From contig NZ_SJNZ01000011.1 in the NCBI RefSeq assembly GCF_004331155.1, positions 1 to 64,000 of the forward strand: a DNA stretch of 64,000 nucleotides, read 5' to 3'. Positions 1-64,000 of this stretch are shown piece by piece. A program made the position numbers and the translations under genes. Position 1 is the stretch's first letter. Each line of letters starts with the position of its first letter. Under the pieces are notes generated by a model, which had not been told where the DNA came from, searched no databases, and saw only the letters and a list, made by a program, of their open reading frames with translations. The DNA comes from Acinetobacter terrestris. Lineage in GTDB: Bacteria > Pseudomonadota > Gammaproteobacteria > Pseudomonadales > Moraxellaceae.

Positions 1-1
1 G

Positions 2-217
2 CAGGCTATTCAACTATCTGCATCAAATGGATATCACTTAAAACAGCGTAATAAGATAGAAACGTTATTCAGTTTACTGAAAGGACAATACAATTTAGTA
101 ACGAGTAGAGCACGTAGTATGCATGGATTTCTTAGTGGTATTTATGCATCGTTATGTGCATATCAATTATGTCATCAGAATAAGCCAACAATTCAAATTA
201 TGGAATCGTTGGCTTAA
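2..217 (+). CDS. IS982-family transposase, C-terminal fragment (5' end outside window)
   Basis: The reading frame is open from the window edge and codes for 71 residues before a TAA at 215-217. It includes KQRNKIETLFSLLKGQ followed by RARSMHGFLSG, which resembles the end of the DDE transposase domain of IS982-family elements, where the last acidic residue lies in an I-E-x-x-F-S-x-L-K motif. IS982 elements are common in Acinetobacter. The stop is followed at once by ggattcgggtta (221-232), which could be the terminal inverted repeat, but the other end lies outside the window so this cannot be tested. Whether the element is complete is unknown. The family call is fairly secure; the exact IS is not. 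Confidence 0.75.
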   Translation, partial: QAIQLSASNGYHLKQRNKIETLFSLLKGQYNLVTSRARSMHGFLSGIYASLCAYQLCHQNKPTIQIMESLA

Positions 218-229
218 ACAGGATTCGGG

Positions 230-496
230 TTAAAATAAGCGTTTAGTCTTCTTTTTAAATTTAAGCATATCGGTTTGTTTTATCACTCTGAATACTTTTC
301 CAGTTCCGGGATGAGTGAAAATATTATCTTTATTTAGATTAAATACTTTTTCACTAATGACGATTTTGGGCAAAGCCATCCAATTTAAATTTTTGCCATC
401 GTTTCTTAAATTTTTTTCAAAGACTTGTTCAACGATTATTTCTGTGCCGCAACTGCTTATCGCTTTTACTTCTTTCAAAATGAGAATTTTAGACAT
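230..496 (-). CDS. Small protein of unknown function (88 aa)
   Basis: I do not recognise this protein. The start at 496 (MSKILILKEV) is preferred because AAGG lies about 8 bases upstream; the in-frame ATG at 526 has no such site. The product is basic and lysine-rich, with a KFKKKTKR stretch near the C-terminus, and has no signal peptide, membrane segment or clear motif. It begins directly beside the IS982 end, so its 3' end may have been shaped by that insertion: the stop at 230-232 abuts the putative IS repeat. It could also be a chance open frame in AT-rich DNA. Confidence 0.4.
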   Translation of the reverse strand: MSKILILKEVKAISSCGTEIIVEQVFEKNLRNDGKNLNWMALPKIVISEKVFNLNKDNIFTHPGTGKVFRVIKQTDMLKFKKKTKRLF

Positions 497-870
497 TTCT
501 ATAACCTTATTATTATTTTTCTCCATAAATTATAGAAAGGCATTTATTTTACTATGTTAAGTTTATGTGCTTATTTGTGATTAACTTTACATATTGGGTA
601 AATTAATTTAAATAAATCACAAAACTGTGTTTTTTAATGCTGCATTATTTTTAGGTTTAACTGCAAAAACAGAAAATTGGATAACAAAAGAGCCTTCTTT
701 CATGAGAGCTTTTATTTAAATCTCGACCAATTTGAATCAGGATAAATTTGCACTCTAAATCTATCATCACCCAATTAATTTATACACGGCCTTAAACTCA
801 AACCATTAATTTTGCATAATTTATAAATCAAATAAATACAGTAATTTGTGATTTTTATTATATAAAGCGA
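497..870. other. AT-rich intergenic stretch, nothing recognised
   Basis: This is 374 bases of very AT-rich DNA between two small unknown genes on the minus strand. I see no open frame with a ribosome site, no strong hairpin followed by a T-run and no recognisable repeat. It may carry the promoter of the small gene that starts at 496. Confidence 0.5.
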
Positions 871-1155
871 TTAAATAACAACTTCAGTCTTAAACTGAGG
901 ATGCTGTACTCGATAGAGAGCCAAGGCTTCCTTTTCCTTACCTAAAAACGCTTTTGGCTCTTGCTCCCATGTGGGTTTACAACTATCAAAATGTGTATTG
1001 TTAATTGTCCAATCGGAAACTAGACCATAAATAAAAGACTGATCTGCAAACACTAATTTTGATTGGCTACCAGTTTCACTTTTAAAAACCTTATGGGTGG
1101 GTAAAGATCCAAACACATGAAAGTGAGTGTACAAATATTTATAAGTAAGATTCAT
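871..1155 (-). CDS. Small protein of unknown function (94 aa)
   Basis: The frame is preceded by GGAGA about 11 bases upstream of the ATG, which supports translation. The product is 94 residues, rich in aromatic residues and without signal peptide or membrane segment. It has a single cysteine (FDSCKPTW) and no motif that I can tie to a family. It stands alone: 374 and 522 bases of AT-rich non-coding DNA lie on its two sides. No function is proposed. Confidence 0.5.
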   Translation of the reverse strand: MNLTYKYLYTHFHVFGSLPTHKVFKSETGSQSKLVFADQSFIYGLVSDWTINNTHFDSCKPTWEQEPKAFLGKEKEALALYRVQHPQFKTEVVI

Positions 1156-1677
1156 GGTAAAAGTATTCTCCGCTATATTGAACTATAACAGGAAAGTGCA
1201 GGCATCATCACAGGTAAAATCAAATCAGAGACTATAAAAAGCCATAATTTAATCAGGTTAAATCAATAATAGCTGATTGCCTATATTTGCCATACCGCTT
1301 GTGTAAGCAGATAAAACTTTATTATTGAAGGGATTTAATCACAGTCAGCACAATCAAACTCTAAATGACCTGAATTCTAGTCTCAAATCAATTTTATTTT
1401 ATTGAATTTATTCATACAAATACATTGGATAATTTTAGAATAATATATTTTTATTTTGATATATCTAAGCTGAGAATTATGTGTGAGTTCTACCCTATTA
1501 ACCCTACAAATAAACAGTAAAAAATCTCAGTAAAAATAATTGTTTTTTAATTTATGAAAATGATCTGGTTAAATAATCATATTATTCGCTATTTATTTTA
1601 GTTTTAAAATCATTTTTATAAAAACCCCTGACTTAAATGATTTAATTTCAGGGGTATATTGATAAATTTCTAAGCAA
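1156..1677. other. AT-rich intergenic stretch
   Basis: This is 522 bases without a supported gene. The only structure I can support is the terminator hairpin at 1625-1654 that ends the ali/bad operon. The rest, especially 1400-1620, is very AT-rich with no ribosome site in front of any open frame. Confidence 0.5.
1625..1654 (-). terminator. Rho-independent terminator of the ali/bad operon
   Basis: The arms CCCCTGA and TCAGGGG form a 7-bp stem about 23 bases beyond the aliA stop. Read on the minus strand, the stem is followed by TTTTTATAAAA, the expected T-rich tail. Confidence 0.8.
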
Positions 1678-3333
1678 TTAACTCGCTGAAGCAATATGAT
1701 TGGCCAGAAGTTCGCGAAGCTTAAACTTCTGAATTTTTCCAGACGGCGTCATCGGAATATCTTCCCAAATCTCTAAACGCTCAGGAATATATTGCACTGC
1801 CAGATTATGGGTTTTCAAGAAGTTAACAATATCGCTGAGTGCCAGTGGCTGTGCCGGATCTTTGAGCTTGATAATGGCACAGGCTCTTTCGCCCAATCGT
1901 TCATCGGCATAGGCAACCAGTGCCACGACGGCAATATTCGGGTGTTTATAAAGCAGTGATTCAATTTCCGCTACTGGAATATTTTCTCCACCGCGAATAA
2001 TCACATCTTTTTTACGTCCCCAAATCCGGATATAGCCTTGCTCATCCTGATAGGCGATATCTCCGGTATCAAACCAGTCGTCTGCATCGGTATCATTTAA
2101 ATGTGCACGCTTTAAATAACCGCCAAAACTTGAACATGAACGAATCATTAATCGTCCCGGTTCATTGAAGGGCTTAATCTCCCCCGCTTTATTGACGATT
2201 TTGATTTCTACACCCGGTAAAGCAATCCCATCGGTGCTAAAAGAACGTTCATCATCATCTTCAGGTCGTGTGGTGGTGATTGCGCCACATTCGGTCATGC
2301 CCCAGGCGGAAATCACTTTAACGCCCAAAGTTTCCCGTGCTTTTTGGACTAACGGCCCTGGAATTGGTGCGCCGGCACATAAGAAGGTTTTCAGGCTGCT
2401 GACCTGATCATGCTGTTCTGCAACGGTCGTGGACAGATCGTTCAGAAATGGTGTAGAGGCCATGGTAAAGCTGACCTGATGCTGATGAATTAAATCGACT
2501 GCTTGCGATACATCCCAGACATCTTGCAAAACCACTTTGGCATTCAGTTCAATCGGCATCATCAGGCCATACATAAAGCCGGTTTGATGCGCCATTGGTG
2601 AAGCCATTAACACGACATCATTTTGATTTAAATGCAGTCGTTTTGCATAGGGAACGATGTTGGAAAATAAGGTATTCGCCGTATGCATCACCCCTTTCGG
2701 CTCACCTGTGGTTCCCGAGGTGAAAATGAGCTGGGTAATATCATCGGGACTGGCCTCAAGCTGATCTAAGCTTGCAACGGCTGATGGATTCTGCTCAAGC
2801 CCATGATTAACCAGTACCCGATCAAAATTATTATCTTCAAGACCATTCACCACCACAACATGCTGCAATGTCTCAATTTTAGTCTTTAAGTGATTTGCCA
2901 GCTGTTCATGATCAAAATTACGGAAGCTTTTCGGTACGATGAATACTTTGGCTTCTCCATGTTTCAGCATAAATTCCAGTTCACGCTCACGGAAAATGGG
3001 CATCAATGGATTCAGTACCGCGCCTATACGACTGCAGGCCAGATACAGCAAGGTAAATTCCCACCAGTTCGGTAACTGGCATGAGACCACATCATTTTTA
3101 GCCACGCCCAATTGCTTTAAGCCCAAAGCAATTTTATTGGTTGTATTCCAGAGATCCTGATAGCTAAATACCTGCTCAGTTTTATGTTCCATTTTAAAAC
3201 TGACCAGTGCGGTTTTATCCGGATTCTGGTCTAAGGCCTGACGCAGAGAATCCATAATTGTTTTATTTAACCAGTAGCCTTCTTTCAGCATCTTGTCTTT
3301 TCTGGAAGCTATAAGAACTGCATCGAATTCCAT
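1678..3333 (-). CDS. aliA: Cyclohexanecarboxylate-CoA ligase (AliA-like AMP-forming acyl-CoA synthetase)
   Basis: Predicted cytoplasmic ATP-dependent ligase (551 aa) that activates cyclohexanecarboxylate or a related alicyclic acid to its CoA thioester. The adenylate-forming motifs are all present: IFTSGTTGEPKG (about 203-214), WGMTECG (344-350), FDTGD (421-425), GRKKDVIIRGGE (439-450) and the C-terminal SGKIQK with the catalytic lysine near 533. AGGAG sits 7 bases before the ATG. It is the last gene of the minus-strand operon badH-badI-aliB-aliA, 52 bases after aliB, and a terminator follows. The ligase class is certain; the substrate is inferred from aliB, badI and badH next door, the set known from Rhodopseudomonas palustris. 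A benzoate or medium-chain acyl substrate is possible. Confidence 0.8.
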   Translation of the reverse strand: MEFDAVLIASRKDKMLKEGYWLNKTIMDSLRQALDQNPDKTALVSFKMEHKTEQVFSYQDLWNTTNKIALGLKQLGVAKNDVVSCQLPNWWEFTLLYLACSRIGAVLNPLMPIFRERELEFMLKHGEAKVFIVPKSFRNFDHEQLANHLKTKIETLQHVVVVNGLEDNNFDRVLVNHGLEQNPSAVASLDQLEASPDDITQLIFTSGTTGEPKGVMHTANTLFSNIVPYAKRLHLNQNDVVLMASPMAHQTGFMYGLMMPIELNAKVVLQDVWDVSQAVDLIHQHQVSFTMASTPFLNDLSTTVAEQHDQVSSLKTFLCAGAPIPGPLVQKARETLGVKVISAWGMTECGAITTTRPEDDDERSFSTDGIALPGVEIKIVNKAGEIKPFNEPGRLMIRSCSSFGGYLKRAHLNDTDADDWFDTGDIAYQDEQGYIRIWGRKKDVIIRGGENIPVAEIESLLYKHPNIAVVALVAYADERLGERACAIIKLKDPAQPLALSDIVNFLKTHNLAVQYIPERLEIWEDIPMTPSGKIQKFKLRELLANHIASAS

Positions 3334-3385
3334 TCGGTCACTCCTAATTTTAATTATATGGGCTGAGTCTTAGTCTATATAAGAG

Positions 3386-4543
3386 CTAAGCCGGTACCGC
3401 TTTTCGTCCTGCTTTTTTACGCGCAATAATGGTTTTCATAATTTGCGCAGTACCATCACCAATCTGAAAGCCCAATACATCCCGCATGCGTTGTTCCATC
3501 ACACCGCGGTCATATCCCGCATGGCCAAAGGTCAGCAAGCATTGATGAATCACATCATAGGCCAGTTTTGGCCCCCACCATTTACACATCCCGGCTTCGG
3601 AAGTGTGAGGAAGATGATTGTCTTTGAGCCATAAAGTTTGCAGACACAATAATCGTGCTGCTTCTACCTGAGTTTCATACTCTGCCAGTGGATGCGAAAC
3701 CCCTTGAAAAGCACTTAAGGGCTGACCAAATGCTTCACGTTGCGCTGCATATTCCCAGGCTTCATCCAGACTAACCCGCGCAACGGCCAACACCTGTAAA
3801 CCAATCAGGGCACGTGAAAAGTCAAAGCCCTGCATGACTTGCACAAAGCCCTTGTTTTCATCACCCAGACGGTGATTGACTGGAACCCGGACATTATCAA
3901 AGAAGATTGAACCGCGACCAATGGCACGTTGACCATGACAGTCAAAACGCGTGGTACTAATTCCCGGTAAATCCATCGGAACCAGTAATGCTGTCACGCC
4001 ATGGGCTCCATCTTCATTAGCACCCGTACGGCCAAACACTACGGAAGCATCGGCCTGATCGGCAGCGGAAATCGAGGTTTTTTCACCATTAAGCACATAC
4101 TCATCGCCGTCACGGTCGATTTTTAAACGTAAGTTCGCAGCATCTGAACCACCACGTGGCTCGGTTAAGGCAATCGAAAAAATCGCTTCACCCGCGGTCA
4201 ATTTTTTCAGCCAAGGCTCCACCACTTCAGGTTGACCATGTTCAGCCAAAATCTGACCATTTAAAGAGGCTAGTAAATTAATATATGAAAAACTTAAATC
4301 TGCTTTGGCCACTGCCTCATGAATAATGCCTGCCGCCAGACGCCCCATTCCTTGACCGCCGTACTGTTCAGGAAGTTCCGGTGCAATAAAGCCCATTTCA
4401 CCCATTTTTTTGACCAAGTCACGGTCAAACACCCGACTTTGATCGCGTTCTAAAAAACCGGGTGCAATATATTTTTGTGCAAACTTTTCAGCAGTTTCTG
4501 CTAAAAATTCTAAGTCTTCTGTAATATAAGGATTTTTAGTCAT
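3386..4543 (-). CDS. aliB: Cyclohexanecarboxyl-CoA dehydrogenase (AliB-like acyl-CoA dehydrogenase)
   Basis: A 385-residue acyl-CoA dehydrogenase with the usual FAD-binding landmarks, such as FSIALTEPRGGSDA and the LNGEKTSIS region. It is predicted to introduce the double bond that yields cyclohex-1-ene-1-carboxyl-CoA, passing electrons to ETF. Where most family members have the catalytic base in Y-E-G-T, this protein reads I-G-D-G-T, so the aligned residue is Asp (about D363). The alternative base position used by isovaleryl-CoA dehydrogenase also lacks Glu (FDFSR instead of LDYER). It lies between badI (10 bases upstream) and aliA. The family is certain; the substrate rests on the neighbours. 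Confidence 0.8.
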   Translation of the reverse strand: MTKNPYITEDLEFLAETAEKFAQKYIAPGFLERDQSRVFDRDLVKKMGEMGFIAPELPEQYGGQGMGRLAAGIIHEAVAKADLSFSYINLLASLNGQILAEHGQPEVVEPWLKKLTAGEAIFSIALTEPRGGSDAANLRLKIDRDGDEYVLNGEKTSISAADQADASVVFGRTGANEDGAHGVTALLVPMDLPGISTTRFDCHGQRAIGRGSIFFDNVRVPVNHRLGDENKGFVQVMQGFDFSRALIGLQVLAVARVSLDEAWEYAAQREAFGQPLSAFQGVSHPLAEYETQVEAARLLCLQTLWLKDNHLPHTSEAGMCKWWGPKLAYDVIHQCLLTFGHAGYDRGVMEQRMRDVLGFQIGDGTAQIMKTIIARKKAGRKAVPA

Positions 4544-4553
4544 GCTTTTTTCC

Positions 4554-5336
4554 TTATTTATAGAACTTACGAAATTCAGGTGGGCGTTTTTCTTTCAGTG
4601 CATTGACACCTTCACGTGATTCTTCCGTGTCGTAATACAATTTCAGTGCATACATGCCCATCCCGGCAATTCCGGCCTGATGTGCGGTATCCATATTGAA
4701 GCTACGTTTGGCAATGGCGATGGCAGTCGGACTACGCTGACAGATTTCTTCTGCCCAGGCCTGTACTTCCGCATCCAGTTGATCTGCAGGCACACATTTA
4801 TTGGCCAGTCCCATTTCAACTGCTTCTTGCCCTGTATAACGGCGGCACATATACCAGATTTCACGGGCTTTTTTCTCACCGACCACGCGAGCCAAATATG
4901 CTGTGCCATAACCTGGATCGACTGAACCCATTTTAGGACCCACTTGACCGAAAATCGCTTTATCTGAACAAATGGTCAGGTCACAAATCGTCGCCAAGAC
5001 ATTTCCGCCACCAATGGCATAGCCTTGTACCCGTGCAATCACCGGTTTAGGCACATCACGCATTGCGGTATGCAGTTCTTCCATAGGCAGACCAATAGTG
5101 CCACGACCGTCATAATTACCATCATGCGCAGACTGGTCACCGCCGGTACAGAAAGCACGATCACCGGCGCCAGTGAGTACAATCGCACCCACTTCACGGT
5201 CATAGCCTGCCTTGTTTAAGGCTTTGATCAATTCGTCACACGTGGTGCCACGAAAGGCATTCATTTTTTCTGGACGATTGATGGTGATCCAAGCCACACC
5301 ATTTTTTACTTCGTATAAGATATCTTCAAAATTCAT
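4554..5336 (-). CDS. badI: 2-ketocyclohexanecarboxyl-CoA hydrolase (BadI-like ring-opening crotonase)
   Basis: A 260-residue crotonase-fold protein, closer in look to MenB than to ordinary enoyl-CoA hydratases (FCTGGDQSAHDG, GYAIGGGNVLATICDLTI, GSVDPGYG). Members of this subgroup perform Claisen or retro-Claisen chemistry. BadI hydrolyses the ring of 2-ketocyclohexanecarboxyl-CoA to give pimeloyl-CoA. AGGAAG lies about 9 bases before the ATG. The gene sits between badH and aliB in the same operon. MenB (naphthoate synthase) is an alternative by sequence type, but no other menaquinone gene is nearby and Acinetobacter uses ubiquinone, so BadI is the better call. Confidence 0.82.
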   Translation of the reverse strand: MNFEDILYEVKNGVAWITINRPEKMNAFRGTTCDELIKALNKAGYDREVGAIVLTGAGDRAFCTGGDQSAHDGNYDGRGTIGLPMEELHTAMRDVPKPVIARVQGYAIGGGNVLATICDLTICSDKAIFGQVGPKMGSVDPGYGTAYLARVVGEKKAREIWYMCRRYTGQEAVEMGLANKCVPADQLDAEVQAWAEEICQRSPTAIAIAKRSFNMDTAHQAGIAGMGMYALKLYYDTEESREGVNALKEKRPPEFRKFYK

Positions 5337-5399
5337 TTTTATAACTTCCTGTACTCATCTATCTGACTTTTATTTCTACTTACGGGTGATCAGGTTTGC

Positions 5400-6167
5400 T
5401 TAACCGTTCATGGTTAAACCGCCGGAAACACTTAACACCTGTCCGGTAATAAAGCTCGCGTCATCACTTAAAAAGAAGGCAATTGAAGAAGCCAAGTCTT
5501 CGGGTTGACCCAAGCGACCCAGTGGAATCGCACGTACAAAGGCCTCACGTAATTTTTCTGGGTTTGAAGCGCCTTCAGTCACACCTGCCAGTAAGGCAGT
5601 ATCGGTAGGACCCGGACAAATCACATTAATTTTGATGTTGTTGCGAGAATGCTCACGTGCCAGCGTTTTAGAAAATGCAAGCAGTCCGCCTTTACATGCG
5701 GCATATACGGCTTCACCCGAAGAACCAACCCGTGCAGCATCAGAGGCAATATTGACGATACTTCCAGAGTTGCGCTCCATCATGCCTTTCAGAACAGCAA
5801 AGTGCATATTCAGCATACCGACCAGATTAATCTGAATCAGTTTGTCCCATTCTTGCGGATTGCTTTTGACAAAGGGTTTGAAAATGTCCCAGCCTGCGTT
5901 ATTGACCAGACCATCAATCGGGCCAAGCGCTGTTTCTACTTGCTGTACGGCCTGCTCCACCACATCGCTTTGGGTAATGTCACACTGCACGGCCAAAGCT
6001 TGACCATTCTGATGATTAATCTCCTGAGCCAATTTTTCTGCGGCTTCAATATTCATATCAAAGATCGCAACTTTGGCACCTTCTTCAGCCAGACGGCGAC
6101 AGGTTGCCGAACCAATTCCACCTGCACCACCGGTGACAATCACGACTTTATCCTTCAGCCCTTTCAT
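5400..6167 (-). CDS. badH: 2-hydroxycyclohexanecarboxyl-CoA dehydrogenase (BadH-like SDR)
   Basis: A 255-residue short-chain dehydrogenase with the NAD-binding glycine motif TGGAGGIGSAT at the N-terminus, NNAG in the middle, and the catalytic Y-x-x-x-K as YAACK. It is predicted to oxidise 2-hydroxycyclohexanecarboxyl-CoA to the 2-keto form, the substrate of the next gene product BadI. GGGAG lies 6 bases before the ATG. It is the first gene of the operon, and its promoter is visible at 6248-6276. Isolated SDRs are hard to assign; the badI-aliB-aliA context carries the call. Confidence 0.78.
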   Translation of the reverse strand: MKGLKDKVVIVTGGAGGIGSATCRRLAEEGAKVAIFDMNIEAAEKLAQEINHQNGQALAVQCDITQSDVVEQAVQQVETALGPIDGLVNNAGWDIFKPFVKSNPQEWDKLIQINLVGMLNMHFAVLKGMMERNSGSIVNIASDAARVGSSGEAVYAACKGGLLAFSKTLAREHSRNNIKINVICPGPTDTALLAGVTEGASNPEKLREAFVRAIPLGRLGQPEDLASSIAFFLSDDASFITGQVLSVSGGLTMNG

Positions 6168-6247
6168 TTATATCTCCCTACGCTGTTCTTGTCTAAATTC
6201 TTATCTAATTCTGCTTGGCTATTGTTGATGTAACGCCTGTGATATCT

Positions 6248-6276
6248 AAAATAGGATTAGAAAGCTTTTATGTCAA
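6248..6276 (-). promoter_or_regulatory. Predicted sigma-70 promoter of badH-badI-aliB-aliA
   Basis: On the minus strand a perfect TTGACA (-35, 6276-6271) is separated by exactly 17 bases from TATTTT (-10, 6253-6248). It lies about 80 bases upstream of the badH start, the only good match in this 457-base divergent region for that direction. Confidence 0.65.
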
Positions 6277-6357
6277 TATATTTACATAAATTATATTTAT
6301 AAATATATTTAATTTAACTAAATCAATTATTTATTATTTTAATAAATTAAATACATT

Positions 6358-6370
6358 GACACATATTGTC
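6358..6370. promoter_or_regulatory. Inverted repeat GACA-N5-TGTC, possible MarR operator
   Basis: The 13-bp inverted repeat GACACATATTGTC lies between the divergent badH operon and the marR gene, about 80 bases upstream of the badH promoter. MarR-family proteins usually bind short palindromes in such divergent regions. A second candidate is at 6429-6449. Which, if either, is the operator cannot be told from sequence alone. Confidence 0.35.
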
Positions 6371-6428
6371 TTTACTCTTAAATTTCAGGAGTAAATCAAA
6401 AGTTTATTACAGAATAAATAAAGCTGAA

Positions 6429-6449
6429 TGAAATCGAGTTTTGATTTCA
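6429..6449. promoter_or_regulatory. Inverted repeat TGAAATC-N7-GATTTCA, possible MarR operator
   Basis: Two perfect 7-base arms are separated by 7 bases, giving a half-site spacing of about one and a half helical turns. The repeat lies within the divergent badH/marR region. Its arms resemble, but do not match, the ATTTCG-N5-CGAAAT sites found later in the window, since the CG core is missing. Confidence 0.35.
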
Positions 6450-6579
6450 GTGCATCCACTAAAACCAGCTCAATGAATAGGAAACATGATGATTTTTAAA
6501 ATTAATGCAAACCTGGTTTGCTTGAGCTGTACATGACAATAGCAATCTGGAATTTGATTTATGATTGAGAGCTATAAGG

Positions 6580-6585
6580 TATACT
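6580..6585 (+). promoter_or_regulatory. Predicted -10 box for the marR gene
   Basis: TATACT lies 40 bases before the preferred ATG of the MarR gene at 6625. No convincing -35 at 16-18 bases is visible. If used, transcription would begin near 6592, after the in-frame TTG at 6565, which supports the shorter protein. Confidence 0.35.
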
Positions 6586-6624
6586 CTTGTTTATTTAGAC
6601 GTTTTAATCTGGGTGGTGTTTAGA

Positions 6625-7107
6625 ATGAGTGATGCTCTACCAAAGAATTATGATCAATCCTTATACTCTGCCCACAATAGGCTTTTTTTTAGATTGTTTC
6701 AGGTCGGCAATACACTCGATCGGCAGTGCTCGAATGAATTGGGAATTTCTCCTGTACATTGGGCCGTTCTGGGGGCTTTATCTCGACCGCATGTGAAGTC
6801 GGGAATGTCATTTTCCGACTTGACTGAATATCTTGGGGTAAGCCGTCAAAACCTGGATGCAGTTTTAAAACGGCTGGAACGTGACGGCCTAGTACAACGA
6901 ATCATTGATGAACATGACAGACGTGCAAAAAATGTCGCACTTACTGCAGATGGTGTTAAAGCCTGGGATAAGTCACAAGTCGATTTTTTCAATTTTTATG
7001 GACAGGCTTTAAACAAGATTACTTTTGATGATGTGGTGACCTTGATTCACCTTCTCAATAAAGTGAACGATGGGCTTAAAAGTATTAAAATCGGGCACGA
7101 AGCTTAA
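6625..7107 (+). CDS. MarR-family regulator (BadR-like) of the alicyclic operon
   Basis: A 160-residue MarR-type winged-helix protein. The recognition region reads LTEYLGVSRQNLDAVLKRLERDGLVQR, and the wing contains the usual D-x-R-x-K-x-V pattern as DEHDRRAKNVALT. I chose the ATG at 6625 over a TTG at 6565: the longer form adds a hydrophobic 20-residue leader unlike the family, and a -10 box lies between the two. It is divergent from badH, the typical arrangement for a MarR repressor relieved by a pathway CoA ester or acid. In R. palustris the bad genes are controlled by a MarR protein, BadR, so the role fits; orthology is inferred. Confidence 0.75.
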   Translation: MSDALPKNYDQSLYSAHNRLFFRLFQVGNTLDRQCSNELGISPVHWAVLGALSRPHVKSGMSFSDLTEYLGVSRQNLDAVLKRLERDGLVQRIIDEHDRRAKNVALTADGVKAWDKSQVDFFNFYGQALNKITFDDVVTLIHLLNKVNDGLKSIKIGHEA

Positions 7108-7175
7108 GATCACTAGAAAAATTAACAAAGTAGAAAAATCAAAAAAATGGCGACCAGACAGCTTAATGAATATTT

Positions 7176-7208
7176 AAAAAAAATGAGCCTTTTTAAGGCT
7201 CGTTTTTT
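7176..7208. terminator. Bidirectional terminator between marR and the MFS gene
   Basis: The stem GAGCC/GGCTC (7185-7189 and 7197-7201) has an A-run on its left side and GTTTTTTT on its right, so it can end transcription from both convergent genes. Confidence 0.8.
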
Positions 7209-7228
7209 TACTTTATGTCTAGCGCTTA

Positions 7229-8500
7229 CTATGATTTTTGCGGGTCATATTGACGATCTTTGATAAAGATCCCCGATACCGCGCCACATAGGAAATATGC
7301 ACCGCCCATAATCAAGAAGCCCAGGCCAATTGATCCACCGCTTGCTGCTGCCCCGATAATTGCAGGTGCGAACATGGCTCCAATACGTCCGGCATTATAA
7401 GCTCCACCGACTGCTGTACCACGAATAGAGGTCGCAAAACTTTCGGTCATATAAGTGGCATTGATCGCATAAGGAATACCATAAAGGAAACCGAAGAAAA
7501 TCAGTAAATAGGCAATATTGTCCGGTGTATTAAATAACACAATCACCGGCAGAAAGATTGCTGTGCCAATTGCGCCAAAGGCAAATACAAAGCGTCGCCC
7601 TAAGCGGTCTGCAGCAAAACCGGCCAAAACTTTACCGAAAATCATGGCGACATAAGTGCCAATCATATAGCCGGCCATCGATTTGAAATCCATATGTAGT
7701 TCAGACTCCAGATAGGCAGGCATCCAGTTGTTGACCCCATAATAACCAAACTGCAAAAAGCCGGCGGTAAAAATCCACAGAATAAACATTCTGCGGTTTC
7801 GAGGGTCTGCAAAAATTTCCTTGGCTGTACTCTTTTTGATAGGTTGATTTGCCGTAGTCTCGGCAGGCGCATATAACCGTTGCAGTCTGGCACGCTGCCA
7901 GGATTCTGGTTCCGGAACCAGTTTCTGAATAAAGATGGCGAGTACAGACGGAATAATTGCGACAAAGAACAGCATTCGCCAACCGTAGTCTGGAATAATC
8001 CAACCGGCAAGCAAGGTCGCCACAATATAGCCCACAGTCCAACCGGCCTGTAAGGTTCCCAATACCGTCGTTCTGTATTCTGTTGGAACATACTCCGCCA
8101 TCAGTGTATTGGCGGCAATATAAAGAGAACCAATACCAAAAGCGGAAAGAAAACGTAATACCGCGAATTGTTCAAAATTTTGAGTGAAGCCGAGTGCCGC
8201 AGTTAAAATTGAAAAAATAAGGATAGAAATGACCACGGTACGCACACGACCCAGGCGATCGCAGGCCCATCCTCCAATAAAACCACCCACCGCCATACCA
8301 CCGAGGGTGAAACTTCCAAGCGTTCCTGCCTGCAAATTGGTCAAACCAAATTCAGCTTTCAGACTGTTTAAACTAAAAGACAGCAACAGCATGTCTGCAC
8401 CATCGACCAATAAGGCTAAAAAAGCAAATACAAAAGCTATTTGCTGTGTCCTTTTCGTGGTGGGCTTGATTTTTTCTAACGCTCTAGTTAAATCCGTCAT
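7229..8500 (-). CDS. MFS transporter, DcaK-type (aromatic/dicarboxylic acid:H+ symporter family)
   Basis: A 423-residue, 12-helix major facilitator of the AAHS group. The first helix has the variant motif LLVDGADML (classical members such as BenK have DGYD), the loop between helices 2 and 3 carries GGWACDRLGRVR, and the second half has AADRLGRR. It is one of three close paralogues in the window, with dcaK at 14088 and the copy at 32944; it reads closest to the latter (shared GTLQAGWTVGYIVATLLAGW). AAGGA precedes the ATG. It is divergent from a class III CoA-transferase gene, with an ATTTCG-type operator between them. It likely imports the dicarboxylate or alicyclic acid that the cluster degrades. 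Confidence 0.8.
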   Translation of the reverse strand: MTDLTRALEKIKPTTKRTQQIAFVFAFLALLVDGADMLLLSFSLNSLKAEFGLTNLQAGTLGSFTLGGMAVGGFIGGWACDRLGRVRTVVISILIFSILTAALGFTQNFEQFAVLRFLSAFGIGSLYIAANTLMAEYVPTEYRTTVLGTLQAGWTVGYIVATLLAGWIIPDYGWRMLFFVAIIPSVLAIFIQKLVPEPESWQRARLQRLYAPAETTANQPIKKSTAKEIFADPRNRRMFILWIFTAGFLQFGYYGVNNWMPAYLESELHMDFKSMAGYMIGTYVAMIFGKVLAGFAADRLGRRFVFAFGAIGTAIFLPVIVLFNTPDNIAYLLIFFGFLYGIPYAINATYMTESFATSIRGTAVGGAYNAGRIGAMFAPAIIGAAASGGSIGLGFLIMGGAYFLCGAVSGIFIKDRQYDPQKS

Positions 8501-8869
8501 AGGTTAAATATCCTTGTTGTTCCCTATCCCTTGTTTATTGTCCAGTTTGCATATCGCTCAACCATTCTCTGGATGAATGCTTTTTGACTATGTATATCTA
8601 ACTATCCATAGTTCAAATCGTTACTTTACAGCTCCTGTTTTTCTAATGATTCTTTAGTGATCATGTTGATCCCATCTTGTTTTGAATAATTACTCTAAAT
8701 TTGATTTAGGGTAATAAAGATATTGTGAATATTCAACAAAATTCGATAAATAATTTTGTTATACGAAATAAGTTACCGTAAAGTTGATTGTTAAGTCGTT
8801 TTAATATAGTTTTTATATGATTAATGAAAATTAAATAACATTGAATAAGATAAGACAGGGAGCGTAACA
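8501..8869. other. Divergent regulatory region between MFS gene and class III CoA-transferase gene
   Basis: This is 369 bases with no gene. It holds the predicted operator at 8753-8769 and must hold the promoters of both divergent genes. I could not place convincing -35/-10 pairs. Confidence 0.5.
8753..8769. promoter_or_regulatory. dca-regulon operator, class I (one mismatch)
   Basis: ATTTTGTTATACGAAAT matches the ATTTCG-N5-CGAAAT palindrome, with T for C in the left arm. It is 100 bases before the CoA-transferase start, in the divergent gap. Confidence 0.55.
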
Positions 8870-10093
8870 ATGGGTGCTTTAACAGGATTTCGCGTATTGG
8901 ACTTAAGCCGTATTTTAGCCGGTCCTTGGTGCAGTCAAATTCTGGCCGATTTAGGTGCAGAAGTGATCAAAATTGAGAAACCTGATCATGGCGATGACAC
9001 GCGCATTTGGGGACCACCTTGGCTAAAAAATGATAAACAGGAAGACACGCATGAGTCGGCTTATTATCTCTCTGCCAATCGCGGTAAACATTCAGTAGCA
9101 GTCGACTTATCTACCCCTGAAGGCCAGAGTATTATCAAAAAACTTGCTGAACAGAGTGATGTGGTGATTGAGAACTATAAAGCCGGATCTTTGAAAAAAT
9201 ATGGTCTGGACTATGAAAGCCTGAGTCAATTGAATCCACGGTTGGTATATTGCTCGATTACCGGTTTTGGACAACATGGGCCACGCGCGCATGAACCGGG
9301 TTATGATTTTATTGTACAAGGTATGGGCGGCATGATGAGCGTTACGGGTGAACGTGATGATCTGCCGGGCGGCGGCCCGCAAAAAGCCGGTTTGGCCTTT
9401 GCAGACCTGACCACCGGTTTATATTCTGCGATTGCGATTCAGGCGGCTTTACTGTCCCGGGAAAAAACCGGCGAAGGCCAGCATATTGATATGGCTTTGC
9501 TGGATACCCAAGTTGCTTCCCTTTCCGTGCTGGCCATGAATTATCTAACTTCAGGCAAAGTACCGGGTCGCTTTGGTAATGCGCATGCCAATATTGTGCC
9601 TTATCAAGTCTTTAAAGCGCAGGAAGGTGAATTTATTATTGCCTGTGGCAATGACTTGCAGTTTAAAGCCTTATGTCAGGCCGTTGGTTTGGCTAAGGTG
9701 GCAGAAGATCCGCACTTCTTGAAAAATTCAGGACGTGTCACACATCGTGAAGAACTGACCACAATTCTACAGGCTCATTTTTATACTCAGCCAGCTAAAA
9801 CTTGGGTCGATCTGATTCATGCGGTTCAAGTACCGGTAGGTATGATTAATGATTTAAAACAGACCTTGGAAGAAAAACAGGTGCTTGCTCGTGGGATGGT
9901 GATTCAAATGCCGCATACTTTGCGCGAAGATTACACCTCGATTGGTTCTCCGATTAAACTCTCCAAAACGCCTGTGGAGTATAAGAAAGCGCCACCATGT
10001 TTAGGCGAAGATACCGATGCCATCTTGAGCCAGTTTTTAAGCGCGGATGAAATTGAGGAATTTAAAAACAAAAAAGTGATTCAGCAGCGATAG
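8870..10093 (+). CDS. CaiB/BaiF class III CoA-transferase, probably dicarboxylate-activating (copy 1)
   Basis: A 407-residue class III (family III) CoA-transferase. It begins with the family hallmark RVLDLSRILAGPW and has YDFIVQGMGGMMSVTG. The probable catalytic aspartate is D179 in FADLTTGLYS, which would form the aspartyl-CoA anhydride. These enzymes move CoA between acids; members next to dicarboxylate beta-oxidation or glutarate genes use succinyl-CoA and glutarate or longer diacids. GGGAG is 8 bases before the ATG. A close paralogue lies at 26668. A terminator follows. The family is certain, the acid is inferred from context. Confidence 0.8.
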   Translation: MGALTGFRVLDLSRILAGPWCSQILADLGAEVIKIEKPDHGDDTRIWGPPWLKNDKQEDTHESAYYLSANRGKHSVAVDLSTPEGQSIIKKLAEQSDVVIENYKAGSLKKYGLDYESLSQLNPRLVYCSITGFGQHGPRAHEPGYDFIVQGMGGMMSVTGERDDLPGGGPQKAGLAFADLTTGLYSAIAIQAALLSREKTGEGQHIDMALLDTQVASLSVLAMNYLTSGKVPGRFGNAHANIVPYQVFKAQEGEFIIACGNDLQFKALCQAVGLAKVAEDPHFLKNSGRVTHREELTTILQAHFYTQPAKTWVDLIHAVQVPVGMINDLKQTLEEKQVLARGMVIQMPHTLREDYTSIGSPIKLSKTPVEYKKAPPCLGEDTDAILSQFLSADEIEEFKNKKVIQQR

Positions 10094-10106
10094 AAAATTT
10101 TCAGAA

Positions 10107-10136
10107 AAACAAAGGAATCGTAAGATTCCTTTGTTT
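10107..10136. terminator. Bidirectional terminator
   Basis: A perfect 13-bp stem (AAACAAAGGAATC / GATTCCTTTGTTT) with loop GTAA lies between two convergent genes. The A- and T-rich stem ends serve as tails in both directions. Confidence 0.85.
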
Positions 10137-10159
10137 ATAGGTGGCTTATACAGCTGTGC

Positions 10160-11344
10160 TTATACGGCTGAAGCCTGCATGTGTTTGCGGTCTAATACAT
10201 CAAAAAACACCGTCATTAAACTAAAAGCTAAACCTACGATACAGCAGCCGCTCCATCCCCAATGATACCAGGCATATAATCCGGCCATGGAGCCAACAGC
10301 AGCCCCCATAAAATAGATAAACATATAAATAGAATGTTGTCTTGAACGCGTTTCATCGGCTGAACGTAAAATCAAACTCTGATTTAGCACATGTATCATC
10401 GAAAGTGCCGAATAGCCGCAGAGCAAGCCAAACACATAGGCCAGTAGTGAGTGTTGTGCGAAATATAGCAGCAACCATTGAATGATAAGCAAGGTACAGC
10501 CGAGCACTGCCACAAATTTTTCTTTGCTCTGATCAATTTGTTTACCCGCCCATTTTGTTGCAAATACACCAGCAGCTCCGACCAATCCAAAAAAGCCAAT
10601 ATAAAGTTCCGAGAATGAATAAGGCGGATTAGCCAACACAAAAGCCATGGTACTTAAGGCAAGAATCATGGAGGCAAACGCCGTGGCACCTACGCAACTG
10701 CGACGGATGAGTTGTGGCGAATGCATGGCTATACTGAACATGGATTTATAAATCTGCAGCAGTTTCAGATTTTTATTCGATGCTGCAGGAACAGGTAATT
10801 TAAAATACATCACTACAGCTAATAATATAATGAGTAAGCCGCTGCTGAGATAAACCAGGTGCCAATCGGCAATAGTGGTAATAATCCCGGCATAGGAACG
10901 TGCCAGTAATATCCCTAAAAATAGTCCACTCATCAGTGTGCCAATAATTTCCGACATTTTTTCCGATTCAACAATGCTGGAAATAAAAGGAATCAAGACT
11001 TGAGAGGCAATCGAGAAAGTGGTGGCAATAAAGGTGAAAAAGTACAGGCTCCACAACTGCTGCGAAAATGAAATACAAATTTGGGCCAAACCGCAGATCA
11101 CCATTAAACTAATGATGATTTTACGTTTGGAATATTTATCTCCCAAAGGGATCAGGACAATCAGGCCCAAAGCATAGGCAAACTGGCTAATGACAATGGT
11201 CACCGCTGACTGTTCAACTGTCACACCAAGCGACTTGGCCATCGCATAAATGAGCGGCTGGTTATAATAGTTGGAACCGGCACAAACCCCGCAAGTGATC
11301 GCCATAATTAGAATAAAGCTGCGGCTAAATAATGATTGACTCAT
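10160..11344 (-). CDS. MFS transporter of the NYYNQPL type, possible exporter
   Basis: A 394-residue major facilitator unlike the three DcaK-type carriers nearby. Helix 1 ends in GSNYYNQPLIYAMA, a pattern typical of drug/arabinose-exporter-like MFS proteins, and the A-motif is degenerate (PLGDKYSKRK). The ATG at 11344 has GGAAAG about 10 bases upstream and is preferred over a TTG at 11374. It follows dcaP by 38 bases, so it is probably the last gene of the dcaK-dcaI-dcaJ-dcaP operon. A role in exporting a pathway acid or side product is only a guess. The fold is certain; the function is not. Confidence 0.65.
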   Translation of the reverse strand: MSQSLFSRSFILIMAITCGVCAGSNYYNQPLIYAMAKSLGVTVEQSAVTIVISQFAYALGLIVLIPLGDKYSKRKIIISLMVICGLAQICISFSQQLWSLYFFTFIATTFSIASQVLIPFISSIVESEKMSEIIGTLMSGLFLGILLARSYAGIITTIADWHLVYLSSGLLIILLAVVMYFKLPVPAASNKNLKLLQIYKSMFSIAMHSPQLIRRSCVGATAFASMILALSTMAFVLANPPYSFSELYIGFFGLVGAAGVFATKWAGKQIDQSKEKFVAVLGCTLLIIQWLLLYFAQHSLLAYVFGLLCGYSALSMIHVLNQSLILRSADETRSRQHSIYMFIYFMGAAVGSMAGLYAWYHWGWSGCCIVGLAFSLMTVFFDVLDRKHMQASAV

Positions 11345-11382
11345 GAGATCTGTGCTTTCCGTCCGATGTTTCAAATTAACGG

Positions 11383-12669
11383 TTAGAATTTATATTGTGC
11401 AGACAGGTTTACTCGTGAAATATCTGCAGTTTTTCCTTCAAAACTTTCACGCTCCCCCAGATGATATTCCACGCCCAAATCGACATAAGGACGTGGGGTA
11501 TAAATCAGGTTGATGGCATGATCGGTTAATTGTTTGTTATTGGTGATATTTGCTGTTGCTTTTGCATAAGCACTATCATCTTCAAATTTCATCAGTGATG
11601 TCGCAATATTGCCACGCCATTGATCATTGAATTTATGCGAGTAGCCTAGAGTCAAACTGTCAAACTCATTCAGCAAGAGTGAGTTATTGTTCAGATCGAC
11701 AGAATAATCTCCGCCCATTGCTGCACCATCACTGCTCGAGCCTTGTGGGACGGTGGTGTAAGACACAAATTTCTGATCGCCTTTGACATGGTAATAATTG
11801 GCTTGAACAGACTGTTTAGGAGTAAATTTATAGCGCGCGCCTAAGCCCATGCCCCAGCTCACTTTATCAATATCACGCTTATCCACTTCAGCGCGTTTCT
11901 CATTAATGAAACCTTGACCCATCAATAATATGGCATGATTCTTGTAAATATATTTTGCTGTTAATGCCGGTAACTCAGAGCTGCGATCGCTTGCATATTC
12001 CAAAGCTAACTGTAATTTATTTGCGGCATTAAAATTGATATCACGACGGACTTGCGGCAAGCGTGCAGTGGAAACCCCTAAAAACTGGGTGTAGTCGATA
12101 CTTTCAGTCATGGTTTCCATATTTGACATCAATGACCAGGTTTGACCAAATAACCAGTCATCAAAATTCACATAGGCATGACGGATTCTGAGCTTGCCAT
12201 CGCCTTTACCATTATCGACCCAGAAATCGGCTTCCAATTTGGCTTTCACATCTTCACGGCCTGCCAGATTTTTAATATCCATACCAATACGTGATGCTGC
12301 AATGGTGAAATCAGAGCGCTTGCCTTGAGCTGCATCAAACGGTACTTTATTAATCTGATTTGAAGTTCGGCCACGCGCAGCCGTGGTATCTTTAAAGTCT
12401 ACCGCACCGTCTAAACGCAAAATTCCATAAACATCAACATTATCTGTCCAGCTGCCGGTGTTTTTTTGCGATGCAGATTTGAGCTCGGTATTTAACTGTT
12501 GCTGCTGCTGAACCAGTTGAATATTGGTATTTTTTTGCGCAGATACTTCCTGTTTTAAACGCTGTAATTCTGCTTCTAGAACATTAATACGCTGCTCTGT
12601 GGTCGAAGTTTCGGCAAAAGAAGTCCCTGTCACCGCAGCGCAAGCTGCGGCTAAAATTAATTTTTTCAT
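11383..12669 (-). CDS. dcaP: DcaP-type outer-membrane porin
   Basis: A 428-residue outer-membrane channel. The N-terminus is a signal peptide (MKKLILAAACAAVTGTSFA), followed by a short coiled-coil stretch rich in Gln (EAELQRLKQEVSAQKN). The rest is a beta-barrel ending in QYKF, with the C-terminal Phe required for barrel assembly. DcaP proteins of Acinetobacter form trimers and admit dicarboxylic acids. AAGGAAG lies 5 bases before the ATG. It follows dcaJ by 54 bases, so the uptake pore is co-transcribed with the inner-membrane carrier and CoA-transferase. A second DcaP-like porin is at 52602 beside benK. Confidence 0.88.
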   Translation of the reverse strand: MKKLILAAACAAVTGTSFAETSTTEQRINVLEAELQRLKQEVSAQKNTNIQLVQQQQQLNTELKSASQKNTGSWTDNVDVYGILRLDGAVDFKDTTAARGRTSNQINKVPFDAAQGKRSDFTIAASRIGMDIKNLAGREDVKAKLEADFWVDNGKGDGKLRIRHAYVNFDDWLFGQTWSLMSNMETMTESIDYTQFLGVSTARLPQVRRDINFNAANKLQLALEYASDRSSELPALTAKYIYKNHAILLMGQGFINEKRAEVDKRDIDKVSWGMGLGARYKFTPKQSVQANYYHVKGDQKFVSYTTVPQGSSSDGAAMGGDYSVDLNNNSLLLNEFDSLTLGYSHKFNDQWRGNIATSLMKFEDDSAYAKATANITNNKQLTDHAINLIYTPRPYVDLGVEYHLGERESFEGKTADISRVNLSAQYKF

Positions 12670-12723
12670 TATCTTCCTTAATAAATCAAATCAATGCTTT
12701 TAAAATATGGTTTTAAAATAAAT

Positions 12724-13380
12724 TTATGCTGCGGTTCTCGCATCAATCAAGATACAGCCGGTTTTTTGCTGCAGTTCTTCAAAACTCAAACCTTCTACAA
12801 TTTCTGTCACAAAGGCTTGATTGTCTTTTAAGTCAATAATGCATAAATCGGTATAAATCCGGTTCACGCAATTTGCACCGGTTAAAGGATAAGTCAGCTC
12901 ATTCACGATTTTAGGTTCGTTGTTTTTGGTCAGATGTTCCATACAGACATAGACACAGCGTGCGCCCACTGCCAAGTCCATTGCGCCGCCCACCGCAGGA
13001 ACGGTATCTGCAGAACCGGTATGCCAGTTGGCCAGATCGCCATTCACAGCGACCTGAAACGCGCCCAGAATACAGATGTCTAAATGACCACCGCGCATGA
13101 TGTCAAACGAGTCTGCCGAGTGCATAAAACTGCCACCACCCAGCATGCTGATCAATTCCTTACCGGCATTGATCAAGTCATCATCTGCATGTTCTTTAGA
13201 AGTTAAGGCACCAAAACCTAAAACCCCATTTTCTGAATGCAAGATAATTTCATGTTCAGGTTTTAAATAACCCGCGACTTTGGTTGGCAAGCCAATACCC
13301 AAATTGACATATGAACCCGGTGCAATATCATGGGCAACGCGTTCTACAATTTGTTCACGGCTGCGTTTTTGGATTGTCAT
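12724..13380 (-). CDS. dcaJ: Class I 3-oxoacid/dicarboxylate CoA-transferase, beta subunit
   Basis: A 218-residue beta subunit of a class I CoA-transferase, with the family opening [10 protein letters not shown] and the catalytic-glutamate segment SENGVLG. It pairs with the alpha subunit encoded just upstream, whose stop overlaps this start by 4 bases (ATGA), a mark of coupled translation. The heteromer should transfer CoA from succinyl-CoA to a dicarboxylic acid such as adipate. The same pair type exists for beta-ketoadipate (PcaIJ/CatIJ), which the sequence alone does not exclude; the dcaK and dcaP neighbours favour DcaJ. Confidence 0.83.
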   Translation of the reverse strand: MTIQKRSREQIVERVAHDIAPGSYVNLGIGLPTKVAGYLKPEHEIILHSENGVLGFGALTSKEHADDDLINAGKELISMLGGGSFMHSADSFDIMRGGHLDICILGAFQVAVNGDLANWHTGSADTVPAVGGAMDLAVGARCVYVCMEHLTKNNEPKIVNELTYPLTGANCVNRIYTDLCIIDLKDNQAFVTEIVEGLSFEELQQKTGCILIDARTAA

Positions 13381-14048
13381 TTAATATCTCCAACTTTAAC
13401 GACGTGCTGAACAAAGATGCCCGGTGTAACAATCACTTCCGGATCTAACTGACCCAATTCAAGCACTTCATGAACTTGAGCAATCGTGGTTTTAGCTGCT
13501 TTGGCCATGAGTGGACCAAAGTTTCGAGCTGCTTTTCGATAGACCAGGTTGCCCCAGCGATCGGCCTGATGGGCATAAATTAGGGCATAATCCGCATGAA
13601 TGGGATATTCCAGCACATAATTTTTACCATCAATACAGCGCGTTTCCTTGCCTTCCGCAATTTTGGTGCCATATCCGGTCGGTGTGAAAATCGCCCCTAA
13701 GCCGGCACCTGCAGCCTGAATCCGGCAAGCCAGATTGCCTTGCGGAACCAAGTCCAATTCAACTTTTCCGGCTTTATATAAATCTTCAAAAACAGTGGAG
13801 TTGTTAGCTTTAGGAAACGAACAAATCATTTTTTTAACCAAGCCAGACAGCAGTAGATTGGTTAAACCACGGTCACCCGAAGCCGCATTATTATTAATAA
13901 TGGTTAGATCTTTCGGACCAAAATCAATCAGCGCTTCAATCAGCTCAATAGGCTGTCCTGCCAAGCCAAAACCGCTGGTCATAATGCGTGCACCGTCTGG
14001 TATTGACTTAAGCACTGTCTCAATATCCGTTGTGACTTTATTAATCAT
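13377..14048 (-). CDS. dcaI: Class I 3-oxoacid/dicarboxylate CoA-transferase, alpha subunit
   Basis: A 223-residue alpha subunit, with the glycine-rich CoA-binding segment MTSGFGLAGQP and later GAGLGAIFTPTGYGT. The ATG at 14048 is chosen because AGGGAA lies 7 bases upstream; a GTG at 14063 would place the start before this site. It lies 39 bases after dcaK and overlaps dcaJ by 4 bases. Together with DcaJ it activates the imported diacid at the expense of succinyl-CoA. It could alternatively serve beta-ketoadipate, which matters because no catIJ genes accompany the cat genes in this window. Confidence 0.83.
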   Translation of the reverse strand: MINKVTTDIETVLKSIPDGARIMTSGFGLAGQPIELIEALIDFGPKDLTIINNNAASGDRGLTNLLLSGLVKKMICSFPKANNSTVFEDLYKAGKVELDLVPQGNLACRIQAAGAGLGAIFTPTGYGTKIAEGKETRCIDGKNYVLEYPIHADYALIYAHQADRWGNLVYRKAARNFGPLMAKAAKTTIAQVHEVLELGQLDPEVIVTPGIFVQHVVKVGDIK

Positions 14049-14087
14049 GCTGTTCCCTAACACTGTATATACGTTTGAAGAATTAAA

Positions 14088-15365
14088 TTAGTCTGCTTTT
14101 TGTGGATCGAATAAACGATCTTTGATAAAGATGGCAGGAATTACGCCACACAGGAAATAAGCCACGCCCATAATCAGTAAGCCTGTACCAATTGAACCGC
14201 CCTGTGCAAAATAACCAATGGTGAGGGGTGCCAATACCGCGCCTAAACGACCGACGTTATAGGCCCCGCCGACTGCCGTGCCACGAACTTTGGTCGAAAA
14301 ACTTTCAGTCATGTAGGTCGCGTTAATACCGTATGGAATGCCATATAAGAAACCGAAGAACAACATCAGCCATAAGATATTGTCAGGCGTATTACCAAAG
14401 ACGATGATGGGAATAAAAATGGCTGTACCGACCGTACCGAAAGTAAATACTGCGCGGCGGCCTATTTTATCGGCAATGATGCCTGCAATGACTTTGGTAC
14501 ACATCATGATCAGGAACGTACCAATCATATAGGTCGTCATTTCTTTGAACTTAATTCCCAGATCTGACTCTAAATATGCCGGTAACCAGTTACTGACACC
14601 GTAATAGCCAAATTGTAAGAATGCCGTACTGAATGACCACAAGATGAACATGCGGCGGCTGAGGGCATCTTGAAAGACCATTTTGAAAGTATTTTTAGGT
14701 TTTTCTTCAACAATGCCACTGGCTTTTGCAGCCAGACGTTTACGACGAGACTCAACCCAAGATTGCGGTTCAGGCACCAAGAAATACATGGCTACGGCAA
14801 GAACGATTGGAATAATGGAAATGTAATATAAATATCTCCAGCCAAACTCTGGCAATAACCAGCCTGCTAAAAGCGTTGCGACCACAGAACCCAAAGTCCA
14901 TCCCGTCATCAAGCCTGCCAATATGGTAGAGCGGTATTTGGTCGGAACATATTCAGCCATCAAGGTATTACAGGCGATATAAAGTGCGCCTAATCCAATG
15001 GCGGAAATAAAACGCAACCATTTAAATTGTTCATAGCTTTCTGCAAAACCGAGCCAGCAAGTCAGCAGGGAAAATAAGGCAATTGCCACAACAATGACGC
15101 GTACCCGACCAAAGCGGTCACATGCCCAGCCACCGAAAAAGCCGCCAATGGCCATGCCGGCAAGCGTCCAGCTACCTAAAGCACCCGCTTGCAGGCTGGT
15201 TAATGAAAATTCCTGTTTTAAACTGGTCAAGCTGTATGAAAGGAATGCGATATCTGCGCCATCCACCAGCAAGGCTAAAAAAGAAAAAATGAATGCGATA
15301 ATCCATATTTTCTTCTTGGGTGCCTCGCTATTGTCCAATACAAGCGGTTCTGAACTAACTGTCAT
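14088..15365 (-). CDS. dcaK: MFS transporter DcaK (dicarboxylate:H+ symporter, AAHS family)
   Basis: A 425-residue, 12-helix carrier of the inner membrane, with LLVDGADIA in helix 1, GGWACDRFGRVR in the first cytoplasmic loop and ADKIGRR in the second half. The ATG at 15365 has AGGGAA 7 bases upstream and is preferred over TTG at 15389. It is the first gene of the operon dcaK-dcaI-dcaJ-dcaP and the MFS gene at 10160. An operator with one mismatch lies 180 bases upstream (15545-15561). Paralogues are at 7229 and 32944. Confidence 0.82.
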   Translation of the reverse strand: MTVSSEPLVLDNSEAPKKKIWIIAFIFSFLALLVDGADIAFLSYSLTSLKQEFSLTSLQAGALGSWTLAGMAIGGFFGGWACDRFGRVRVIVVAIALFSLLTCWLGFAESYEQFKWLRFISAIGLGALYIACNTLMAEYVPTKYRSTILAGLMTGWTLGSVVATLLAGWLLPEFGWRYLYYISIIPIVLAVAMYFLVPEPQSWVESRRKRLAAKASGIVEEKPKNTFKMVFQDALSRRMFILWSFSTAFLQFGYYGVSNWLPAYLESDLGIKFKEMTTYMIGTFLIMMCTKVIAGIIADKIGRRAVFTFGTVGTAIFIPIIVFGNTPDNILWLMLFFGFLYGIPYGINATYMTESFSTKVRGTAVGGAYNVGRLGAVLAPLTIGYFAQGGSIGTGLLIMGVAYFLCGVIPAIFIKDRLFDPQKAD

Positions 15366-15544
15366 CAGATATTCCCTATTGTTCTTCAAGCACTCCTGTG
15401 CTCTACAAATTTTTTTAAAAATTTATCGGCTATTTAGGCATGAATGAAACACTTGATTCAGCTGTGTCCCGACTTTAAATAGCCTGTTAAATATGATATT
15501 AATAAACCATTTTTCGATCTAAAAAACAATAATACTAAAATAGA

Positions 15545-15561
15545 ATTTCTTATAGCGAAAT
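15545..15561. promoter_or_regulatory. dca-regulon operator, class I (one mismatch), upstream of dcaK
   Basis: ATTTCTTATAGCGAAAT matches ATTTCG-N5-CGAAAT except for T at the sixth position. It lies between the gcdH terminator and dcaK, where only dcaK can be its target. Confidence 0.55.
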
Positions 15562-15607
15562 AAAATTATCAATATTGATTTTTAGTTTTGCTTAATAATA
15601 CAATTAA

Positions 15608-15640
15608 AAATAAGCCAGTAAAGAAATTACTGGCTTATTT
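15608..15640 (-). terminator. Terminator of dcaA-gcdH
   Basis: A perfect 14-bp stem (AAATAAGCCAGTAA / TTACTGGCTTATTT) with loop AGAAA lies 9 bases beyond the gcdH stop. On the minus strand a T-rich stretch (TTTTTAATTG) follows. Confidence 0.85.
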
Positions 15641-15648
15641 GCATTGCA

Positions 15649-16848
15649 TTAATTACAGAATGCAGCAATGCCTGTTTGTGCACGACCTAAAATCAAGGCA
15701 TGCACATCATGGGTACCTTCATAGGTATTCACCACTTCCAGATTGACCAGATGACGCGCCACACCAAACTCGTCGCTAATGCCGTTTCCGCCGAGCATGT
15801 CACGTGCCAGACGTGCAATGTCCAGTGCCTTGCCGCAGTTATTGCGCTTGATCAATGATGTGCCTTCAACTGATGCAATGCCTTCATCTTTCATGCGGCC
15901 AAAACGTAAGGCAATCTGTAAGCCTAGGGCAATTTCTGTCTGCATATCCGCCAGTTTCTTCTGAATCAACTGATTGGCAGCCAATGGGCGGCCGAACTGC
16001 TTGCGATCCATGGTGTATTGATGTGCGGTATGCCAGCAGAATTCCGCAGCACCCATTGCGCCCCAGGCGATGCCGTAACGTGCACTATTGAGACAGGTAA
16101 ATGGGCCACGCAAGCCACGAATTTCCGGGAAGGCATTTTCTTCAGGAACAAAGACATTATCCATCACGATTTCACCGGTAATCGAGGCCCGTAAGCCGAC
16201 CTTACCGTGAATCGCTGGAGCAGATAGCCCTTCCCAGCCTTTTTCCAGAATAAAGCCGCGGATCTCGCCGACATTGCCCTCTTTCGATACTTCTTTCGCC
16301 CAGACCACGAATACATCGGCAATCGGGCTGTTGGTAATCCACATTTTCGCGCCACTTAAACGATAACCACCATCGACCTTTTTGGCACGAGTAATCATGC
16401 TGCCTGGATCAGAGCCGTGATCCGGTTCGGTTAAGCCAAAGCAGCCAATGTATTCACCTGTTGCTAGTTTCGGTAAATATTTCTGTTTCTGTTCTTCAGA
16501 GCCAAATTCATTAATCGGCACCATCACCAGCGAGCTTTGTACACTGGCCATTGAACGGTAGCCTGAATCGACATATTCAATTTCACGTGCCACCAGGCCA
16601 TAGCTGACATAGTTTAAGCCTGCTCCACCGTACTGTTCAGGAATGGTGGGGCCTAATAAACCCAGCTCGCCCATCTCGCGAAAAATTGAAGCATCAGTTT
16701 TTTCATGACGGAACTGTTCAAGTACGCGAGGCAACAATTTTCCCTGGCAATAGGCATGGGCAGAATCGCGGATCATGCGCTCTTCTTCAGTCAGTTGCTG
16801 CTCAATTAAAAACGGGTCTTGCCAGTTAAATTTAGTTTTCGAAGTCAT
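15649..16848 (-). CDS. gcdH: Glutaryl-CoA dehydrogenase (decarboxylating)
   Basis: A 399-residue acyl-CoA dehydrogenase that oxidises and decarboxylates glutaryl-CoA to crotonyl-CoA. Features specific to this enzyme are the [12 protein letters not shown] segment, whose arginine (R98) contacts the distal carboxylate, and the C-terminal [18 protein letters not shown] containing the catalytic base E377. These set it apart from the ordinary acyl-CoA dehydrogenases in the window. It follows dcaA by 31 bases in the same operon and is followed by a strong terminator. It joins odd-chain diacids (pimelate, glutarate) and the ring-opening product pimeloyl-CoA to central metabolism. Confidence 0.92.
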
Positions 16849-16879
16849 ATTTTATAGTCCAAAAAATTTAGATCTGTTG

Positions 16880-18034
16880 TTATGCTGTGGCTTGTTTAAT
16901 CATTTCACGCGCAATAATAATTTGCTGAATTTGTGTGGTGCCTTCATATAAGCGGAACAAACGTACGTCGCGATAGAAACGTTCAATTGAATATTCACTG
17001 ATATAACCCGCACCGCCATGAATTTGTAAGCAGCGATCTGCAACACGGCCACACATTTCAGTCGCAAACATTTTGGCGCAAGAGGCTTCTGTCGTCACAT
17101 TTTGGCCTGCATCACGTAAACGCGCAGCATCCATGACCATACATTTTGCGGCATAGATTTCAGCTTTAGAATCTGCCAACATGCCCTGAATCAGCTGGAA
17201 ATTGGCAATTGCTTGACCAAACTGTTTACGTTCAACTGCATAATTTAGTGCATCTTCCAGCATACGTTCTGCCATACCGACACTGTAACCGGCAATATGC
17301 AAACGGCCTTTATCCAGTACGCGCATCGCAGTTTTAAAGCCAATACCTTCAACACCACCAATCAACTGATCTTGATGCACGCGGCAATTATCAAAAATTA
17401 CGTCACAGGTATAAGAGCCGTGCTGCCCCATTTTTTTATCAATTTTTCCTAAAGATAAACCGGGTGTGCCTGCTTCGACTAAAAATGCAGAAATGCCGCT
17501 GGCACCTTTAATCTCTGGATTGGTACGCGCCATAACGGTAAAAGTTGTCGCACGTGGCGCATTGGTAATAAAGCGCTTGGTTCCGTTTAAAATATAATGA
17601 TCGCCATCTTTGGTGGCCGTGGTTTTTAAAGAAGCTGCATCTGAACCTGAATCTGGTTCAGTTAAACAGAATGAACCAATATATTCACCGCTGGCATAGC
17701 GCGGCAAATATTTTTGTTTTTGTTCTTCAGTGCCATCAATCAGAATACCGCTAGAACCAATACCATTATTGGTGCCAATTAAAGAACGGAAAGCAGCCGA
17801 GGTTTTACCCAATTCCAGTGCCACTAAAATTTCTTCTTCCATGGTAATGCCCAAACCACCATATTCTTCCGGAATGGTTAAGCCAAATAAACCTAGCTCT
17901 TTCATCTGATTGACAATATGTTCAGGAATGGCGTTGCTTTCTTCCACCTCGTGCTCCAACGGCACAAGTTCATTTTTTACAAAATTTCGAATCGTTTCTA
18001 AAAGCTGTTCAAGCATTTCTGGATCACGGATCAT
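16880..18034 (-). CDS. dcaA: Acyl-CoA dehydrogenase DcaA (dicarboxylyl-CoA), copy 1
   Basis: A 384-residue short/medium-chain-type acyl-CoA dehydrogenase with FCLTEPDSGSDA near the flavin, TNAPRA, and the catalytic base in RLYEGTTQI (E364). It is predicted to form the 2,3-double bond of adipyl-, pimeloyl- or longer diacyl-CoA. GGAG is 7 bases before the ATG. It heads the dcaA-gcdH operon and is divergent from dcaE, with two perfect operators in the gap. A very similar copy is at 31733, in the same divergent arrangement. Confidence 0.85.
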   Translation of the reverse strand: MIRDPEMLEQLLETIRNFVKNELVPLEHEVEESNAIPEHIVNQMKELGLFGLTIPEEYGGLGITMEEEILVALELGKTSAAFRSLIGTNNGIGSSGILIDGTEEQKQKYLPRYASGEYIGSFCLTEPDSGSDAASLKTTATKDGDHYILNGTKRFITNAPRATTFTVMARTNPEIKGASGISAFLVEAGTPGLSLGKIDKKMGQHGSYTCDVIFDNCRVHQDQLIGGVEGIGFKTAMRVLDKGRLHIAGYSVGMAERMLEDALNYAVERKQFGQAIANFQLIQGMLADSKAEIYAAKCMVMDAARLRDAGQNVTTEASCAKMFATEMCGRVADRCLQIHGGAGYISEYSIERFYRDVRLFRLYEGTTQIQQIIIAREMIKQATA

Positions 18035-18083
18035 GTTCTACTCCATCTGTTCATTTTTACGGTAAATTCCTTTACCTTTTTTA

Positions 18084-18100
18084 ATTTCGCAATACGAAAT
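18084..18100. promoter_or_regulatory. dca-regulon operator, class I (perfect), upstream of dcaA
   Basis: ATTTCGCAATACGAAAT is a perfect 6-base inverted repeat around 5 bases. It lies 50 bases before the dcaA start in the dcaA/dcaE divergent gap. Confidence 0.7.
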
Positions 18101-18167
18101 AAATAACCACAAAAAACCAAAAACAGCAAGAGTAAATACAAAATAAATATTTTTTGCACAAAAAATA

Positions 18168-18196
18168 TTGAGTTTAGGTAGAAATAGGATTAATTT
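18168..18196 (+). promoter_or_regulatory. Possible promoter of dcaEHF
   Basis: TTGAGT (18168-18173) and TAATTT (18191-18196) are separated by 17 bases. Transcription would begin near 18203, so the operator at 18210-18226 would lie just downstream of the start, as expected for repression. Both boxes are imperfect. Confidence 0.35.
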
Positions 18197-18209
18197 AAAT
18201 GAAAATAAA

Positions 18210-18226
18210 ATTTCGCATTACGAAAT
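18210..18226. promoter_or_regulatory. dca-regulon operator, class I (perfect), upstream of dcaE
   Basis: ATTTCGCATTACGAAAT is a perfect inverted repeat that ends 13 bases before the dcaE ATG, immediately in front of the GGAG ribosome site. Confidence 0.7.
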
Positions 18227-18239
18227 TAATGGAGTAATA

Positions 18240-19013
18240 ATGAAACAGACAGTGACAATGGAGTGTGTCGAAGATCATATTGCGATCGTTAAAATTGACC
18301 GTCCTGAAGCGAAAAATGCGCTTAATACAGAAGTCCGCAAGCATCTTGCACAAATCTTCTCTGAACTGGCTTTAAATGATGACATCCGTGTCGTGATTCT
18401 GACCGGTGGTGAGTCGGTGTTTGCTGCCGGTGCAGATTTAAAAGAATTATCTTCAGCGCAGACAGCAGAAATGTATTTGCGTCATACCGAACGTTACTGG
18501 CAGGCCATTGCGAATTATCCAAAACCGGTGATTGCTGCGGTAAATGGTTATGCCCTGGGCGGCGGCTGTGAGCTGGCCATGCATGCCGACATTATTATTG
18601 CCGGTGAATCTGCACAGTTTGGCCAGCCTGAAGTCAAAGTAGGTGTCATGCCGGGTGCTGGCGGTACACAACGCCTATTCCGTGCGGTTGGAAAATTTCA
18701 CGCCATGCGCATGATTCTGACCGGTTGCCTGGTTTCGGCACAAGAAGCCTATCAAATTGGTTTGGCTTCACAAGTGGTGCCAGATAGCGAAACCATCAGC
18801 ACGGCCATCAAAATGGCAAAAACCATTGCGCGTTTACCGCCTATTGCGCTTGAGCAAATTAAGGAAGTGGCATTGATGTCTGAAGATGTGCCATTAAATG
18901 CCGGTTTAAGCCTGGAACGAAAATCCTTCCAGTTGCTGTTCGATACCCAAGATCAAAAAGAAGGTATGCAAGCGTTTATTGAAAAACGTCATCCGCACTA
19001 TCAAGGTAAATAA
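18240..19013 (+). CDS. dcaE: Enoyl-CoA hydratase DcaE, copy 1
   Basis: A 257-residue crotonase with both catalytic glutamates visible: E111 in GGGCELAMHAD and E131 in GQPEVKVG. It is predicted to hydrate 2,3-dehydro-dicarboxylyl-CoA to the 3-hydroxy form. It may also hydrate cyclohex-1-ene-1-carboxyl-CoA, because the ali/bad operon lacks its own hydratase (BadK). The start at 18240 has GGAG 6 bases upstream; the in-frame extension back to 18168 would run through the operator and is rejected. It opens the plus-strand operon dcaE-dcaH-dcaF. A paralogue is at 30643. Confidence 0.83.
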   Translation: MKQTVTMECVEDHIAIVKIDRPEAKNALNTEVRKHLAQIFSELALNDDIRVVILTGGESVFAAGADLKELSSAQTAEMYLRHTERYWQAIANYPKPVIAAVNGYALGGGCELAMHADIIIAGESAQFGQPEVKVGVMPGAGGTQRLFRAVGKFHAMRMILTGCLVSAQEAYQIGLASQVVPDSETISTAIKMAKTIARLPPIALEQIKEVALMSEDVPLNAGLSLERKSFQLLFDTQDQKEGMQAFIEKRHPHYQGK

Positions 19014-19047
19014 ACAAGGCAAATAAATTATTTAGGGAAAAGTTTTT

Positions 19048-20565
19048 ATGTCTACTCAAATTGCCACGATTGGCATTATCGGTTCAGGGGTTATGGGTAC
19101 AGGAATTACCCAAATTGCCCTGCAATCGAATCATCAAGTCTATTTATATGATGCCAAAGACGGCGCTGCTCAAATAGCAGCCGAAAAATTACAGGCGACT
19201 TTAAATAAACTGGTGGAAAAGAATAAAATTACTGCGGAATCTGCTCAGCAAGCGTTTGCCAATTTAGTAATTGCCGCACGTTTAGATGAACTTAAAAATT
19301 GTGACCTTGTTATTGAAGCGATTGTTGAAAATCTTTCAGTCAAGCAGGAACTGCTTAAGCAGCTTGAAGCCCTGGTCGCAGAAAATACCATTATTGCTTC
19401 AAATACTTCGTCGCTCTCCATTACTGCCATTGCATCGCAGAGCCAGCATCCTGAACGCATTGTCGGTTATCACTTCTTTAATCCTGTGCCTTTAATGAAG
19501 GTGGTAGAAGTGATTCCCGGAATTCGTACTCAACCGGAGATTGTCAGTCGCTTAGTCGATCTATCTTATAAAATGGGCCATCGACCTGTCGTTGCAAAAG
19601 ACACCCCGGGATTTATTATCAATCATGCAGGTCGTGCTTACGGTACAGAATCTTTAAAAATTCTAAATGAAAATGTCGCCAGCATTCATGAGATTGATCG
19701 TATTTTAAAACAAAATTTAGGTTTTAAAATGGGACCTTTTGAGCTGCTGGATTTAACCGGCCTAGATGTGTCGCATCCAGTGATGGAGTCGGTTTATGAG
19801 CAATATTATCAGGAACCGCGCTACCGTCCCAATGTACTGACCAAACAAATGCTGACGGCCAAACAGCTGGGGCGTAAAACGGGTCAGGGTTTTTACCGTT
19901 ATGAAGCGGGACAGAAACTGGATGAACAGCCGGCAATTCGAGTTGAAAAATTGGCTGAATATCCTGCCGTCTGGATTGCGGCAGATTTCGAAGCAGACCA
20001 TCAGATATTAACCGACTATCTAAATATCCATAAAATTGCAATTGATACGCAAGATCATCCGGCTGCAGACAGTCTGATTTTGGTCGCAAGTTATGGTGAA
20101 GATACCAGCTCAAGCATCCAGCGCTTAAATCTCGATCCGACTCGCACAGTCGCCATCGACTTGATCAATGGCTTAAATACACATCGCACCTTAATGCCAA
20201 GCCTGATTACCCAAAACCAATTCATTCAGGCAGCACATTCGATTTTCAATCTGGATGGCAATAGCGTCAGCGTGATTCAGGAAAGTGTCGGTTTTGTCGC
20301 ACAACGCGTGATTGCAATGGTGATTAATTTAGCCTGTGATATTGCCCAGCAAGGCGTTGCCACAGTAGATGACATTAATGCTGCGGTGCGCTTAGGCCTA
20401 GGCTACCCACATGGTCCAATTAGCTGGGGAGATGTGCTCGGCCCTGCAAAAATCCTGCTCATTTTAGAGCGCATGACTCAAATTACCGCAGACCCACGCT
20501 ATCGCTCAAGTCCCTGGTTACAGCGTCGTGTCAAGCTTAATCAATCTTTAACTTTTACCGCTTAA
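19048..20565 (+). CDS. dcaH: 3-hydroxyacyl-CoA dehydrogenase DcaH (3-hydroxyadipyl-CoA type), copy 1
   Basis: A 505-residue NAD-dependent dehydrogenase. The N-terminal Rossmann domain opens with IGSGVMGTGI (about 10-19); the middle has YHFFNPVPLMKVVE and TPGFIINHAGRAYGTE. The C-terminal domain is doubled, with a second 3HCDH_C unit near 400-490 (LGLGYPHGPISWGD), the layout of PaaH/PaaC-type enzymes acting on 3-hydroxyadipyl-CoA. AGGGAA precedes the ATG by about 10 bases. It lies 34 bases after dcaE and 34 bases before dcaF. The paralogue is at 29122. Confidence 0.87.
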   Translation: MSTQIATIGIIGSGVMGTGITQIALQSNHQVYLYDAKDGAAQIAAEKLQATLNKLVEKNKITAESAQQAFANLVIAARLDELKNCDLVIEAIVENLSVKQELLKQLEALVAENTIIASNTSSLSITAIASQSQHPERIVGYHFFNPVPLMKVVEVIPGIRTQPEIVSRLVDLSYKMGHRPVVAKDTPGFIINHAGRAYGTESLKILNENVASIHEIDRILKQNLGFKMGPFELLDLTGLDVSHPVMESVYEQYYQEPRYRPNVLTKQMLTAKQLGRKTGQGFYRYEAGQKLDEQPAIRVEKLAEYPAVWIAADFEADHQILTDYLNIHKIAIDTQDHPAADSLILVASYGEDTSSSIQRLNLDPTRTVAIDLINGLNTHRTLMPSLITQNQFIQAAHSIFNLDGNSVSVIQESVGFVAQRVIAMVINLACDIAQQGVATVDDINAAVRLGLGYPHGPISWGDVLGPAKILLILERMTQITADPRYRSSPWLQRRVKLNQSLTFTA

Positions 20566-20599
20566 AACTTTTATATCGAAATTCTTCAAGGAAAGAAAA

Positions 20600-21805
20600 A
20601 TGTTAAATGCTTATATTTATGATGGATTACGTACTCCTTTTGGTCGTCATGCAGGCAGCTTGGCGACCATTCGCCCGGACGATTTAGCCGGTTTAGTGAT
20701 TCGCCGTCTGGTTGAAAAAACCGGCATTCCAGGCGCTGATGTAGAAGATGTGATTTTCGGCAGTACCAATCAGGCCGGTGAAGACAGCCGCAATGTGGCA
20801 CGTCATGCAGCTCTTTTGGCAGGATTGCCGGTCACTGTTCCTGGTCAAACTGTTAACCGCTTATGTGCTTCAGGCTTGGGCGCTATTATTGATTCTGCTC
20901 GCGCCATTACTTGTGGTGAAGGCGATTTGTATATTGCCGGTGGTGTCGAATCAATGACCCGTGCGCCTTTTGTGATGGCAAAAGCTGAATCTGCTTATAG
21001 CCGCGAAGCAAAGATTTATGACACTACCATTGGTTCACGCTTCCCTAACCCACAGATTGTCAAGCAATTTGGCGGTCATAGCATGCCAGAAACGGGTGAT
21101 AACGTTGCGGTAGAATTTGGGATCAGCCGTGAACAGGCAGATGCATTTGCAGCAGCGTCACAAGCCAAATATGAAGCTGCGAAACAGGCCGGTTTCTTTG
21201 AAGATGAAATTACCGCAGTTGAAGTTTCTCAAGGACGCAAATTACCGCCAAAATCAGTCGTTGAAGATGAGCACCCGCGCCCGAGTTCAAATTTCGAAGC
21301 TTTGCAAAAACTGAAACCGCTCTTTGAAGGTGGCGTGGTGACTGCCGGAAATGCTTCAGGCATTAATGATGGTGCAGCTGCAGTGCTGATTGGTAGTGAA
21401 GCGGTACAGCAAAAATATGGCCTAAAGCCAATGGCTAAAATTTTGTCTGCCGCTGCAGCAGGTATTGAGCCGCGAATTATGGGCGCAGGTCCAATTGAAG
21501 CCATTAAAAAAGCGGTTGCACGTGCCGGTTTGAGTTTAGATGATCTGGATATTATTGAAATTAATGAAGCTTTTGCATCTCAAGTGCTGTCTTGTTTAAA
21601 AGGCTTAGGGATTGAGTCGGATGATCCACGTGTGAATCCAAATGGTGGTGCCATTGCACTCGGTCATCCATTAGGTGCTTCAGGTGCACGTCTTGCATTA
21701 ACCACTGCACGCCAACTCCAGCGTACAGGCAAAAAATATGCTGTGGTCAGCTTATGCATTGGCGTTGGTCAAGGCTTGGCCATGGTGATTGAAAATGTAG
21801 GCTGA
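20600..21805 (+). CDS. dcaF: Beta-ketoadipyl-CoA thiolase-type acetyl-CoA acyltransferase DcaF, copy 1
   Basis: A 401-residue thiolase with the acylated cysteine in NRLCASGLG (C89), NEAFASQ, the catalytic GHPLGASGAR and the C-terminal CIGVGQGLAM. Proteins of this length and pattern (PcaF/DcaF/PaaJ) cleave 3-ketoadipyl-CoA to succinyl-CoA and acetyl-CoA. AAGGAAAG precedes the ATG. It ends the dcaEHF operon and a strong terminator follows. Because the cat genes of this window lack catF, this enzyme or its copy at 27898 might also serve benzoate breakdown. Confidence 0.88.
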   Translation: MLNAYIYDGLRTPFGRHAGSLATIRPDDLAGLVIRRLVEKTGIPGADVEDVIFGSTNQAGEDSRNVARHAALLAGLPVTVPGQTVNRLCASGLGAIIDSARAITCGEGDLYIAGGVESMTRAPFVMAKAESAYSREAKIYDTTIGSRFPNPQIVKQFGGHSMPETGDNVAVEFGISREQADAFAAASQAKYEAAKQAGFFEDEITAVEVSQGRKLPPKSVVEDEHPRPSSNFEALQKLKPLFEGGVVTAGNASGINDGAAAVLIGSEAVQQKYGLKPMAKILSAAAAGIEPRIMGAGPIEAIKKAVARAGLSLDDLDIIEINEAFASQVLSCLKGLGIESDDPRVNPNGGAIALGHPLGASGARLALTTARQLQRTGKKYAVVSLCIGVGQGLAMVIENVG

Positions 21806-21834
21806 TGATTGTTTTCAGTAAGCCTTAAAATCTC

Positions 21835-21866
21835 ATTAAGCGGCTGTGGTTATTCAGCCGCTTAAT
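21835..21866 (+). terminator. Terminator of dcaEHF
   Basis: A perfect 12-bp stem (ATTAAGCGGCTG / CAGCCGCTTAAT) with loop TGGTTATT is followed by TTTTATG, 30 bases after the dcaF stop. Confidence 0.85.
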
Positions 21867-22010
21867 TTTATGTAACATTCATTTCATAAAAGATATTAAA
21901 AAATGGGTGATCATTCATCTTAATAAAATTAGATAATCAGACATTTATTTTGTATCGTGAAATTTAGTTGTTATTATATTTTATAGTTATCTATTTGATT
22001 GTACCTCAAC

Positions 22011-22850
22011 ATGACATTAAAAAATAAATCAGGTGAAAGTTCCAACTTTGATGAAATACGTTTAGACCCCATTTCTCATATTCATCGTGAAAATAATCCG
22101 CAGTTTATCGCCTCTATTGCGCGTGGACTGGAAATTCTGCGTTGTTTTTCTTCTTCGAATCAGTTACTCGGTAATCAGGAAATTGCTCAGTTAACCAATT
22201 TACCTAAACCGACCGTGGCACGTATTACCAGCACCCTGGTTTCTTTGGGCTATTTAAAGCAATTACCCAACACCACCAAATACTTACTCGATGTTGGTGT
22301 ATTGGCATTAGGCTATTCAGCACTGTCCAATATATCTGCACGCACTCAGGCACAACCTTTTATGGAGGAAATGTCTAAATATGCACAGGCACCAGTAGCG
22401 ATGGCGACACGCGACCGATTAAACATGATCTATCTGAATGTAGTACATACAGATTCCACCCTCACCATGCGTCGTCCGATTGGCTCAACTTTGCCTATTC
22501 ATAGCAGTGCGATGGGCCGGGCATGTTTGGCTGCGATGGTAGAAAAAGAGCGCCATTATTTATTTGATGCAATTAAAAAAAGAAATGAAGACAGCTGGCC
22601 AAGTATTAAACGTAATTTAGAACGTGCAGTTCGCGATTATCAAGACTATGGTTATTGTCTGTCTATTGGTGACTGGGCCAAAGATGTCAATTCGGTGGCG
22701 GTGCCGCTGATCCATCCACAACATGGCATTTTGGTGTTTAACTGTGGCGCGCCGAGTTATTTGCTGGATCAGGAAAAGCTGGAAAATGAGATTGGTCCGC
22801 GCTTAATTCATATGGTCAATAATATTTCCAGTACCTTAAATAACAACTAA
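22011..22850 (+). CDS. IclR-family regulator (PcaU/PobR-like), copy 1
   Basis: A 279-residue IclR-type protein. The N-terminal winged helix covers about 35-95 (SIARGLEILRCFSS, LTNLPKPTVARITSTL), and the C-terminal effector domain carries IHSSAMGRACLAAM and SVAVPLIHPQ. Such proteins in Acinetobacter control aromatic and hydroxycinnamate genes. The ATG at 22011 is used; TTG at 21999 is the alternative, and neither has a clear ribosome site. A paralogue lies at 25692 and both are inside the dca region, so they are the natural candidates to bind the ATTTCG-N5-CGAAAT sites. That link is inference. Confidence 0.8.
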   Translation: MTLKNKSGESSNFDEIRLDPISHIHRENNPQFIASIARGLEILRCFSSSNQLLGNQEIAQLTNLPKPTVARITSTLVSLGYLKQLPNTTKYLLDVGVLALGYSALSNISARTQAQPFMEEMSKYAQAPVAMATRDRLNMIYLNVVHTDSTLTMRRPIGSTLPIHSSAMGRACLAAMVEKERHYLFDAIKKRNEDSWPSIKRNLERAVRDYQDYGYCLSIGDWAKDVNSVAVPLIHPQHGILVFNCGAPSYLLDQEKLENEIGPRLIHMVNNISSTLNNN

Positions 22851-22870
22851 AAAATCCCAGATGAAAAAGA

Positions 22871-22889
22871 AAGCGCCCTTTAGGCGCTT
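22871..22889. terminator. Terminator between iclR copy 1 and the long acyl-CoA dehydrogenase
   Basis: The stem AAGCGCC/GGCGCTT with loop CTTTA is followed by CTTTTAT on the plus strand and by CTTTTTCAT on the minus strand. The two flanking genes are convergent. Confidence 0.75.
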
Positions 22890-22913
22890 CTTTTATGCAA
22901 GTTGAATAACAGA

Positions 22914-24716
22914 TTAATCAAATTTGAAGGCTTCAGGGTCTAAGCTGAATACGACCTCACCACCTTCTAAAATATTAGCCGCATGCGTTTTAGTGCGGTT
23001 TAACAATTTACGGTAATAAAATTGTGCAGTCGCCAGTTTTGCTTGATAAAACCCATCTGTTGAGCCTGCTGCAATTTGACTCTGTGCAACTTGGGCCGCT
23101 TTAGCCCAGACATAGGCCAGTGTCACATAGCCAGAGAAGTACAGATAATCGACAGAGGCTGCACCTGTTTCGTCAGGGTTGGTTCTAGCTTTTTCTGCAA
23201 CAAAATCAGTCAAGTTTTTCCATTCTGTCAATAATTCAGACAACTTGTTTAACAAGGGTTGAATACCCGTCTGATTTTGATGTTCTGCGATAAAATGTTC
23301 AATCATATCGGTGAAATTATTTAAAAGAACACCCTCTGATTTCAAAACTTTACGGCCGAGCAAGTCAATCGCCTGAATTTCAGTTGTTCCTTCATACAGA
23401 CAGGCAATACGCATATCACGCGCCAACTGCTCCATGCCATGCTCAGAAATATAGCCATGACCACCAAACACCTGCATACCGTGTTTAGAACATTCCACGC
23501 CCATTTCCGTCAAGAAAGCTTTGGCAATTGGGGTTAATAAAGCGAGCAGATCTTCAATTTTTTTCTTTTCAGCAGTATCCTGAGTTACCCCGGCTACATC
23601 GACCCAATGCGCAATTAAATAGGTCAGTATACGGCCACCTTCAGCAAAGGCTTTTTGAGTCAGCAACATGCTGCGTACTGCCGGATGGACAATAATCGGA
23701 TCGGCTGCCTTTTTAGGGAATTGTGCCCCGCCAAGCGCACGTAAAGCCAGGCGATCTTTGGCATAAGCCAGCGCACCTTGATAACTTGCCTCAGAAATGG
23801 CTAAACCTTGGGTTGCAGTACTTAAACGCGCTGCGTTCATAAAAGTAAACATACACAGTAAACCTTTATGCTCTGGACCAATCAAATAGCCACGCGCAGC
23901 ATCAAAATTTAGAACACAGGTCGCGTTACCATGAATGCCCATTTTATGTTCAAGCGAACTGCATACCACGTTATTACGATCGGCTTTATTGCCCTCTGCA
24001 TCCACATTAAATTTTGGCACAATAAATAGAGAAATACCGCGTGTACCTGCCGGTGCATTTGGCAAGCGAGCCAGTACAATATGTACAATATTTTCTGCCA
24101 AGTCATGATCGCCTGCAGAAATAAAGATTTTTTCACCGCTAATCGCATAGCTGCCATCTTCATTCGGTACAGCCTTGGTACGGACTTGACCCAGGTCTGA
24201 ACCTGCTTGTGCTTCTGTTAAGCACATTGTTCCTGTCCATTGTCCGCTAATTAATTTCGGCAGATAAATTTGTTTTTGTTGCTCTGTACCATGATGATTA
24301 ATCGTGCGCATAGCGCCATGCGATAAACTTGGATACATGCCCCATGCCCAGTTACACGCCGTGGTCATTTCCTGAATTGCGGTACGCAGTAAGTTCGGTA
24401 AACCCTGACCACCAAATTCTTCACGTGCAGTTAAAGATGGGAAACCTAATTCAACATATTTATCATAAGCTGCCTTAAAGCCGTCTGGTGTAGTAACAAC
24501 CCCATCTTTTAAACTACAGCCTTGACGGTCACCTACTGCATTTAAAGGCAGAATTTCATTTTGGCAAAAATCTGCTGCCACATCTAAATATTGATTAAAT
24601 AATTCAGCCGACACTTTGTCTTGGTAATATTCAAAACCAGAATAACTTTCTTCAATGTTGAGCACTTCATTTAAGACAAAATTCATATCTCGACGCGGTG
24701 CAATATAATCTGGCAT
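22914..24716 (-). CDS. Long acyl-CoA dehydrogenase with C-terminal extension (600 aa)
   Basis: A 600-residue acyl-CoA dehydrogenase of the long class (DmdC/FadE5-like). It has MCLTEAQAGSDLGQV at the flavin site, GHGYISEHGMEQL, the catalytic base in CLYEGTTEIQAIDLLGRK, and an extra C-terminal helical domain from about 470 that ordinary 385-residue members lack. It probably oxidises monocarboxylic acyl-CoAs of medium or long chain; whether it acts on diacids is unknown. AAGGAAGG lies before the ATG. A perfect class I operator lies 134 bases upstream (24850-24866), tying it to the dca regulon. Confidence 0.85.
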   Translation of the reverse strand: MPDYIAPRRDMNFVLNEVLNIEESYSGFEYYQDKVSAELFNQYLDVAADFCQNEILPLNAVGDRQGCSLKDGVVTTPDGFKAAYDKYVELGFPSLTAREEFGGQGLPNLLRTAIQEMTTACNWAWGMYPSLSHGAMRTINHHGTEQQKQIYLPKLISGQWTGTMCLTEAQAGSDLGQVRTKAVPNEDGSYAISGEKIFISAGDHDLAENIVHIVLARLPNAPAGTRGISLFIVPKFNVDAEGNKADRNNVVCSSLEHKMGIHGNATCVLNFDAARGYLIGPEHKGLLCMFTFMNAARLSTATQGLAISEASYQGALAYAKDRLALRALGGAQFPKKAADPIIVHPAVRSMLLTQKAFAEGGRILTYLIAHWVDVAGVTQDTAEKKKIEDLLALLTPIAKAFLTEMGVECSKHGMQVFGGHGYISEHGMEQLARDMRIACLYEGTTEIQAIDLLGRKVLKSEGVLLNNFTDMIEHFIAEHQNQTGIQPLLNKLSELLTEWKNLTDFVAEKARTNPDETGAASVDYLYFSGYVTLAYVWAKAAQVAQSQIAAGSTDGFYQAKLATAQFYYRKLLNRTKTHAANILEGGEVVFSLDPEAFKFD

Positions 24717-25172
24717 TGTTTAATCCTTCCTTTTATATTCCCTGCTAAAATTTTTTAAATATCTGGCAGAGTAGTTCCAATGTTCTTGTGATCTTTAAAA
24801 TGAATATTTCACATTTATAATGGCGTGATTTTCTCATGCCACAGAAATAATTTCGTATAACGAAATAATATTCCATATATTTACTCTTTTCTACACAAAG
24901 CATAGTAATTGGTTTTTTTTGATTAAATTTTGTACATTTTTATCTAAATTGAGTCAATTCATCTTGAGAAATCTGCCATATTTTTCCGTTTAATTAATGA
25001 TGAATGAAAAGGTATGAATAAAAACCCTTTTTATCTCTCTCATTTTTCTATAAAAAATAGCGAAAAACTTAGCAATGGATTAAATATTTTGCCATACAGA
25101 ATTTTATTTTATAAATTTCCAAATTATGTTATTTTTCAATAAATCGAAAAAGACAGGACAAGGAATAAAGGA
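24717..25172. other. Divergent regulatory region, long acyl-CoA dehydrogenase / thioesterase
   Basis: This is 456 bases with one perfect operator (24850-24866) and otherwise AT-rich DNA. Both divergent promoters should be here, but I could not place them with confidence. Confidence 0.45.
24850..24866. promoter_or_regulatory. dca-regulon operator, class I (perfect)
   Basis: ATTTCGTATAACGAAAT is a perfect inverted repeat, 134 bases before the long acyl-CoA dehydrogenase start and about 306 bases before the thioesterase start. Confidence 0.7.
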
Positions 25173-25607
25173 ATGCTGACTGACCAATATTCAGGAATTG
25201 ATGCACTTAATGCACTTAAAAATGGTGAAATTCCCCATGCACCGATGGCCAAGACCATTCCCATGAAACTGGTGGATGTACAGAAAGGTTATGTCGTGTA
25301 TGAAGTGACACCGGGTGAAGAGCATATTAATTTACAAGGTGGTGTGCATGGTGGATTCTGTGCTACGGTTTTAGACAGCGTAACGGGTGGCGTTGCCCAT
25401 TCAATGATGGAAAAAGGCAACCGCTTTGCGACTGTAGACTTGAATATAAAAATGATCCGCCCCATGCAAGTCGGAAAAACCTATCGAGGTATTGGACACC
25501 TGATTAATGCTGGACGGACCATTGTCAGTACTGAAGGCAAAATTGTGGATGAAAACGATAAAATTTACGCACATGCCACTGCAACACTGATGATTATTCG
25601 AAAATAA
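25173..25607 (+). CDS. PaaI-type hotdog-fold thioesterase
   Basis: A 144-residue hotdog thioesterase. The family segment GGVHGGFCATVLDSVTGG lies near 50-70, followed by ATVDLNIKMIRPM and the typical beta-strand end. It is predicted to hydrolyse acyl-CoA esters in the cytoplasm, perhaps freeing CoA when dead-end diacyl-CoAs accumulate. AAAGGA lies directly before the ATG. It is convergent with iclR copy 2, with a shared terminator. The substrate cannot be told from the sequence. Confidence 0.8.
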   Translation: MLTDQYSGIDALNALKNGEIPHAPMAKTIPMKLVDVQKGYVVYEVTPGEEHINLQGGVHGGFCATVLDSVTGGVAHSMMEKGNRFATVDLNIKMIRPMQVGKTYRGIGHLINAGRTIVSTEGKIVDENDKIYAHATATLMIIRK

Positions 25608-25614
25608 AACAAAA

Positions 25615-25650
25615 AAAGAGCAGTACCTTTTTGGATAGATACTGCTCTTT
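25615..25650. terminator. Bidirectional terminator between thioesterase and iclR copy 2
   Basis: The perfect 11-bp stem AAAGAGCAGTA / TACTGCTCTTT encloses a 14-base loop. An A-run precedes it, which serves as the T-tail for the opposite strand. Confidence 0.8.
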
Positions 25651-25691
25651 ATGTGATTATTTAAGTAATAGGTATAGCGTCTTAATAGCGA

Positions 25692-26537
25692 CTAGCCCAC
25701 ATCTGTACGAATGTTATTCACCATATGCACTAAACGCGGTGCAATTTCATCTTCCAGCTTTTCACGGCTTAAAATAAAGCTTGGCCCACCACAGTTAAAT
25801 ACCAGTAATCCATGTTGATCGTGATAATAAGGCACAGCCACTGAATTCACATCTTTATGCCAGTCACCGACCGAAAAGCAATATCCAAAGTCTTGATAAT
25901 CCTTAAAGGCTTTGTCTAGTTCCCGATTTATTTTTATCCAGTCTTCTTTGTGTTTGGCACGAATGGCATTGAGTAAAAATTCACGCTCATCTTCCGGCAT
26001 TGCTGCCAAGCATGCACGGCCCACTGAACTTAAATGAATGGGTAAATAAGTACCAACTTGGCGTCGCATAGTGACATTACCCTTGCCCTGCACGACATCC
26101 AAGTAGATCATATTTAAGCGATCACGGGTCGCCATGGCAACGGCTGCACCGGCATAATCTGCTAATTCTTTCATGTACGGATGAGCAATCGAACGGATTG
26201 AAAGATTCGACAACATCGAATAACCAAATGAAAGCACGCCAACAGAAAGCTGAAATTTACTTGAATTTGATACCTGTTTTAAATAGCCCAAACGTGACAG
26301 TGTATGAGTCAAACGGGTAATGGTCGGTTTCGGTAAACCCGTCATTTGAGAGAGTTCTTGATTACCTAAATGTTGATGTTTTGGGGTAAAACAACGTAAC
26401 AGTTCCAAACCACGGGCAAGAGCAGTAATGTATTGGCGATCATTTTCATCCTGCATATCCTCAATGGGATCCAGGAGTTCATGTCGTAAAGGAGCTAACA
26501 GCTTCTCCGCTTGTTCCGATTCTGTCACTTCAGTCAT
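25692..26537 (-). CDS. IclR-family regulator (PcaU/PobR-like), copy 2
   Basis: A 281-residue paralogue of the IclR protein at 22011, with the same layout: winged helix (ALARGLELLRCFTP, MTGLPKPTITRLTHTL) and effector domain (IHLSSVGRACLAAM, NSVAVPYYHDQHGLLVFNCGG). Its own promoter region carries a near-perfect operator at 26564-26580, ending 27 bases before its start, so it is probably autoregulated. It sits between the two dca copies and next to the terminator of dcaEHF-caiB copy 2. It is the best candidate regulator for the copy-2 operators; whether it activates or represses is unknown. Confidence 0.82.
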   Translation of the reverse strand: MTEVTESEQAEKLLAPLRHELLDPIEDMQDENDRQYITALARGLELLRCFTPKHQHLGNQELSQMTGLPKPTITRLTHTLSRLGYLKQVSNSSKFQLSVGVLSFGYSMLSNLSIRSIAHPYMKELADYAGAAVAMATRDRLNMIYLDVVQGKGNVTMRRQVGTYLPIHLSSVGRACLAAMPEDEREFLLNAIRAKHKEDWIKINRELDKAFKDYQDFGYCFSVGDWHKDVNSVAVPYYHDQHGLLVFNCGGPSFILSREKLEDEIAPRLVHMVNNIRTDVG

Positions 26538-26563
26538 TTAAATAGCCTAATTTCTTTCATTCT

Positions 26564-26580
26564 GTTTCGCATTGCGAAAA
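26564..26580. promoter_or_regulatory. dca-regulon operator upstream of iclR copy 2
   Basis: GTTTCGCATTGCGAAAA has perfect TTTCGC and GCGAAA arms; only the outermost base pair is lost. It differs from the other class I sites in having C/G next to the CG core on both sides, as the class II sites do. Confidence 0.65.
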
Positions 26581-26607
26581 TTATAATATAAATATCCTAT
26601 TAATAGC

Positions 26608-26638
26608 AAAGAAGCAACTTATAAAAAGTTGCTTCTTT
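26608..26638 (-). terminator. Terminator of the copy-2 dcaEHF-caiB operon
   Basis: A perfect 13-bp stem (AAAGAAGCAACTT / AAGTTGCTTCTTT) with loop ATAAA lies 29 bases after the class III CoA-transferase stop. Confidence 0.85.
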
Positions 26639-26667
26639 ATTCATCTTAATAAGGCTTTTAAGATGGA

Positions 26668-27885
26668 TTAACCAATAATCCCTTTACTGCGCAGTTCTGC
26701 CAATTTTTCAGCATCCGCTACCCGCCCTAAGATTTCATTGGTATGTTCACCCAGCATCGGTGGTGCTTTCTTGTATTCAACAGGCGTACGAGAAAGTTTG
26801 ATAGGAGAACCAATCACTTTAAGCTTATCTTTTAAAGGATGCTGCATTTCAACCAGCATGTCTCTGGCTTTCACTTGCGGCTCTTCAAAAGCTTGCTCAA
26901 GGTTATTGATTAGACCAACCGGTACTTTCACTGCATGAATCGCTTCAACCCAATGTTTTGCATTATCGCTAAGGAAATGCGTAGACAATAACTCGCCAAT
27001 TTCGCTGCGGTGTTTAATTCGCAAGGCATTGGTAGTAAAACGTGGGTCATCCGGCAATTCCGGCAAGCCAATCGCATTGCTTAATGCCACGAATTGTTTG
27101 TCATTACCGCATGCAATAATAAAGTCTTGGTCTGCCGCTTTAAACACTTGGTAAGGCACAATATTGGCATGGGCATTACCATAGCGACCCGGCACTTTAC
27201 CTGACGCTAAATAATTCATGCCTTGATTGGCCAGTGTTGCCACCTGCACATCAAGCAATGCCATATCGACGTGTTGACCTAAGCCAGTAATGGTACGGTT
27301 CAACAACGCCGCTTGAATGGCAATAGTTGAATACAGACCCGTGGTTAAATCGGCAAAGGCCACACCGACTTTTTGTGGGCCACCACCCGGCAAGTCATCT
27401 TTTTCACCGGTCACAGACATTAAGCCGCCCATGCCCTGAATAATAAAGTCATAACCCGGTTCAGGCGCACGTGGACCGGTTTGACCAAAACCGGTAATTG
27501 AGCAATACACCAGTTTCGGGTTAATGGCATTTAAGCTATCGTAATCCAGTCCGTATTTTTTCAACGAACCGGCTTTATAGTTTTCAATGACCACATCAGA
27601 GTCTGCAGCTAAAGCGCGGACCAGTTCCTGACCTTCAGCGGTCGAAATATCAATCGCAACAGAAAGTTTATTTCGGTTGGCAGATTGGTAATAAGCTGCT
27701 TCACGTGTGTCCTCGCCTTGATTGTTCTTCATCCACGGTGGACCCCATAAACGAGTGTCATCACCTGTTTTTGGACGTTCAACTTTAATCACTTCTGCGC
27801 CTAAATCCGCGAGGATTTGACCACACCAAGGACCTGCAAGTACGCGACTTAAATCCAGTACGCGAATACCCTCTAATGCACCCAT
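26668..27885 (-). CDS. CaiB/BaiF class III CoA-transferase, probably dicarboxylate-activating (copy 2)
   Basis: A 405-residue close paralogue of the protein at 8870, alignable without gaps over at least the first 190 residues. It shows the same RVLDLSRVLAGPW opening and the probable catalytic D179 in FADLTTGLYS. Here it is the last gene of the minus-strand operon dcaE-dcaH-dcaF-caiB, 12 bases after dcaF, so a CoA-transferase is built into this beta-oxidation set. This supports a role in activating a dicarboxylic acid, possibly with succinyl-CoA or glutaryl-CoA as donor. The exact acid is not visible. Confidence 0.82.
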   Translation of the reverse strand: MGALEGIRVLDLSRVLAGPWCGQILADLGAEVIKVERPKTGDDTRLWGPPWMKNNQGEDTREAAYYQSANRNKLSVAIDISTAEGQELVRALAADSDVVIENYKAGSLKKYGLDYDSLNAINPKLVYCSITGFGQTGPRAPEPGYDFIIQGMGGLMSVTGEKDDLPGGGPQKVGVAFADLTTGLYSTIAIQAALLNRTITGLGQHVDMALLDVQVATLANQGMNYLASGKVPGRYGNAHANIVPYQVFKAADQDFIIACGNDKQFVALSNAIGLPELPDDPRFTTNALRIKHRSEIGELLSTHFLSDNAKHWVEAIHAVKVPVGLINNLEQAFEEPQVKARDMLVEMQHPLKDKLKVIGSPIKLSRTPVEYKKAPPMLGEHTNEILGRVADAEKLAELRSKGIIG

Positions 27886-27897
27886 GTGTCTTTACCT

Positions 27898-29100
27898 TTA
27901 TACGCGTTCAATAACCATTGCGAGACCTTGTCCCACACCAATACACAGACTGATCACAGCATATTTTTTGCCGCTGCGTTGCAATTCACGTGCCGTTGAT
28001 AATGCCAGACGAGCACCCGATGCACCCAGTGGATGACCGACTGCAATCGCACCACCGTTTGGATTCACCCGCGGATCATCCAGTGCAACCTCTAAACCTC
28101 GCAGACACGCCAGCACTTGAGAGGCAAAGGCTTCATTGATCTCGATGATGTCCATGTCTGCCAAAGTCAGGTTAGCACGTTTGAGTGCCAGCTTGATGGC
28201 ATCGACCGGGCCTGCACCCATAATACGCGGTTCAATCCCGGCTGCACCCGATGCCAGAATCTTGGCGATCGGCTTAAAGCCCAAGGTTTGCTCAGCCTGT
28301 TCAGAACCAATCAACAATGCTGCTGCACCATCGTTCACGCCTGAAGCATTACCCGCAGTCACTACACCGTCTGCAAACAATGGTTTCAGTTTTTGTAAAG
28401 CTTCCATATTAGACGATGGGCGTGGATGCTCATCCACTGCCACTAATTTAGGTGCTAACTTGCGGCCTTGTGGCACTTCAATCCCGACAATTTCACCTGC
28501 AAAGAAACCGGCCTGTTTGGCAGCTTCATATTTGGCTTGCGATGCTGCCGCAAACGTATCTGCATCTTCACGCGTGATGCCATATTCAACCGCAACGTTG
28601 TCGCCGGTTTTTGGCATGGTGTCATCACCAAACTGCTTTTCAATCGCAGGGTTCGGGAAACGTGCACCAATGGCTGAATCAAAGACTTTAAAATCGCGGC
28701 CAAAGGCTTTTTCAGACTTGGCAAAAACAAAGGGTGCACGTGACATCGATTCAACACCACCGGCGATAAAAATCTCGCCTTCGCCACAGCTAATCGCACG
28801 TGCTGCATCAATTACAGATGCCAAACCAGAAGCACAGAGACGGTTTACGGTTTGCGCCGGGGTTTTTACATCCAGACCTGCCAGCAATGCAGCATGACGC
28901 GCGATATTACGGCTATCTTCACCGGCCTGGTTGGTGTTACCCAAAATCACATCATCATAGATATTGTTGGGTAAATTGTGCTTTTCAAGCAAAGCCTTAA
29001 TCACATGCGCAGCCAGGTTGTCCGGACGAATCGTGGCAAGCTCACCGGCATGACGACCAAATGCGGTACGTACACCATCATAAATATAGGCATTTAACAT
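27898..29100 (-). CDS. Beta-ketoadipyl-CoA thiolase-type acyltransferase DcaF, copy 2
   Basis: A 400-residue thiolase, the paralogue of the one at 20600, with NRLCASGLA for the acylated cysteine, NEAFASQ, GHPLGASGAR and CIGVGQGLAM. It should split 3-oxo-dicarboxylyl-CoA into acetyl-CoA (or succinyl-CoA for C6) and the shortened ester. AAGGA lies 8 bases before the ATG. It follows dcaH copy 2 by 21 bases. The two thiolases differ at scattered positions in the middle region, so they may prefer different chain lengths. Confidence 0.87.
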   Translation of the reverse strand: MLNAYIYDGVRTAFGRHAGELATIRPDNLAAHVIKALLEKHNLPNNIYDDVILGNTNQAGEDSRNIARHAALLAGLDVKTPAQTVNRLCASGLASVIDAARAISCGEGEIFIAGGVESMSRAPFVFAKSEKAFGRDFKVFDSAIGARFPNPAIEKQFGDDTMPKTGDNVAVEYGITREDADTFAAASQAKYEAAKQAGFFAGEIVGIEVPQGRKLAPKLVAVDEHPRPSSNMEALQKLKPLFADGVVTAGNASGVNDGAAALLIGSEQAEQTLGFKPIAKILASGAAGIEPRIMGAGPVDAIKLALKRANLTLADMDIIEINEAFASQVLACLRGLEVALDDPRVNPNGGAIAVGHPLGASGARLALSTARELQRSGKKYAVISLCIGVGQGLAMVIERV

Positions 29101-29121
29101 AGGAGTTTCCTTCTAATTCGC

Positions 29122-30639
29122 TTAAACAGCTGCGCTGTGAAGTAAAGATAAATTCAGTTGTGCACGACGTTTCAGCCATGGGCTTGGACGGTAGCGCTGA
29201 TCACCGGTATTGGCATAGATCCGTTCCAGAATCAGCAAGATGCGCTGTGCACCCAATACATCGCCCCATGAAATTGGACCATGCGGATAACCCAGACCTA
29301 GTTTCACCGCTTTATCGATATCAGACGCTGTGGCAATTTGTTGCTGTGCAATGTCACACGCCAAATTCACCACCATCGCCAAGACACGCTGCGCAACGAA
29401 ACCAACACTTTCTGCAATTACCGTTACGCCCTGTCCATCTTTGGCAAATATCGCATGCGCCTGGTCGATGTAATTTTTCGCAGTCACGATGGATGGCATG
29501 AGCGTGCGGTGCTTGGCAAAATCCGTCAGCAGATCAATCGACACGACACGCGCTGCATCGACACCCAAACGTAAAGCGGCAGTGGTACTGTCTTCACCAT
29601 AAGTGGCAAGAATAATCAGGCTGTCTGCCGCAGGTTGTTCTGCACTGTCCAGCACCAAACCTTGCGCTCGGATGTAATCACGTAAAAGGCTGGCATCTTG
29701 CTCACGATCTGCCGCAATCCATACCGCATTAAATTTAGTCACTTCAGGTACAACTTGTGCAGGCGCTTCGTTGGTTTTTTTGCCATCGATATATTTATAG
29801 AAGCCTTCACCGACTTTACGGCCAACTTTTTTACCAGCCAGCATTTGACGGGTTAAAGGGTGTGGACGGTAACGGTCTTCCTGATAAAACTGGTTAAAGA
29901 TCGATTCCATCACCGGATGCGATACATCCAGTGCGGTTAAGTCAAACAATTCCAGCGGACCCATACGGAAACCGGCACTTTCACGCAGAATACGGTCGAT
30001 GTCGGAAATCGAGGCAACGCCTTCACCCAACGCTTTCAAGGCTTCGGTACCATAGGCACGGCCGGCATGATTGACGATGAATCCCGGGGTGTCTTTGGTG
30101 CGTACACCAAAGTGACCCATACGCTGTGCCAATTCAAGCAAGTCTGCAACCACCTGTTCATCAGTGGCCAAACCTGCAATCACTTCCACAATTTTCATCA
30201 AAGGGACAGGATTAAAGAAATGGAAACCTGCCATACGCCCTTGATCTTCAAGGTTTGAGGCAATCGCAGTCACTGAAAGTGATGAAGTATTGGTAGCTAA
30301 AATTGTGCTAGGCGCAACAATGGCTTCAATTTGTTTAAACAGGCTTTGCTTGATTTCCAGGTTTTCAATGATGGCTTCAACCACCAGATCCACACCCGCG
30401 ATCTGTTCAATGCTGTCTAAAACTACAAAACGCGCCAGGGTTTCATTCAGCACTTGTTCGGTGAATTTGCCTTTGGCTTGCAGCTTTTCCAATGTTACTT
30501 TGAGTTTGGCCAAACCTGCTTCTGCAGCACCTGCCTTGGCATCAAATAAACGAACTTCGACACCGGCTTGCGCAGCAATTTGCGCAATGCCCATGCCCAT
30601 TACACCGGTACCGATCAACGCCATAGATTGAATGGTCAT
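29122..30639 (-). CDS. 3-hydroxyacyl-CoA dehydrogenase DcaH, copy 2
   Basis: A 505-residue paralogue of the protein at 19048, of the same length and domain order: Rossmann domain with IGTGVMGMGI, FHFFNPVPLMKIVE and TPGFIVNHAGRAYGTE, then a doubled C-terminal domain (LGLGYPHGPISWGD). The start codon lies 3 bases after the dcaE copy-2 stop, with GGAG inside the dcaE end, so translation is coupled. It is predicted to oxidise 3-hydroxy-dicarboxylyl-CoA with NAD. Confidence 0.87.
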   Translation of the reverse strand: MTIQSMALIGTGVMGMGIAQIAAQAGVEVRLFDAKAGAAEAGLAKLKVTLEKLQAKGKFTEQVLNETLARFVVLDSIEQIAGVDLVVEAIIENLEIKQSLFKQIEAIVAPSTILATNTSSLSVTAIASNLEDQGRMAGFHFFNPVPLMKIVEVIAGLATDEQVVADLLELAQRMGHFGVRTKDTPGFIVNHAGRAYGTEALKALGEGVASISDIDRILRESAGFRMGPLELFDLTALDVSHPVMESIFNQFYQEDRYRPHPLTRQMLAGKKVGRKVGEGFYKYIDGKKTNEAPAQVVPEVTKFNAVWIAADREQDASLLRDYIRAQGLVLDSAEQPAADSLIILATYGEDSTTAALRLGVDAARVVSIDLLTDFAKHRTLMPSIVTAKNYIDQAHAIFAKDGQGVTVIAESVGFVAQRVLAMVVNLACDIAQQQIATASDIDKAVKLGLGYPHGPISWGDVLGAQRILLILERIYANTGDQRYRPSPWLKRRAQLNLSLLHSAAV

Positions 30640-30642
30640 GTT

Positions 30643-31422
30643 TTATTCTCCAGTGTACTGTGCAGGACGTTTTTCAAAAAATGCATTCACGCCTTCTTTT
30701 TGATCTTTAGTGTCAAATAGAATCTGGAAGGCTTTACGCTCTAAAGTCAGCGCACCTTGTAAAGACAAGTCCTGACCTAAATTGGTCACTTCTTTAATTT
30801 GCTGAACCGCAATTGGAGAGAAACTCGCAATGGTTTTTGCAATCTCAAGTGCATGAGTAATAGTGTTTTCGTCTTCAACCACTTCAGAGACCAAGCCCAT
30901 TTGGCTGGCTTCTTCAGCACTAATAAATTTACCCGACAACACCAGCAGCATGGTTTTGAATTTACCAATGGCACGCAGTAAACGTTGAGTGCCGCCCGCG
31001 CCCGGCATCAGGCCGAGTTTAACTTCAGGCTGACCGAATTTTGCCGACTGGCCGGCAATGATGATGTCGGCATGCATTGCCAGTTCACAGCCGCCACCCA
31101 AGGCATAGCCATTGACTGCTGCAATAATCGGTTTAGTGCAATCAACCAGGCTTTGCCAGTACTGTTCGGTATGGCGTAAATACATTTGCGCTGTGGTTGC
31201 AGTGGTGAAGTCTTTAATGTCAGCACCGGCCGCGAAAACTTTCTCTCCGCCAGTAATCACAATTGCGCGTACCGCGGGATTCTGGTTCAGCGTTTGAAAA
31301 GTTTCTGAAAGTGCCTGTCGTAATTCCAGATTTAGTGCATTTCTTGCTTCAGGTCGATGTATTTCTACAAGCGCCACGCCATCTTCTTGAAGGGTAAGTT
31401 TTAATATTTGGGTGCTTTCCAT
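30643..31422 (-). CDS. Enoyl-CoA hydratase DcaE, copy 2
   Basis: A 259-residue crotonase, paralogue of the one at 18240, with both catalytic glutamates (E113 in GGGCELAMHAD, E133 in GQPEVKLG). The ATG at 31422 is chosen with GAAG upstream; a GTG at 31440 would lie inside the operator at 31432-31448. It opens the minus-strand operon dcaE-dcaH-dcaF-caiB. It is divergent from dcaA copy 2, mirroring copy 1. Confidence 0.83.
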   Translation of the reverse strand: MESTQILKLTLQEDGVALVEIHRPEARNALNLELRQALSETFQTLNQNPAVRAIVITGGEKVFAAGADIKDFTTATTAQMYLRHTEQYWQSLVDCTKPIIAAVNGYALGGGCELAMHADIIIAGQSAKFGQPEVKLGLMPGAGGTQRLLRAIGKFKTMLLVLSGKFISAEEASQMGLVSEVVEDENTITHALEIAKTIASFSPIAVQQIKEVTNLGQDLSLQGALTLERKAFQILFDTKDQKEGVNAFFEKRPAQYTGE

Positions 31423-31431
31423 AATCTTCAC

Positions 31432-31448
31432 ATTTCGCACAGCGGTAT
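31432..31448. promoter_or_regulatory. dca-regulon operator, class II, upstream of dcaE copy 2
   Basis: On the minus strand the site reads ATACCGCTGTGCGAAAT. One arm (CGAAAT) is the same as in class I; the other is ATACCG instead of ATTTCG. It ends 9 bases before the dcaE copy-2 ATG. Confidence 0.6.
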
Positions 31449-31583
31449 ATTAATTGTAATATACATAAGTTTGACCCAGTTTTAAATCAAATTTTTTCAT
31501 ATGAAAAATAATTAATAGCGATACTAAAGATACATTTTATTTAAATAACAAAAACTTAAAGTTTTAATTTTAATAAATACTAC

Positions 31584-31600
31584 ATACCGCACTGCGAAAT
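31584..31600. promoter_or_regulatory. dca-regulon operator, class II, upstream of dcaA copy 2
   Basis: ATACCGCACTGCGAAAT has the same class II form as the site at 31432, in the same 310-base divergent gap, 132 bases before the dcaA copy-2 start. A further half-site (TTTCG) follows at 31605-31609. Confidence 0.6.
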
Positions 31601-31732
31601 ATACTTTCGTATATATTGTACAAGTAATCTTTTTTGATTAGTATCCGGATAAATTTAGCTTAGTGACTACATCTTGTTCAATTTTATTGATTGAAAAAAA
31701 CAAGCTGTTAATCCTAAAAACGGAGTTAGGAC

Positions 31733-32887
31733 ATGATTCGCGATCAGGAAACCTTAGACCAATTAGTCGATATGATTCGTCAATTTGTTGAAGGTGTATT
31801 AATCCCAAATGAAGAACTCGTTGCTGAAACAGACGAAATTCCTGCAGAAATCGTTCAGCAAATGAAAGAGTTAGGATTGTTTGGTTTAACAATTCCTGAA
31901 GAATATGAAGGTCTTGGCCTAACTATGGAAGAAGAGGTTTATATTGCCTTTGAATTAGGCCGTACCTCTCCTGCTTTCCGTTCACTGATTGGTACCAACA
32001 ACGGGATCGGTGCTTCAGGCCTGATCATTGATGGTACAGAAGAACAAAAACAATATTTCCTGCCACGTTTAGCCAGCGGTGAAATTATTGGTTCCTTCTG
32101 CTTAACCGAACCGGATTCTGGTTCTGATGCTGCATCTTTAAAGACAACTGCAGTAAAAGATGGCGATGAATACATCTTGAATGGTACCAAACGCTTTATT
32201 ACCAATGCGCCTCATGCGGGTGCTTTCACGGTAATGGCACGTACCAATCTTGAATTAAAAGGTTCAGCTGCAATTTCGGCATTTATTGTCGACAGCAAAA
32301 CACCGGGTATTTCTCTTGGTAAACGTGACAAGAAAATGGGCCAAAAAGGCGCACATACCTGTGACGTGATCTTTGAAAACTGCCGCATTCCAGCATCTGC
32401 TTTAATTGGTGGCGTTGAAGGCGTTGGCTTTAAAACTGCAATGAAAGTGCTTGATAAAGGCCGTATTCATATTGCAGCACTCAGCGTTGGCGCAGCAACA
32501 CGCATGCTCGATGACTCATTGCAATATGCAGTTGAACGTAAGCAGTTTGGCCAAGCCATTGCTAACTTCCAGTTGATTCAAGGCATGTTGGCCGATTCAA
32601 AAGCTGAAATTTATGCGGCGAAATGCATGGTGCTTGATGCAGCGCGTTTACGTGATACAGGCAAGAATGTCAGCACTGAAGCGTCTTGCGCAAAAATGTT
32701 TGCAACAGAAATGTGTGGCCGTGTAGCCGATCGTGGTGTGCAAATCCATGGTGGCGCAGGTTACATCAGCGAATATGCGATTGAACGTTTCTACCGTGAT
32801 GTTCGTTTATTCCGTTTGTACGAAGGTACAACTCAAATTCAACAAGTGATTATTGCGCGTAACATGATTAAAGAAGCTACGCGTTAA
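31733..32887 (+). CDS. Acyl-CoA dehydrogenase DcaA, copy 2
   Basis: A 384-residue close paralogue of the dehydrogenase at 16880, of identical length, sharing FCLTEPDSGSDAASLKTTA and the catalytic base E364 in RLYEGTTQI. GGAG lies 7 bases before the ATG. It is divergent from dcaE copy 2 and is followed by a terminator and then a dcaK paralogue, whereas copy 1 is followed by gcdH. It should oxidise dicarboxylyl-CoA and pass electrons to ETF. Two copies may differ in chain-length preference or inducer. Confidence 0.85.
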   Translation: MIRDQETLDQLVDMIRQFVEGVLIPNEELVAETDEIPAEIVQQMKELGLFGLTIPEEYEGLGLTMEEEVYIAFELGRTSPAFRSLIGTNNGIGASGLIIDGTEEQKQYFLPRLASGEIIGSFCLTEPDSGSDAASLKTTAVKDGDEYILNGTKRFITNAPHAGAFTVMARTNLELKGSAAISAFIVDSKTPGISLGKRDKKMGQKGAHTCDVIFENCRIPASALIGGVEGVGFKTAMKVLDKGRIHIAALSVGAATRMLDDSLQYAVERKQFGQAIANFQLIQGMLADSKAEIYAAKCMVLDAARLRDTGKNVSTEASCAKMFATEMCGRVADRGVQIHGGAGYISEYAIERFYRDVRLFRLYEGTTQIQQVIIARNMIKEATR

Positions 32888-32893
32888 CAGTTT

Positions 32894-32922
32894 GGCTGGG
32901 TCACTCTCCTTGCGACTCAGCC
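32894..32922 (+). terminator. Terminator between dcaA copy 2 and the dcaK paralogue
   Basis: GGCTGGGTC and GACTCAGCC form a 9-bp stem with one mismatch, followed by TTTTTT. No promoter is evident in the 20 bases left before the next gene, so it may act as a partial terminator inside an operon. Confidence 0.7.
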
Positions 32923-32943
32923 TTTTTTATAAGGTAATGGATT

Positions 32944-34182
32944 ATGGCTGTTAATACTTTATCCAAAATTAATCCAAATACATGGAAAATTGCATTTGTA
33001 TTTGCGTTCTTGGCCTTATTGGTTGATGGCGCCGACTTAATGCTTTTATCTTATAGCTTAAGCAGTATTAAAGCTGAATTTGGATTAACTTCGGTCGAAG
33101 CTGGGATGCTTGGAAGCTTTACTCTGGCAGGTATGGCGGTTGGTGGTATTTTTGGTGGATGGGCATGTGACAAGTTTGGTCGCGTCCGCACTGTAGTTGT
33201 CTCGATTTTATTGTTCTCGGTATTGACTTGCGGTCTTGGTTTTACTCGATCTTTTGTCGAATTCGGTACTTTACGTTTCTTTGCTTCACTCGGTTTGGGC
33301 TCTTTATATATTGCCTCTAATACCCTGATGGCCGAGTATGTTCCGACAAAATACCGTACAACTGTATTGGGTACACTCCAGGCAGGCTGGACAGTGGGTT
33401 ATATCGTAGCAACTTTGCTTGCAGGCTGGCTCATTCCAGACCACGGCTGGCGTATGTTGTTCTATGTAGCTGCATTACCGATTCTTTTAGCGATTCTAAT
33501 GCATTACCTAGTCCCAGAACCTGCTGCATGGCAAGAAAACCGTTTCAAGAAAGTTGAAGTAACAGACAAACCAGCTGAATCGACCTGGAAACTGATTTTC
33601 CAAGACAAGAAAAACCGTAACATGTTCATTCTTTGGGCATTAACTGCGGGCTTCTTACAGTTTGGTTACTATGGTGTAAACAACTGGATGCCGACATACC
33701 TCGAAAGTGAATTGGGTATGAAGTTTAAAGAAATGACGGCTTATATGGTTGGTACGTATACCGCAATGATTTTAGGTAAAATCCTTGCAGGTTATATGGC
33801 AGACAAAGTTGGACGCCGTTTTACTTATGCTTTCGGTGCCGTTGGTACAGCCATTTTCTTACCGCTTATCGTGTTCTATAATTCGCCAGAAAACATTCTT
33901 TACCTGTTGGTTATATTCGGTTTCTTATACGGTATTCCATATGGTGTAAATGCAACCTACATGACTGAAAGCTTCCCGACAGCGGTACGTGGTACTGCCA
34001 TTGGTGGTGCTTATAACGTAGGTCGCTTAGGTGCAGCAATTGCTCCGGCAATTATTGGTTATCTTGCAAGTGGCGGTTCTATTGGCCTTGGTTTCCTTGT
34101 GATGGGCGCAGCATACTTTATTTGTGGTGTGATCCCTGCTCTCTTTATCAAAGAAAAACAATACGATCCACAAAAATCATAA
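32944..34182 (+). CDS. MFS transporter, DcaK-type, copy 2
   Basis: A 412-residue, 12-helix carrier with LLVDGADLML in helix 1 and GGWACDKFGRVR in the first loop, paralogous to the genes at 7229 and 14088. AAGG lies about 9 bases before the ATG. It follows dcaA copy 2, so it likely imports the substrate oxidised by the copy-2 enzymes. The terminator between them suggests lower expression of the carrier than of the dehydrogenase, or a separate weak promoter. Confidence 0.8.
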   Translation: MAVNTLSKINPNTWKIAFVFAFLALLVDGADLMLLSYSLSSIKAEFGLTSVEAGMLGSFTLAGMAVGGIFGGWACDKFGRVRTVVVSILLFSVLTCGLGFTRSFVEFGTLRFFASLGLGSLYIASNTLMAEYVPTKYRTTVLGTLQAGWTVGYIVATLLAGWLIPDHGWRMLFYVAALPILLAILMHYLVPEPAAWQENRFKKVEVTDKPAESTWKLIFQDKKNRNMFILWALTAGFLQFGYYGVNNWMPTYLESELGMKFKEMTAYMVGTYTAMILGKILAGYMADKVGRRFTYAFGAVGTAIFLPLIVFYNSPENILYLLVIFGFLYGIPYGVNATYMTESFPTAVRGTAIGGAYNVGRLGAAIAPAIIGYLASGGSIGLGFLVMGAAYFICGVIPALFIKEKQYDPQKS

Positions 34183-34202
34183 GGTTTTAAACCGATTAAA
34201 AA

Positions 34203-34220
34203 AAGTCTCTCCGGAGGCTT
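34203..34220 (+). terminator. Terminator of the dcaK paralogue
   Basis: The stem AAGTCTC / GAGGCTT (one G-T pair) with loop TCCG is followed by TTTTTTATTT, 20 bases after the stop. Confidence 0.8.
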
Positions 34221-34251
34221 TTTTTATTTAAAAAAAATATCAAAATTAAAC

Positions 34252-34280
34252 TTCATAACAAATTTTAAAAATGATAAAAT
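34252..34280 (+). promoter_or_regulatory. Predicted promoter of ETF-QO gene
   Basis: TTCATA (34252-34257) and TAAAAT (34275-34280) are 17 bases apart, and the -10 is preceded by TGA. The operator at 34279-34295 would cover the transcription start, as expected for repression. The -35 is weak. Confidence 0.4.
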
Positions 34281-34295
34281 ACCGCTAAGCGAAAT
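34279..34295. promoter_or_regulatory. dca-regulon operator, class II, upstream of ETF-QO
   Basis: ATACCGCTAAGCGAAAT is the third class II site, 14 bases before the ETF-QO ATG and overlapping the predicted -10. It places the electron-transfer gene under the same control as the dca copy-2 genes. Confidence 0.6.
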
Positions 34296-34309
34296 TGAGT
34301 TTTATAATT

Positions 34310-36022
34310 ATGGATGATTTAGTTCGAGAATCGATGGAGTTTGACGTCGTTATCGTAGGCGCAGGACCGGCCGGTCTGTCTGCAGCGATCAAGATCCGTC
34401 AACTTGCAATTGAAAACAACCTGAATGATCTGTCCGTTTGTGTCGTGGAAAAGGGCTCCGAAGTCGGTGCGCACATCTTGTCGGGCGCGGTGCTTGAACC
34501 GCGTGCCATGAACGAGCTGTTCCCCGACTGGAAAGAACAAGGCGCGCCGTTAAATGTTCCAGTGACTGAAGACAAAACCTTCTTCTTGCTGTCTGATGAA
34601 AAATCACAGGAAGCACCGCACTGGATGGTGCCAAAAACCATGCACAATGACGGCAATTATGTCATCTCCCTGGGCAATGTGGTGCGCTGGTTAGGTACAA
34701 AGGCCGAAGAGCTGGAAGTGTCGATCTTCCCGGGCTTTGCCGCATCTGAAATTCTTTACCATGCAGATGGTACCGTAAAAGGCATTCAAACCGGTGACAT
34801 GGGCATTGGCAAGGATGGCGAACCAACGCATAACTTTACTCCGGGTTATGAACTGCATGCCAAATACACCATTTTTGCTGAAGGCTGCCGCGGCCATCTC
34901 GGCAAGCGTCTGATTGAACAGTTCAACCTGGCCAAAGATGCCGATCCGCAGCATTACGGCATCGGGATTAAAGAGCTTTGGGAAATTGATCCTGCCAAAC
35001 ACAAACCGGGCCTGGTGATGCACGGTGCCGGCTGGCCTTTATCTGAAACAGGTTCTTCAGGCGGCTGGTGGCTATACCATGCGGAAAACAACCAGGTGAC
35101 CTTGGGCATGATCGTTGATCTTTCCTACACCAACCCGCATATGTATCCATTTATGGAAATGCAGCGCTGGAAAACCCATCCTTTAATCAAGCAGTATCTG
35201 GAAGGCGGTAAGCGGATTTCCTATGGCGCGCGTGCCGTGACCAAAGGCGGCTTTAACTCGCTACCGAAGTTTACCTTCCCGGGTGGCTCTTTAATTGGTG
35301 ATGACGCCGGCTTCCTGAACTTTGCCAAGATCAAGGGTTCTCATACCGCAATGAAATCGGGCATGCTCTGCGGCGAAGCGGTGTTTGAAGCGATCTCTGC
35401 CGGTGTTGCAAAAGGCGGTGACTTAGCCGTTGCCCGTGTGGTTGAAGGTGAAGATTTCTTTGTGAAAGAATTGACCGCGTATACCGACAAGTTCAACAAC
35501 AGCTGGCTGAAAGAAGAGCTGTATAACTCGCGCAACTTTGGCCCGGCGATGCACAAGTTTGGCCAGTGGATCGGTGGCGCGTTTAACTTCATCGACCAGA
35601 ACGTGTTTAAAGTCCCGTTCACCCTGCATGACCTGGTACAGGACCATGCCGCGCTGAAAACCCAGGCAGCTGAAACCTTTAAGCCGAACTATCCGAAACC
35701 GGATGGCAAGTTGACCTTTGACCGCCTGTCTTCAGTGTTTGTCTCCAACACCGTGCATGAAGAAAATCAGCCGGCACATTTAAAGCTGACTGATGCTTCG
35801 ATTCCGGTTGAAGTGAACCTGCCGAAATGGGACGAGCCTGCGCAGCGTTACTGCCCGGCCGGGGTCTATGAAATCATGGAAAATAATGACGGCTCCAAGC
35901 GCTTCCAGATCAATGCAGCTAACTGTGTGCACTGCAAGACCTGTGACATCAAGGATCCGTCACAAAACATCACCTGGGTAACGCCGGAAGGCGGTGGTGG
36001 TCCGAACTATCCGAACATGTAG
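34310..36022 (+). CDS. etfD: Electron transfer flavoprotein-ubiquinone oxidoreductase
   Basis: A 570-residue membrane-associated FAD/4Fe-4S protein that passes electrons from reduced ETF to ubiquinone, the outlet for all acyl-CoA dehydrogenases. The N-terminus holds the FAD motif VVIVGAGPAGLSAA. The C-terminus has the ferredoxin-like cluster pattern CVHCKTCDIKDP plus an upstream cysteine in RYCPAGVYE. The ATG at 34310 is used; TTG at 34295 would begin inside the operator. Its base composition is unlike its neighbours: sampled 60-base lines at 35221 and 35821 contain 35 and 37 G+C, against 25 in a line of the preceding transporter. Linkage to a catabolic operator suggests a pathway-dedicated copy. 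Confidence 0.93.
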   Translation: MDDLVRESMEFDVVIVGAGPAGLSAAIKIRQLAIENNLNDLSVCVVEKGSEVGAHILSGAVLEPRAMNELFPDWKEQGAPLNVPVTEDKTFFLLSDEKSQEAPHWMVPKTMHNDGNYVISLGNVVRWLGTKAEELEVSIFPGFAASEILYHADGTVKGIQTGDMGIGKDGEPTHNFTPGYELHAKYTIFAEGCRGHLGKRLIEQFNLAKDADPQHYGIGIKELWEIDPAKHKPGLVMHGAGWPLSETGSSGGWWLYHAENNQVTLGMIVDLSYTNPHMYPFMEMQRWKTHPLIKQYLEGGKRISYGARAVTKGGFNSLPKFTFPGGSLIGDDAGFLNFAKIKGSHTAMKSGMLCGEAVFEAISAGVAKGGDLAVARVVEGEDFFVKELTAYTDKFNNSWLKEELYNSRNFGPAMHKFGQWIGGAFNFIDQNVFKVPFTLHDLVQDHAALKTQAAETFKPNYPKPDGKLTFDRLSSVFVSNTVHEENQPAHLKLTDASIPVEVNLPKWDEPAQRYCPAGVYEIMENNDGSKRFQINAANCVHCKTCDIKDPSQNITWVTPEGGGGPNYPNM

Positions 36023-36641
36023 TGTTAGGTTGGTTCTTGGGCTGCAATGCAGCTCATACCCACAATGCAGACGTTGAATTAACGCCTTCATTTATTTTTT
36101 AGGTAATCTGAGTCTCTAAGGAGGCTCAGATTAAAAATATCTTTACTGACTTTTCGCATGATGTTGAAATCAAATATTCTTCGTTTCAATGAAATTTCTT
36201 ATTAAACTCTTATTTGATACAGACAGAAAATCTTTATCTATAAAAACTTTTCTATTCCTTATTAAGAAAAATTATACATTTATGTAAATAAATTGTTATA
36301 AAAACGATCTCTAAATAAAGTGCCCGCACTTTTATTGAAGCTTTCTATTATCTTATTGATATAATAAAAATATTAGCTGATACAAATTTAATCTTAATCA
36401 CTATTAGGCAATATTCAATACTCTATTTATTGACCGATTCCTTTATCTGGCTAAAGGCTAAAAACACAAATACATGAAAAATCCATAATAAATACTATTT
36501 TATTTATCATAATCGTGACTGAACATAGTTCTTCAATGCACGTTTTTCCAAGTAGAAGTTTTGTATGTGTAACTCATAACTTCTATGAGTATTGAAGAAA
36601 AATAGTGTTGAAAAAAACTTACTCAAATCAGTTGAGGTCTA
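36023..36641. other. AT-rich intergenic stretch with one hairpin
   Basis: This is 619 bases without a supported gene. The only clear structure is the inverted repeat at 36104-36133. The stretch 36140-36600 is very AT-rich and probably holds the promoter of the DUF2147 gene. Confidence 0.5.
36104..36133. repeat. Inverted repeat downstream of ETF-QO
   Basis: TAATCTGAG and CTCAGATTA pair, and the stem extends inward through CTC/GAG across one T-G pair to a TAAG loop, 13 pairs in all. It lies 82 bases after the ETF-QO stop. Neither side has a T-run in the right place, so it may protect the mRNA 3' end rather than terminate. Confidence 0.5.
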
Positions 36642-37085
36642 ATGATGATAAAAACAACTCTAAGCGTATTAGGACTATCTTTAGTTTCTAGCCTAGCTCT
36701 AGCTTCCGATCCATTACATGGCACTAAATGGAAAACCATCGATGATGAAACCAAAAAGCCGTTATCGATTGTTCAATTTACTGAAACCTCCAATGGTGTA
36801 CTGTCTGCAAAAATTGTCGATGTACTGGAAGGCACTGAAGGTGAAAAATGTACCAAATGTGTAGGTAAATTTCATAACAAACCCATTGAAGGTGTGCAGA
36901 TTGTTTCAGGTCTGAAAAAAGCTGCCAATAATGTATATGACGGTGGGAAAATTACCGACCCTAAAAATGGTAAAACCTATAGCTTTAATGCCAAGTTATC
37001 TCCGGATGGTAAAGCCTTAGCAGGTCGTGGTTATATTGGTGTTTCTGCCTTAGGACGTAACCAAACCTGGATTCGTGTAAATTAA
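36642..37085 (+). CDS. DUF2147 family secreted protein
   Basis: A 147-residue protein with a signal peptide (MMIKTTLSVLGLSLVSSLALA, cleavage likely before SDP) and a DUF2147-type domain: KWKTIDDETKKPLSIVQF at the start and GRGYIGVSALGRNQTWIRV at the end. It should be periplasmic. A C-x-x-C pair (EKCTKC) lies near residue 72, a place where this family often has cysteines. GAGG precedes the ATG; a second ATG follows directly. It stands alone between ETF-QO and the leucine cluster, with its own terminator. The function of the family is not established. Confidence 0.75.
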   Translation: MMIKTTLSVLGLSLVSSLALASDPLHGTKWKTIDDETKKPLSIVQFTETSNGVLSAKIVDVLEGTEGEKCTKCVGKFHNKPIEGVQIVSGLKKAANNVYDGGKITDPKNGKTYSFNAKLSPDGKALAGRGYIGVSALGRNQTWIRVN

Positions 37086-37101
37086 TCTAGATTAATCTAT
37101 C

Positions 37102-37132
37102 AAAAAAAGCGACTGAATAAGTCGCTTTTTTT
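37102..37132. terminator. Terminator of the DUF2147 gene
   Basis: The stem AAAAAGCGAC / GTCGCTTTTT with a 7-base loop has an A-run before it and a T-run after it. It lies between two convergent genes and can serve both. Confidence 0.88.
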
Positions 37133-37218
37133 ATAGCTACCGATCCTCACTCTGCTCCTCCCGTTAATGATTAATATCGGGAGGTAGACAGATTTTAAGA
37201 ACCAATAACGGAGCAATA

Positions 37219-38910
37219 TTAAGCAATATCTTCCAGTAAATTCAGTTCCTGACGCATCAATTCCTGCAATTTAAATTTTTGCGCCTTGCCTGAAGCGGTC
37301 ATTGGAAATTCAGTAAAGAAGCGCACATATCGCGGTACTTTATTATGCGAAATATGCTCTGCACAATACTGACGAATCGCTTCTTCATTGATCTGATGAT
37401 GCTCGTGCAGGATAATACAGGCACAAAGTTCCTCACCATATCTAGGATCTGGCAGACCAATCACCTGTACATCCGAAACATCCGGATGGGTATATAAAAA
37501 GTCTTCAATCTCTTTCGGGAACAAGTTCTCGCCACCGCGAATGACCATATCTTTAATCCGGCCTTTAATTTTTACAAAGCCTTCTTCATCCATTTCTGCA
37601 ATATCACCGGTATGCATCCACTTGGCAACATCAATCACTTCTTGAGTCTTGTCCGTATCTTCCCAATAACCGAGCATGACTGAATAGCCGCGTACACAGA
37701 GTTCACCCAGTTTTCCACGTGGCACCACTTTGCCATTTTCATCGACAATCTTGATTTCAAGATGTGGATGAACACGGCCGACTGTGCCGACCCGACGTTC
37801 TACAGAATCTGCCGTTGAACTTTGTACACTGACCGGTGCAGTTTCAGTCATGCCATAGCAAATGGTGATTTCGGTCATATGCATACGATCAATCACGCGC
37901 TGCATGATTTCACGCGGACATGGACTGCCCGCCATAATACCGGTACGTAAGCTTGAAAGATCGAACTCATCGAACTGTTCATGTTCCAATATGGCAATGA
38001 ACATGGTCGGAACACCATAAGCTGCAGTACATTTTTCTTGCTCAATGGTTTTCAGGCTATCGAGCGGATTAAACACCGCCGATGGATACACCATGGTTGA
38101 ACCATGAGTAATGCAGGCCAAGTTCCCCATCACCATGCCAAAACAGTGGAATAAGGGAACCGAAATACACACCCGGTCTTGCGGGGTGAGATGAATTGCT
38201 TCACCGACAAAATAACCATTATTCAAAATATTGTTGTGCGTCAGCATGGTGCCTTTCGGATTACCCGTGGTGCCGGAGGTAAATTGAATATTAATGGTTT
38301 CATCAAACTGCAAATCAGCGGCAATGGTTTGTAACTGATCTAACTGTGCAGTTGTCGGTTGTGGCAATAAATCAGCAAAACGGTGAATACCGGTATGCTG
38401 CTCATGGTCAATTTTAATAATGTGCTTTAAATGCGGGAGTTTTTGGGAAGAAAGCAGTTTATCTGTCGATTGGATAATTTCAGGAGCAATCTTGGTTAAA
38501 ATTTCCTGATAATTACTGCTCTTAAATTGAGGTGCAATGACCAATGCCTTGCATGAAACTTTATTCAGTACATATTCAAGTTCACTGCTTTTATATGCGG
38601 GATTCAAATTGACTAAAATCATACCGGCTTTAAATGCTGCAAATTGTGTAATGGTCCATTCCACACAATTGGGTGACCAGATCGCGATTCGATCGCCCTT
38701 TTCCAGGCCCAATTGAAGCAGGCTGCAAGCAAATGCATTGACTTGATCCTGTAGCTGTTTATAGCTTAAGCGTACATTTTGATGCACGCTAACCACAGCA
38801 TCCTGGTCAGCATATTGCTGGCACGCCTGATCAAACTTCTCACCAATGGTCATCCCAAGTAAAGGCTGACTGCTTGTTCCATAGGCATAACTTAACCGTA
38901 CTTGTGTCAT
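37219..38910 (-). CDS. AMP-forming acyl-CoA synthetase linked to the leucine/isovalerate genes
   Basis: A 563-residue adenylate-forming ligase with FTSGTTGNPKGTMLTH (P-loop-like motif), YGMTETAPVS, the hinge GRIKDMVIRGGENLFPKEIE and the C-terminal catalytic lysine in TASGKAQKFKL. It should convert a free acid to acyl-CoA in the cytoplasm. AAGGAGAG precedes the ATG by 8 bases. It is downstream of the TetR gene on the same strand and next to liuABCDE, which makes isovalerate or another branched short acid a fair guess. Medium-chain fatty acid is the alternative. Confidence 0.8.
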   Translation of the reverse strand: MTQVRLSYAYGTSSQPLLGMTIGEKFDQACQQYADQDAVVSVHQNVRLSYKQLQDQVNAFACSLLQLGLEKGDRIAIWSPNCVEWTITQFAAFKAGMILVNLNPAYKSSELEYVLNKVSCKALVIAPQFKSSNYQEILTKIAPEIIQSTDKLLSSQKLPHLKHIIKIDHEQHTGIHRFADLLPQPTTAQLDQLQTIAADLQFDETINIQFTSGTTGNPKGTMLTHNNILNNGYFVGEAIHLTPQDRVCISVPLFHCFGMVMGNLACITHGSTMVYPSAVFNPLDSLKTIEQEKCTAAYGVPTMFIAILEHEQFDEFDLSSLRTGIMAGSPCPREIMQRVIDRMHMTEITICYGMTETAPVSVQSSTADSVERRVGTVGRVHPHLEIKIVDENGKVVPRGKLGELCVRGYSVMLGYWEDTDKTQEVIDVAKWMHTGDIAEMDEEGFVKIKGRIKDMVIRGGENLFPKEIEDFLYTHPDVSDVQVIGLPDPRYGEELCACIILHEHHQINEEAIRQYCAEHISHNKVPRYVRFFTEFPMTASGKAQKFKLQELMRQELNLLEDIA

Positions 38911-39011
38911 TGAATCACTCTCCTTGATTCTTTGTAATTATGATTCTTTCACTTTAATTTTTTTGACTCAGACGATTTTCCCAAACAGCCTTATTTTTTG
39001 TGTTTAACCGA

Positions 39012-39638
39012 TCAATTTCCCTCCTTTAAGCAAACTCCACTGACACAAAAATCGGCAATCTGTTTAACAAAATAGTCTTTATACGCCTGATCAAACCTGA
39101 CATTTTTAGAAGGATTTAACGGTTCAATGACCACAAAAGTCATTGCACCAACCACACACAGTGCTGCGGTATTTAAATCTTCAAATCCAAACTCGCCATT
39201 GATTTTACCTTCGGCAAGTATTTCATTAATGCTCTGTTTAATCAGTTGCTTACTGCGAAAACGCTCATGCTCTATCGAAGCATCGACAGGTTCAAACATT
39301 AGCGAATAAGCAAGCTGGGGACTGTTTAATGCACGTTTAACGAAAGTTGATACTGCTTTGTGTAATTTTTCCGTGACTGGCAGATGACTTGCAGCAATGG
39401 TATTCAAAATTTGAATTTCATGCTGAATGGCATCCGACAATACTTCAATTAACACTTGGCTCTTATTATCGAAATAACGATAAACTAGACCACTGGAAAC
39501 GCCAGCACGCTCAGCAATCGCCTGAATTTGCGCATCCTTAAATCCCCCTTGAGCAATCAGTTCACGAGCAGACTGCAAAATCGTTTCACGGTTTTGCTCC
39601 ATTCGCTCCTGCATCAACGATGATCTTTTATAACTCAT
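39012..39638 (-). CDS. TetR-family regulator of the liu operon
   Basis: A 208-residue TetR-type repressor. The N-terminal helix-turn-helix spans roughly 15-60 (ILQSARELIAQGGF, IAERAGVSSGLVYRYFDNKSQ), followed by an all-helical ligand domain. The ATG at 39638 has GAGAA upstream; the longer form from 39677 would start inside the divergent control region. It is divergent from liuA, and a 16-bp palindrome lies between them (39681-39696), so it probably represses liuABCDE and itself, with a pathway CoA ester as inducer. Confidence 0.82.
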   Translation of the reverse strand: MSYKRSSLMQERMEQNRETILQSARELIAQGGFKDAQIQAIAERAGVSSGLVYRYFDNKSQVLIEVLSDAIQHEIQILNTIAASHLPVTEKLHKAVSTFVKRALNSPQLAYSLMFEPVDASIEHERFRSKQLIKQSINEILAEGKINGEFGFEDLNTAALCVVGAMTFVVIEPLNPSKNVRFDQAYKDYFVKQIADFCVSGVCLKEGN

Positions 39639-39680
39639 AATCTTATTCTCAACCAGATAAAATGAATTGTAAATCATTTT

Positions 39681-39696
39681 GTGAATTTAGATTCAC
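39681..39696. promoter_or_regulatory. Palindrome, probable TetR operator for liu genes
   Basis: GTGAATTTAGATTCAC consists of two perfect 6-base arms around 4 bases. It is the best inverted repeat in the 148-base gap between the TetR gene and liuA. Confidence 0.55.
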
Positions 39697-39786
39697 TTTT
39701 TTGAAAAATAGTTGTATTGTAAAAATCAAGCACAACAACAATGCTTTTTTGGAACAACAAATATAACCATCAGGATGAATGAAGAA

Positions 39787-40959
39787 ATGAATCTACAAAG
39801 CTTAAATTTCGGTTTGGATGAAACGCTAGTTGCCTTACAAGATTCAATCGCAGCATTCTGTGCAAAGGAGATTGCACCGATTGCTCAGCAAGTTGACCAA
39901 GACAATAAGTTCCCTGCGCACCTGTGGAAAAAATTTGGTGATATGGGACTGCTTGGCCTGACTGTAAGCGAGGAATACGGTGGAACTAACCTTGGTTATT
40001 TGGCTCATATTATTGCCATGCAAGAAATTTCCCGCGCATCAGCATCGATTGGCTTGTCCTACGGCGCACATTCTAACTTATGCGTAAACCAAATTAAGCG
40101 AAATGGTAGCGAAGAACAGAAGCAAAAGTATTTGCCTAAACTGGTTTCTGGCGATTTTGTCGGTGCCCTTGCAATGTCGGAGCCAAATGCCGGCTCAGAC
40201 GTGGTCAGCATGAAACTCAAAGCCGAAGACCAAGGTGATCATTACCTGCTGAATGGTTCAAAAATGTGGATCACCAATGGTGGCGATGCTGATGTATTGG
40301 TGGTCTATGCCAAAACCGACCTGAAAGCCGGTTCTAAAGGCATGACGGCTTTTCTGGTTGAAAAAGGCATGCCGGGTTTTAGTCATGGCACCCATTTAGA
40401 CAAACTGGGAATGCGTGGTTCAAACACCTACCCGCTTTTCTTCGACAATGTAAAAGTACCGAAAGAAAATGTGCTGGGCGGTGTGGGCAATGGCACCAAA
40501 GTTTTAATGAGTGGTTTGGACTATGAACGCGCGGTATTAAGTGCTGGTCCGCTGGGCATTATGGATGCCTGCCTGGACACGGTGATTCCTTATATTCATG
40601 ACCGCAAACAGTTTGGTCAGGCGCTGGGTGAATTCCAGTTGATGCAAGGCAAAATTGCCGATATGTATTCGACTTGGCTGGCATGTAAAGCACTGGTGTA
40701 TGCAGTGGGCGCGGAATGTGACAAGGCTGAACATAGCCGCAGTCTGCGCAAAGATGCAGCCAGTGCGATTTTATATGCCGCTGAAAAAGCCACCTGGATG
40801 GCAGGTGAAACCATTCAAACCTTAGGCGGTAATGGGTATATCAATGAATTTGCAGCGGGTCGTTTATGGCGCGATGCCAAACTTTATGAAATTGGTGCGG
40901 GAACTTCTGAAATCCGCCGCATGCTGATTGGTCGTGAACTGTTTAATGAAACAGCTTAA
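39787..40959 (+). CDS. liuA: Isovaleryl-CoA dehydrogenase
   Basis: A 390-residue acyl-CoA dehydrogenase of leucine degradation (isovaleryl-CoA to 3-methylcrotonyl-CoA). Isovaleryl enzymes carry the catalytic Glu in a different place from other members: here [10 protein letters not shown] provides E247, while the usual position is replaced ([10 protein letters not shown]). That pattern is clear and specific. The ATG at 39787 is preferred for its length match and upstream GAAG; ATG at 39775 is possible. It heads liuABCDE-scoAB. Confidence 0.92.
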
Positions 40960-41001
40960 ATCACGGTCCGTTAGTACACTGAATAACAAGGAAGTTCGAG
41001 A

Positions 41002-42603
41002 ATGAATATATTACAAAGCAAAATTAATATTCGAAGCGAAGATTTTAAAACCAACCAGACTGCCATGCAGATTTTGGTCGATGATTTAAAACAAAAAGCC
41101 CAGCAGATCGCTTTAGGCGGCGGCGAAAAAGCCCGTGAAAAACATTTGGCTCGCGGCAAACTTTTACCGCGCGAACGGGTTGATCATCTGATTGATACCG
41201 GAACTGCCTTTTTAGAAATTGGGCAACTGGCGGCTTACCAAGTCTATCCGGATGATGTGCCTGCTGCGGGTGTGATTGCCGGAATTGGTCAGGTGAATGG
41301 TGTGACCTGCATGATTGTGGCCAATGATGCCACGGTAAAAGGCGGCACTTATTATCCACTAACGGTGAAGAAACATTTACGTGCCCAAGAGATTGCTGAA
41401 CAAAACCATTTGCCATGTATTTATCTGGTCGATTCAGGTGGTGCGTATTTACCGATGCAGGATGAAGTGTTCCCGGATCGTGATCACTTTGGACGTATTT
41501 TCTATAACCAGGCGCGTATGTCGAGCCAAGGCATTGCCCAGATTGCCGTGGTAATGGGAAGCTGTACCGCAGGTGGTGCTTATGTGCCTGCGATGTCGGA
41601 TGAAACCATTATCGTGCGTAATCAAGGTACGATTTTCCTCGGTGGCCCACCTTTGGTTAAGGCTGCAACTGGTGAAGTGGTCAGTTCTGAGGACTTGGGT
41701 GGCGGTGATGTGCATACCCGTCTATCCGGCGTGGCCGATCATCTGGCTGAAAGCGATGAACATGCGATTGCCATTGCCCGTAATATTGTGGCGAATTTAA
41801 ATAAAAAACCCAATAAAACGGCTGATGAGATTGAAGCGCCCTTATTTGATGCGCAGGAGCTGTATGGCATTGTACCCAGTGATGCGCGTAAGCCCTTTGA
41901 TGTGCGTGAAGTGATTGCCCGTATTGTCGATGGTTCACGTTTTGACGAATTCAAAGCCCGTTTTGGTACAACTTTAATCACAGGCTTTGCCGAACTTTTT
42001 GGTATGAAAGTCGGCCTCATTGCCAATAACGGCATTCTGTTTTCGGAATCTGCACAAAAAGGCGCGCATTTCATCGAGCTGTGTACCCAGCGCAATATTC
42101 CCCTGCTCTTTATTCAAAACATTACCGGTTTTATGGTCGGTCGCCAGTATGAAAATGAAGGCATTGCCAAAAATGGCGCCAAACTGGTAATGGCGGTTGC
42201 CAATGCCAATGTACCGAAATTGACCTTGGTGATTGGCGGTTCATTTGGTGCCGGCAACTATGGCATGTGTGGTCGTGCCTATTCTCCACGTTTCCTTTGG
42301 ACTTGGCCAAACTCGCGTATTTCGGTGATGGGCGGTGAACAGGCATCAAGCGTGCTTTCTACTTTAAAGCGCGATCAAATTGAACAAAAAGGTGAAAGCT
42401 GGTCAGCAGAACAGGAAGATCAATTTAAACAACCGATTCGTGATCAATACGAGCGCCAAGGTCATCCTTATTATGCTTCTGCGCGTCTTTGGGATGACGG
42501 TGTGATTGACCCTGCACAGACACGTCAGGTCTTGGGCTTAAGTCTGGCTGCGGCACTGAATGCACCAATTTTACCAACCAAATTTGGCGTATTCCGCATG
42601 TAA
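41002..42603 (+). CDS. liuB: 3-methylcrotonyl-CoA carboxylase, carboxyltransferase (beta) subunit
   Basis: A 533-residue biotin-dependent carboxyltransferase subunit, with [17 protein letters not shown] at the start, the oxyanion-hole region [19 protein letters not shown] and [16 protein letters not shown] in the C-terminal half. It transfers CO2 from biotin on LiuD to 3-methylcrotonyl-CoA to give 3-methylglutaconyl-CoA. It follows liuA by 42 bases and precedes liuC by 12. The residues and gene order distinguish it from propionyl- or geranyl-CoA carboxylase. Confidence 0.92.
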
Positions 42604-42615
42604 GGGGTAAAAAAA

Positions 42616-43416
42616 ATGACTTATCAATTTTTACAGCTCGAACAGCAGAATCAGGTGGCGACGGTTTGGATTAACCGTGCTGAACTCCACAATGCCTTTA
42701 ATACTCAGGTGATTGAAGAACTGCATGCCTGCTTTCAAGCCTTAAATAACCGTGATGATGTGCGTGTCGTGGTTTTGGCGGGTCGAGGCAAAAGCTTCTC
42801 GGCAGGCGCTGACCTGAACTGGATGAAACAGGCCGGACAAGCTTCGCAAGCGGAAAATCAAGCCGATGCACTAAAACTGGCGAAAATGTTGCAAAGTCTG
42901 GCGACTTTAAAACAGCCGACCATTGCCCGTGTGCATGGGATTGCTTTTGGTGGCGGCATGGGTCTGGCTTCAGCCTGTGATATCTGTATTGCAAGTTCCG
43001 ATGCCAAGTTTGCTACCTCTGAAGTCCGTTTAGGTCTGGCACCATCGACCATTAGCCCCTATGTAATTCGTGCCATCGGTGCGCGTCAGGCTTCTCGCTA
43101 TTTCTTAACCGCAGAACGCATTACTGCCGAGCAAGCACAAAAAATCGGTCTGGTGCATGAAGTCACGACTATTGAGGAGCTGGATAGCAAGATTGATGAA
43201 ATTGTTCAAGCCTTGCTTTTGGGTGGCCCTGAAGCACAGGCATCATCCAAACAACTGATTCAACTGGTCGACCAGCAGGTGTTAACTGAAGAATTACTGC
43301 TGCAAACCGCACAACATATTGCTCATGTACGCCAAGGATTAGAGGCGAAAAATGGCTTGAGTGCTTTTTTAGATAAGCAAAGTCCTTCCTGGATTATCTC
43401 TACAGCACAACAATAA
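42616..43416 (+). CDS. liuC: 3-methylglutaconyl-CoA hydratase
   Basis: A 266-residue crotonase-fold enzyme predicted to hydrate 3-methylglutaconyl-CoA to HMG-CoA. It has FSAGADLNWM and HGIAFGGGMGLASACDICIA. It lacks the E-L-A of standard crotonases after the GGG stretch (GMGLA), as seen in this subgroup, and keeps a glutamate in TSEVRLGLAPS. GGGG lies upstream of the ATG. It lies between liuB and liuD with spacing of 12 and 13 bases. Confidence 0.88.
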   Translation: MTYQFLQLEQQNQVATVWINRAELHNAFNTQVIEELHACFQALNNRDDVRVVVLAGRGKSFSAGADLNWMKQAGQASQAENQADALKLAKMLQSLATLKQPTIARVHGIAFGGGMGLASACDICIASSDAKFATSEVRLGLAPSTISPYVIRAIGARQASRYFLTAERITAEQAQKIGLVHEVTTIEELDSKIDEIVQALLLGGPEAQASSKQLIQLVDQQVLTEELLLQTAQHIAHVRQGLEAKNGLSAFLDKQSPSWIISTAQQ

Positions 43417-43429
43417 TAAGGATCATACA

Positions 43430-45424
43430 ATGTTTGAAAAAATCTTAATTGCAAACCGTGGTGAAATCGCCTGCCGTGTGATTCGTAGCGCAAAAAAACT
43501 CGGAATCGCAACGGTCGCTGTCTATTCCGATGCCGATGCACAATCGCAACATGTAAAGCTGGCCGATGAAGCGATTTATATCGGTGAATCTCCTGCTGCG
43601 CAAAGTTATTTACAGATTGATCGCATTATTCAGGCGGCTGTAGATACTGGTGCTCAAGCGATTCATCCGGGCTATGGTTTCTTGTCAGAAAATGACCAGT
43701 TTGCCGAAGCCTGCCAAGCCAACAACATCACGTTTATTGGTCCACCGGTCGCCGCTATTTTGGCTATGGGTTTAAAAGCGACGTCTAAAGCCTTGATGGA
43801 AAAAGCCGGCGTTCCGCTTACACCTGGCTATCATGGCAGCAATCAGGATGCCGAATTTTTAAAGCAACAGGCTGATGGCATTGGCTATCCGGTGCTGATT
43901 AAAGCCAGTGCCGGTGGCGGTGGTAAAGGCATGCGTCTGGTGGAACGCAGTGAAGATTTTCTAGGTTCACTGGCTTCTTGTAAAAGCGAAGCCAAATCCA
44001 GCTTTGGTAATGATGAAGTTCTGATTGAACGCTATGTGATTAATCCACGTCATATTGAAGTGCAAGTCTTTGGCGACTCGCATGGCAATTATGTGCATTT
44101 ATTTGAACGTGATTGTTCGGTACAGCGCCGTCATCAAAAAGTGCTTGAAGAAGCCCCTGCACCGCTGGTTTCACAAGACAAACTTGATGCCATGCGTCAA
44201 GCCGCGATTGATGCCGCTCGTGCGGTCGATTATGTTGGTGCTGGCACGGTTGAATTTATTGTCGAGCAAGACGGTACCGCGTATTTCATGGAAATGAATA
44301 CCCGTCTACAGGTTGAACATCCAGTCACTGAAATGATCACCGGCGTTGATCTGGTGGAATGGCAGTTGCGCGTGGCTTTTGGCGAGCCATTACCGAAACA
44401 GCAAGATCAGTTAAAAATTCATGGTCATGCCATTGAAGCCCGCGTGTATGCAGAAGAGCCGGAAAAAGGCTTTATTCCTGCGATTGGTCAAATCAGCTAT
44501 TTGCACTACCCTGAACAAAATCAGCATGTCCGTGTCGATAGCGGTATTGTTCAAGGCGATGAAATCAGCAGCTATTACGATCCGATGATTGCCAAACTGA
44601 TTGTCTGGGGCGAAAACCGTGAAGCTGCTTTATTGCAAATGCACCATGCCTTAGGTCAGTTCCATGTCGATGGTTTGGGTAACAATATTGCCTTTTTAGA
44701 CCGCATTATTCGTTGTGATTCATTTAAAAATGCCGAATTGGATACCAACCTGATTCAGCGTGAAGATAAATTCCTGTTTAAAAATATTCAATCACTGCAA
44801 CCTGAACTGGTCGTGGCGACGGCATTGACCGAATTATTGTTGCGTTTTAGCAAAAATAAACCGGCCAGCAATCCGGTTTGGCAAAGTGAAACGCTATGGC
44901 GCGTGAATATCAGCCCGAGTTATGCCATTAAATTAAAGCTCGATGAAACACTTGTTCAAGTCAATTTAAGCGCTGAAAAACAAGGTTTTGTTGCTGAATA
45001 TCAAGGTGAAAAATTCCATATTTCCGGACAGCTGTTGAATAGCAATACTGCGCATTTCAAGATTAATGGCAAACAGGACAAAATTGCGTTTAGCCAAAAT
45101 GCACACGGCCTCACCATTTTTAAAAATGGTCAAAGCCACAAGTTTGCTTATCTGAATCAGAAATTCAGTTCTGAGGATGCACAAAGCACTGAAGGCAACT
45201 TAAAAGCGCCAATGCCAGGCGTGATTACCCAAGTTCTGGTTGCGGCTAACGATCAGGTGAAAAAAGACGATGTGCTGATGACACTTGAAGCCATGAAAAT
45301 GGAATATTCAATTCGTGCACCGCATGACGGCATCATTGCGGCTTCCTATTTCCAGGCCGGTGACCAGGTCAAAGCCGGTGATGAGCTTGTGGAATTTCAA
45401 GCCCGGGTGGAGGAAGTTGCATGA
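43430..45424 (+). CDS. liuD: 3-methylcrotonyl-CoA carboxylase, biotin-carboxylase/biotin-carrier (alpha) subunit
   Basis: A 664-residue protein with three parts: the biotin carboxylase domain (about 1-450; KILIANRGEIACRVIRS, the ATP-grasp glycine loop SAGGGGKGMRLV, EMNTRLQVEHPVTE), a middle linker domain, and the C-terminal biotinyl domain with the biotin attachment site EAMKME (K623). It carboxylates its own biotin using ATP and bicarbonate and works with LiuB. Its end overlaps the liuE start by 4 bases. Confidence 0.93.
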   Translation: MFEKILIANRGEIACRVIRSAKKLGIATVAVYSDADAQSQHVKLADEAIYIGESPAAQSYLQIDRIIQAAVDTGAQAIHPGYGFLSENDQFAEACQANNITFIGPPVAAILAMGLKATSKALMEKAGVPLTPGYHGSNQDAEFLKQQADGIGYPVLIKASAGGGGKGMRLVERSEDFLGSLASCKSEAKSSFGNDEVLIERYVINPRHIEVQVFGDSHGNYVHLFERDCSVQRRHQKVLEEAPAPLVSQDKLDAMRQAAIDAARAVDYVGAGTVEFIVEQDGTAYFMEMNTRLQVEHPVTEMITGVDLVEWQLRVAFGEPLPKQQDQLKIHGHAIEARVYAEEPEKGFIPAIGQISYLHYPEQNQHVRVDSGIVQGDEISSYYDPMIAKLIVWGENREAALLQMHHALGQFHVDGLGNNIAFLDRIIRCDSFKNAELDTNLIQREDKFLFKNIQSLQPELVVATALTELLLRFSKNKPASNPVWQSETLWRVNISPSYAIKLKLDETLVQVNLSAEKQGFVAEYQGEKFHISGQLLNSNTAHFKINGKQDKIAFSQNAHGLTIFKNGQSHKFAYLNQKFSSEDAQSTEGNLKAPMPGVITQVLVAANDQVKKDDVLMTLEAMKMEYSIRAPHDGIIAASYFQAGDQVKAGDELVEFQARVEEVA

Positions 45425-46323
45425 GTGAATTTGTCAAAATCGTTGAAGTCGGTCCGCGTGACGGACTGCAAAACGAAAAGACGCCGCTTAATCTGGAACA
45501 ACGCAAAGCCTTTATTCTGGACTTGATGCAAACAGGCTTGAAGTCGATTGAAGTCGGTTCCTGTGTTTCGGCAAAGTGGGTTCCGCAAATGGCAGAAAGT
45601 GATGCACTTTTTGCCCAATTGCCGCAAGATCCCAATATTCAGTTCAGCTTGCTGACCCCGAATTTAAAAGGTTTTGAATCTGCACTGGCAGTTGGCTGTA
45701 AAGAGGTTGCGGTTTTTACCGCAGCTTCTGAAAGCTTTACCCGCAAGAACATCAACTGTTCTATTGATGAAAGCTTGGAAAAGTTTGCAGATGTCATGTC
45801 AGCAGCCAAAGCAAACGGCATCAAGGTACGCGGCTATGTGTCCTGTATGGTCGATTGTCCCTATGAAGGTGCAATTGATCCTCAGCAAGTGGTCAAAGTC
45901 AGTAAACGCTTACTGGATATGGGCTGCTATGAAGTGTCTTTGGGTGAAACCATTGGCACCGCTACTCCGGATCGGGTCAAAAAGGTTTGGGATGCCTGCC
46001 TTGCTGAATTAGACAGCCAAGTTCTCGCCGGGCATTTTCATAATACCTACGGCATGGCAATTGCCAATATCTATCAGTCGCTTAACCAGGGTATTCGGGT
46101 GTTTGATTCCTCGATTGCCGGTTTAGGCGGTTGTCCGTATGCCAAAGGCGCTTCGGGCAATGTGGCTACGGAAGACTTGTACTACTTATTGTCCAGAATG
46201 GGTTTTGAAACCGGCATCAACCTGGATGCCTTAATGCATGCCAGCCGAAACATCAGTCAGGTATTAAAGCGCAATAATCCATCGAATTATGCCAATGCCT
46301 ATTGGCAAACACAGTGTGCTTAA
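45421..46323 (+). CDS. liuE: Hydroxymethylglutaryl-CoA lyase
   Basis: A 300-residue TIM-barrel lyase that splits HMG-CoA into acetyl-CoA and acetoacetate. It begins with VEVGPRDGLQNE, containing catalytic Arg and Asp, and ends with the signature GLGGCPYAKGASGNVATEDL, whose cysteine is catalytic. It overlaps liuD by 4 bases (ATGA). It is the last step of leucine breakdown, feeding the CoA-transferase genes that follow 76 bases later. Confidence 0.93.
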   Translation: MSEFVKIVEVGPRDGLQNEKTPLNLEQRKAFILDLMQTGLKSIEVGSCVSAKWVPQMAESDALFAQLPQDPNIQFSLLTPNLKGFESALAVGCKEVAVFTAASESFTRKNINCSIDESLEKFADVMSAAKANGIKVRGYVSCMVDCPYEGAIDPQQVVKVSKRLLDMGCYEVSLGETIGTATPDRVKKVWDACLAELDSQVLAGHFHNTYGMAIANIYQSLNQGIRVFDSSIAGLGGCPYAKGASGNVATEDLYYLLSRMGFETGINLDALMHASRNISQVLKRNNPSNYANAYWQTQCA

Positions 46324-46399
46324 AAAGCATTTAAGAAATTGATAAAAAGTTGCAATTTGGTCATACAAAGGACTGATCTTGGATAAAAAGAGGGATTAA

Positions 46400-47107
46400 A
46401 TGCCAAATAAAGTTTATGAAAGTGCACAAGCAGCATTACAAGATATCGTTAAAGACGGCCAAACCTTGGCGGTCGGTGGTTTCGGTTTATGTGGTATTCC
46501 GGAAGCTTTAATTGCGGCACTGAAAGACACCGGTGCCAAACAACTGACCTGCATTTCCAATAATGCCGGTGTGGATGGTTTTGGTTTGGGACTTTTGCTT
46601 GAGACCAAACAGATTAAAAAAATGATTTCATCCTATGTGGGTGAAAATAAAGAATTTGAACGTCAGTATTTAAACGGCGAACTGGAAGTTGAACTGACAC
46701 CGCAAGGGACATTGGCTGAAAAACTTCGTGCCGGTGGTGCCGGTATTCCGGCATTTTTCACTCAAACTGGTGTGGGAACGCTGATTGCCGAAGGTAAAGA
46801 AGTTCGTGAATTTGATGGCAAGGAATTCATTTTAGAAAATTCCTTAACTGCCGATATTGCCCTAGTCAAAGCCTATAAAGCAGATAAAGCCGGCAATTTG
46901 ATTTTCCGAAAAACTGCACAAAACTTTAATCCGGTCTGTGCCATGGCTGGGAAAATCAGTATTGCGGAAGTGGAAGAAATTGTGGAAATTGGCGATTTGG
47001 ATCCCGATGAAATTCATCTTCCCGGCATTTATATCAACCGGATTATTTTAAACACCCATCCTGAAAAACGCATCGAACAAATGACATTAAAAGCGGAGGC
47101 TGTATAA
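46400..47107 (+). CDS. scoA: Succinyl-CoA:acetoacetate CoA-transferase, subunit A
   Basis: A 235-residue alpha subunit of a class I CoA-transferase, with [16 protein letters not shown] at the start and [16 protein letters not shown]. With subunit B it would transfer CoA from succinyl-CoA to acetoacetate, the product of LiuE, so that carbon re-enters as acetoacetyl-CoA. Its stop codon is directly followed by the ATG of subunit B. It is clearly different from DcaI at 13377 (GFGLCGIP against GFGLAGQP). A beta-ketoadipate role is possible but less likely here. Confidence 0.87.
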
Positions 47108-47737
47108 ATGGCTTGGACTCGTAATGAAATGGCACAGCGTGCCGCTTTGGAACTTGAAGATGGTTTCTATGTCAATTTAGGCATTGGCTTACCGACATTG
47201 GTGGCGAACTATATTCCTGAAAATATGGATGTCTGGTTACAGTCGGAAAACGGCTTGCTCGGTATTGGTGAATTTCCAACGCAAGAAACTGTCGATGCCG
47301 ACCTGATCAATGCCGGCAAGCAAACCGTCACTGCGCGTAAAGGCGCGGCTTTTTTCTCCAGCGCTGACTCTTTCGCGATGATTCGTGGCGGGCATGTCAA
47401 TATTGCCATTTTAGGTGCCATGGAAGTGTCGCAAACCGGTGATTTGGCCAACTGGATGATTCCGGGTAAAAAAGTCAAAGGCATGGGTGGTGCCATGGAT
47501 TTGGTTGCGGGTGTGCAAAAAGTCGTGGTCTTAATGGAACACTGTGCCAAAGATGGCACGCCAAAAATTGTCGAGCAATGTGCCCTACCACTGACCGGTA
47601 AAGGCGTGGTACACCGGATTATCAGTGATTTGGGTGTGCTCGATATTACCGCTGACGGGGTCAAGCTGGTTGAACTGGCGAAAGAGGTCAGCTTTGAAGA
47701 CATCCAAAAAGTGACCGGGGTAAAACTGCTTCAATAA
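47108..47737 (+). CDS. scoB: Succinyl-CoA:acetoacetate CoA-transferase, subunit B
   Basis: A 209-residue beta subunit with [15 protein letters not shown] at the start, the catalytic glutamate in [10 protein letters not shown], and GGAMDLVAG. It abuts scoA with no gap, and its ribosome site GGAGG lies inside the scoA end. It completes the leucine operon by activating acetoacetate. A weak, imperfect hairpin (47768-47802) follows before the convergent flavoreductase gene. Confidence 0.87.
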
Positions 47738-47868
47738 TTTATTTTTTTAAATTTAATTTCTATTTTCCTCACCCTTAAAGCTGATCACAGTTTTAGGGGT
47801 GAATAATTTAAGCGCATGTAAACATGCCCTTTTTCATGCAGAATTTAACTTAATAAATAAAATCACTT

Positions 47869-49347
47869 TTAATAGACATCTCGTTGATAACGCCCTTCAA
47901 TTCTCAGCTGCTCTAATTGTTCAGCACCTAAAATATTGAGCAAGTTCTGCTCAACTTCTTGCGCCATGCCTTTTAAACTGCCACAGACATAAATTGCTGC
48001 ACCCGCTTCAATCCAACTCAAAAGCTGTTCAGATTTCTGCTGCAAGACATGCTGTACATAGACTTTTTCCGCTTGATCACGGGAAAATGCATAATCGATC
48101 TCAGGCAGCAAACCCTGATCTTGCCACAGTTGAATCTGCTCTTTATACAGATGGTCAAATTGCTGCTGTCGTTCACCGAAAATCAGCCAATTTTGCGGAT
48201 CGCTCCATTGTTGTCTTTGCGCTAAATGAGCGACTAGACCTGCGATTCCCGTTCCATTGCCAATTAAAATTAAAGGCTGATGTGAAGCTTTTAAATGAAA
48301 TGCAGGATTGGAGCGGACTTTTGCAATAACCGTTTGTTCAAGCACGGCGTATTCAGTTAACCATCCAGAACCTAGACCTAAACCCATTGCGGTTTTTTCC
48401 TGTCTAATGACTAACTCAACGCATCCTTGTTCAGGAATGCTGGCAATTGAATATTCTCGCATAGCCAAATCATCAAAGCGTCGAACCCAATCTTCAAAGG
48501 ATTGATTCGGTAATTGTTCAGGAAATTGTCTTAAATTCTTAAACTGCAATGCCGCTAATAAATCGTCATTCACTGATTGTTGCTGTGCTTGCAAAAATGC
48601 CTGTATATCTTCAAGCCGATTGCCGCATTGAACTTGCATAATATCGCCTGATGACCATGTAAGTTTTTCGGCATAAGACAATTGAATTTGATAAATCGGA
48701 TTGCCTTGGCTACCGCGATTTAAACACAGCCGATTTTTCAGGATAAAGGCATGCCAGTTTTGCGCTGGTTCAACAGCTGTTAACTGTCGCTGCGTGAGCT
48801 GTTCTAAACGTTGTGTCCAGAGATCTACATCAGCCTGCTTCAAATGATCGACACAGACCATTTCAAATAAAGCTTGTGCCTGATGCTGCTGCAAATGTTG
48901 ATTTAAAAGCTGTCCAAACTGACAAAAATTGGAATAGCGCTTATCACCCAAAGCTAAAATGGCATAGGACTGATGGGAAAGGTCTACAGCCGGTTCGCTA
49001 AAGATATTCTTTATGGCCATTCGAGCAGTATCGGGTGCATCGCCTTCACCATAGGTGCTTACAAACCATAAGACTTTGTCGGCTTGCAGTAATTGTTCAA
49101 CAGTCAAATATTGAATATCGGTCACTGTGACGCTTTGTCCAACCTCCTGTAACTGCTGTGCGGTCTGCCAAGCAAGATTTTCTGCCTGCCCCGACTGACT
49201 TGCAAAAACAACCAAATAATCATTTTGATTCAATGTCACTTCTTGTTTTTGCTTAACTTTAATTAAAATCAAGTAAGCAATAATCACCGCATAAATGAGT
49301 AATAAAATGGCGAGTGCAATTAAAACCACAGCAACAGAATGTGTCAT
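47869..49347 (-). CDS. Membrane-anchored diflavin reductase (CysJ/P450-reductase-like)
   Basis: A 492-residue protein with an N-terminal transmembrane helix (about 5-30), a flavodoxin domain (FMN loops SQSGQAENLA at 50-59 and STYGEGDAPD at 97-106), an FAD domain (REYS, 297-300), and an NADPH domain (IGNGTGIAG, about 362-370) ending in RYQRDVY as in CysJ. It should take electrons from NADPH in the cytoplasm and pass them to a membrane partner. It lies 12 bases after the PepSY gene and is in the operon headed by apbE, under a Fur box. It is not a sulfite reductase subunit by context: no cysI is nearby. It may power reduction of iron complexes. Confidence 0.82.
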   Translation of the reverse strand: MTHSVAVVLIALAILLLIYAVIIAYLILIKVKQKQEVTLNQNDYLVVFASQSGQAENLAWQTAQQLQEVGQSVTVTDIQYLTVEQLLQADKVLWFVSTYGEGDAPDTARMAIKNIFSEPAVDLSHQSYAILALGDKRYSNFCQFGQLLNQHLQQHQAQALFEMVCVDHLKQADVDLWTQRLEQLTQRQLTAVEPAQNWHAFILKNRLCLNRGSQGNPIYQIQLSYAEKLTWSSGDIMQVQCGNRLEDIQAFLQAQQQSVNDDLLAALQFKNLRQFPEQLPNQSFEDWVRRFDDLAMREYSIASIPEQGCVELVIRQEKTAMGLGLGSGWLTEYAVLEQTVIAKVRSNPAFHLKASHQPLILIGNGTGIAGLVAHLAQRQQWSDPQNWLIFGERQQQFDHLYKEQIQLWQDQGLLPEIDYAFSRDQAEKVYVQHVLQQKSEQLLSWIEAGAAIYVCGSLKGMAQEVEQNLLNILGAEQLEQLRIEGRYQRDVY

Positions 49348-49359
49348 TAGATGAGTTAC

Positions 49360-49950
49360 CTATACCGCAGACCAGATCAGCAAAATAATCATCGCCAGAC
49401 TGACTGCTGTAAGCACAAGATGGGTGACGAGTCGGGTTTTAATGCTTAAAAACAGAATATAGCCCGCTAATGATAGAACAATATAAATAATCGCGCTGAT
49501 ATCAATCAGCCAGCTCCACCCCAGACCTGAATTTTTGCCACGGTGTAAATCATTCAGCATCGAGACTGTAGACGCCGGTTTTTGGGTAATTTCCGTTTCA
49601 CCGGTATCCGCCATCACAAAAATATCGGTCGCTCCGGCTGGACTTTCCAGGCGAATCATCACTTCATTGTCCATGACTTCACTGCTTTGGTATCGTCCCA
49701 CCAGATTTTGCTGTTGGCGGACATACGTCAAAATAGCATCACTTGGGTTTTCCTGCTGTTTAATCGACTTTAAAACGGACTCGGGCAAAGTCAATTTAGC
49801 CGTTTCTTCTGTTTGAGCCGGTTCAAACCATTCAGGATGATTCAGCAACAAGCCCGTCACAGAAAAAAACAGTAAAGTGATAAATGCAAAAGCTGAAAGC
49901 CAGCCATGCACATAGCGTGCATGGCGGTAAAAATCACGACGTTGATACAC
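49360..49950 (-). CDS. PepSY-associated membrane protein
   Basis: A 196-residue inner-membrane protein with a helix at about 14-36 (VHGWLSAFAFITLLFFSVTG), a periplasmic middle part and two more helices at the C-terminus. Histidines flank the membrane parts (YRHARYVHGW and NDLHRGKN), as in PepSY-TM proteins thought to carry haem or pass electrons. It begins with GTG, with AGG about 9 bases upstream. It lies between the ApbE-type flavinyltransferase and the diflavin reductase, which suggests an electron relay across the inner membrane. The family call is good; the role is inferred. Confidence 0.75.
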   Translation of the reverse strand: MYQRRDFYRHARYVHGWLSAFAFITLLFFSVTGLLLNHPEWFEPAQTEETAKLTLPESVLKSIKQQENPSDAILTYVRQQQNLVGRYQSSEVMDNEVMIRLESPAGATDIFVMADTGETEITQKPASTVSMLNDLHRGKNSGLGWSWLIDISAIIYIVLSLAGYILFLSIKTRLVTHLVLTAVSLAMIILLIWSAV

Positions 49951-49960
49951 GTATTCGACC

Positions 49961-51520
49961 TTAGTTCACTTTTTGAAAGTTGAGTTGCACGGTACCTATT
50001 TCTTTTTGCGCAGGTAGCGTCTGGTTTGAGCCTTTGGCTTTTACATCCAGATTGAATGTTTGATAAGAATGTTCACCATGCTCACGCGAAGTTTCAATAT
50101 GAATCAGGTACTGACCTGCTGCGACCGCCTTACCGGTTTCATCCTTACCATCCCAAGCCAGCTTATAATGACCCGGTTGGCGTGAAGGTTTCGCTACGGC
50201 ATCCAGGTTTGTCATTTGGCGTCCATAACGGCGATACCAGACATAGTTCGAGTTAATCCATTTCTCATCTTTGCCCCACACCGCCAAGGTACGGACAATT
50301 TTTTTATTGGCATCGGTTACCCAAACCGAAACATAGGGAGCACGGTATTTTTCAACCGCAATTTTAGGAATCGTCAGCTCAATAATGGCTTGATAACCTG
50401 CTGGCCATTTTGTAGAGGATTGACCCGCTGCCACAGTTCGCATTTCTGCATGTTGAGGCGTTTGAACCAGACTGTTCCAACCCGAACTTTGATAAACCTG
50501 TCCATCCGTCAAGGTGACTTTAGCTTCATAACCCATCAGTGCTTCAATCAGCTCTAAACCTTCAGATGGGGTCATTGCGGCTAAGGCGGTCGCTAAAGCA
50601 TCTGCATCTGCAGCACAGCTTCCGACCACCACGCACTGTTCCACTTGCTGTAAAGGCATGCCCGTTTTCGGGTCAAGCAAATGGATTTGTCCGGCAAGAC
50701 TGCGGTAACCTTGACCACTTACGGCAATGGCCTGATCTTTTAAATTTAGAACCTGTTGTGGTGCACTGTTATCGGCAGGGTCAAAGGCATCTTGAACGCC
50801 AATCTTCCAGCCCTCTTTTTGTGGTGCATTACCCCAAACTCGGATGTCACCGCCAATATCCACCAACAGACCTTCAATACTTGGCACAGCTTGACGCGCT
50901 GCAACCAGTGCACGGTCAATAATGTAACCCTTGGCATAGGCATCCGGGGCAAATTTCACCGCATCATCCATCGCAATGCTGTGTTGTTCTGCATCCAGTT
51001 TTACGCTGTCAGCTTTTAACTGGTTTAAAACCTGGGAACGGGTGTTTTCATCCAGCTTGACTACACCGTGCGATTGTTCCCATAAAGTAATCAGTTGACC
51101 CAATCGCGCATCGAAAGCGCCACAGGTTTTATCCCGCCAGTTTTCACAGGCAGCAATCACTTCAAACAGTTCAGCTGAAACCTTGCCCTGCTTATTGTTA
51201 TTTAAGGCAGAGATTTCACTGTCATCACGCCAGGTCGATAGAATCTGATCGAGCTGGCTAATTTCTTTTTGAATGGCGTCTACAGCGCGTTTAGCCTCTT
51301 GTTTAGAAGCACCTTGAACCACCACATCTAAAGACGTACCTAAAATATGGTCACGGTGGAAACGATGGGTTTGTGTGACAATATTTTCAGACTGCTCTAT
51401 TTTTTCACTTTGCTCAGCCGCATTTGCGTGAAATGGAGGAATCAGTGCCAGCGCCATCACCAAGGGTGAGAGACGAAATGCCTTGCGGATCGGATAAAAA
51501 TTTCTAACAGCAGATGACAT
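49961..51520 (-). CDS. FAD:protein FMN transferase (ApbE) fused to a DUF2271 domain
   Basis: A 519-residue exported protein. After an N-terminal signal or anchor (about 15-35) comes the ApbE domain, with GAFDARLG, YAKGYIIDRA, LVDIGGDIRVWG and DADALATAL; these residues bind FAD and metal and transfer FMN to a threonine of a target protein. From about 360 a DUF2271 domain follows (YVSVWVTDANKKIVRTLAVWG, WYRRYGRQ). The fusion of both in one chain is unusual and suggests that DUF2271 either binds the target or is part of the same machine. No obvious FMN-acceptor motif is seen in the neighbours. It heads the minus-strand operon under a Fur box. Confidence 0.82.
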   Translation of the reverse strand: MSSAVRNFYPIRKAFRLSPLVMALALIPPFHANAAEQSEKIEQSENIVTQTHRFHRDHILGTSLDVVVQGASKQEAKRAVDAIQKEISQLDQILSTWRDDSEISALNNNKQGKVSAELFEVIAACENWRDKTCGAFDARLGQLITLWEQSHGVVKLDENTRSQVLNQLKADSVKLDAEQHSIAMDDAVKFAPDAYAKGYIIDRALVAARQAVPSIEGLLVDIGGDIRVWGNAPQKEGWKIGVQDAFDPADNSAPQQVLNLKDQAIAVSGQGYRSLAGQIHLLDPKTGMPLQQVEQCVVVGSCAADADALATALAAMTPSEGLELIEALMGYEAKVTLTDGQVYQSSGWNSLVQTPQHAEMRTVAAGQSSTKWPAGYQAIIELTIPKIAVEKYRAPYVSVWVTDANKKIVRTLAVWGKDEKWINSNYVWYRRYGRQMTNLDAVAKPSRQPGHYKLAWDGKDETGKAVAAGQYLIHIETSREHGEHSYQTFNLDVKAKGSNQTLPAQKEIGTVQLNFQKVN

Positions 51521-51555
51521 GCTGATTCTCCAGATTATTTTTAATGAATATTATT

Positions 51556-51574
51556 GATAATGATAGTAGTTATC
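51556..51574. promoter_or_regulatory. Fur box between apbE-DUF2271 and the DUF4198 gene
   Basis: GATAATGATAGTAGTTATC agrees with the classical 19-bp Fur consensus at 16 of 19 positions. It lies in the 105-base divergent gap, so it can control both directions, implying induction under iron limitation. Confidence 0.75.
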
Positions 51575-51625
51575 AAGTAGATTACGTGCATTCTATTAAA
51601 TAAAGTTGATCTGGAGTATCCAACA

Positions 51626-52513
51626 ATGAATAACTTGCTAAAAATTGCTTTACTGACATCACTCCCCGTACTCAGTCACGCGCATACCATGAGTCCTTTT
51701 CTGCTTCCTGAAGTCTTTGATACCAAGGCCGCGCAAAGTATCAGTTTCCAAAGTGCGATTACGGTCGAGAAATTTTTTGTTGCGGGGAATAACTTTAAAA
51801 CCAGCTATGTCGTGACCGAACCTGATGGTCAACAAAAACCGGTCAATGCAGCAGCATCATTAAAACGCTTTAATATTGCGGAATTTGATTTGCCTCAAGA
51901 CGGTACTTACCGTATTCGCACTCAAGATGCGCTGGGTAATAGTGGTAAATATGCCCTGGTTGATGGTCGCTGGTTACGTGTTCGCCCGGTTCGTGCCCCA
52001 ATGCAGGCGCCTGCAGCTAAACCTGCTGAAACAGCAAGCACTCAAAAGGCACCTGTCAATAATCAGCTACCACGTGCCATTGCTGCCGATCAAGTGCCTG
52101 CAAATGCGAAAACGCTTGAAGTGACTAACCACTTTATTGCGGAAAGTTATGTGACCAAAGGCAAACCTTCTGCGCTTCCAGCACCCAGCAAGAAAGGCTT
52201 TGAGTTCAAGTTACTGACTCATCCAAATGAGTTATATGCAGGTGAATCATTAAAAGCACAGGTTTTGCTGGATGGTAAGCCTGTTCCGAATCTTGAAATA
52301 GATGTGTTTAAAGGTGCCAGCAGTTATGAGCCAAATGCAAAACGTGAACAGCCGCATGTGAAAACCAATGCTAAAGGCGAAGTCGACATTAAATTAGATC
52401 AAGCTGGTATTTATTTAATTACCGCGTCTTATCCGGAAGCCAATGCGGATGCCAAAAAGAAACCGGCCACAGAAAACTTTACTTATGGCTTAACGGTTGA
52501 AGTCACAGAGTAA
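51626..52513 (+). CDS. DUF4198 family periplasmic protein
   Basis: A 295-residue exported protein with a signal peptide ending in SHAH, followed by a His-containing mature start (HTMSPFLLPEVF). It has a Pro/Ala-rich linker near 125-145 and a second immunoglobulin-like half (YAGESLKAQVLLDGKPVPNLEI, DIKLDQAGIYLITASYPE). DUF4198 proteins are often found beside metal transport genes. It is divergent from the ApbE-DUF2271 operon across a Fur box, so it is probably iron-regulated and may handle a metal or siderophore complex in the periplasm. The function is not established. Confidence 0.75.
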   Translation: MNNLLKIALLTSLPVLSHAHTMSPFLLPEVFDTKAAQSISFQSAITVEKFFVAGNNFKTSYVVTEPDGQQKPVNAAASLKRFNIAEFDLPQDGTYRIRTQDALGNSGKYALVDGRWLRVRPVRAPMQAPAAKPAETASTQKAPVNNQLPRAIAADQVPANAKTLEVTNHFIAESYVTKGKPSALPAPSKKGFEFKLLTHPNELYAGESLKAQVLLDGKPVPNLEIDVFKGASSYEPNAKREQPHVKTNAKGEVDIKLDQAGIYLITASYPEANADAKKKPATENFTYGLTVEVTE

Positions 52514-52546
52514 TTTTAATAGACAGATAAAATCTAAAAATGCTTC

Positions 52547-52588
52547 ATATAACAAAGCCCCTATTTTCAAATAGGGGCTTTGTTATAT
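52547..52588. terminator. Long bidirectional terminator
   Basis: Two complementary 20-base arms (52547-52566 and 52569-52588), with a core of AAAGCCCCTATTT/AAATAGGGGCTTT, form one of the longest perfect hairpins in the window. It separates the convergent DUF4198 and porin genes. Confidence 0.88.
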
Positions 52589-52601
52589 GTCATTATAAAA
52601 A

Positions 52602-53942
52602 TTAAAAGTTATAAATAGCTACAGCATTTATGCGGTTGTCTTCGCCAGTTTTACTGCCGTTGACGGTTGCCGGAGCAAACGCTTCACGCTCACCATAGAC
52701 GTATTCAAGACCAAAACTTAAAGGCTTGGTTGGGCTATAGAAAACATTTGCCCACGCCTGCCATAAGTCTTTATTGGCTTTGGTTTTATCTGCAAGAGCA
52801 TCAATATAGTTTTGATCTTCATCAAAAGTCATATAACCATAGCCTACGGTACCGCGTAGTTTTTCATTAAACTGCTGGGTCAAACCTACAGTAATTGAAT
52901 CAAATTCACTTTGAGCAGCAATACGGCTATTTGCTGTAATTGCCCCATTATTCAGATTAGTAACTGCTACGCCACTATTGGTAAAGGAAACAAAACTGCT
53001 ATCTCCTTTGACATGGTAATAATCGGCTTTTAGGGTTGTTCCGGGTACCACATCATACTTGGCCCCTAAGCCCACACCCCATGCCATTTCTTCATCATTA
53101 TTGACACGTTTTTCATGCCCCATGGCACGTGCACTGATGTTGAAATTGTCAGCAAACTGGTGGTTTAAACGTGCAGTTAAAGCAGGTAAACGCTGATTTA
53201 CCGTACTATCTTTCGGGTCTTCTGCTGCAACAACCAAATTAGTTTGTGGGCTAAACTTAGTGGTATGGCGTACTTGTGGCGTACGTTTCACAGCACCGCC
53301 CACTAAAGCCAACGCATCAATACTTTCCGGCATATAATCAGGTACCGCAAAATTTGACCAGGTTTGCCCTAGCAGCCAGTTACCATAGTTCACATAGGCA
53401 TGACGAATACGCAGATTATCAAAGTTAGATCCGCCTAAGAAATCGACTTCAATTTTACCCTTGACCTCTTGATCAGCAGCTTGAGTTTTAAAATCCAGAC
53501 CTAAACGTGTTGCCGCTAAAGTCGATCTTAAACGGTCACTGTTTTCACTATTTCCCTTTAATGCAACCGCATTAATGTGGTTATAGGGCAAATCTCTGCT
53601 CGTGCCTTCCATTTGATAGGATCCATCAAAACGGACATTACCATACAGATTAAACTCGGCACCTTTGGCAGTTTTCATTACAGGATTGCTAGTTACAGGC
53701 GCCGGGCGTTGAACCTCGGCAAGTGCCGTTGCAGTCTGTGTAGTCTGAACTTTTTGCTGTTCAACCATGTTGCGCAAAGCTTGAACTTCCTGTCTAAGCT
53801 GCTCAATTTCTTTTTGCTGTTGAGTTTGGGCTTGGGCTGCTACGCTGACTCCCCCTAAACTTAAGACAATCATGCTCGTCATGAGCGTGCGTTTGAATGT
53901 TGGCTTATTGATTGATTTTTGGGTTAATTGTGTCGTGTTCAT
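52602..53942 (-). CDS. benP: DcaP-like outer-membrane porin linked to benK (BenP-like)
   Basis: A 446-residue porin: signal peptide (hydrophobic stretch TSMIVLSLGGVSVAAQAQ), a Gln-rich coiled-coil (KEIEQLRQEVQALRNMVEQQ), then a beta-barrel ending in AIYNF. It is a paralogue of dcaP at 11383, sharing the segment LRIRHAYVNYGNWLLGQTWS (there LRIRHAYVNFDDWLFGQTWS). The ATG at 53942 has GAG 7 bases upstream and gives a normal signal peptide; the ATG at 53981 adds 13 residues. It follows benK by 108 bases on the same strand, as in other Acinetobacter, so it probably admits benzoate. Confidence 0.8.
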   Translation of the reverse strand: MNTTQLTQKSINKPTFKRTLMTSMIVLSLGGVSVAAQAQTQQQKEIEQLRQEVQALRNMVEQQKVQTTQTATALAEVQRPAPVTSNPVMKTAKGAEFNLYGNVRFDGSYQMEGTSRDLPYNHINAVALKGNSENSDRLRSTLAATRLGLDFKTQAADQEVKGKIEVDFLGGSNFDNLRIRHAYVNYGNWLLGQTWSNFAVPDYMPESIDALALVGGAVKRTPQVRHTTKFSPQTNLVVAAEDPKDSTVNQRLPALTARLNHQFADNFNISARAMGHEKRVNNDEEMAWGVGLGAKYDVVPGTTLKADYYHVKGDSSFVSFTNSGVAVTNLNNGAITANSRIAAQSEFDSITVGLTQQFNEKLRGTVGYGYMTFDEDQNYIDALADKTKANKDLWQAWANVFYSPTKPLSFGLEYVYGEREAFAPATVNGSKTGEDNRINAVAIYNF

Positions 53943-53984
53943 CCTAAACTCGCTTGTTATTGTCCGGTTAAATTCTAGCAATAG

Positions 53985-54007
53985 ATCGCCACCGTAACGA
54001 TGGCGAT
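53985..54007. repeat. Hairpin between benK and benP
   Basis: ATCGCCA and TGGCGAT pair around CCGTAACGA, with two further inner pairs. It is not followed by a T-run in the direction of transcription (minus), so it may set relative benK and benP expression by mRNA processing. Confidence 0.45.
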
Positions 54008-54050
54008 GTATATCATTGATGAGATTATGTTTATTAAAAAAATATGGCTG

Positions 54051-55424
54051 TTATGAAGTCGCTTTTTTAGCTATCGGTGTAGCGTTAACGCCAGGCTGTG
54101 CAAGGGCTTTTGCATCAACAGACACTTTTAGATTCACCAGATAAATAGCAATGGCTGCAATAATTCCTGGAATCGCGATGGCAAGGAAGTTCATTTGGTG
54201 CGGTAATTCAAAGGTGAGTAATGTACCGGTCAAGACTGGCCCGACAATGGCTCCAATTCGTCCAATTCCTGATGCCCAGCCCATACCTGTCGAGCGAACT
54301 GCGGTTGGATAAAACTGTGCAACGAAAGTATAAAGCAGAATTTGCGAACCAATGGTTGCTGCACCCGCAATGGCAATTAGCACATATAGCACCGCTTGTG
54401 GGCTGTTAAAACCAAGCAGGATTAAGGCAATTGCACCCACCGTAAACATAATGCTGAGTACCGGTTTTAAATGGAATTTATCTGCCAAAACACCACCGCC
54501 AATGGCACCGATCATGCCGCCAATATTCAAGGCAAACAGGAACATAAGACTTGCACCCAATGAGTAGCCGGCCTGAATCATCAATTTTGGTAACCAGCTG
54601 CCTAATGCATAGACCATCAGCAAGCACATAAAGAAGGCTGCCCAAAACATTAAGGTACTGAACATGCGGCCTTGTTGAAATAAAGCACGTAATGGGGCCT
54701 CATCACCAACAGTAGGTTCATTCAGAACAAATGTCGTTTCTGGAGTAATCTCTTGCTCAGGTGCAATTTTTTTCACAATTGCACGGGTCTTTTCTGTTTC
54801 ACCCTTTTTGGTCAAAAACATGAGCGATTCTGGAAGAAACTTCCAAATCAACGGTAAAGTAAACAAAGGAATACTGGCAAGATAGAACATGATTTTCCAG
54901 CCATAAGTGGGTACTAACCAAGCACCCAAGAGTGCTGAAGCCATACCACCAATGGCATAACCACTGAACATAATGGCAACCAAGGTACTGCGAATACGTT
55001 TAGGGGCATATTCGGTCATCAGCGCAACCACGTTTGGCATGACCCCACCAATACCTAGTCCGGCCAAGAATCGTAAAATTCCAAATTCGGTCGGTGTCGT
55101 TGCGAATGCACCTAGAAATGTAAAGCCACTGAAAATGGTGATACAGATTATGATGGTCTTTTTACGACCCAGCTTGTCTGACAGCGTTCCGAAACTCATG
55201 GCACCAAACATCATGCCGAATAATGCAGTACTGGCAAGCAAACCTGCCTGTACTGTGCTAAGTGCCCACTCTTGCATTAAAATAGGTAAAACGACGCCAT
55301 AAATGACTAAATCATAACCGTCGAAAATAATAATCATTAAGCACCAGATCAGTACTCCCCAATGAAAAGGAGTAAATTTGGCTTCATCCACTAAAGTATT
55401 TATGTTCAACTTTTTTGTATTCAC
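54051..55424 (-). CDS. benK: Benzoate MFS transporter BenK
   Basis: A 457-residue, 12-helix AAHS-family carrier with the classical helix-1 motif FDGYDLVIYG and the loop GTLSDKLGRKK. It should bring benzoate in with protons. I chose the GTG at 55424 because AGGAG lies 6 bases upstream; the ATG at 55439 lacks a ribosome site, and the longer frame to 55553 runs through the control region. A BenM-type half-conserved site (55512-55526) lies about 90 bases upstream. It is next to the BenM-type regulator, and benP follows it. Confidence 0.88.
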   Translation of the reverse strand: MNTKKLNINTLVDEAKFTPFHWGVLIWCLMIIIFDGYDLVIYGVVLPILMQEWALSTVQAGLLASTALFGMMFGAMSFGTLSDKLGRKKTIIICITIFSGFTFLGAFATTPTEFGILRFLAGLGIGGVMPNVVALMTEYAPKRIRSTLVAIMFSGYAIGGMASALLGAWLVPTYGWKIMFYLASIPLFTLPLIWKFLPESLMFLTKKGETEKTRAIVKKIAPEQEITPETTFVLNEPTVGDEAPLRALFQQGRMFSTLMFWAAFFMCLLMVYALGSWLPKLMIQAGYSLGASLMFLFALNIGGMIGAIGGGVLADKFHLKPVLSIMFTVGAIALILLGFNSPQAVLYVLIAIAGAATIGSQILLYTFVAQFYPTAVRSTGMGWASGIGRIGAIVGPVLTGTLLTFELPHQMNFLAIAIPGIIAAIAIYLVNLKVSVDAKALAQPGVNATPIAKKATS

Positions 55425-55511
55425 TTTGCGCTCCTGCATATGAATCTTTAGATTTGAGGCAACAATGCAGCAAAGTGATTTTTTTGTCCAAAACCGATTA
55501 CATATATATTC

Positions 55512-55526
55512 ATACCTTAAAAGTTC
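55512..55526. promoter_or_regulatory. Possible BenM/CatM binding site upstream of benK
   Basis: ATACCTTAAAAGTTC matches ATAC-N7-GTAT in 6 of 8 conserved positions. It shares the 12-base word ATACCTTWAAAG with the two sites in the benM/catB gap. Confidence 0.45.
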
Positions 55527-55634
55527 GCTGCAGGCTTTCGAAAAATAAAACAATACTTTAAAGATATCTAGAAACTGGCTGCTGCCGGTTATGAAATTCT
55601 ATTTTCTATTTTTGAGCTTTATTTTTCTAATAAA

Positions 55635-55683
55635 AAATATGCCTACTGATCAAATATAGACAACTTGATCAGTAGGCATATTT
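55635..55683 (-). terminator. Terminator of the benM-like gene
   Basis: A perfect 19-bp stem (55635-55653 with 55665-55683, core GCCTACTGATCAA) has an 11-base loop. The stem ends are A/T-rich and both flanks carry A/T runs. Confidence 0.75.
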
Positions 55684-55749
55684 CAAAAATCACGATTTGA
55701 TTTGCGCATGACAATGCTAAAAATTATAGGGAGATAAGAGCTTGACCTG

Positions 55750-56664
55750 TTAAATCACGGCACGGTCATAAACAATCGCTTCAAGGTCATAAACCTGATA
55801 AATACAATCAAATAATGAGCGGATATCTTCACTTTCATCCATGCTGCGTATCGCCAGAAATATAGGACTAACAGCAGCATCATCGAGTAAAGGAATATAG
55901 TGTAAATGCGATAACTGAATGGTTTTGGCACTTTCAGGAACCACGCAAATCCCTTCACCTGCGGCAACAAGTCCTAAAGCCAGCTGAATTTCACGTACCT
56001 CTTTTAAACTTTTTGGATCGAGACCGTATTCCGAAAAAAGCGATCGGACTTGGGTAGAAAAATTAGGTTTGGGATGACTTGGGTATAAAAACAGGTTCTC
56101 ATCGACAATATCGGTCAAAAAGACGCCCTGCTTTTGCATGGCCAGTGGATGACTGGCATGCACCGCGACCATTAAAGGTTCTTCGCGTAAAAGTATCCGT
56201 CTAACTGCAGGATCCGAAATTCGTAGTCGACCAAAGCCTACATCAATTTTCCCTTCCTTGAGCGCCTGAATTTGGTCTTTGGTGCTCATCTCAATCAGTT
56301 CAATTTTTAAATGCGGCTGCTGTTGACGGAATAGATAGACAATTTTCGGCAATAAACCATAAAGCAGCGAACCGACAAAACCCATGGTGACTGTTTTTTC
56401 GACCATTCCCACACGCTGGGTCATGGCCTTAATTTCCTCGGCATTAGACAAAAGTTTAACAGCATGCTGATAAAAGAATTGACCCGCTTCAGTCGTCAAT
56501 AATGGCCGGCTACCACGCTCAAAAAGCTGAATACCCAGCTCTGCTTCAAGGTTTTGTATCTGACGGCTTAACGGTGGCTGAGCGATAAACAGTTTTTCAG
56601 CCGCTTTGGTGAAACTTTGCTCTTCAACCACTGCAACAAAGTAACGTAAATGTCTCAGTTCCAT
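55750..56664 (-). CDS. benM: LysR-type regulator BenM/CatM
   Basis: A 304-residue LysR protein nearly identical in pattern to BenM/CatM: MELRHLRYFVAVVEEQSF, KAAEKLFIAQPPLSRQIQNLE and EIQLALGLVAAGEGICVVP. These proteins respond to cis,cis-muconate; BenM also binds benzoate in a second pocket through Arg160 and Tyr293, which CatM lacks (His and Phe). This protein has Arg at 160 and Tyr at 292, which lines up with 293 after a one-residue gap, so it looks BenM-like. It is divergent from catB rather than benA, and no second copy is in the window, so one regulator may serve both cat and ben genes. Confidence 0.88.
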   Translation of the reverse strand: MELRHLRYFVAVVEEQSFTKAAEKLFIAQPPLSRQIQNLEAELGIQLFERGSRPLLTTEAGQFFYQHAVKLLSNAEEIKAMTQRVGMVEKTVTMGFVGSLLYGLLPKIVYLFRQQQPHLKIELIEMSTKDQIQALKEGKIDVGFGRLRISDPAVRRILLREEPLMVAVHASHPLAMQKQGVFLTDIVDENLFLYPSHPKPNFSTQVRSLFSEYGLDPKSLKEVREIQLALGLVAAGEGICVVPESAKTIQLSHLHYIPLLDDAAVSPIFLAIRSMDESEDIRSLFDCIYQVYDLEAIVYDRAVI

Positions 56665-56672
56665 AACTCTTC

Positions 56673-56687
56673 ATACCTTTAAAGCAT
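56673..56687. promoter_or_regulatory. BenM/CatM-type binding site 1 (benM/catB gap)
   Basis: ATACCTTTAAAGCAT matches ATAC-N7-GTAT in 7 of 8 positions, 8 bases from the benM start. Confidence 0.55.
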
Positions 56688-56724
56688 AATAAAATGCAAA
56701 TTTGATCTTAGACAGTATATATTT

Positions 56725-56739
56725 ATTCTTTTAAGGTAT
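56725..56739. promoter_or_regulatory. BenM/CatM-type binding site 2 (benM/catB gap)
   Basis: ATTCTTTTAAGGTAT matches ATAC-N7-GTAT in 7 of 8 positions. It lies 52 bases from site 1, about five helical turns, and 40 bases before catB. Confidence 0.55.
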
Positions 56740-56779
56740 ACCACATGAGATAGACAAAGCAAGATTGGGAAGCTTAAAG

Positions 56780-57889
56780 ATGTACAAATCCATAGAAACG
56801 TTGCTTGTTGAAATTCCAACCATCCGTCCGCACAAGATGGCTGTGGCAACCATGCAAACCCAAACATTAGTGTTGGTAAAAGTCACGACTGAAGATGGTT
56901 TTATCGGTTGGGGCGAAGCGACCACGATTGGTGGATTGGGATATGGTGAGGAAAGTCCGGAAAGCGTCAAAACCAATATTGAAACATATTTTGCGCCATT
57001 ACTAAAATCACTTTCAGGTCTAAATGTCGCTCAAATAATTAAAACGCTTAAACGTAATATTAACGGTAACCGTTTTGCCAAATGTGCCATCCAGACTGCA
57101 CTACTGGACATTCAGGCACAACGCCTAGGTTTGCCGTTGAGCGAAATCCTCGGTGGCCGTCTGCGTGATAGCGTGCCCGTGCTTTGGGTGCTTGCTTCAG
57201 GTGATACCGAGAAAGACATTGCCGAAGCGAAAAAAATGATTGAGCTGAAACGTCATAACGTATTCAAACTCAAAATCGGTTCGCGCCCTGTAGAAGACGA
57301 CGTTGCCCATGTTTTAGCGATTAAGAAAGCTTTGGGTTCAGAGATCTCGATTCGTGTCGATGTTAACCGTGCCTGGTCAGAACTTGAAGCAGTTAAAGGC
57401 ATTCAGTTATTGCAGGATGGCGGTGTTGACCTGATTGAACAACCGTGTGCGATTGAAAATCTGGATGCAATGCAGCGTTTAACACGACGCTTTGATATTG
57501 CCATTATGGCGGATGAATCATTATACGGTCCGCAGAGTGCTTATCAGATTGCCCGTAACAACGGTGCATCCGTATTTGCAGTAAAAATTGCCCAGTCAGG
57601 TGGTCTGATTGAAGGTTGTGAAGTGGGGAAAATTGCCAAACTTGCAGGTATTGACCTGTATGGCGGCACCATGCTTGAAGGTCCGGTCGGAACGATTGCT
57701 TCAGCACATGTGTTTTCAACTTTCGAAAGCCTTGCCTATGGCACAGAGTTATTTGGCCCACTGCTATTGACTGAAGAAATTTTAAAAACACCGCTTCAAT
57801 ATCAAAACTATGAGTTGGTTCTGCCCACTGTACCTGGTTTAGGTATCGAACTCGATTTAGACAAAATTGACAACTTGCGTCGTCAGTAA
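56780..57889 (+). CDS. catB: Muconate cycloisomerase
   Basis: A 369-residue enolase-superfamily enzyme that converts cis,cis-muconate to muconolactone. The catalytic lysines are in FKLKIGS, and the metal ligands are in RVDVNRAW, LIEQPC and MADESL. The ATG at 56780 has GGAAG 8 bases upstream; TTG at 56765 is rejected. It is the first gene of the run catB-catC-catA-benABCDE and lies opposite the BenM-type regulator. Confidence 0.93.
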   Translation: MYKSIETLLVEIPTIRPHKMAVATMQTQTLVLVKVTTEDGFIGWGEATTIGGLGYGEESPESVKTNIETYFAPLLKSLSGLNVAQIIKTLKRNINGNRFAKCAIQTALLDIQAQRLGLPLSEILGGRLRDSVPVLWVLASGDTEKDIAEAKKMIELKRHNVFKLKIGSRPVEDDVAHVLAIKKALGSEISIRVDVNRAWSELEAVKGIQLLQDGGVDLIEQPCAIENLDAMQRLTRRFDIAIMADESLYGPQSAYQIARNNGASVFAVKIAQSGGLIEGCEVGKIAKLAGIDLYGGTMLEGPVGTIASAHVFSTFESLAYGTELFGPLLLTEEILKTPLQYQNYELVLPTVPGLGIELDLDKIDNLRRQ

Positions 57890-57904
57890 TTAAAGGAATT
57901 AGAC

Positions 57905-58195
57905 ATGCTTTTTCAAGTACGTATGGATGTAAATATTCCGCTAGATATGCCAAGCGATAAAGCCAACGAAATTAAAGCCGTTGAAAAAGCTTATTCACAT
58001 GATTTACAGCGTCAAGGTAAATGGCGTCATATCTGGCGCATCAGCGGTCAGTACTCAAACATCAGTATTTTTGATGTCGAAAGCAATGAAGAGCTGCACA
58101 ACATTTTGCAAGGTCTTCCACTGTATCCGTATATGAATATTGAAGTGATGCCGCTGAACCGTCATCCCTCTTCAATTCATGAAGATGATCGTTAA
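57905..58195 (+). CDS. catC: Muconolactone delta-isomerase
   Basis: A 96-residue enzyme (MLFQVRMDVNIPLDMP at the start; GQYSNISIFDVESNEELH in the middle) that turns muconolactone into beta-ketoadipate enol-lactone. The length is exactly that of the family, which forms decamers. AAGGA precedes the ATG by 8 bases. It follows catB by 15 bases. The enol-lactone hydrolase (catD or pcaD) needed next is not in the window. Confidence 0.95.
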   Translation: MLFQVRMDVNIPLDMPSDKANEIKAVEKAYSHDLQRQGKWRHIWRISGQYSNISIFDVESNEELHNILQGLPLYPYMNIEVMPLNRHPSSIHEDDR

Positions 58196-58208
58196 GTTTC
58201 AAACATGC

Positions 58209-58234
58209 AAGATGGCGAACTTATTCACCATCTT
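58209..58234 (+). repeat. Hairpin between catC and catA
   Basis: AAGATGG and CCATCTT form a 7-bp stem in the 159-base catC-catA gap. No T-run follows. It may influence mRNA stability at this junction. Confidence 0.4.
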
Positions 58235-58354
58235 CACAAAAGCAACACCCTATGGGTAATTAACAAGGATTGTGGCCAGCAAAATTTAGCCAGCCAATAT
58301 AAAAGCTAATAGAGTTTGCCACTCAAAATGAAGACATACTTCAGGAGCAATAGT

Positions 58355-59275
58355 ATGAATCGCCAAGAAATTGATGCACTTGTAAAAAAAATGAATGTCG
58401 ACACAGCGACAGGACCTGTCGATGAACGTGTACAACAGATTGTTGTGCGTTTATTGGGTGATCTTTTCCAAGCGATCGAAGACCTGGATATTTCACAAAC
58501 TGAATTGTGGAAAGGTCTAGAATATTTTACAGATGCAGGTCAAGCCAACGAATTGGGTTTATTGGCTGCTGGTTTAGGCTTAGAGCACTATTTAGATTTA
58601 CGTGCAGATGAAGCAGATGCTAAAGCGGGTATTACGGGTGGTACGCCACGTACCATTGAAGGTCCATTGTATGTAGCAGGCGCACCTGAATCGGTTGGCT
58701 TTGCACGTATGGATGACGGTAGTGAGGAAGGTAAAGCTCCAACACTATTCATCGAAGGTACAGTAACGGATACTGAAGGCAACATTATTGAAGGTGCTAA
58801 AGTTGAAGTTTGGCATGCCAACAGCCTGGGTAACTATTCATTCTTTGACAAGTCACAATCTGATTTCAACTTGCGCCGTTCTATTTTAAGCGATGCCAAT
58901 GGTCAATATGTCGCTCAAACGACAATGCCAGTTGGATACGGTTGCCCACCAGAAGGTACAACACAGTTCGTACTGGATAAATTGGGTCGCCATGGTAACC
59001 GCCCTTCTCATGTGCATTACTTTGTATCTGCACCGGGCTACCGCAAATTGACCACGCAATTCAACATCGAAGGTGACAAGTACCTTTGGGATGACTTTGC
59101 ATTCGCAACTCGCGACGGTCTGGTTGCAACTGCTGAAGATGTAACAGACGAAGCTGAAATTGCAAAACGTGGCCTTAACAAAGCATTCAAACACATCCAG
59201 TTCAATGTTGAACTTGTGAAAGATGTTGAAACTGTGCCATCGACTGAAGTAGAACGTCGTCGCGCAAGCGCTTAA
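58355..59275 (+). CDS. catA: Catechol 1,2-dioxygenase (intradiol)
   Basis: A 306-residue non-haem iron(III) enzyme that cleaves catechol to cis,cis-muconate. The four iron ligands are visible: Y161 (LGNYSFFD), Y195 (PVGYGCP), and H219 and H221 (RPSHVHYF). The ATG at 58355 has AGGAG 7 bases upstream; the frame upstream to 58316 begins with TTG and has no ribosome site. Here catA sits between the catBC and benABC genes, whereas in A. baylyi it is transcribed separately. Confidence 0.95.
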   Translation: MNRQEIDALVKKMNVDTATGPVDERVQQIVVRLLGDLFQAIEDLDISQTELWKGLEYFTDAGQANELGLLAAGLGLEHYLDLRADEADAKAGITGGTPRTIEGPLYVAGAPESVGFARMDDGSEEGKAPTLFIEGTVTDTEGNIIEGAKVEVWHANSLGNYSFFDKSQSDFNLRRSILSDANGQYVAQTTMPVGYGCPPEGTTQFVLDKLGRHGNRPSHVHYFVSAPGYRKLTTQFNIEGDKYLWDDFAFATRDGLVATAEDVTDEAEIAKRGLNKAFKHIQFNVELVKDVETVPSTEVERRRASA

Positions 59276-59293
59276 TGACCTCATAATAAGGAA

Positions 59294-59321
59294 CCGAGAT
59301 GTCAGTTTCATGACATTTCGG
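59294..59321 (+). repeat. Hairpin between catA and benA
   Basis: CCGAGATGTCA and TGACATTTCGG form an 11-bp stem (one G-T pair) with loop GTTTCA, 18 bases after the catA stop. No T-run follows, so read-through is likely. Confidence 0.55.
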
Positions 59322-59356
59322 GGACTTGCCCAAATTTGGAAAGTCGGAGAACGGAC

Positions 59357-60738
59357 ATGCCACGTATTCCTGTAATTAACACCAGCCATCTCGATCGCAT
59401 TGATGAATTACTTGTTGAAAACTATGAAACAGGTGAATTTAAGCTTCATCGTTCAGTATTCACAGATCAGGCCTTATTCGATTTAGAGATGAAATATATC
59501 TTTGAAGGCAATTGGGTGTACCTGGCACATGAAAGCCAAATTCCAAATAATAACGATTTCTATACCACTTATATTGGCCGTCAACCAATCATCATTGCGC
59601 GTAACCGTCAAGGTGAACTCAATGCCATGATTAATGCCTGCTCACACCGTGGCGCACAATTATGTCGCAATAAAAAAGGCAATAAAGCGACCTATACTTG
59701 CCCTTTCCACGGTTGGACATTTAACAACTCGGGTAAATTATTAAAAGTAAAAGATCCTGCTGATGCCGGATATTCAGACTGCTTTAATAAAGACGGTTCG
59801 CATGACTTGAAAAAAGTAGCCCGTTTTGAAAACTATAAAGGCTTCTTGTTCGGCAGCTTAAACCCGGATGTTCAGCCTTTGGAAGAATACCTGGGCGAAG
59901 CAACCAAAATTATGGATATGATTGTTGATCAGTCTGATCAAGGTCTTGAAGTGTTACGTGGTGCATCGACTTATACCTATGACGGTAACTGGAAGCTCAC
60001 TGCCGAAAATGGTGCCGATGGTTACCATGTATCTGCCGTTCACTGGAACTATGCAGCCACAACTCAACAGCGTAAAGAGAAAGAAGCGGGCGATAATGTT
60101 CGCGCAATGAGCGCAGGCTCATGGGGCAAACAAGGTGGCGGTTCTTACGGTTTCGACAATGGTCACATGCTGCTTTGGACACAATGGGGCAATCCTGAAG
60201 ACCGTCCAAATTTCCCGAAAGCTGAGGAATATACCGAGAAATTCGGTGCTGCGATGGCGAAATGGATGATCGAACGTTCACGTAACCTGTGTATCTATCC
60301 AAACGTCTATTTCATGGATCAGTTCGGTTCACAAATTCGTGTACTTCGTCCTTTATCTCCCTCTAAGACTGAAGTGACCATTTATTGTATCGCCCCTGTG
60401 GGTGAAGACAAAGAAGCGCGTACTCGCCGTATTCGTCAATATGAAGACTTCTTTAACGCATCAGGTATGGCAACCCCAGACGATCTTGAAGAATTCCGTG
60501 CCTGTCAGGCGGGTTATGCTGGTATCGCGCTGGAATGGAACGATATGAGCCGTGGCTCTAAACACTGGATTCAAGGCCCGGATGAAGCAGCCAATGAAAT
60601 TGGTTTAAAACCAAAACTGTCTGGTATTAAAACTGAAGACGAAGGTTTGTACCTTGCTCAGCATGAACACTGGTTACATCTGATGAAAGACGCGATTACA
60701 TCTGAAAAAGAACTTGCTGCAACTGCAGGAGAAAACGC

Positions 60739-60742
<4 letters not shown>
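59357..60742 (+). CDS. benA: Benzoate 1,2-dioxygenase, large (alpha) subunit
   Basis: A 461-residue Rieske oxygenase subunit. The Rieske [2Fe-2S] ligands are C95, H97, C115 and H118 (CSHRGA and CPFHGW); the mononuclear iron site has D221, H224 and H229 ([11 protein letters not shown]). It adds O2 to benzoate to give the cis-diol. The ATG at 59357 has GGAG 8 bases upstream. It overlaps benB by 4 bases. Confidence 0.95.
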
Positions 60743-62336
<1,594 letters not shown>

Positions 62337-62348
62337 TGATTTGAAGAT

Positions 62349-62519
62349 GCGTATTTGTTTAGAAACTATTTGATACGCGTAAACGTCATCCGCTGCTGTA
62401 CGAGGCAAACCAAATTTAGATACATCTAAGTTTCTGCGACAAATTTAATTTACACGATGCAATGGACGAGTTCAGCGGATGACAATGGTTTTGCCTACTT
62501 TTGCCAAAACAAAAGTAGG
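62349..62519. repeat. Structured insertion-like element between benC and benD
   Basis: The 300-base gap inside the operon contains three nested inverted repeats: GCGTAT/ATACGC (62349-62354 and 62374-62379), a perfect 11-bp pair GTCATCCGCTG/CAGCGGATGAC (62385-62395 and 62473-62483), and CCTACTTTTG/CAAAAGTAGG with a 6-base loop (62494-62503 and 62510-62519). No open frame is present. Such a block looks like a small repeated intergenic element, perhaps a MITE or REP-like unit, but a second copy is not seen in the window. Confidence 0.55.
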
Positions 62520-62636
62520 TCGAACCGAAGGTTAAACCTCATGTTGATTTATAAAAGTAAGACTCCGTCTTTCCTAAATCAAATTTAAAGGTTTTTTAAT
62601 CGCACATATAAAGATTGGTTCATGAGTTAAAAAAAT

Positions 62637-63422
62637 ATGACTTCAAATCAAAGATTTCAAGATAAAGTCGTGATTGTAACCGGTGCCGCTCAAGGCATTG
62701 GTCGCGGTGTGGCCCTACAGGTGGCATCGGAAGGTGCGCAAGTGGTCATGGCAGACCTTTCTCCTTATGTGGAAGAAGTTTTAGCTGAAATTCAAGCTGC
62801 CGGTGGTGATGCTGTGACCATCAATGCAAACTTGGAAACCTTTGCAGGTGCACAATCGGTTGTTGAAAAAGCATTATCGACTTATGGTCGTGTCGATGCC
62901 CTGATTAACAATGTCGGTGGCGCGATCTGGATGAAACCTTTCGAAGAATTTTCTGAAGAGGAAATCATCAAGGAAGTGAATCGTTCATTGTTTCCAACGA
63001 TGTGGTGCTGCCGTGCAGTTTTACCTGAAATGATTAAAAATCAGAAAGGTACAATTGTAAATGTGTCATCTATTGCCACTCGTGGTATTAACCGTGTGCC
63101 TTACTCTGCTTCTAAAGGTGGCGTAAATGGTTTAACGGCTGCCCTCGCATTTGAACATGCCAAAGATGGAATTCGTGTCAATGCGGTAGCAACTGGGGGT
63201 ACAGAAGCGCCACCACGTAAAGTGCCACGCAATGCCAATCCACTTTCTGAAAATGAACAAGCGTGGATGCAACAAGTGGTTGATCAAACCATTGACCGTA
63301 CTTTCTTGGGGCGCTACGGCACCATTCAAGAACAGGTGAATGCCATTGTATTTTTGGCTTCAGATGAATCTTCATATATGACAGGAACTGTGGTTCCTGT
63401 AGGTGGTGGCGATCAGGGTTAA
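62637..63422 (+). CDS. benD: 1,2-dihydroxycyclohexa-3,5-diene-1-carboxylate dehydrogenase
   Basis: A 261-residue short-chain dehydrogenase (VVIVTGAAQGIGRG; NNVGG; catalytic pattern YSASK) that oxidises and decarboxylates the benzoate cis-diol to catechol. GAG lies upstream of the ATG, a weak ribosome site. It lies 300 bases after benC, across the structured element, and 60 bases before benE. Confidence 0.92.
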   Translation: MTSNQRFQDKVVIVTGAAQGIGRGVALQVASEGAQVVMADLSPYVEEVLAEIQAAGGDAVTINANLETFAGAQSVVEKALSTYGRVDALINNVGGAIWMKPFEEFSEEEIIKEVNRSLFPTMWCCRAVLPEMIKNQKGTIVNVSSIATRGINRVPYSASKGGVNGLTAALAFEHAKDGIRVNAVATGGTEAPPRKVPRNANPLSENEQAWMQQVVDQTIDRTFLGRYGTIQEQVNAIVFLASDESSYMTGTVVPVGGGDQG

Positions 63423-63482
63423 ACCTGATCTCATCAAAATTCAACAGGATCATTGAATTCTACGCATGGAGGCAATAGCGCA

Positions 63483-64000
63483 ATGACGACCCTGTTAAAA
63501 ACATTAAAAGATGATTGGTCCATTTCAGCCACGGTCGCAGGATTTTTGGCCGTGCTGATTTCCTATTCAGGTCCACTGATCATTTTTTTCCAAGCCGCCC
63601 AAAAAGCGCAAGTTTCCAGTGCCATGATGATTTCGTGGATTTGGGGAATTTCAATTGGTGCAGCTGTTGCCGGTATTTTTCTTTCGATTAAATACAAAGT
63701 TCCGGTGATTACCGCGTGGTCTGCACCGGGAACGGCATTATTGGTGACCCTGTTCCCCAATATTTCATTGAATGAAGCCATCGCCGCATACATCACTTCT
63801 GCTGTGGTGATTTTTTTGATTGGAATTACCGGTTATTTCGACAAATTATTGAAATGGATTCCCCAAGATGTCGCAGCTGGCATGATGGCCGGAATCCTTT
63901 TTCAGTTTGGTTTGGGGCTTTTTACTGCAACTGACACCATGCCGATGATTGTTTTTGGCATGCTGATGGTGTTTCTCGTTGCAAAGCGTTTAGTACCACG
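63483..64000 (+). CDS. benE: Benzoate/H+ symporter BenE (3' end outside window)
   Basis: The frame is open from the ATG at 63483 to the window end, giving 172 residues of a polytopic membrane protein of the BenE family: VAGFLAVLISYSGPLIIFFQAA, then KYKVPVITAWSAPGTAL and PQDVAAGMMAGILFQFG. GGAGG lies 10 bases upstream. It is the last known ben gene, a second route for benzoate uptake besides BenK. It was not included in the longer open-frame listing because it is cut by the window edge. Confidence 0.93.
   Translation, partial: MTTLLKTLKDDWSISATVAGFLAVLISYSGPLIIFFQAAQKAQVSSAMMISWIWGISIGAAVAGIFLSIKYKVPVITAWSAPGTALLVTLFPNISLNEAIAAYITSAVVIFLIGITGYFDKLLKWIPQDVAAGMMAGILFQFGLGLFTATDTMPMIVFGMLMVFLVAKRLVP

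Follow-up and report, generated by a model that had tools for sequence, protein, structure and literature searches.

An Acinetobacter PepSY-like flavinylation locus with a Fur-box-like site and an ApbE–DUF2271 fusion that keeps its acceptor serine in an altered motif

PepSY-like flavinylation systems, as defined by Méheust et al. 2021 (eLife, PMC8238504), comprise a PepSY-like protein (PF03929/PF16357) encoded no more than five genes from an ApbE, FMN-binding, DUF2271 or DUF3570 gene, with at least one flavinylation gene encoding an exported protein. In excerpts of that survey, the clusters hold a PF16357 protein together with ApbE, DUF2271 and DUF4198, some PepSY proteins carry an NAD-binding domain, Fur links are cited for Shewanella and Caulobacter, and iron reduction is proposed as the function. 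Clusters of this type occur widely across Gram-negative bacteria, and the one in Caulobacter contributes to fitness when a chelator is present. According to excerpts of PMC3751524 and PMC12004947, CCNA_03155-03159 (CC_3059-3063), which encode a Transporter/PepSY protein, DUF2271, DUF4198, ApbE and a sulfite-reductase-like flavoprotein, stand in a table of iron-responsive/Fur-regulated genes with first-column values of 12 to 44, and insertions in these genes reduce fitness in EDTA. For Alteromonas macleodii, a partial account gives an iron-responsive COG1477 (ApbE)–DUF2271 fusion and a DUF4198 gene (MASE_18630 / MASE_18640), there beside TonB receptors. By description, the PepSY-type membrane proteins FoxB and VciB, both tied to siderophore or ferric reduction, are further comparable systems; the excerpts give FoxB two heme sites with two conserved His each, and VciB no tie to flavinylation genes. 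Outside bacteria, the trypanosomatid fumarate reductase FRDg also has ApbE fused to its substrate, with FMN on a serine and action on its own chain proposed; as excerpted, it differs in being glycosomal in T. brucei and in carrying its motif at the extreme N-terminus, on an unrelated substrate domain.

The locus described here lies in a window of 64,000 nt (the whole stretch of DNA analysed) from an Acinetobacter near A. terrae. Three minus-strand genes, for an NADPH-type diflavin reductase (47869..49347), a PepSY-like membrane protein (49360..49950) and a predicted exported ApbE–DUF2271 fusion (49961..51520), form an operon with internal gaps of 10 and 12 bases, and a plus-strand gene for a secreted DUF4198 protein (51626..52513) diverges from it. 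ORFs and Pfam matches bear out the domain assignments that the original prediction had made for all four genes; it knew of no characterised system with this exact set, but the clusters of Méheust et al. and Caulobacter CCNA_03155-03159 had already been described. The PepSY-like gene lies within the published distance of a flavinylation gene, and the gene set is the known PepSY-like flavinylation system. Compared with the excerpted clusters, however, ApbE and DUF2271 are here one protein (a fusion mentioned in the survey, with RUL87804.1 as the example), whereas in Caulobacter they are separate genes; the reductase is a separate protein that brings a membrane helix of its own; the DUF4198 gene points the other way; and DUF2271 is without [S/T]GA[S/T], which is a conserved feature of DUF2271 substrates rather than part of the system's definition. 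The layout is kept in all 21 named Acinetobacter relatives, the window's flanking genes being present at only 5 of those loci. A plasmid search for the four-gene block gave no match, and at the level of titles and abstract beginnings we found no Acinetobacter literature linked to the operon.

We lean towards interpreting the locus as a Fur-repressed PepSY-like flavinylation system that would reduce periplasmic ferric iron or its complexes, its carrier being self-flavinylated by the fused ApbE on a relaxed motif. Electrons would pass from cytosolic NADPH through the FAD and then the FMN of the membrane-anchored diflavin reductase, the proposed cytosolic electron input. This protein consists of a flavodoxin-like FMN domain and a CysJ-like FAD/NADPH domain (Flavodoxin_1, E 2.4e-25; NAD_binding_1, E 9.9e-13; CysJ model, E 1e-69, under that model's cut-off), and the membrane anchor first predicted for it is confirmed by a hydropathy maximum (Kyte-Doolittle, 3.4) at residue 5 and by a hydrophobic N-terminus in 22/22 Acinetobacter homologues. 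The next step would be one or more hemes on invariant histidines of the PepSY-like protein (PF16357, PepSY_TM_like_2, E 2.1e-42), the proposed transmembrane relay, whose three hydropathy peaks suggest three helices. In an alignment of ORFs shorter than 330 aa, His15 and His136 are invariant in 71/71 proteins; His177 is found in 23/23 Acinetobacter proteins and 0/48 others, and His38, whose patchy retention in the genus speaks against this reading, in 10/23 versus 43/48. Heme would in turn reduce FMN on the periplasmic DUF2271 domain, and Fe(III) would be the final acceptor, possibly bound or delivered by the DUF4198 protein, a putative metal protein with an N-terminal His. The Fur-controlled electron path originally proposed fits the gene content and the inference published, in the excerpts, for such clusters, and is partly supported overall.

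The fused ApbE would load FMN onto Ser446 within its own chain or within another copy of the fusion. The fusion (ApbE, E 1.8e-56; DUF2271, E 1.5e-37, both Pfam) begins with a hydrophobic stretch, of hydropathy peak only 1.3, followed by an ANA/AE signal-peptidase-like site. Its S268, H280, D307, T311 and A196-K197-G198 align as equivalents of the V. cholerae ApbE active residues, given in a review excerpt as Ser241, His257 and Asp285 with a conserved AKG and Thr. Lys197, Ser268, His280, Asp307 and Thr311 are invariant in 22 Acinetobacter sequences (about 21 strains, as L148 and L060 are probably the same strain), and so is A196-K197-G198; the fusion thus carries the residues by which an active ApbE flavin transferase would be predicted. 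An AlphaFold2 model from the 22 Acinetobacter sequences, at pLDDT 55 and pTM 0.43, is too poor to place Ser446 relative to the ApbE active site.

Per a review excerpt, the FMN acceptor is the final residue of the ApbE motif, D-x-x-[ST]-G-A-[ST]. The published [S/T]GA[S/T] was sought in the window's DUF2271 and is absent; by alignment, the motif position (D440-S446; 50183..50203, minus strand) reads DAVAKPS, with the acceptor Ser446 kept and positions 4-6 changed. What had been predicted to be an ordinary covalent-FMN enzyme therefore has the serine but not the motif, and its flavinylation is not to be taken for granted. All 30 genus loci read, window included, have DA[VT]AKPSR. The acceptor position 7 is Ser/Thr in 101/101 DUF2271 domains examined, and position 8 is Arg/Lys in 42/42 fusions. 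Loss of the acceptor itself is rejected, since the predicted acceptor is Ser446, not position 4. The full motif is altered in 19 of the 20 non-Acinetobacter fusions. Position 4 is Ser/Thr in 59/59 separate DUF2271 domains, 9/20 non-Acinetobacter fusions and 0/22 Acinetobacter ones (Fisher test, p 6e-8, which ignores shared ancestry), and G-A occupies positions 5-6 in 40/59 separate domains versus 2/20 non-Acinetobacter fusions, counts that are not frequencies because some fusions were selected on the length of their open frame and just six of the separate DUF2271 from those same searches were fetched. Of the match places from the other searches, 60 were fetched with their flanks, and the others were counted only where they are genus loci read for the motif. 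Position 4 gives the cleaner contrast, because 19/59 separate domains also differ from G-A (SA in 11, GP in 5, and AA, QP and RP in one each).

Two fusions keep G-A: L114 has the full motif, and L113 has Ala at position 4, which weakens the idea of an invariable tie between fusion and motif change. Both have lost all five checked ApbE residues, and both genomes hold another strong ApbE. A Fisher test of G-A against ApbE state gives p 0.005, ignoring ancestry and counting four fusions without the catalytic His as live. The two loci behind this link diverge early within a single group and are perhaps not independent of each other. We propose, as a tentative generalisation that stands close to an even chance, that bacterial ApbE–DUF2271 fusions are self-flavinylating electron carriers: with enzyme and substrate on one chain, the motif would have been free to shift, in Acinetobacter from [ST]-G-A-[ST] to A-K-P-S, so that just the acceptor Ser/Thr and the next Arg/Lys stayed fixed, and the ApbE-dead members would have kept G-A in dependence on a second ApbE. 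We found no earlier description of motif alteration in these fusions. Self-flavinylating fusions, if real, would escape motif searches. Were the altered loop flavinylated in cis, D-x-x-[ST]-G-A-[ST] would describe what ApbE requires of a substrate met in trans, and motif-based surveys would under-count flavinylated proteins; the family is a natural experiment on ApbE target choice and points to one testable protein and one serine, Ser446. As a counterpoint to motif relaxation, excerpts show the trypanosomatid fumarate reductase keeping a near-canonical motif with its fused ApbE.

Two trees differ in how they group the fusions. In the first (66 rows, motif unmasked; L148 and 14 of the 21 Acinetobacter rows were dropped), they are not one group and need 2 changes, one change sufficing in 4% of bootstrap trees. 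In the second, which took in more fusions, masked the motif and dropped 18/22 Acinetobacter rows along with the distant GAS-[VI] type (15 separate DUF2271), they form one group (98/76; 99% of 200 bootstrap trees), in an unsettled bootstrap with some long branches and support below the program's starred level. Within that group, position 4 changed at least 5 times.

The altered motif might instead mean lost rather than relaxed flavinylation, because four altered-motif fusions are without the catalytic ApbE His alone (Gln in L110, L111 and L199, Pro in L196). The iron-reductase role would then be the same, with DUF2271 no longer flavinylated and ApbE holding FAD or FMN untransferred, as the periplasmic carrier itself. 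The loss of positions 4-6 at all 30 Acinetobacter loci read fits this, as does the window's own genome, which has no FMN_bind match and no NqrB/RnfD match over cut-off. We nevertheless consider it unlikely: a domain that only kept flavin bound should have no use for the ApbE site Lys, Ser, His, Asp and Thr that are invariant in the 22 Acinetobacter sequences, and the acceptor Ser/Thr and position 8 Arg/Lys are retained throughout the 101 domains and the 42 fusions, respectively. The four His-less fusions, together with a separate ApbE in 8/17 of the other fusion genomes checked, do lower our confidence both in iron reduction by a self-flavinylated carrier and in self-flavinylation across the family.

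The assignment to iron draws on the region between the divergent genes, where a Fur-box-like 19-mer (51556..51574, no strand assigned) matches the Fur consensus at 16/19 positions, with 3 mismatches. The near-consensus box originally predicted is thus present, and it stands alone in the window, against 0.01 sites expected; of 2000 dinucleotide shuffles of the 105-base intergenic region, 1 does equally well. The four genes are probably turned on under iron scarcity. The pattern gives 6 match rows at 4 places in the window's own genome and none for a reversed control; of the three places other than the present site, the first has a TonB-receptor plug protein encoded downstream, the second a Peripla_BP_2 protein, and the third, which lies behind a histidine kinase and has no obvious iron link, a NUDIX/TMP-TENI gene. 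Among the 21 Acinetobacter relatives, the site has at most 3 mismatches at 12 loci, 4 at 3 and 5 at 6; since 15-30 of 500 shuffles reach 5 mismatches, the consensus leaves Fur control unsupported at those 6/21.

Siderophore receptors, suggested as neighbours to look for, are missing from the window, where 0/102 ORFs match a first TonB-receptor profile and, weighing against the iron reading, no iron gene adjoins the four-gene block, but occur elsewhere: a TonB receptor lies within about 6 kb at 5/22 Acinetobacter loci and 41/79 other loci, the latter falling to between 34 and 40 of 79 with stricter cut-offs and the former staying at 5/22 in every setting without a length limit. The five Acinetobacter frames are short, at 390-422 aa, and each stops where its locus does. 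The window's one weak match to a second, iterated TonB-receptor profile is a DcaP porin.

The DUF4198 protein (PF10670, E 8.9e-32) is a probable periplasmic metal-binding protein. Its His20, at the likely signal-peptidase site, is invariant in 21/21 sequences, in an alignment of ORFs of 200-420 aa. A predicted model (pLDDT 68, used for fold search alone) resembles metal-bound Zcp (9mhj etc.) and a Ni-bound DUF4198 protein (9gcb), with TM-scores of 0.42-0.49 by query length, and a profile match to 9mhi has E 1.1e-5. An A. baumannii cefiderocol paper, in excerpt, also mentions a DUF4198 gene. The fold matches bear on whether the path serves another metal (Ni, Cu or Zn via DUF4198), or whether its target, instead of free ferric iron, is a siderophore or chelate that can be reduced. 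The nearest folds are Zn-, Cu- and Co-bound Zcp, an Ideonella DUF4198 protein is excerpted as binding Ni with a Kd of 18 nM (PMC12537917), and a Caulobacter Zur paper reportedly mentions DUF2271, DUF4198 and PepSY; against this stand the Fur-like site in the window, the Fur regulation of the Caulobacter set in its excerpted table, and the TonB receptors near the non-Acinetobacter loci, and we regard it as distinctly unlikely.

Very improbable, in our view, is that the fused ApbE acts in trans on some other exported protein that has escaped recognition, with DUF2271 serving only as a docking module, as the non-canonical motif and the 670 genomes with ApbE and no known substrate in the excerpted 2021 survey (PMC8238504) might suggest: of the 119 genus genomes, 83 have neither the fusion nor FMN_bind, and none of these 83 has an ApbE, hence no other substrate of wide occurrence maintains ApbE in the genus. 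Self-flavinylation by the fusion is consistent with the remaining distribution, in which 36/119 genomes have ApbE, 31 of them with the fusion and the remaining 5 with FMN_bind. The fusion is the sole PF02424 match in the window's own genome and the only ApbE in 26 of the 31 fusion-bearing Acinetobacter genomes; three fusion genomes (G065, G080 and G109) hold a second ApbE without FMN_bind.

Protein comparison places the source of the window close to A. terrae: the ApbE-DUF2271 fusion, in which a flavin transferase is joined to its probable FMN-carrying substrate domain, is 95% identical to its A. terrae counterpart. The fusion gene (49961-51520), a PepSY-like membrane protein gene (49360-49950) and a membrane-anchored diflavin reductase gene (47869-49347) lie on the minus strand, spaced by 10 and 12 bases, and a DUF4198 gene (51626-52513) diverges from them across a 105-base gap. 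One flank holds a biotin-dependent carboxylase, an HMGL-like lyase and CoA-transferase subunits, and the other a DcaP porin, an MFS transporter and a LysR regulator. The four-gene layout is kept in all 21 named Acinetobacter loci, even though the window's flanking genes are present in only 5 of them.

The original prediction did not know this set as a characterised system; in fact, published sets and our own sample make it a member of a described kind. Among 3220 PepSY-like clusters, DUF2271 was reported in 2833 and DUF4198 in 1500, with iron reduction as the proposed role (Méheust et al. 2021, PMC8238504). Caulobacter CC_3059-3063 comprises the same set, but as separate genes; it is listed, with first-column values of 12 to 44, in a table of genes that respond to iron and are Fur-regulated (PMC3751524), and insertions in it lower fitness in EDTA (PMC12004947). 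Alteromonas, like the window, has a COG1477-DUF2271 fusion, which is iron-responsive (PMC7190382). In our sample of 79 non-Acinetobacter loci, PepSY, DUF2271 and DUF4198 occur together in 45 and all five modules in 14.

Scored against a Fur consensus, the divergent gap contains a Fur-box-like site at 51556-51574 (3 mismatches of 19), the sole site of this quality in the window (0.01 expected) and one equalled by 1 of 2000 shuffled versions of the gap. The same search of the whole genome returned four places, and none with a reversed control pattern; the other three precede a TonB-receptor plug protein, a Peripla_BP_2 protein and, behind a histidine kinase, a NUDIX/TMP-TENI gene. Across 21 Acinetobacter loci, the best site has at most 3 mismatches in 12, 4 in 3 and 5 in 6. 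As 15 to 30 of 500 shuffles score as well as the 5-mismatch sites, this consensus does not support Fur control at those loci. In the proposed check for co-occurrence with siderophore receptors, 41/79 other loci (34 to 40 with stricter cut-offs) and 5/22 Acinetobacter loci had a TonB receptor no more than about 6 kb away, and profile searches found none in the window. Five Acinetobacter loci (L071, L072, L073, L075 and L079) have a longer divergent gap (312-363 bases), a weak 5-mismatch Fur-like site and a TonB-receptor frame near the locus end.

We lean towards a reading in which NADPH would feed the diflavin reductase, which would pass electrons to a PepSY heme, from there to FMN on DUF2271 and finally to Fe(III); DUF4198 may hold the metal. 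Gene content, its conservation, the key residues and the motif are observed, whereas heme, covalent FMN, the flow of electrons and their acceptor are inferred. The NADPH half of the diflavin protein resembles CysJ, and among 22 homologues the pattern R-x-Y-S occurs in 18, an SR-K-Y-Q type in 17 and an RYxxDVY-type end in 19. All 71 aligned PepSY proteins share His15 and His136. His38 is found in 43/48 non-Acinetobacter versus 10/23 Acinetobacter proteins (missing in 13), and His177 in 23/23 Acinetobacter versus 0/48 others, a pattern that might reflect a heme-ligand swap. In 21/21 Acinetobacter DUF4198 proteins (start SHAHTMSP in the window) the likely signal-peptidase site is immediately followed by a His, and in 54/54 others an N-terminal His stands two alignment columns away; the His of a His-Pro at about residue 199 is kept in 22/23 and 53/54, respectively. 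Together, these residues suggest a metal site. A fold search matched the predicted DUF4198 model to metal-bound Zcp and Ni-bound DUF4198, in agreement with a weak profile match to Zcp (E 1.1e-5), and metal binding through an N-terminal His has been published for a DUF4198 protein (PMC12537917).

Within the motif D-x-x-[S/T]-G-A-[S/T], ApbE attaches FMN to the final residue (review, PMC12052999), and in a DUF2271 shown to be flavinylated, the modification requires the [S/T]GA[S/T] threonine (PMC8238504). The window instead has D440-A-V-A-K-P-S446, and DA[VT]AKPSR recurs in all 30 genus loci read, the window included. We compared 101 DUF2271 domains, 59 separate and 42 fused (22 of these from Acinetobacter), the fusions being selected by open-frame length. 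The acceptor is Ser or Thr in every one. Position 4 is Ser/Thr in 59/59 separate domains, 9/20 non-Acinetobacter fusions and 0/22 Acinetobacter fusions, and the full [S/T]GA[S/T] occurs in 40/59 separate domains versus 1/20 non-Acinetobacter fusions. In a motif-masked tree, a single branch separates the fusions from the rest (98/76; 99% of 200 bootstrap trees), and position 4 changed at least 5 times among them; in a first tree with fewer fusions they were not one group (2 changes). The literature searched, with partial coverage, yielded no description of a motif change in ApbE-DUF2271 fusions.

That the fusion flavinylates itself in cis at Ser446, with the motif relaxed, is a proposal we hold tentatively, at close to even chances; the predicted structure of the fusion was a poor model. 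DUF2271 occurs in 31/119 genus genomes, always in a fusion-length open frame (525-559 aa). ApbE occurs in 36: these 31, in 26 of which the fusion is the only ApbE, and 5 lacking the fusion, all with FMN_bind; the remaining 83 have none. The window's own genome has one ApbE, no FMN_bind match and no NqrB/RnfD match over cut-off. This distribution fits an ApbE that would act on its own DUF2271. Three Acinetobacter genomes (G065, G080 and G109; L169-L171) carry a second, separate ApbE (307 aa frame) with no FMN_bind match or recognised substrate. A fused ApbE in trypanosomatid fumarate reductase is similarly proposed to modify its own chain, with FMN on serine, but its motif is near-canonical, unlike the window's (PMC8065229).

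Among the 20 non-Acinetobacter fusions, 14 keep all of Lys197, Ser268, His280, Asp307 and Thr311. Two have lost all five, L113 (G596) and L114 (G470), and these pseudo-ApbE carriers alone have G-A at positions 5-6; their genomes contain another strong ApbE, as do 8 of 17 other fusion genomes examined. The pattern, seen at these two loci, suits a motif that would be required for flavinylation in trans but relaxed for flavinylation in cis. In the other 4, the catalytic His alone is missing, replaced by Gln in L110 and L111 (both from one genome, G770) and L199 (G1226) and by Pro in L196 (G1208); these would suit loss of flavinylation equally well. A distant DUF2271 type (L119-L121, L125-L128, L142-L144, L146, L147, L166 and L167), at whose loci the PepSY profile used found no separate PepSY gene, carries GAS followed by V or I and adjoins a large flavodoxin-FNR frame (736-918 aa).
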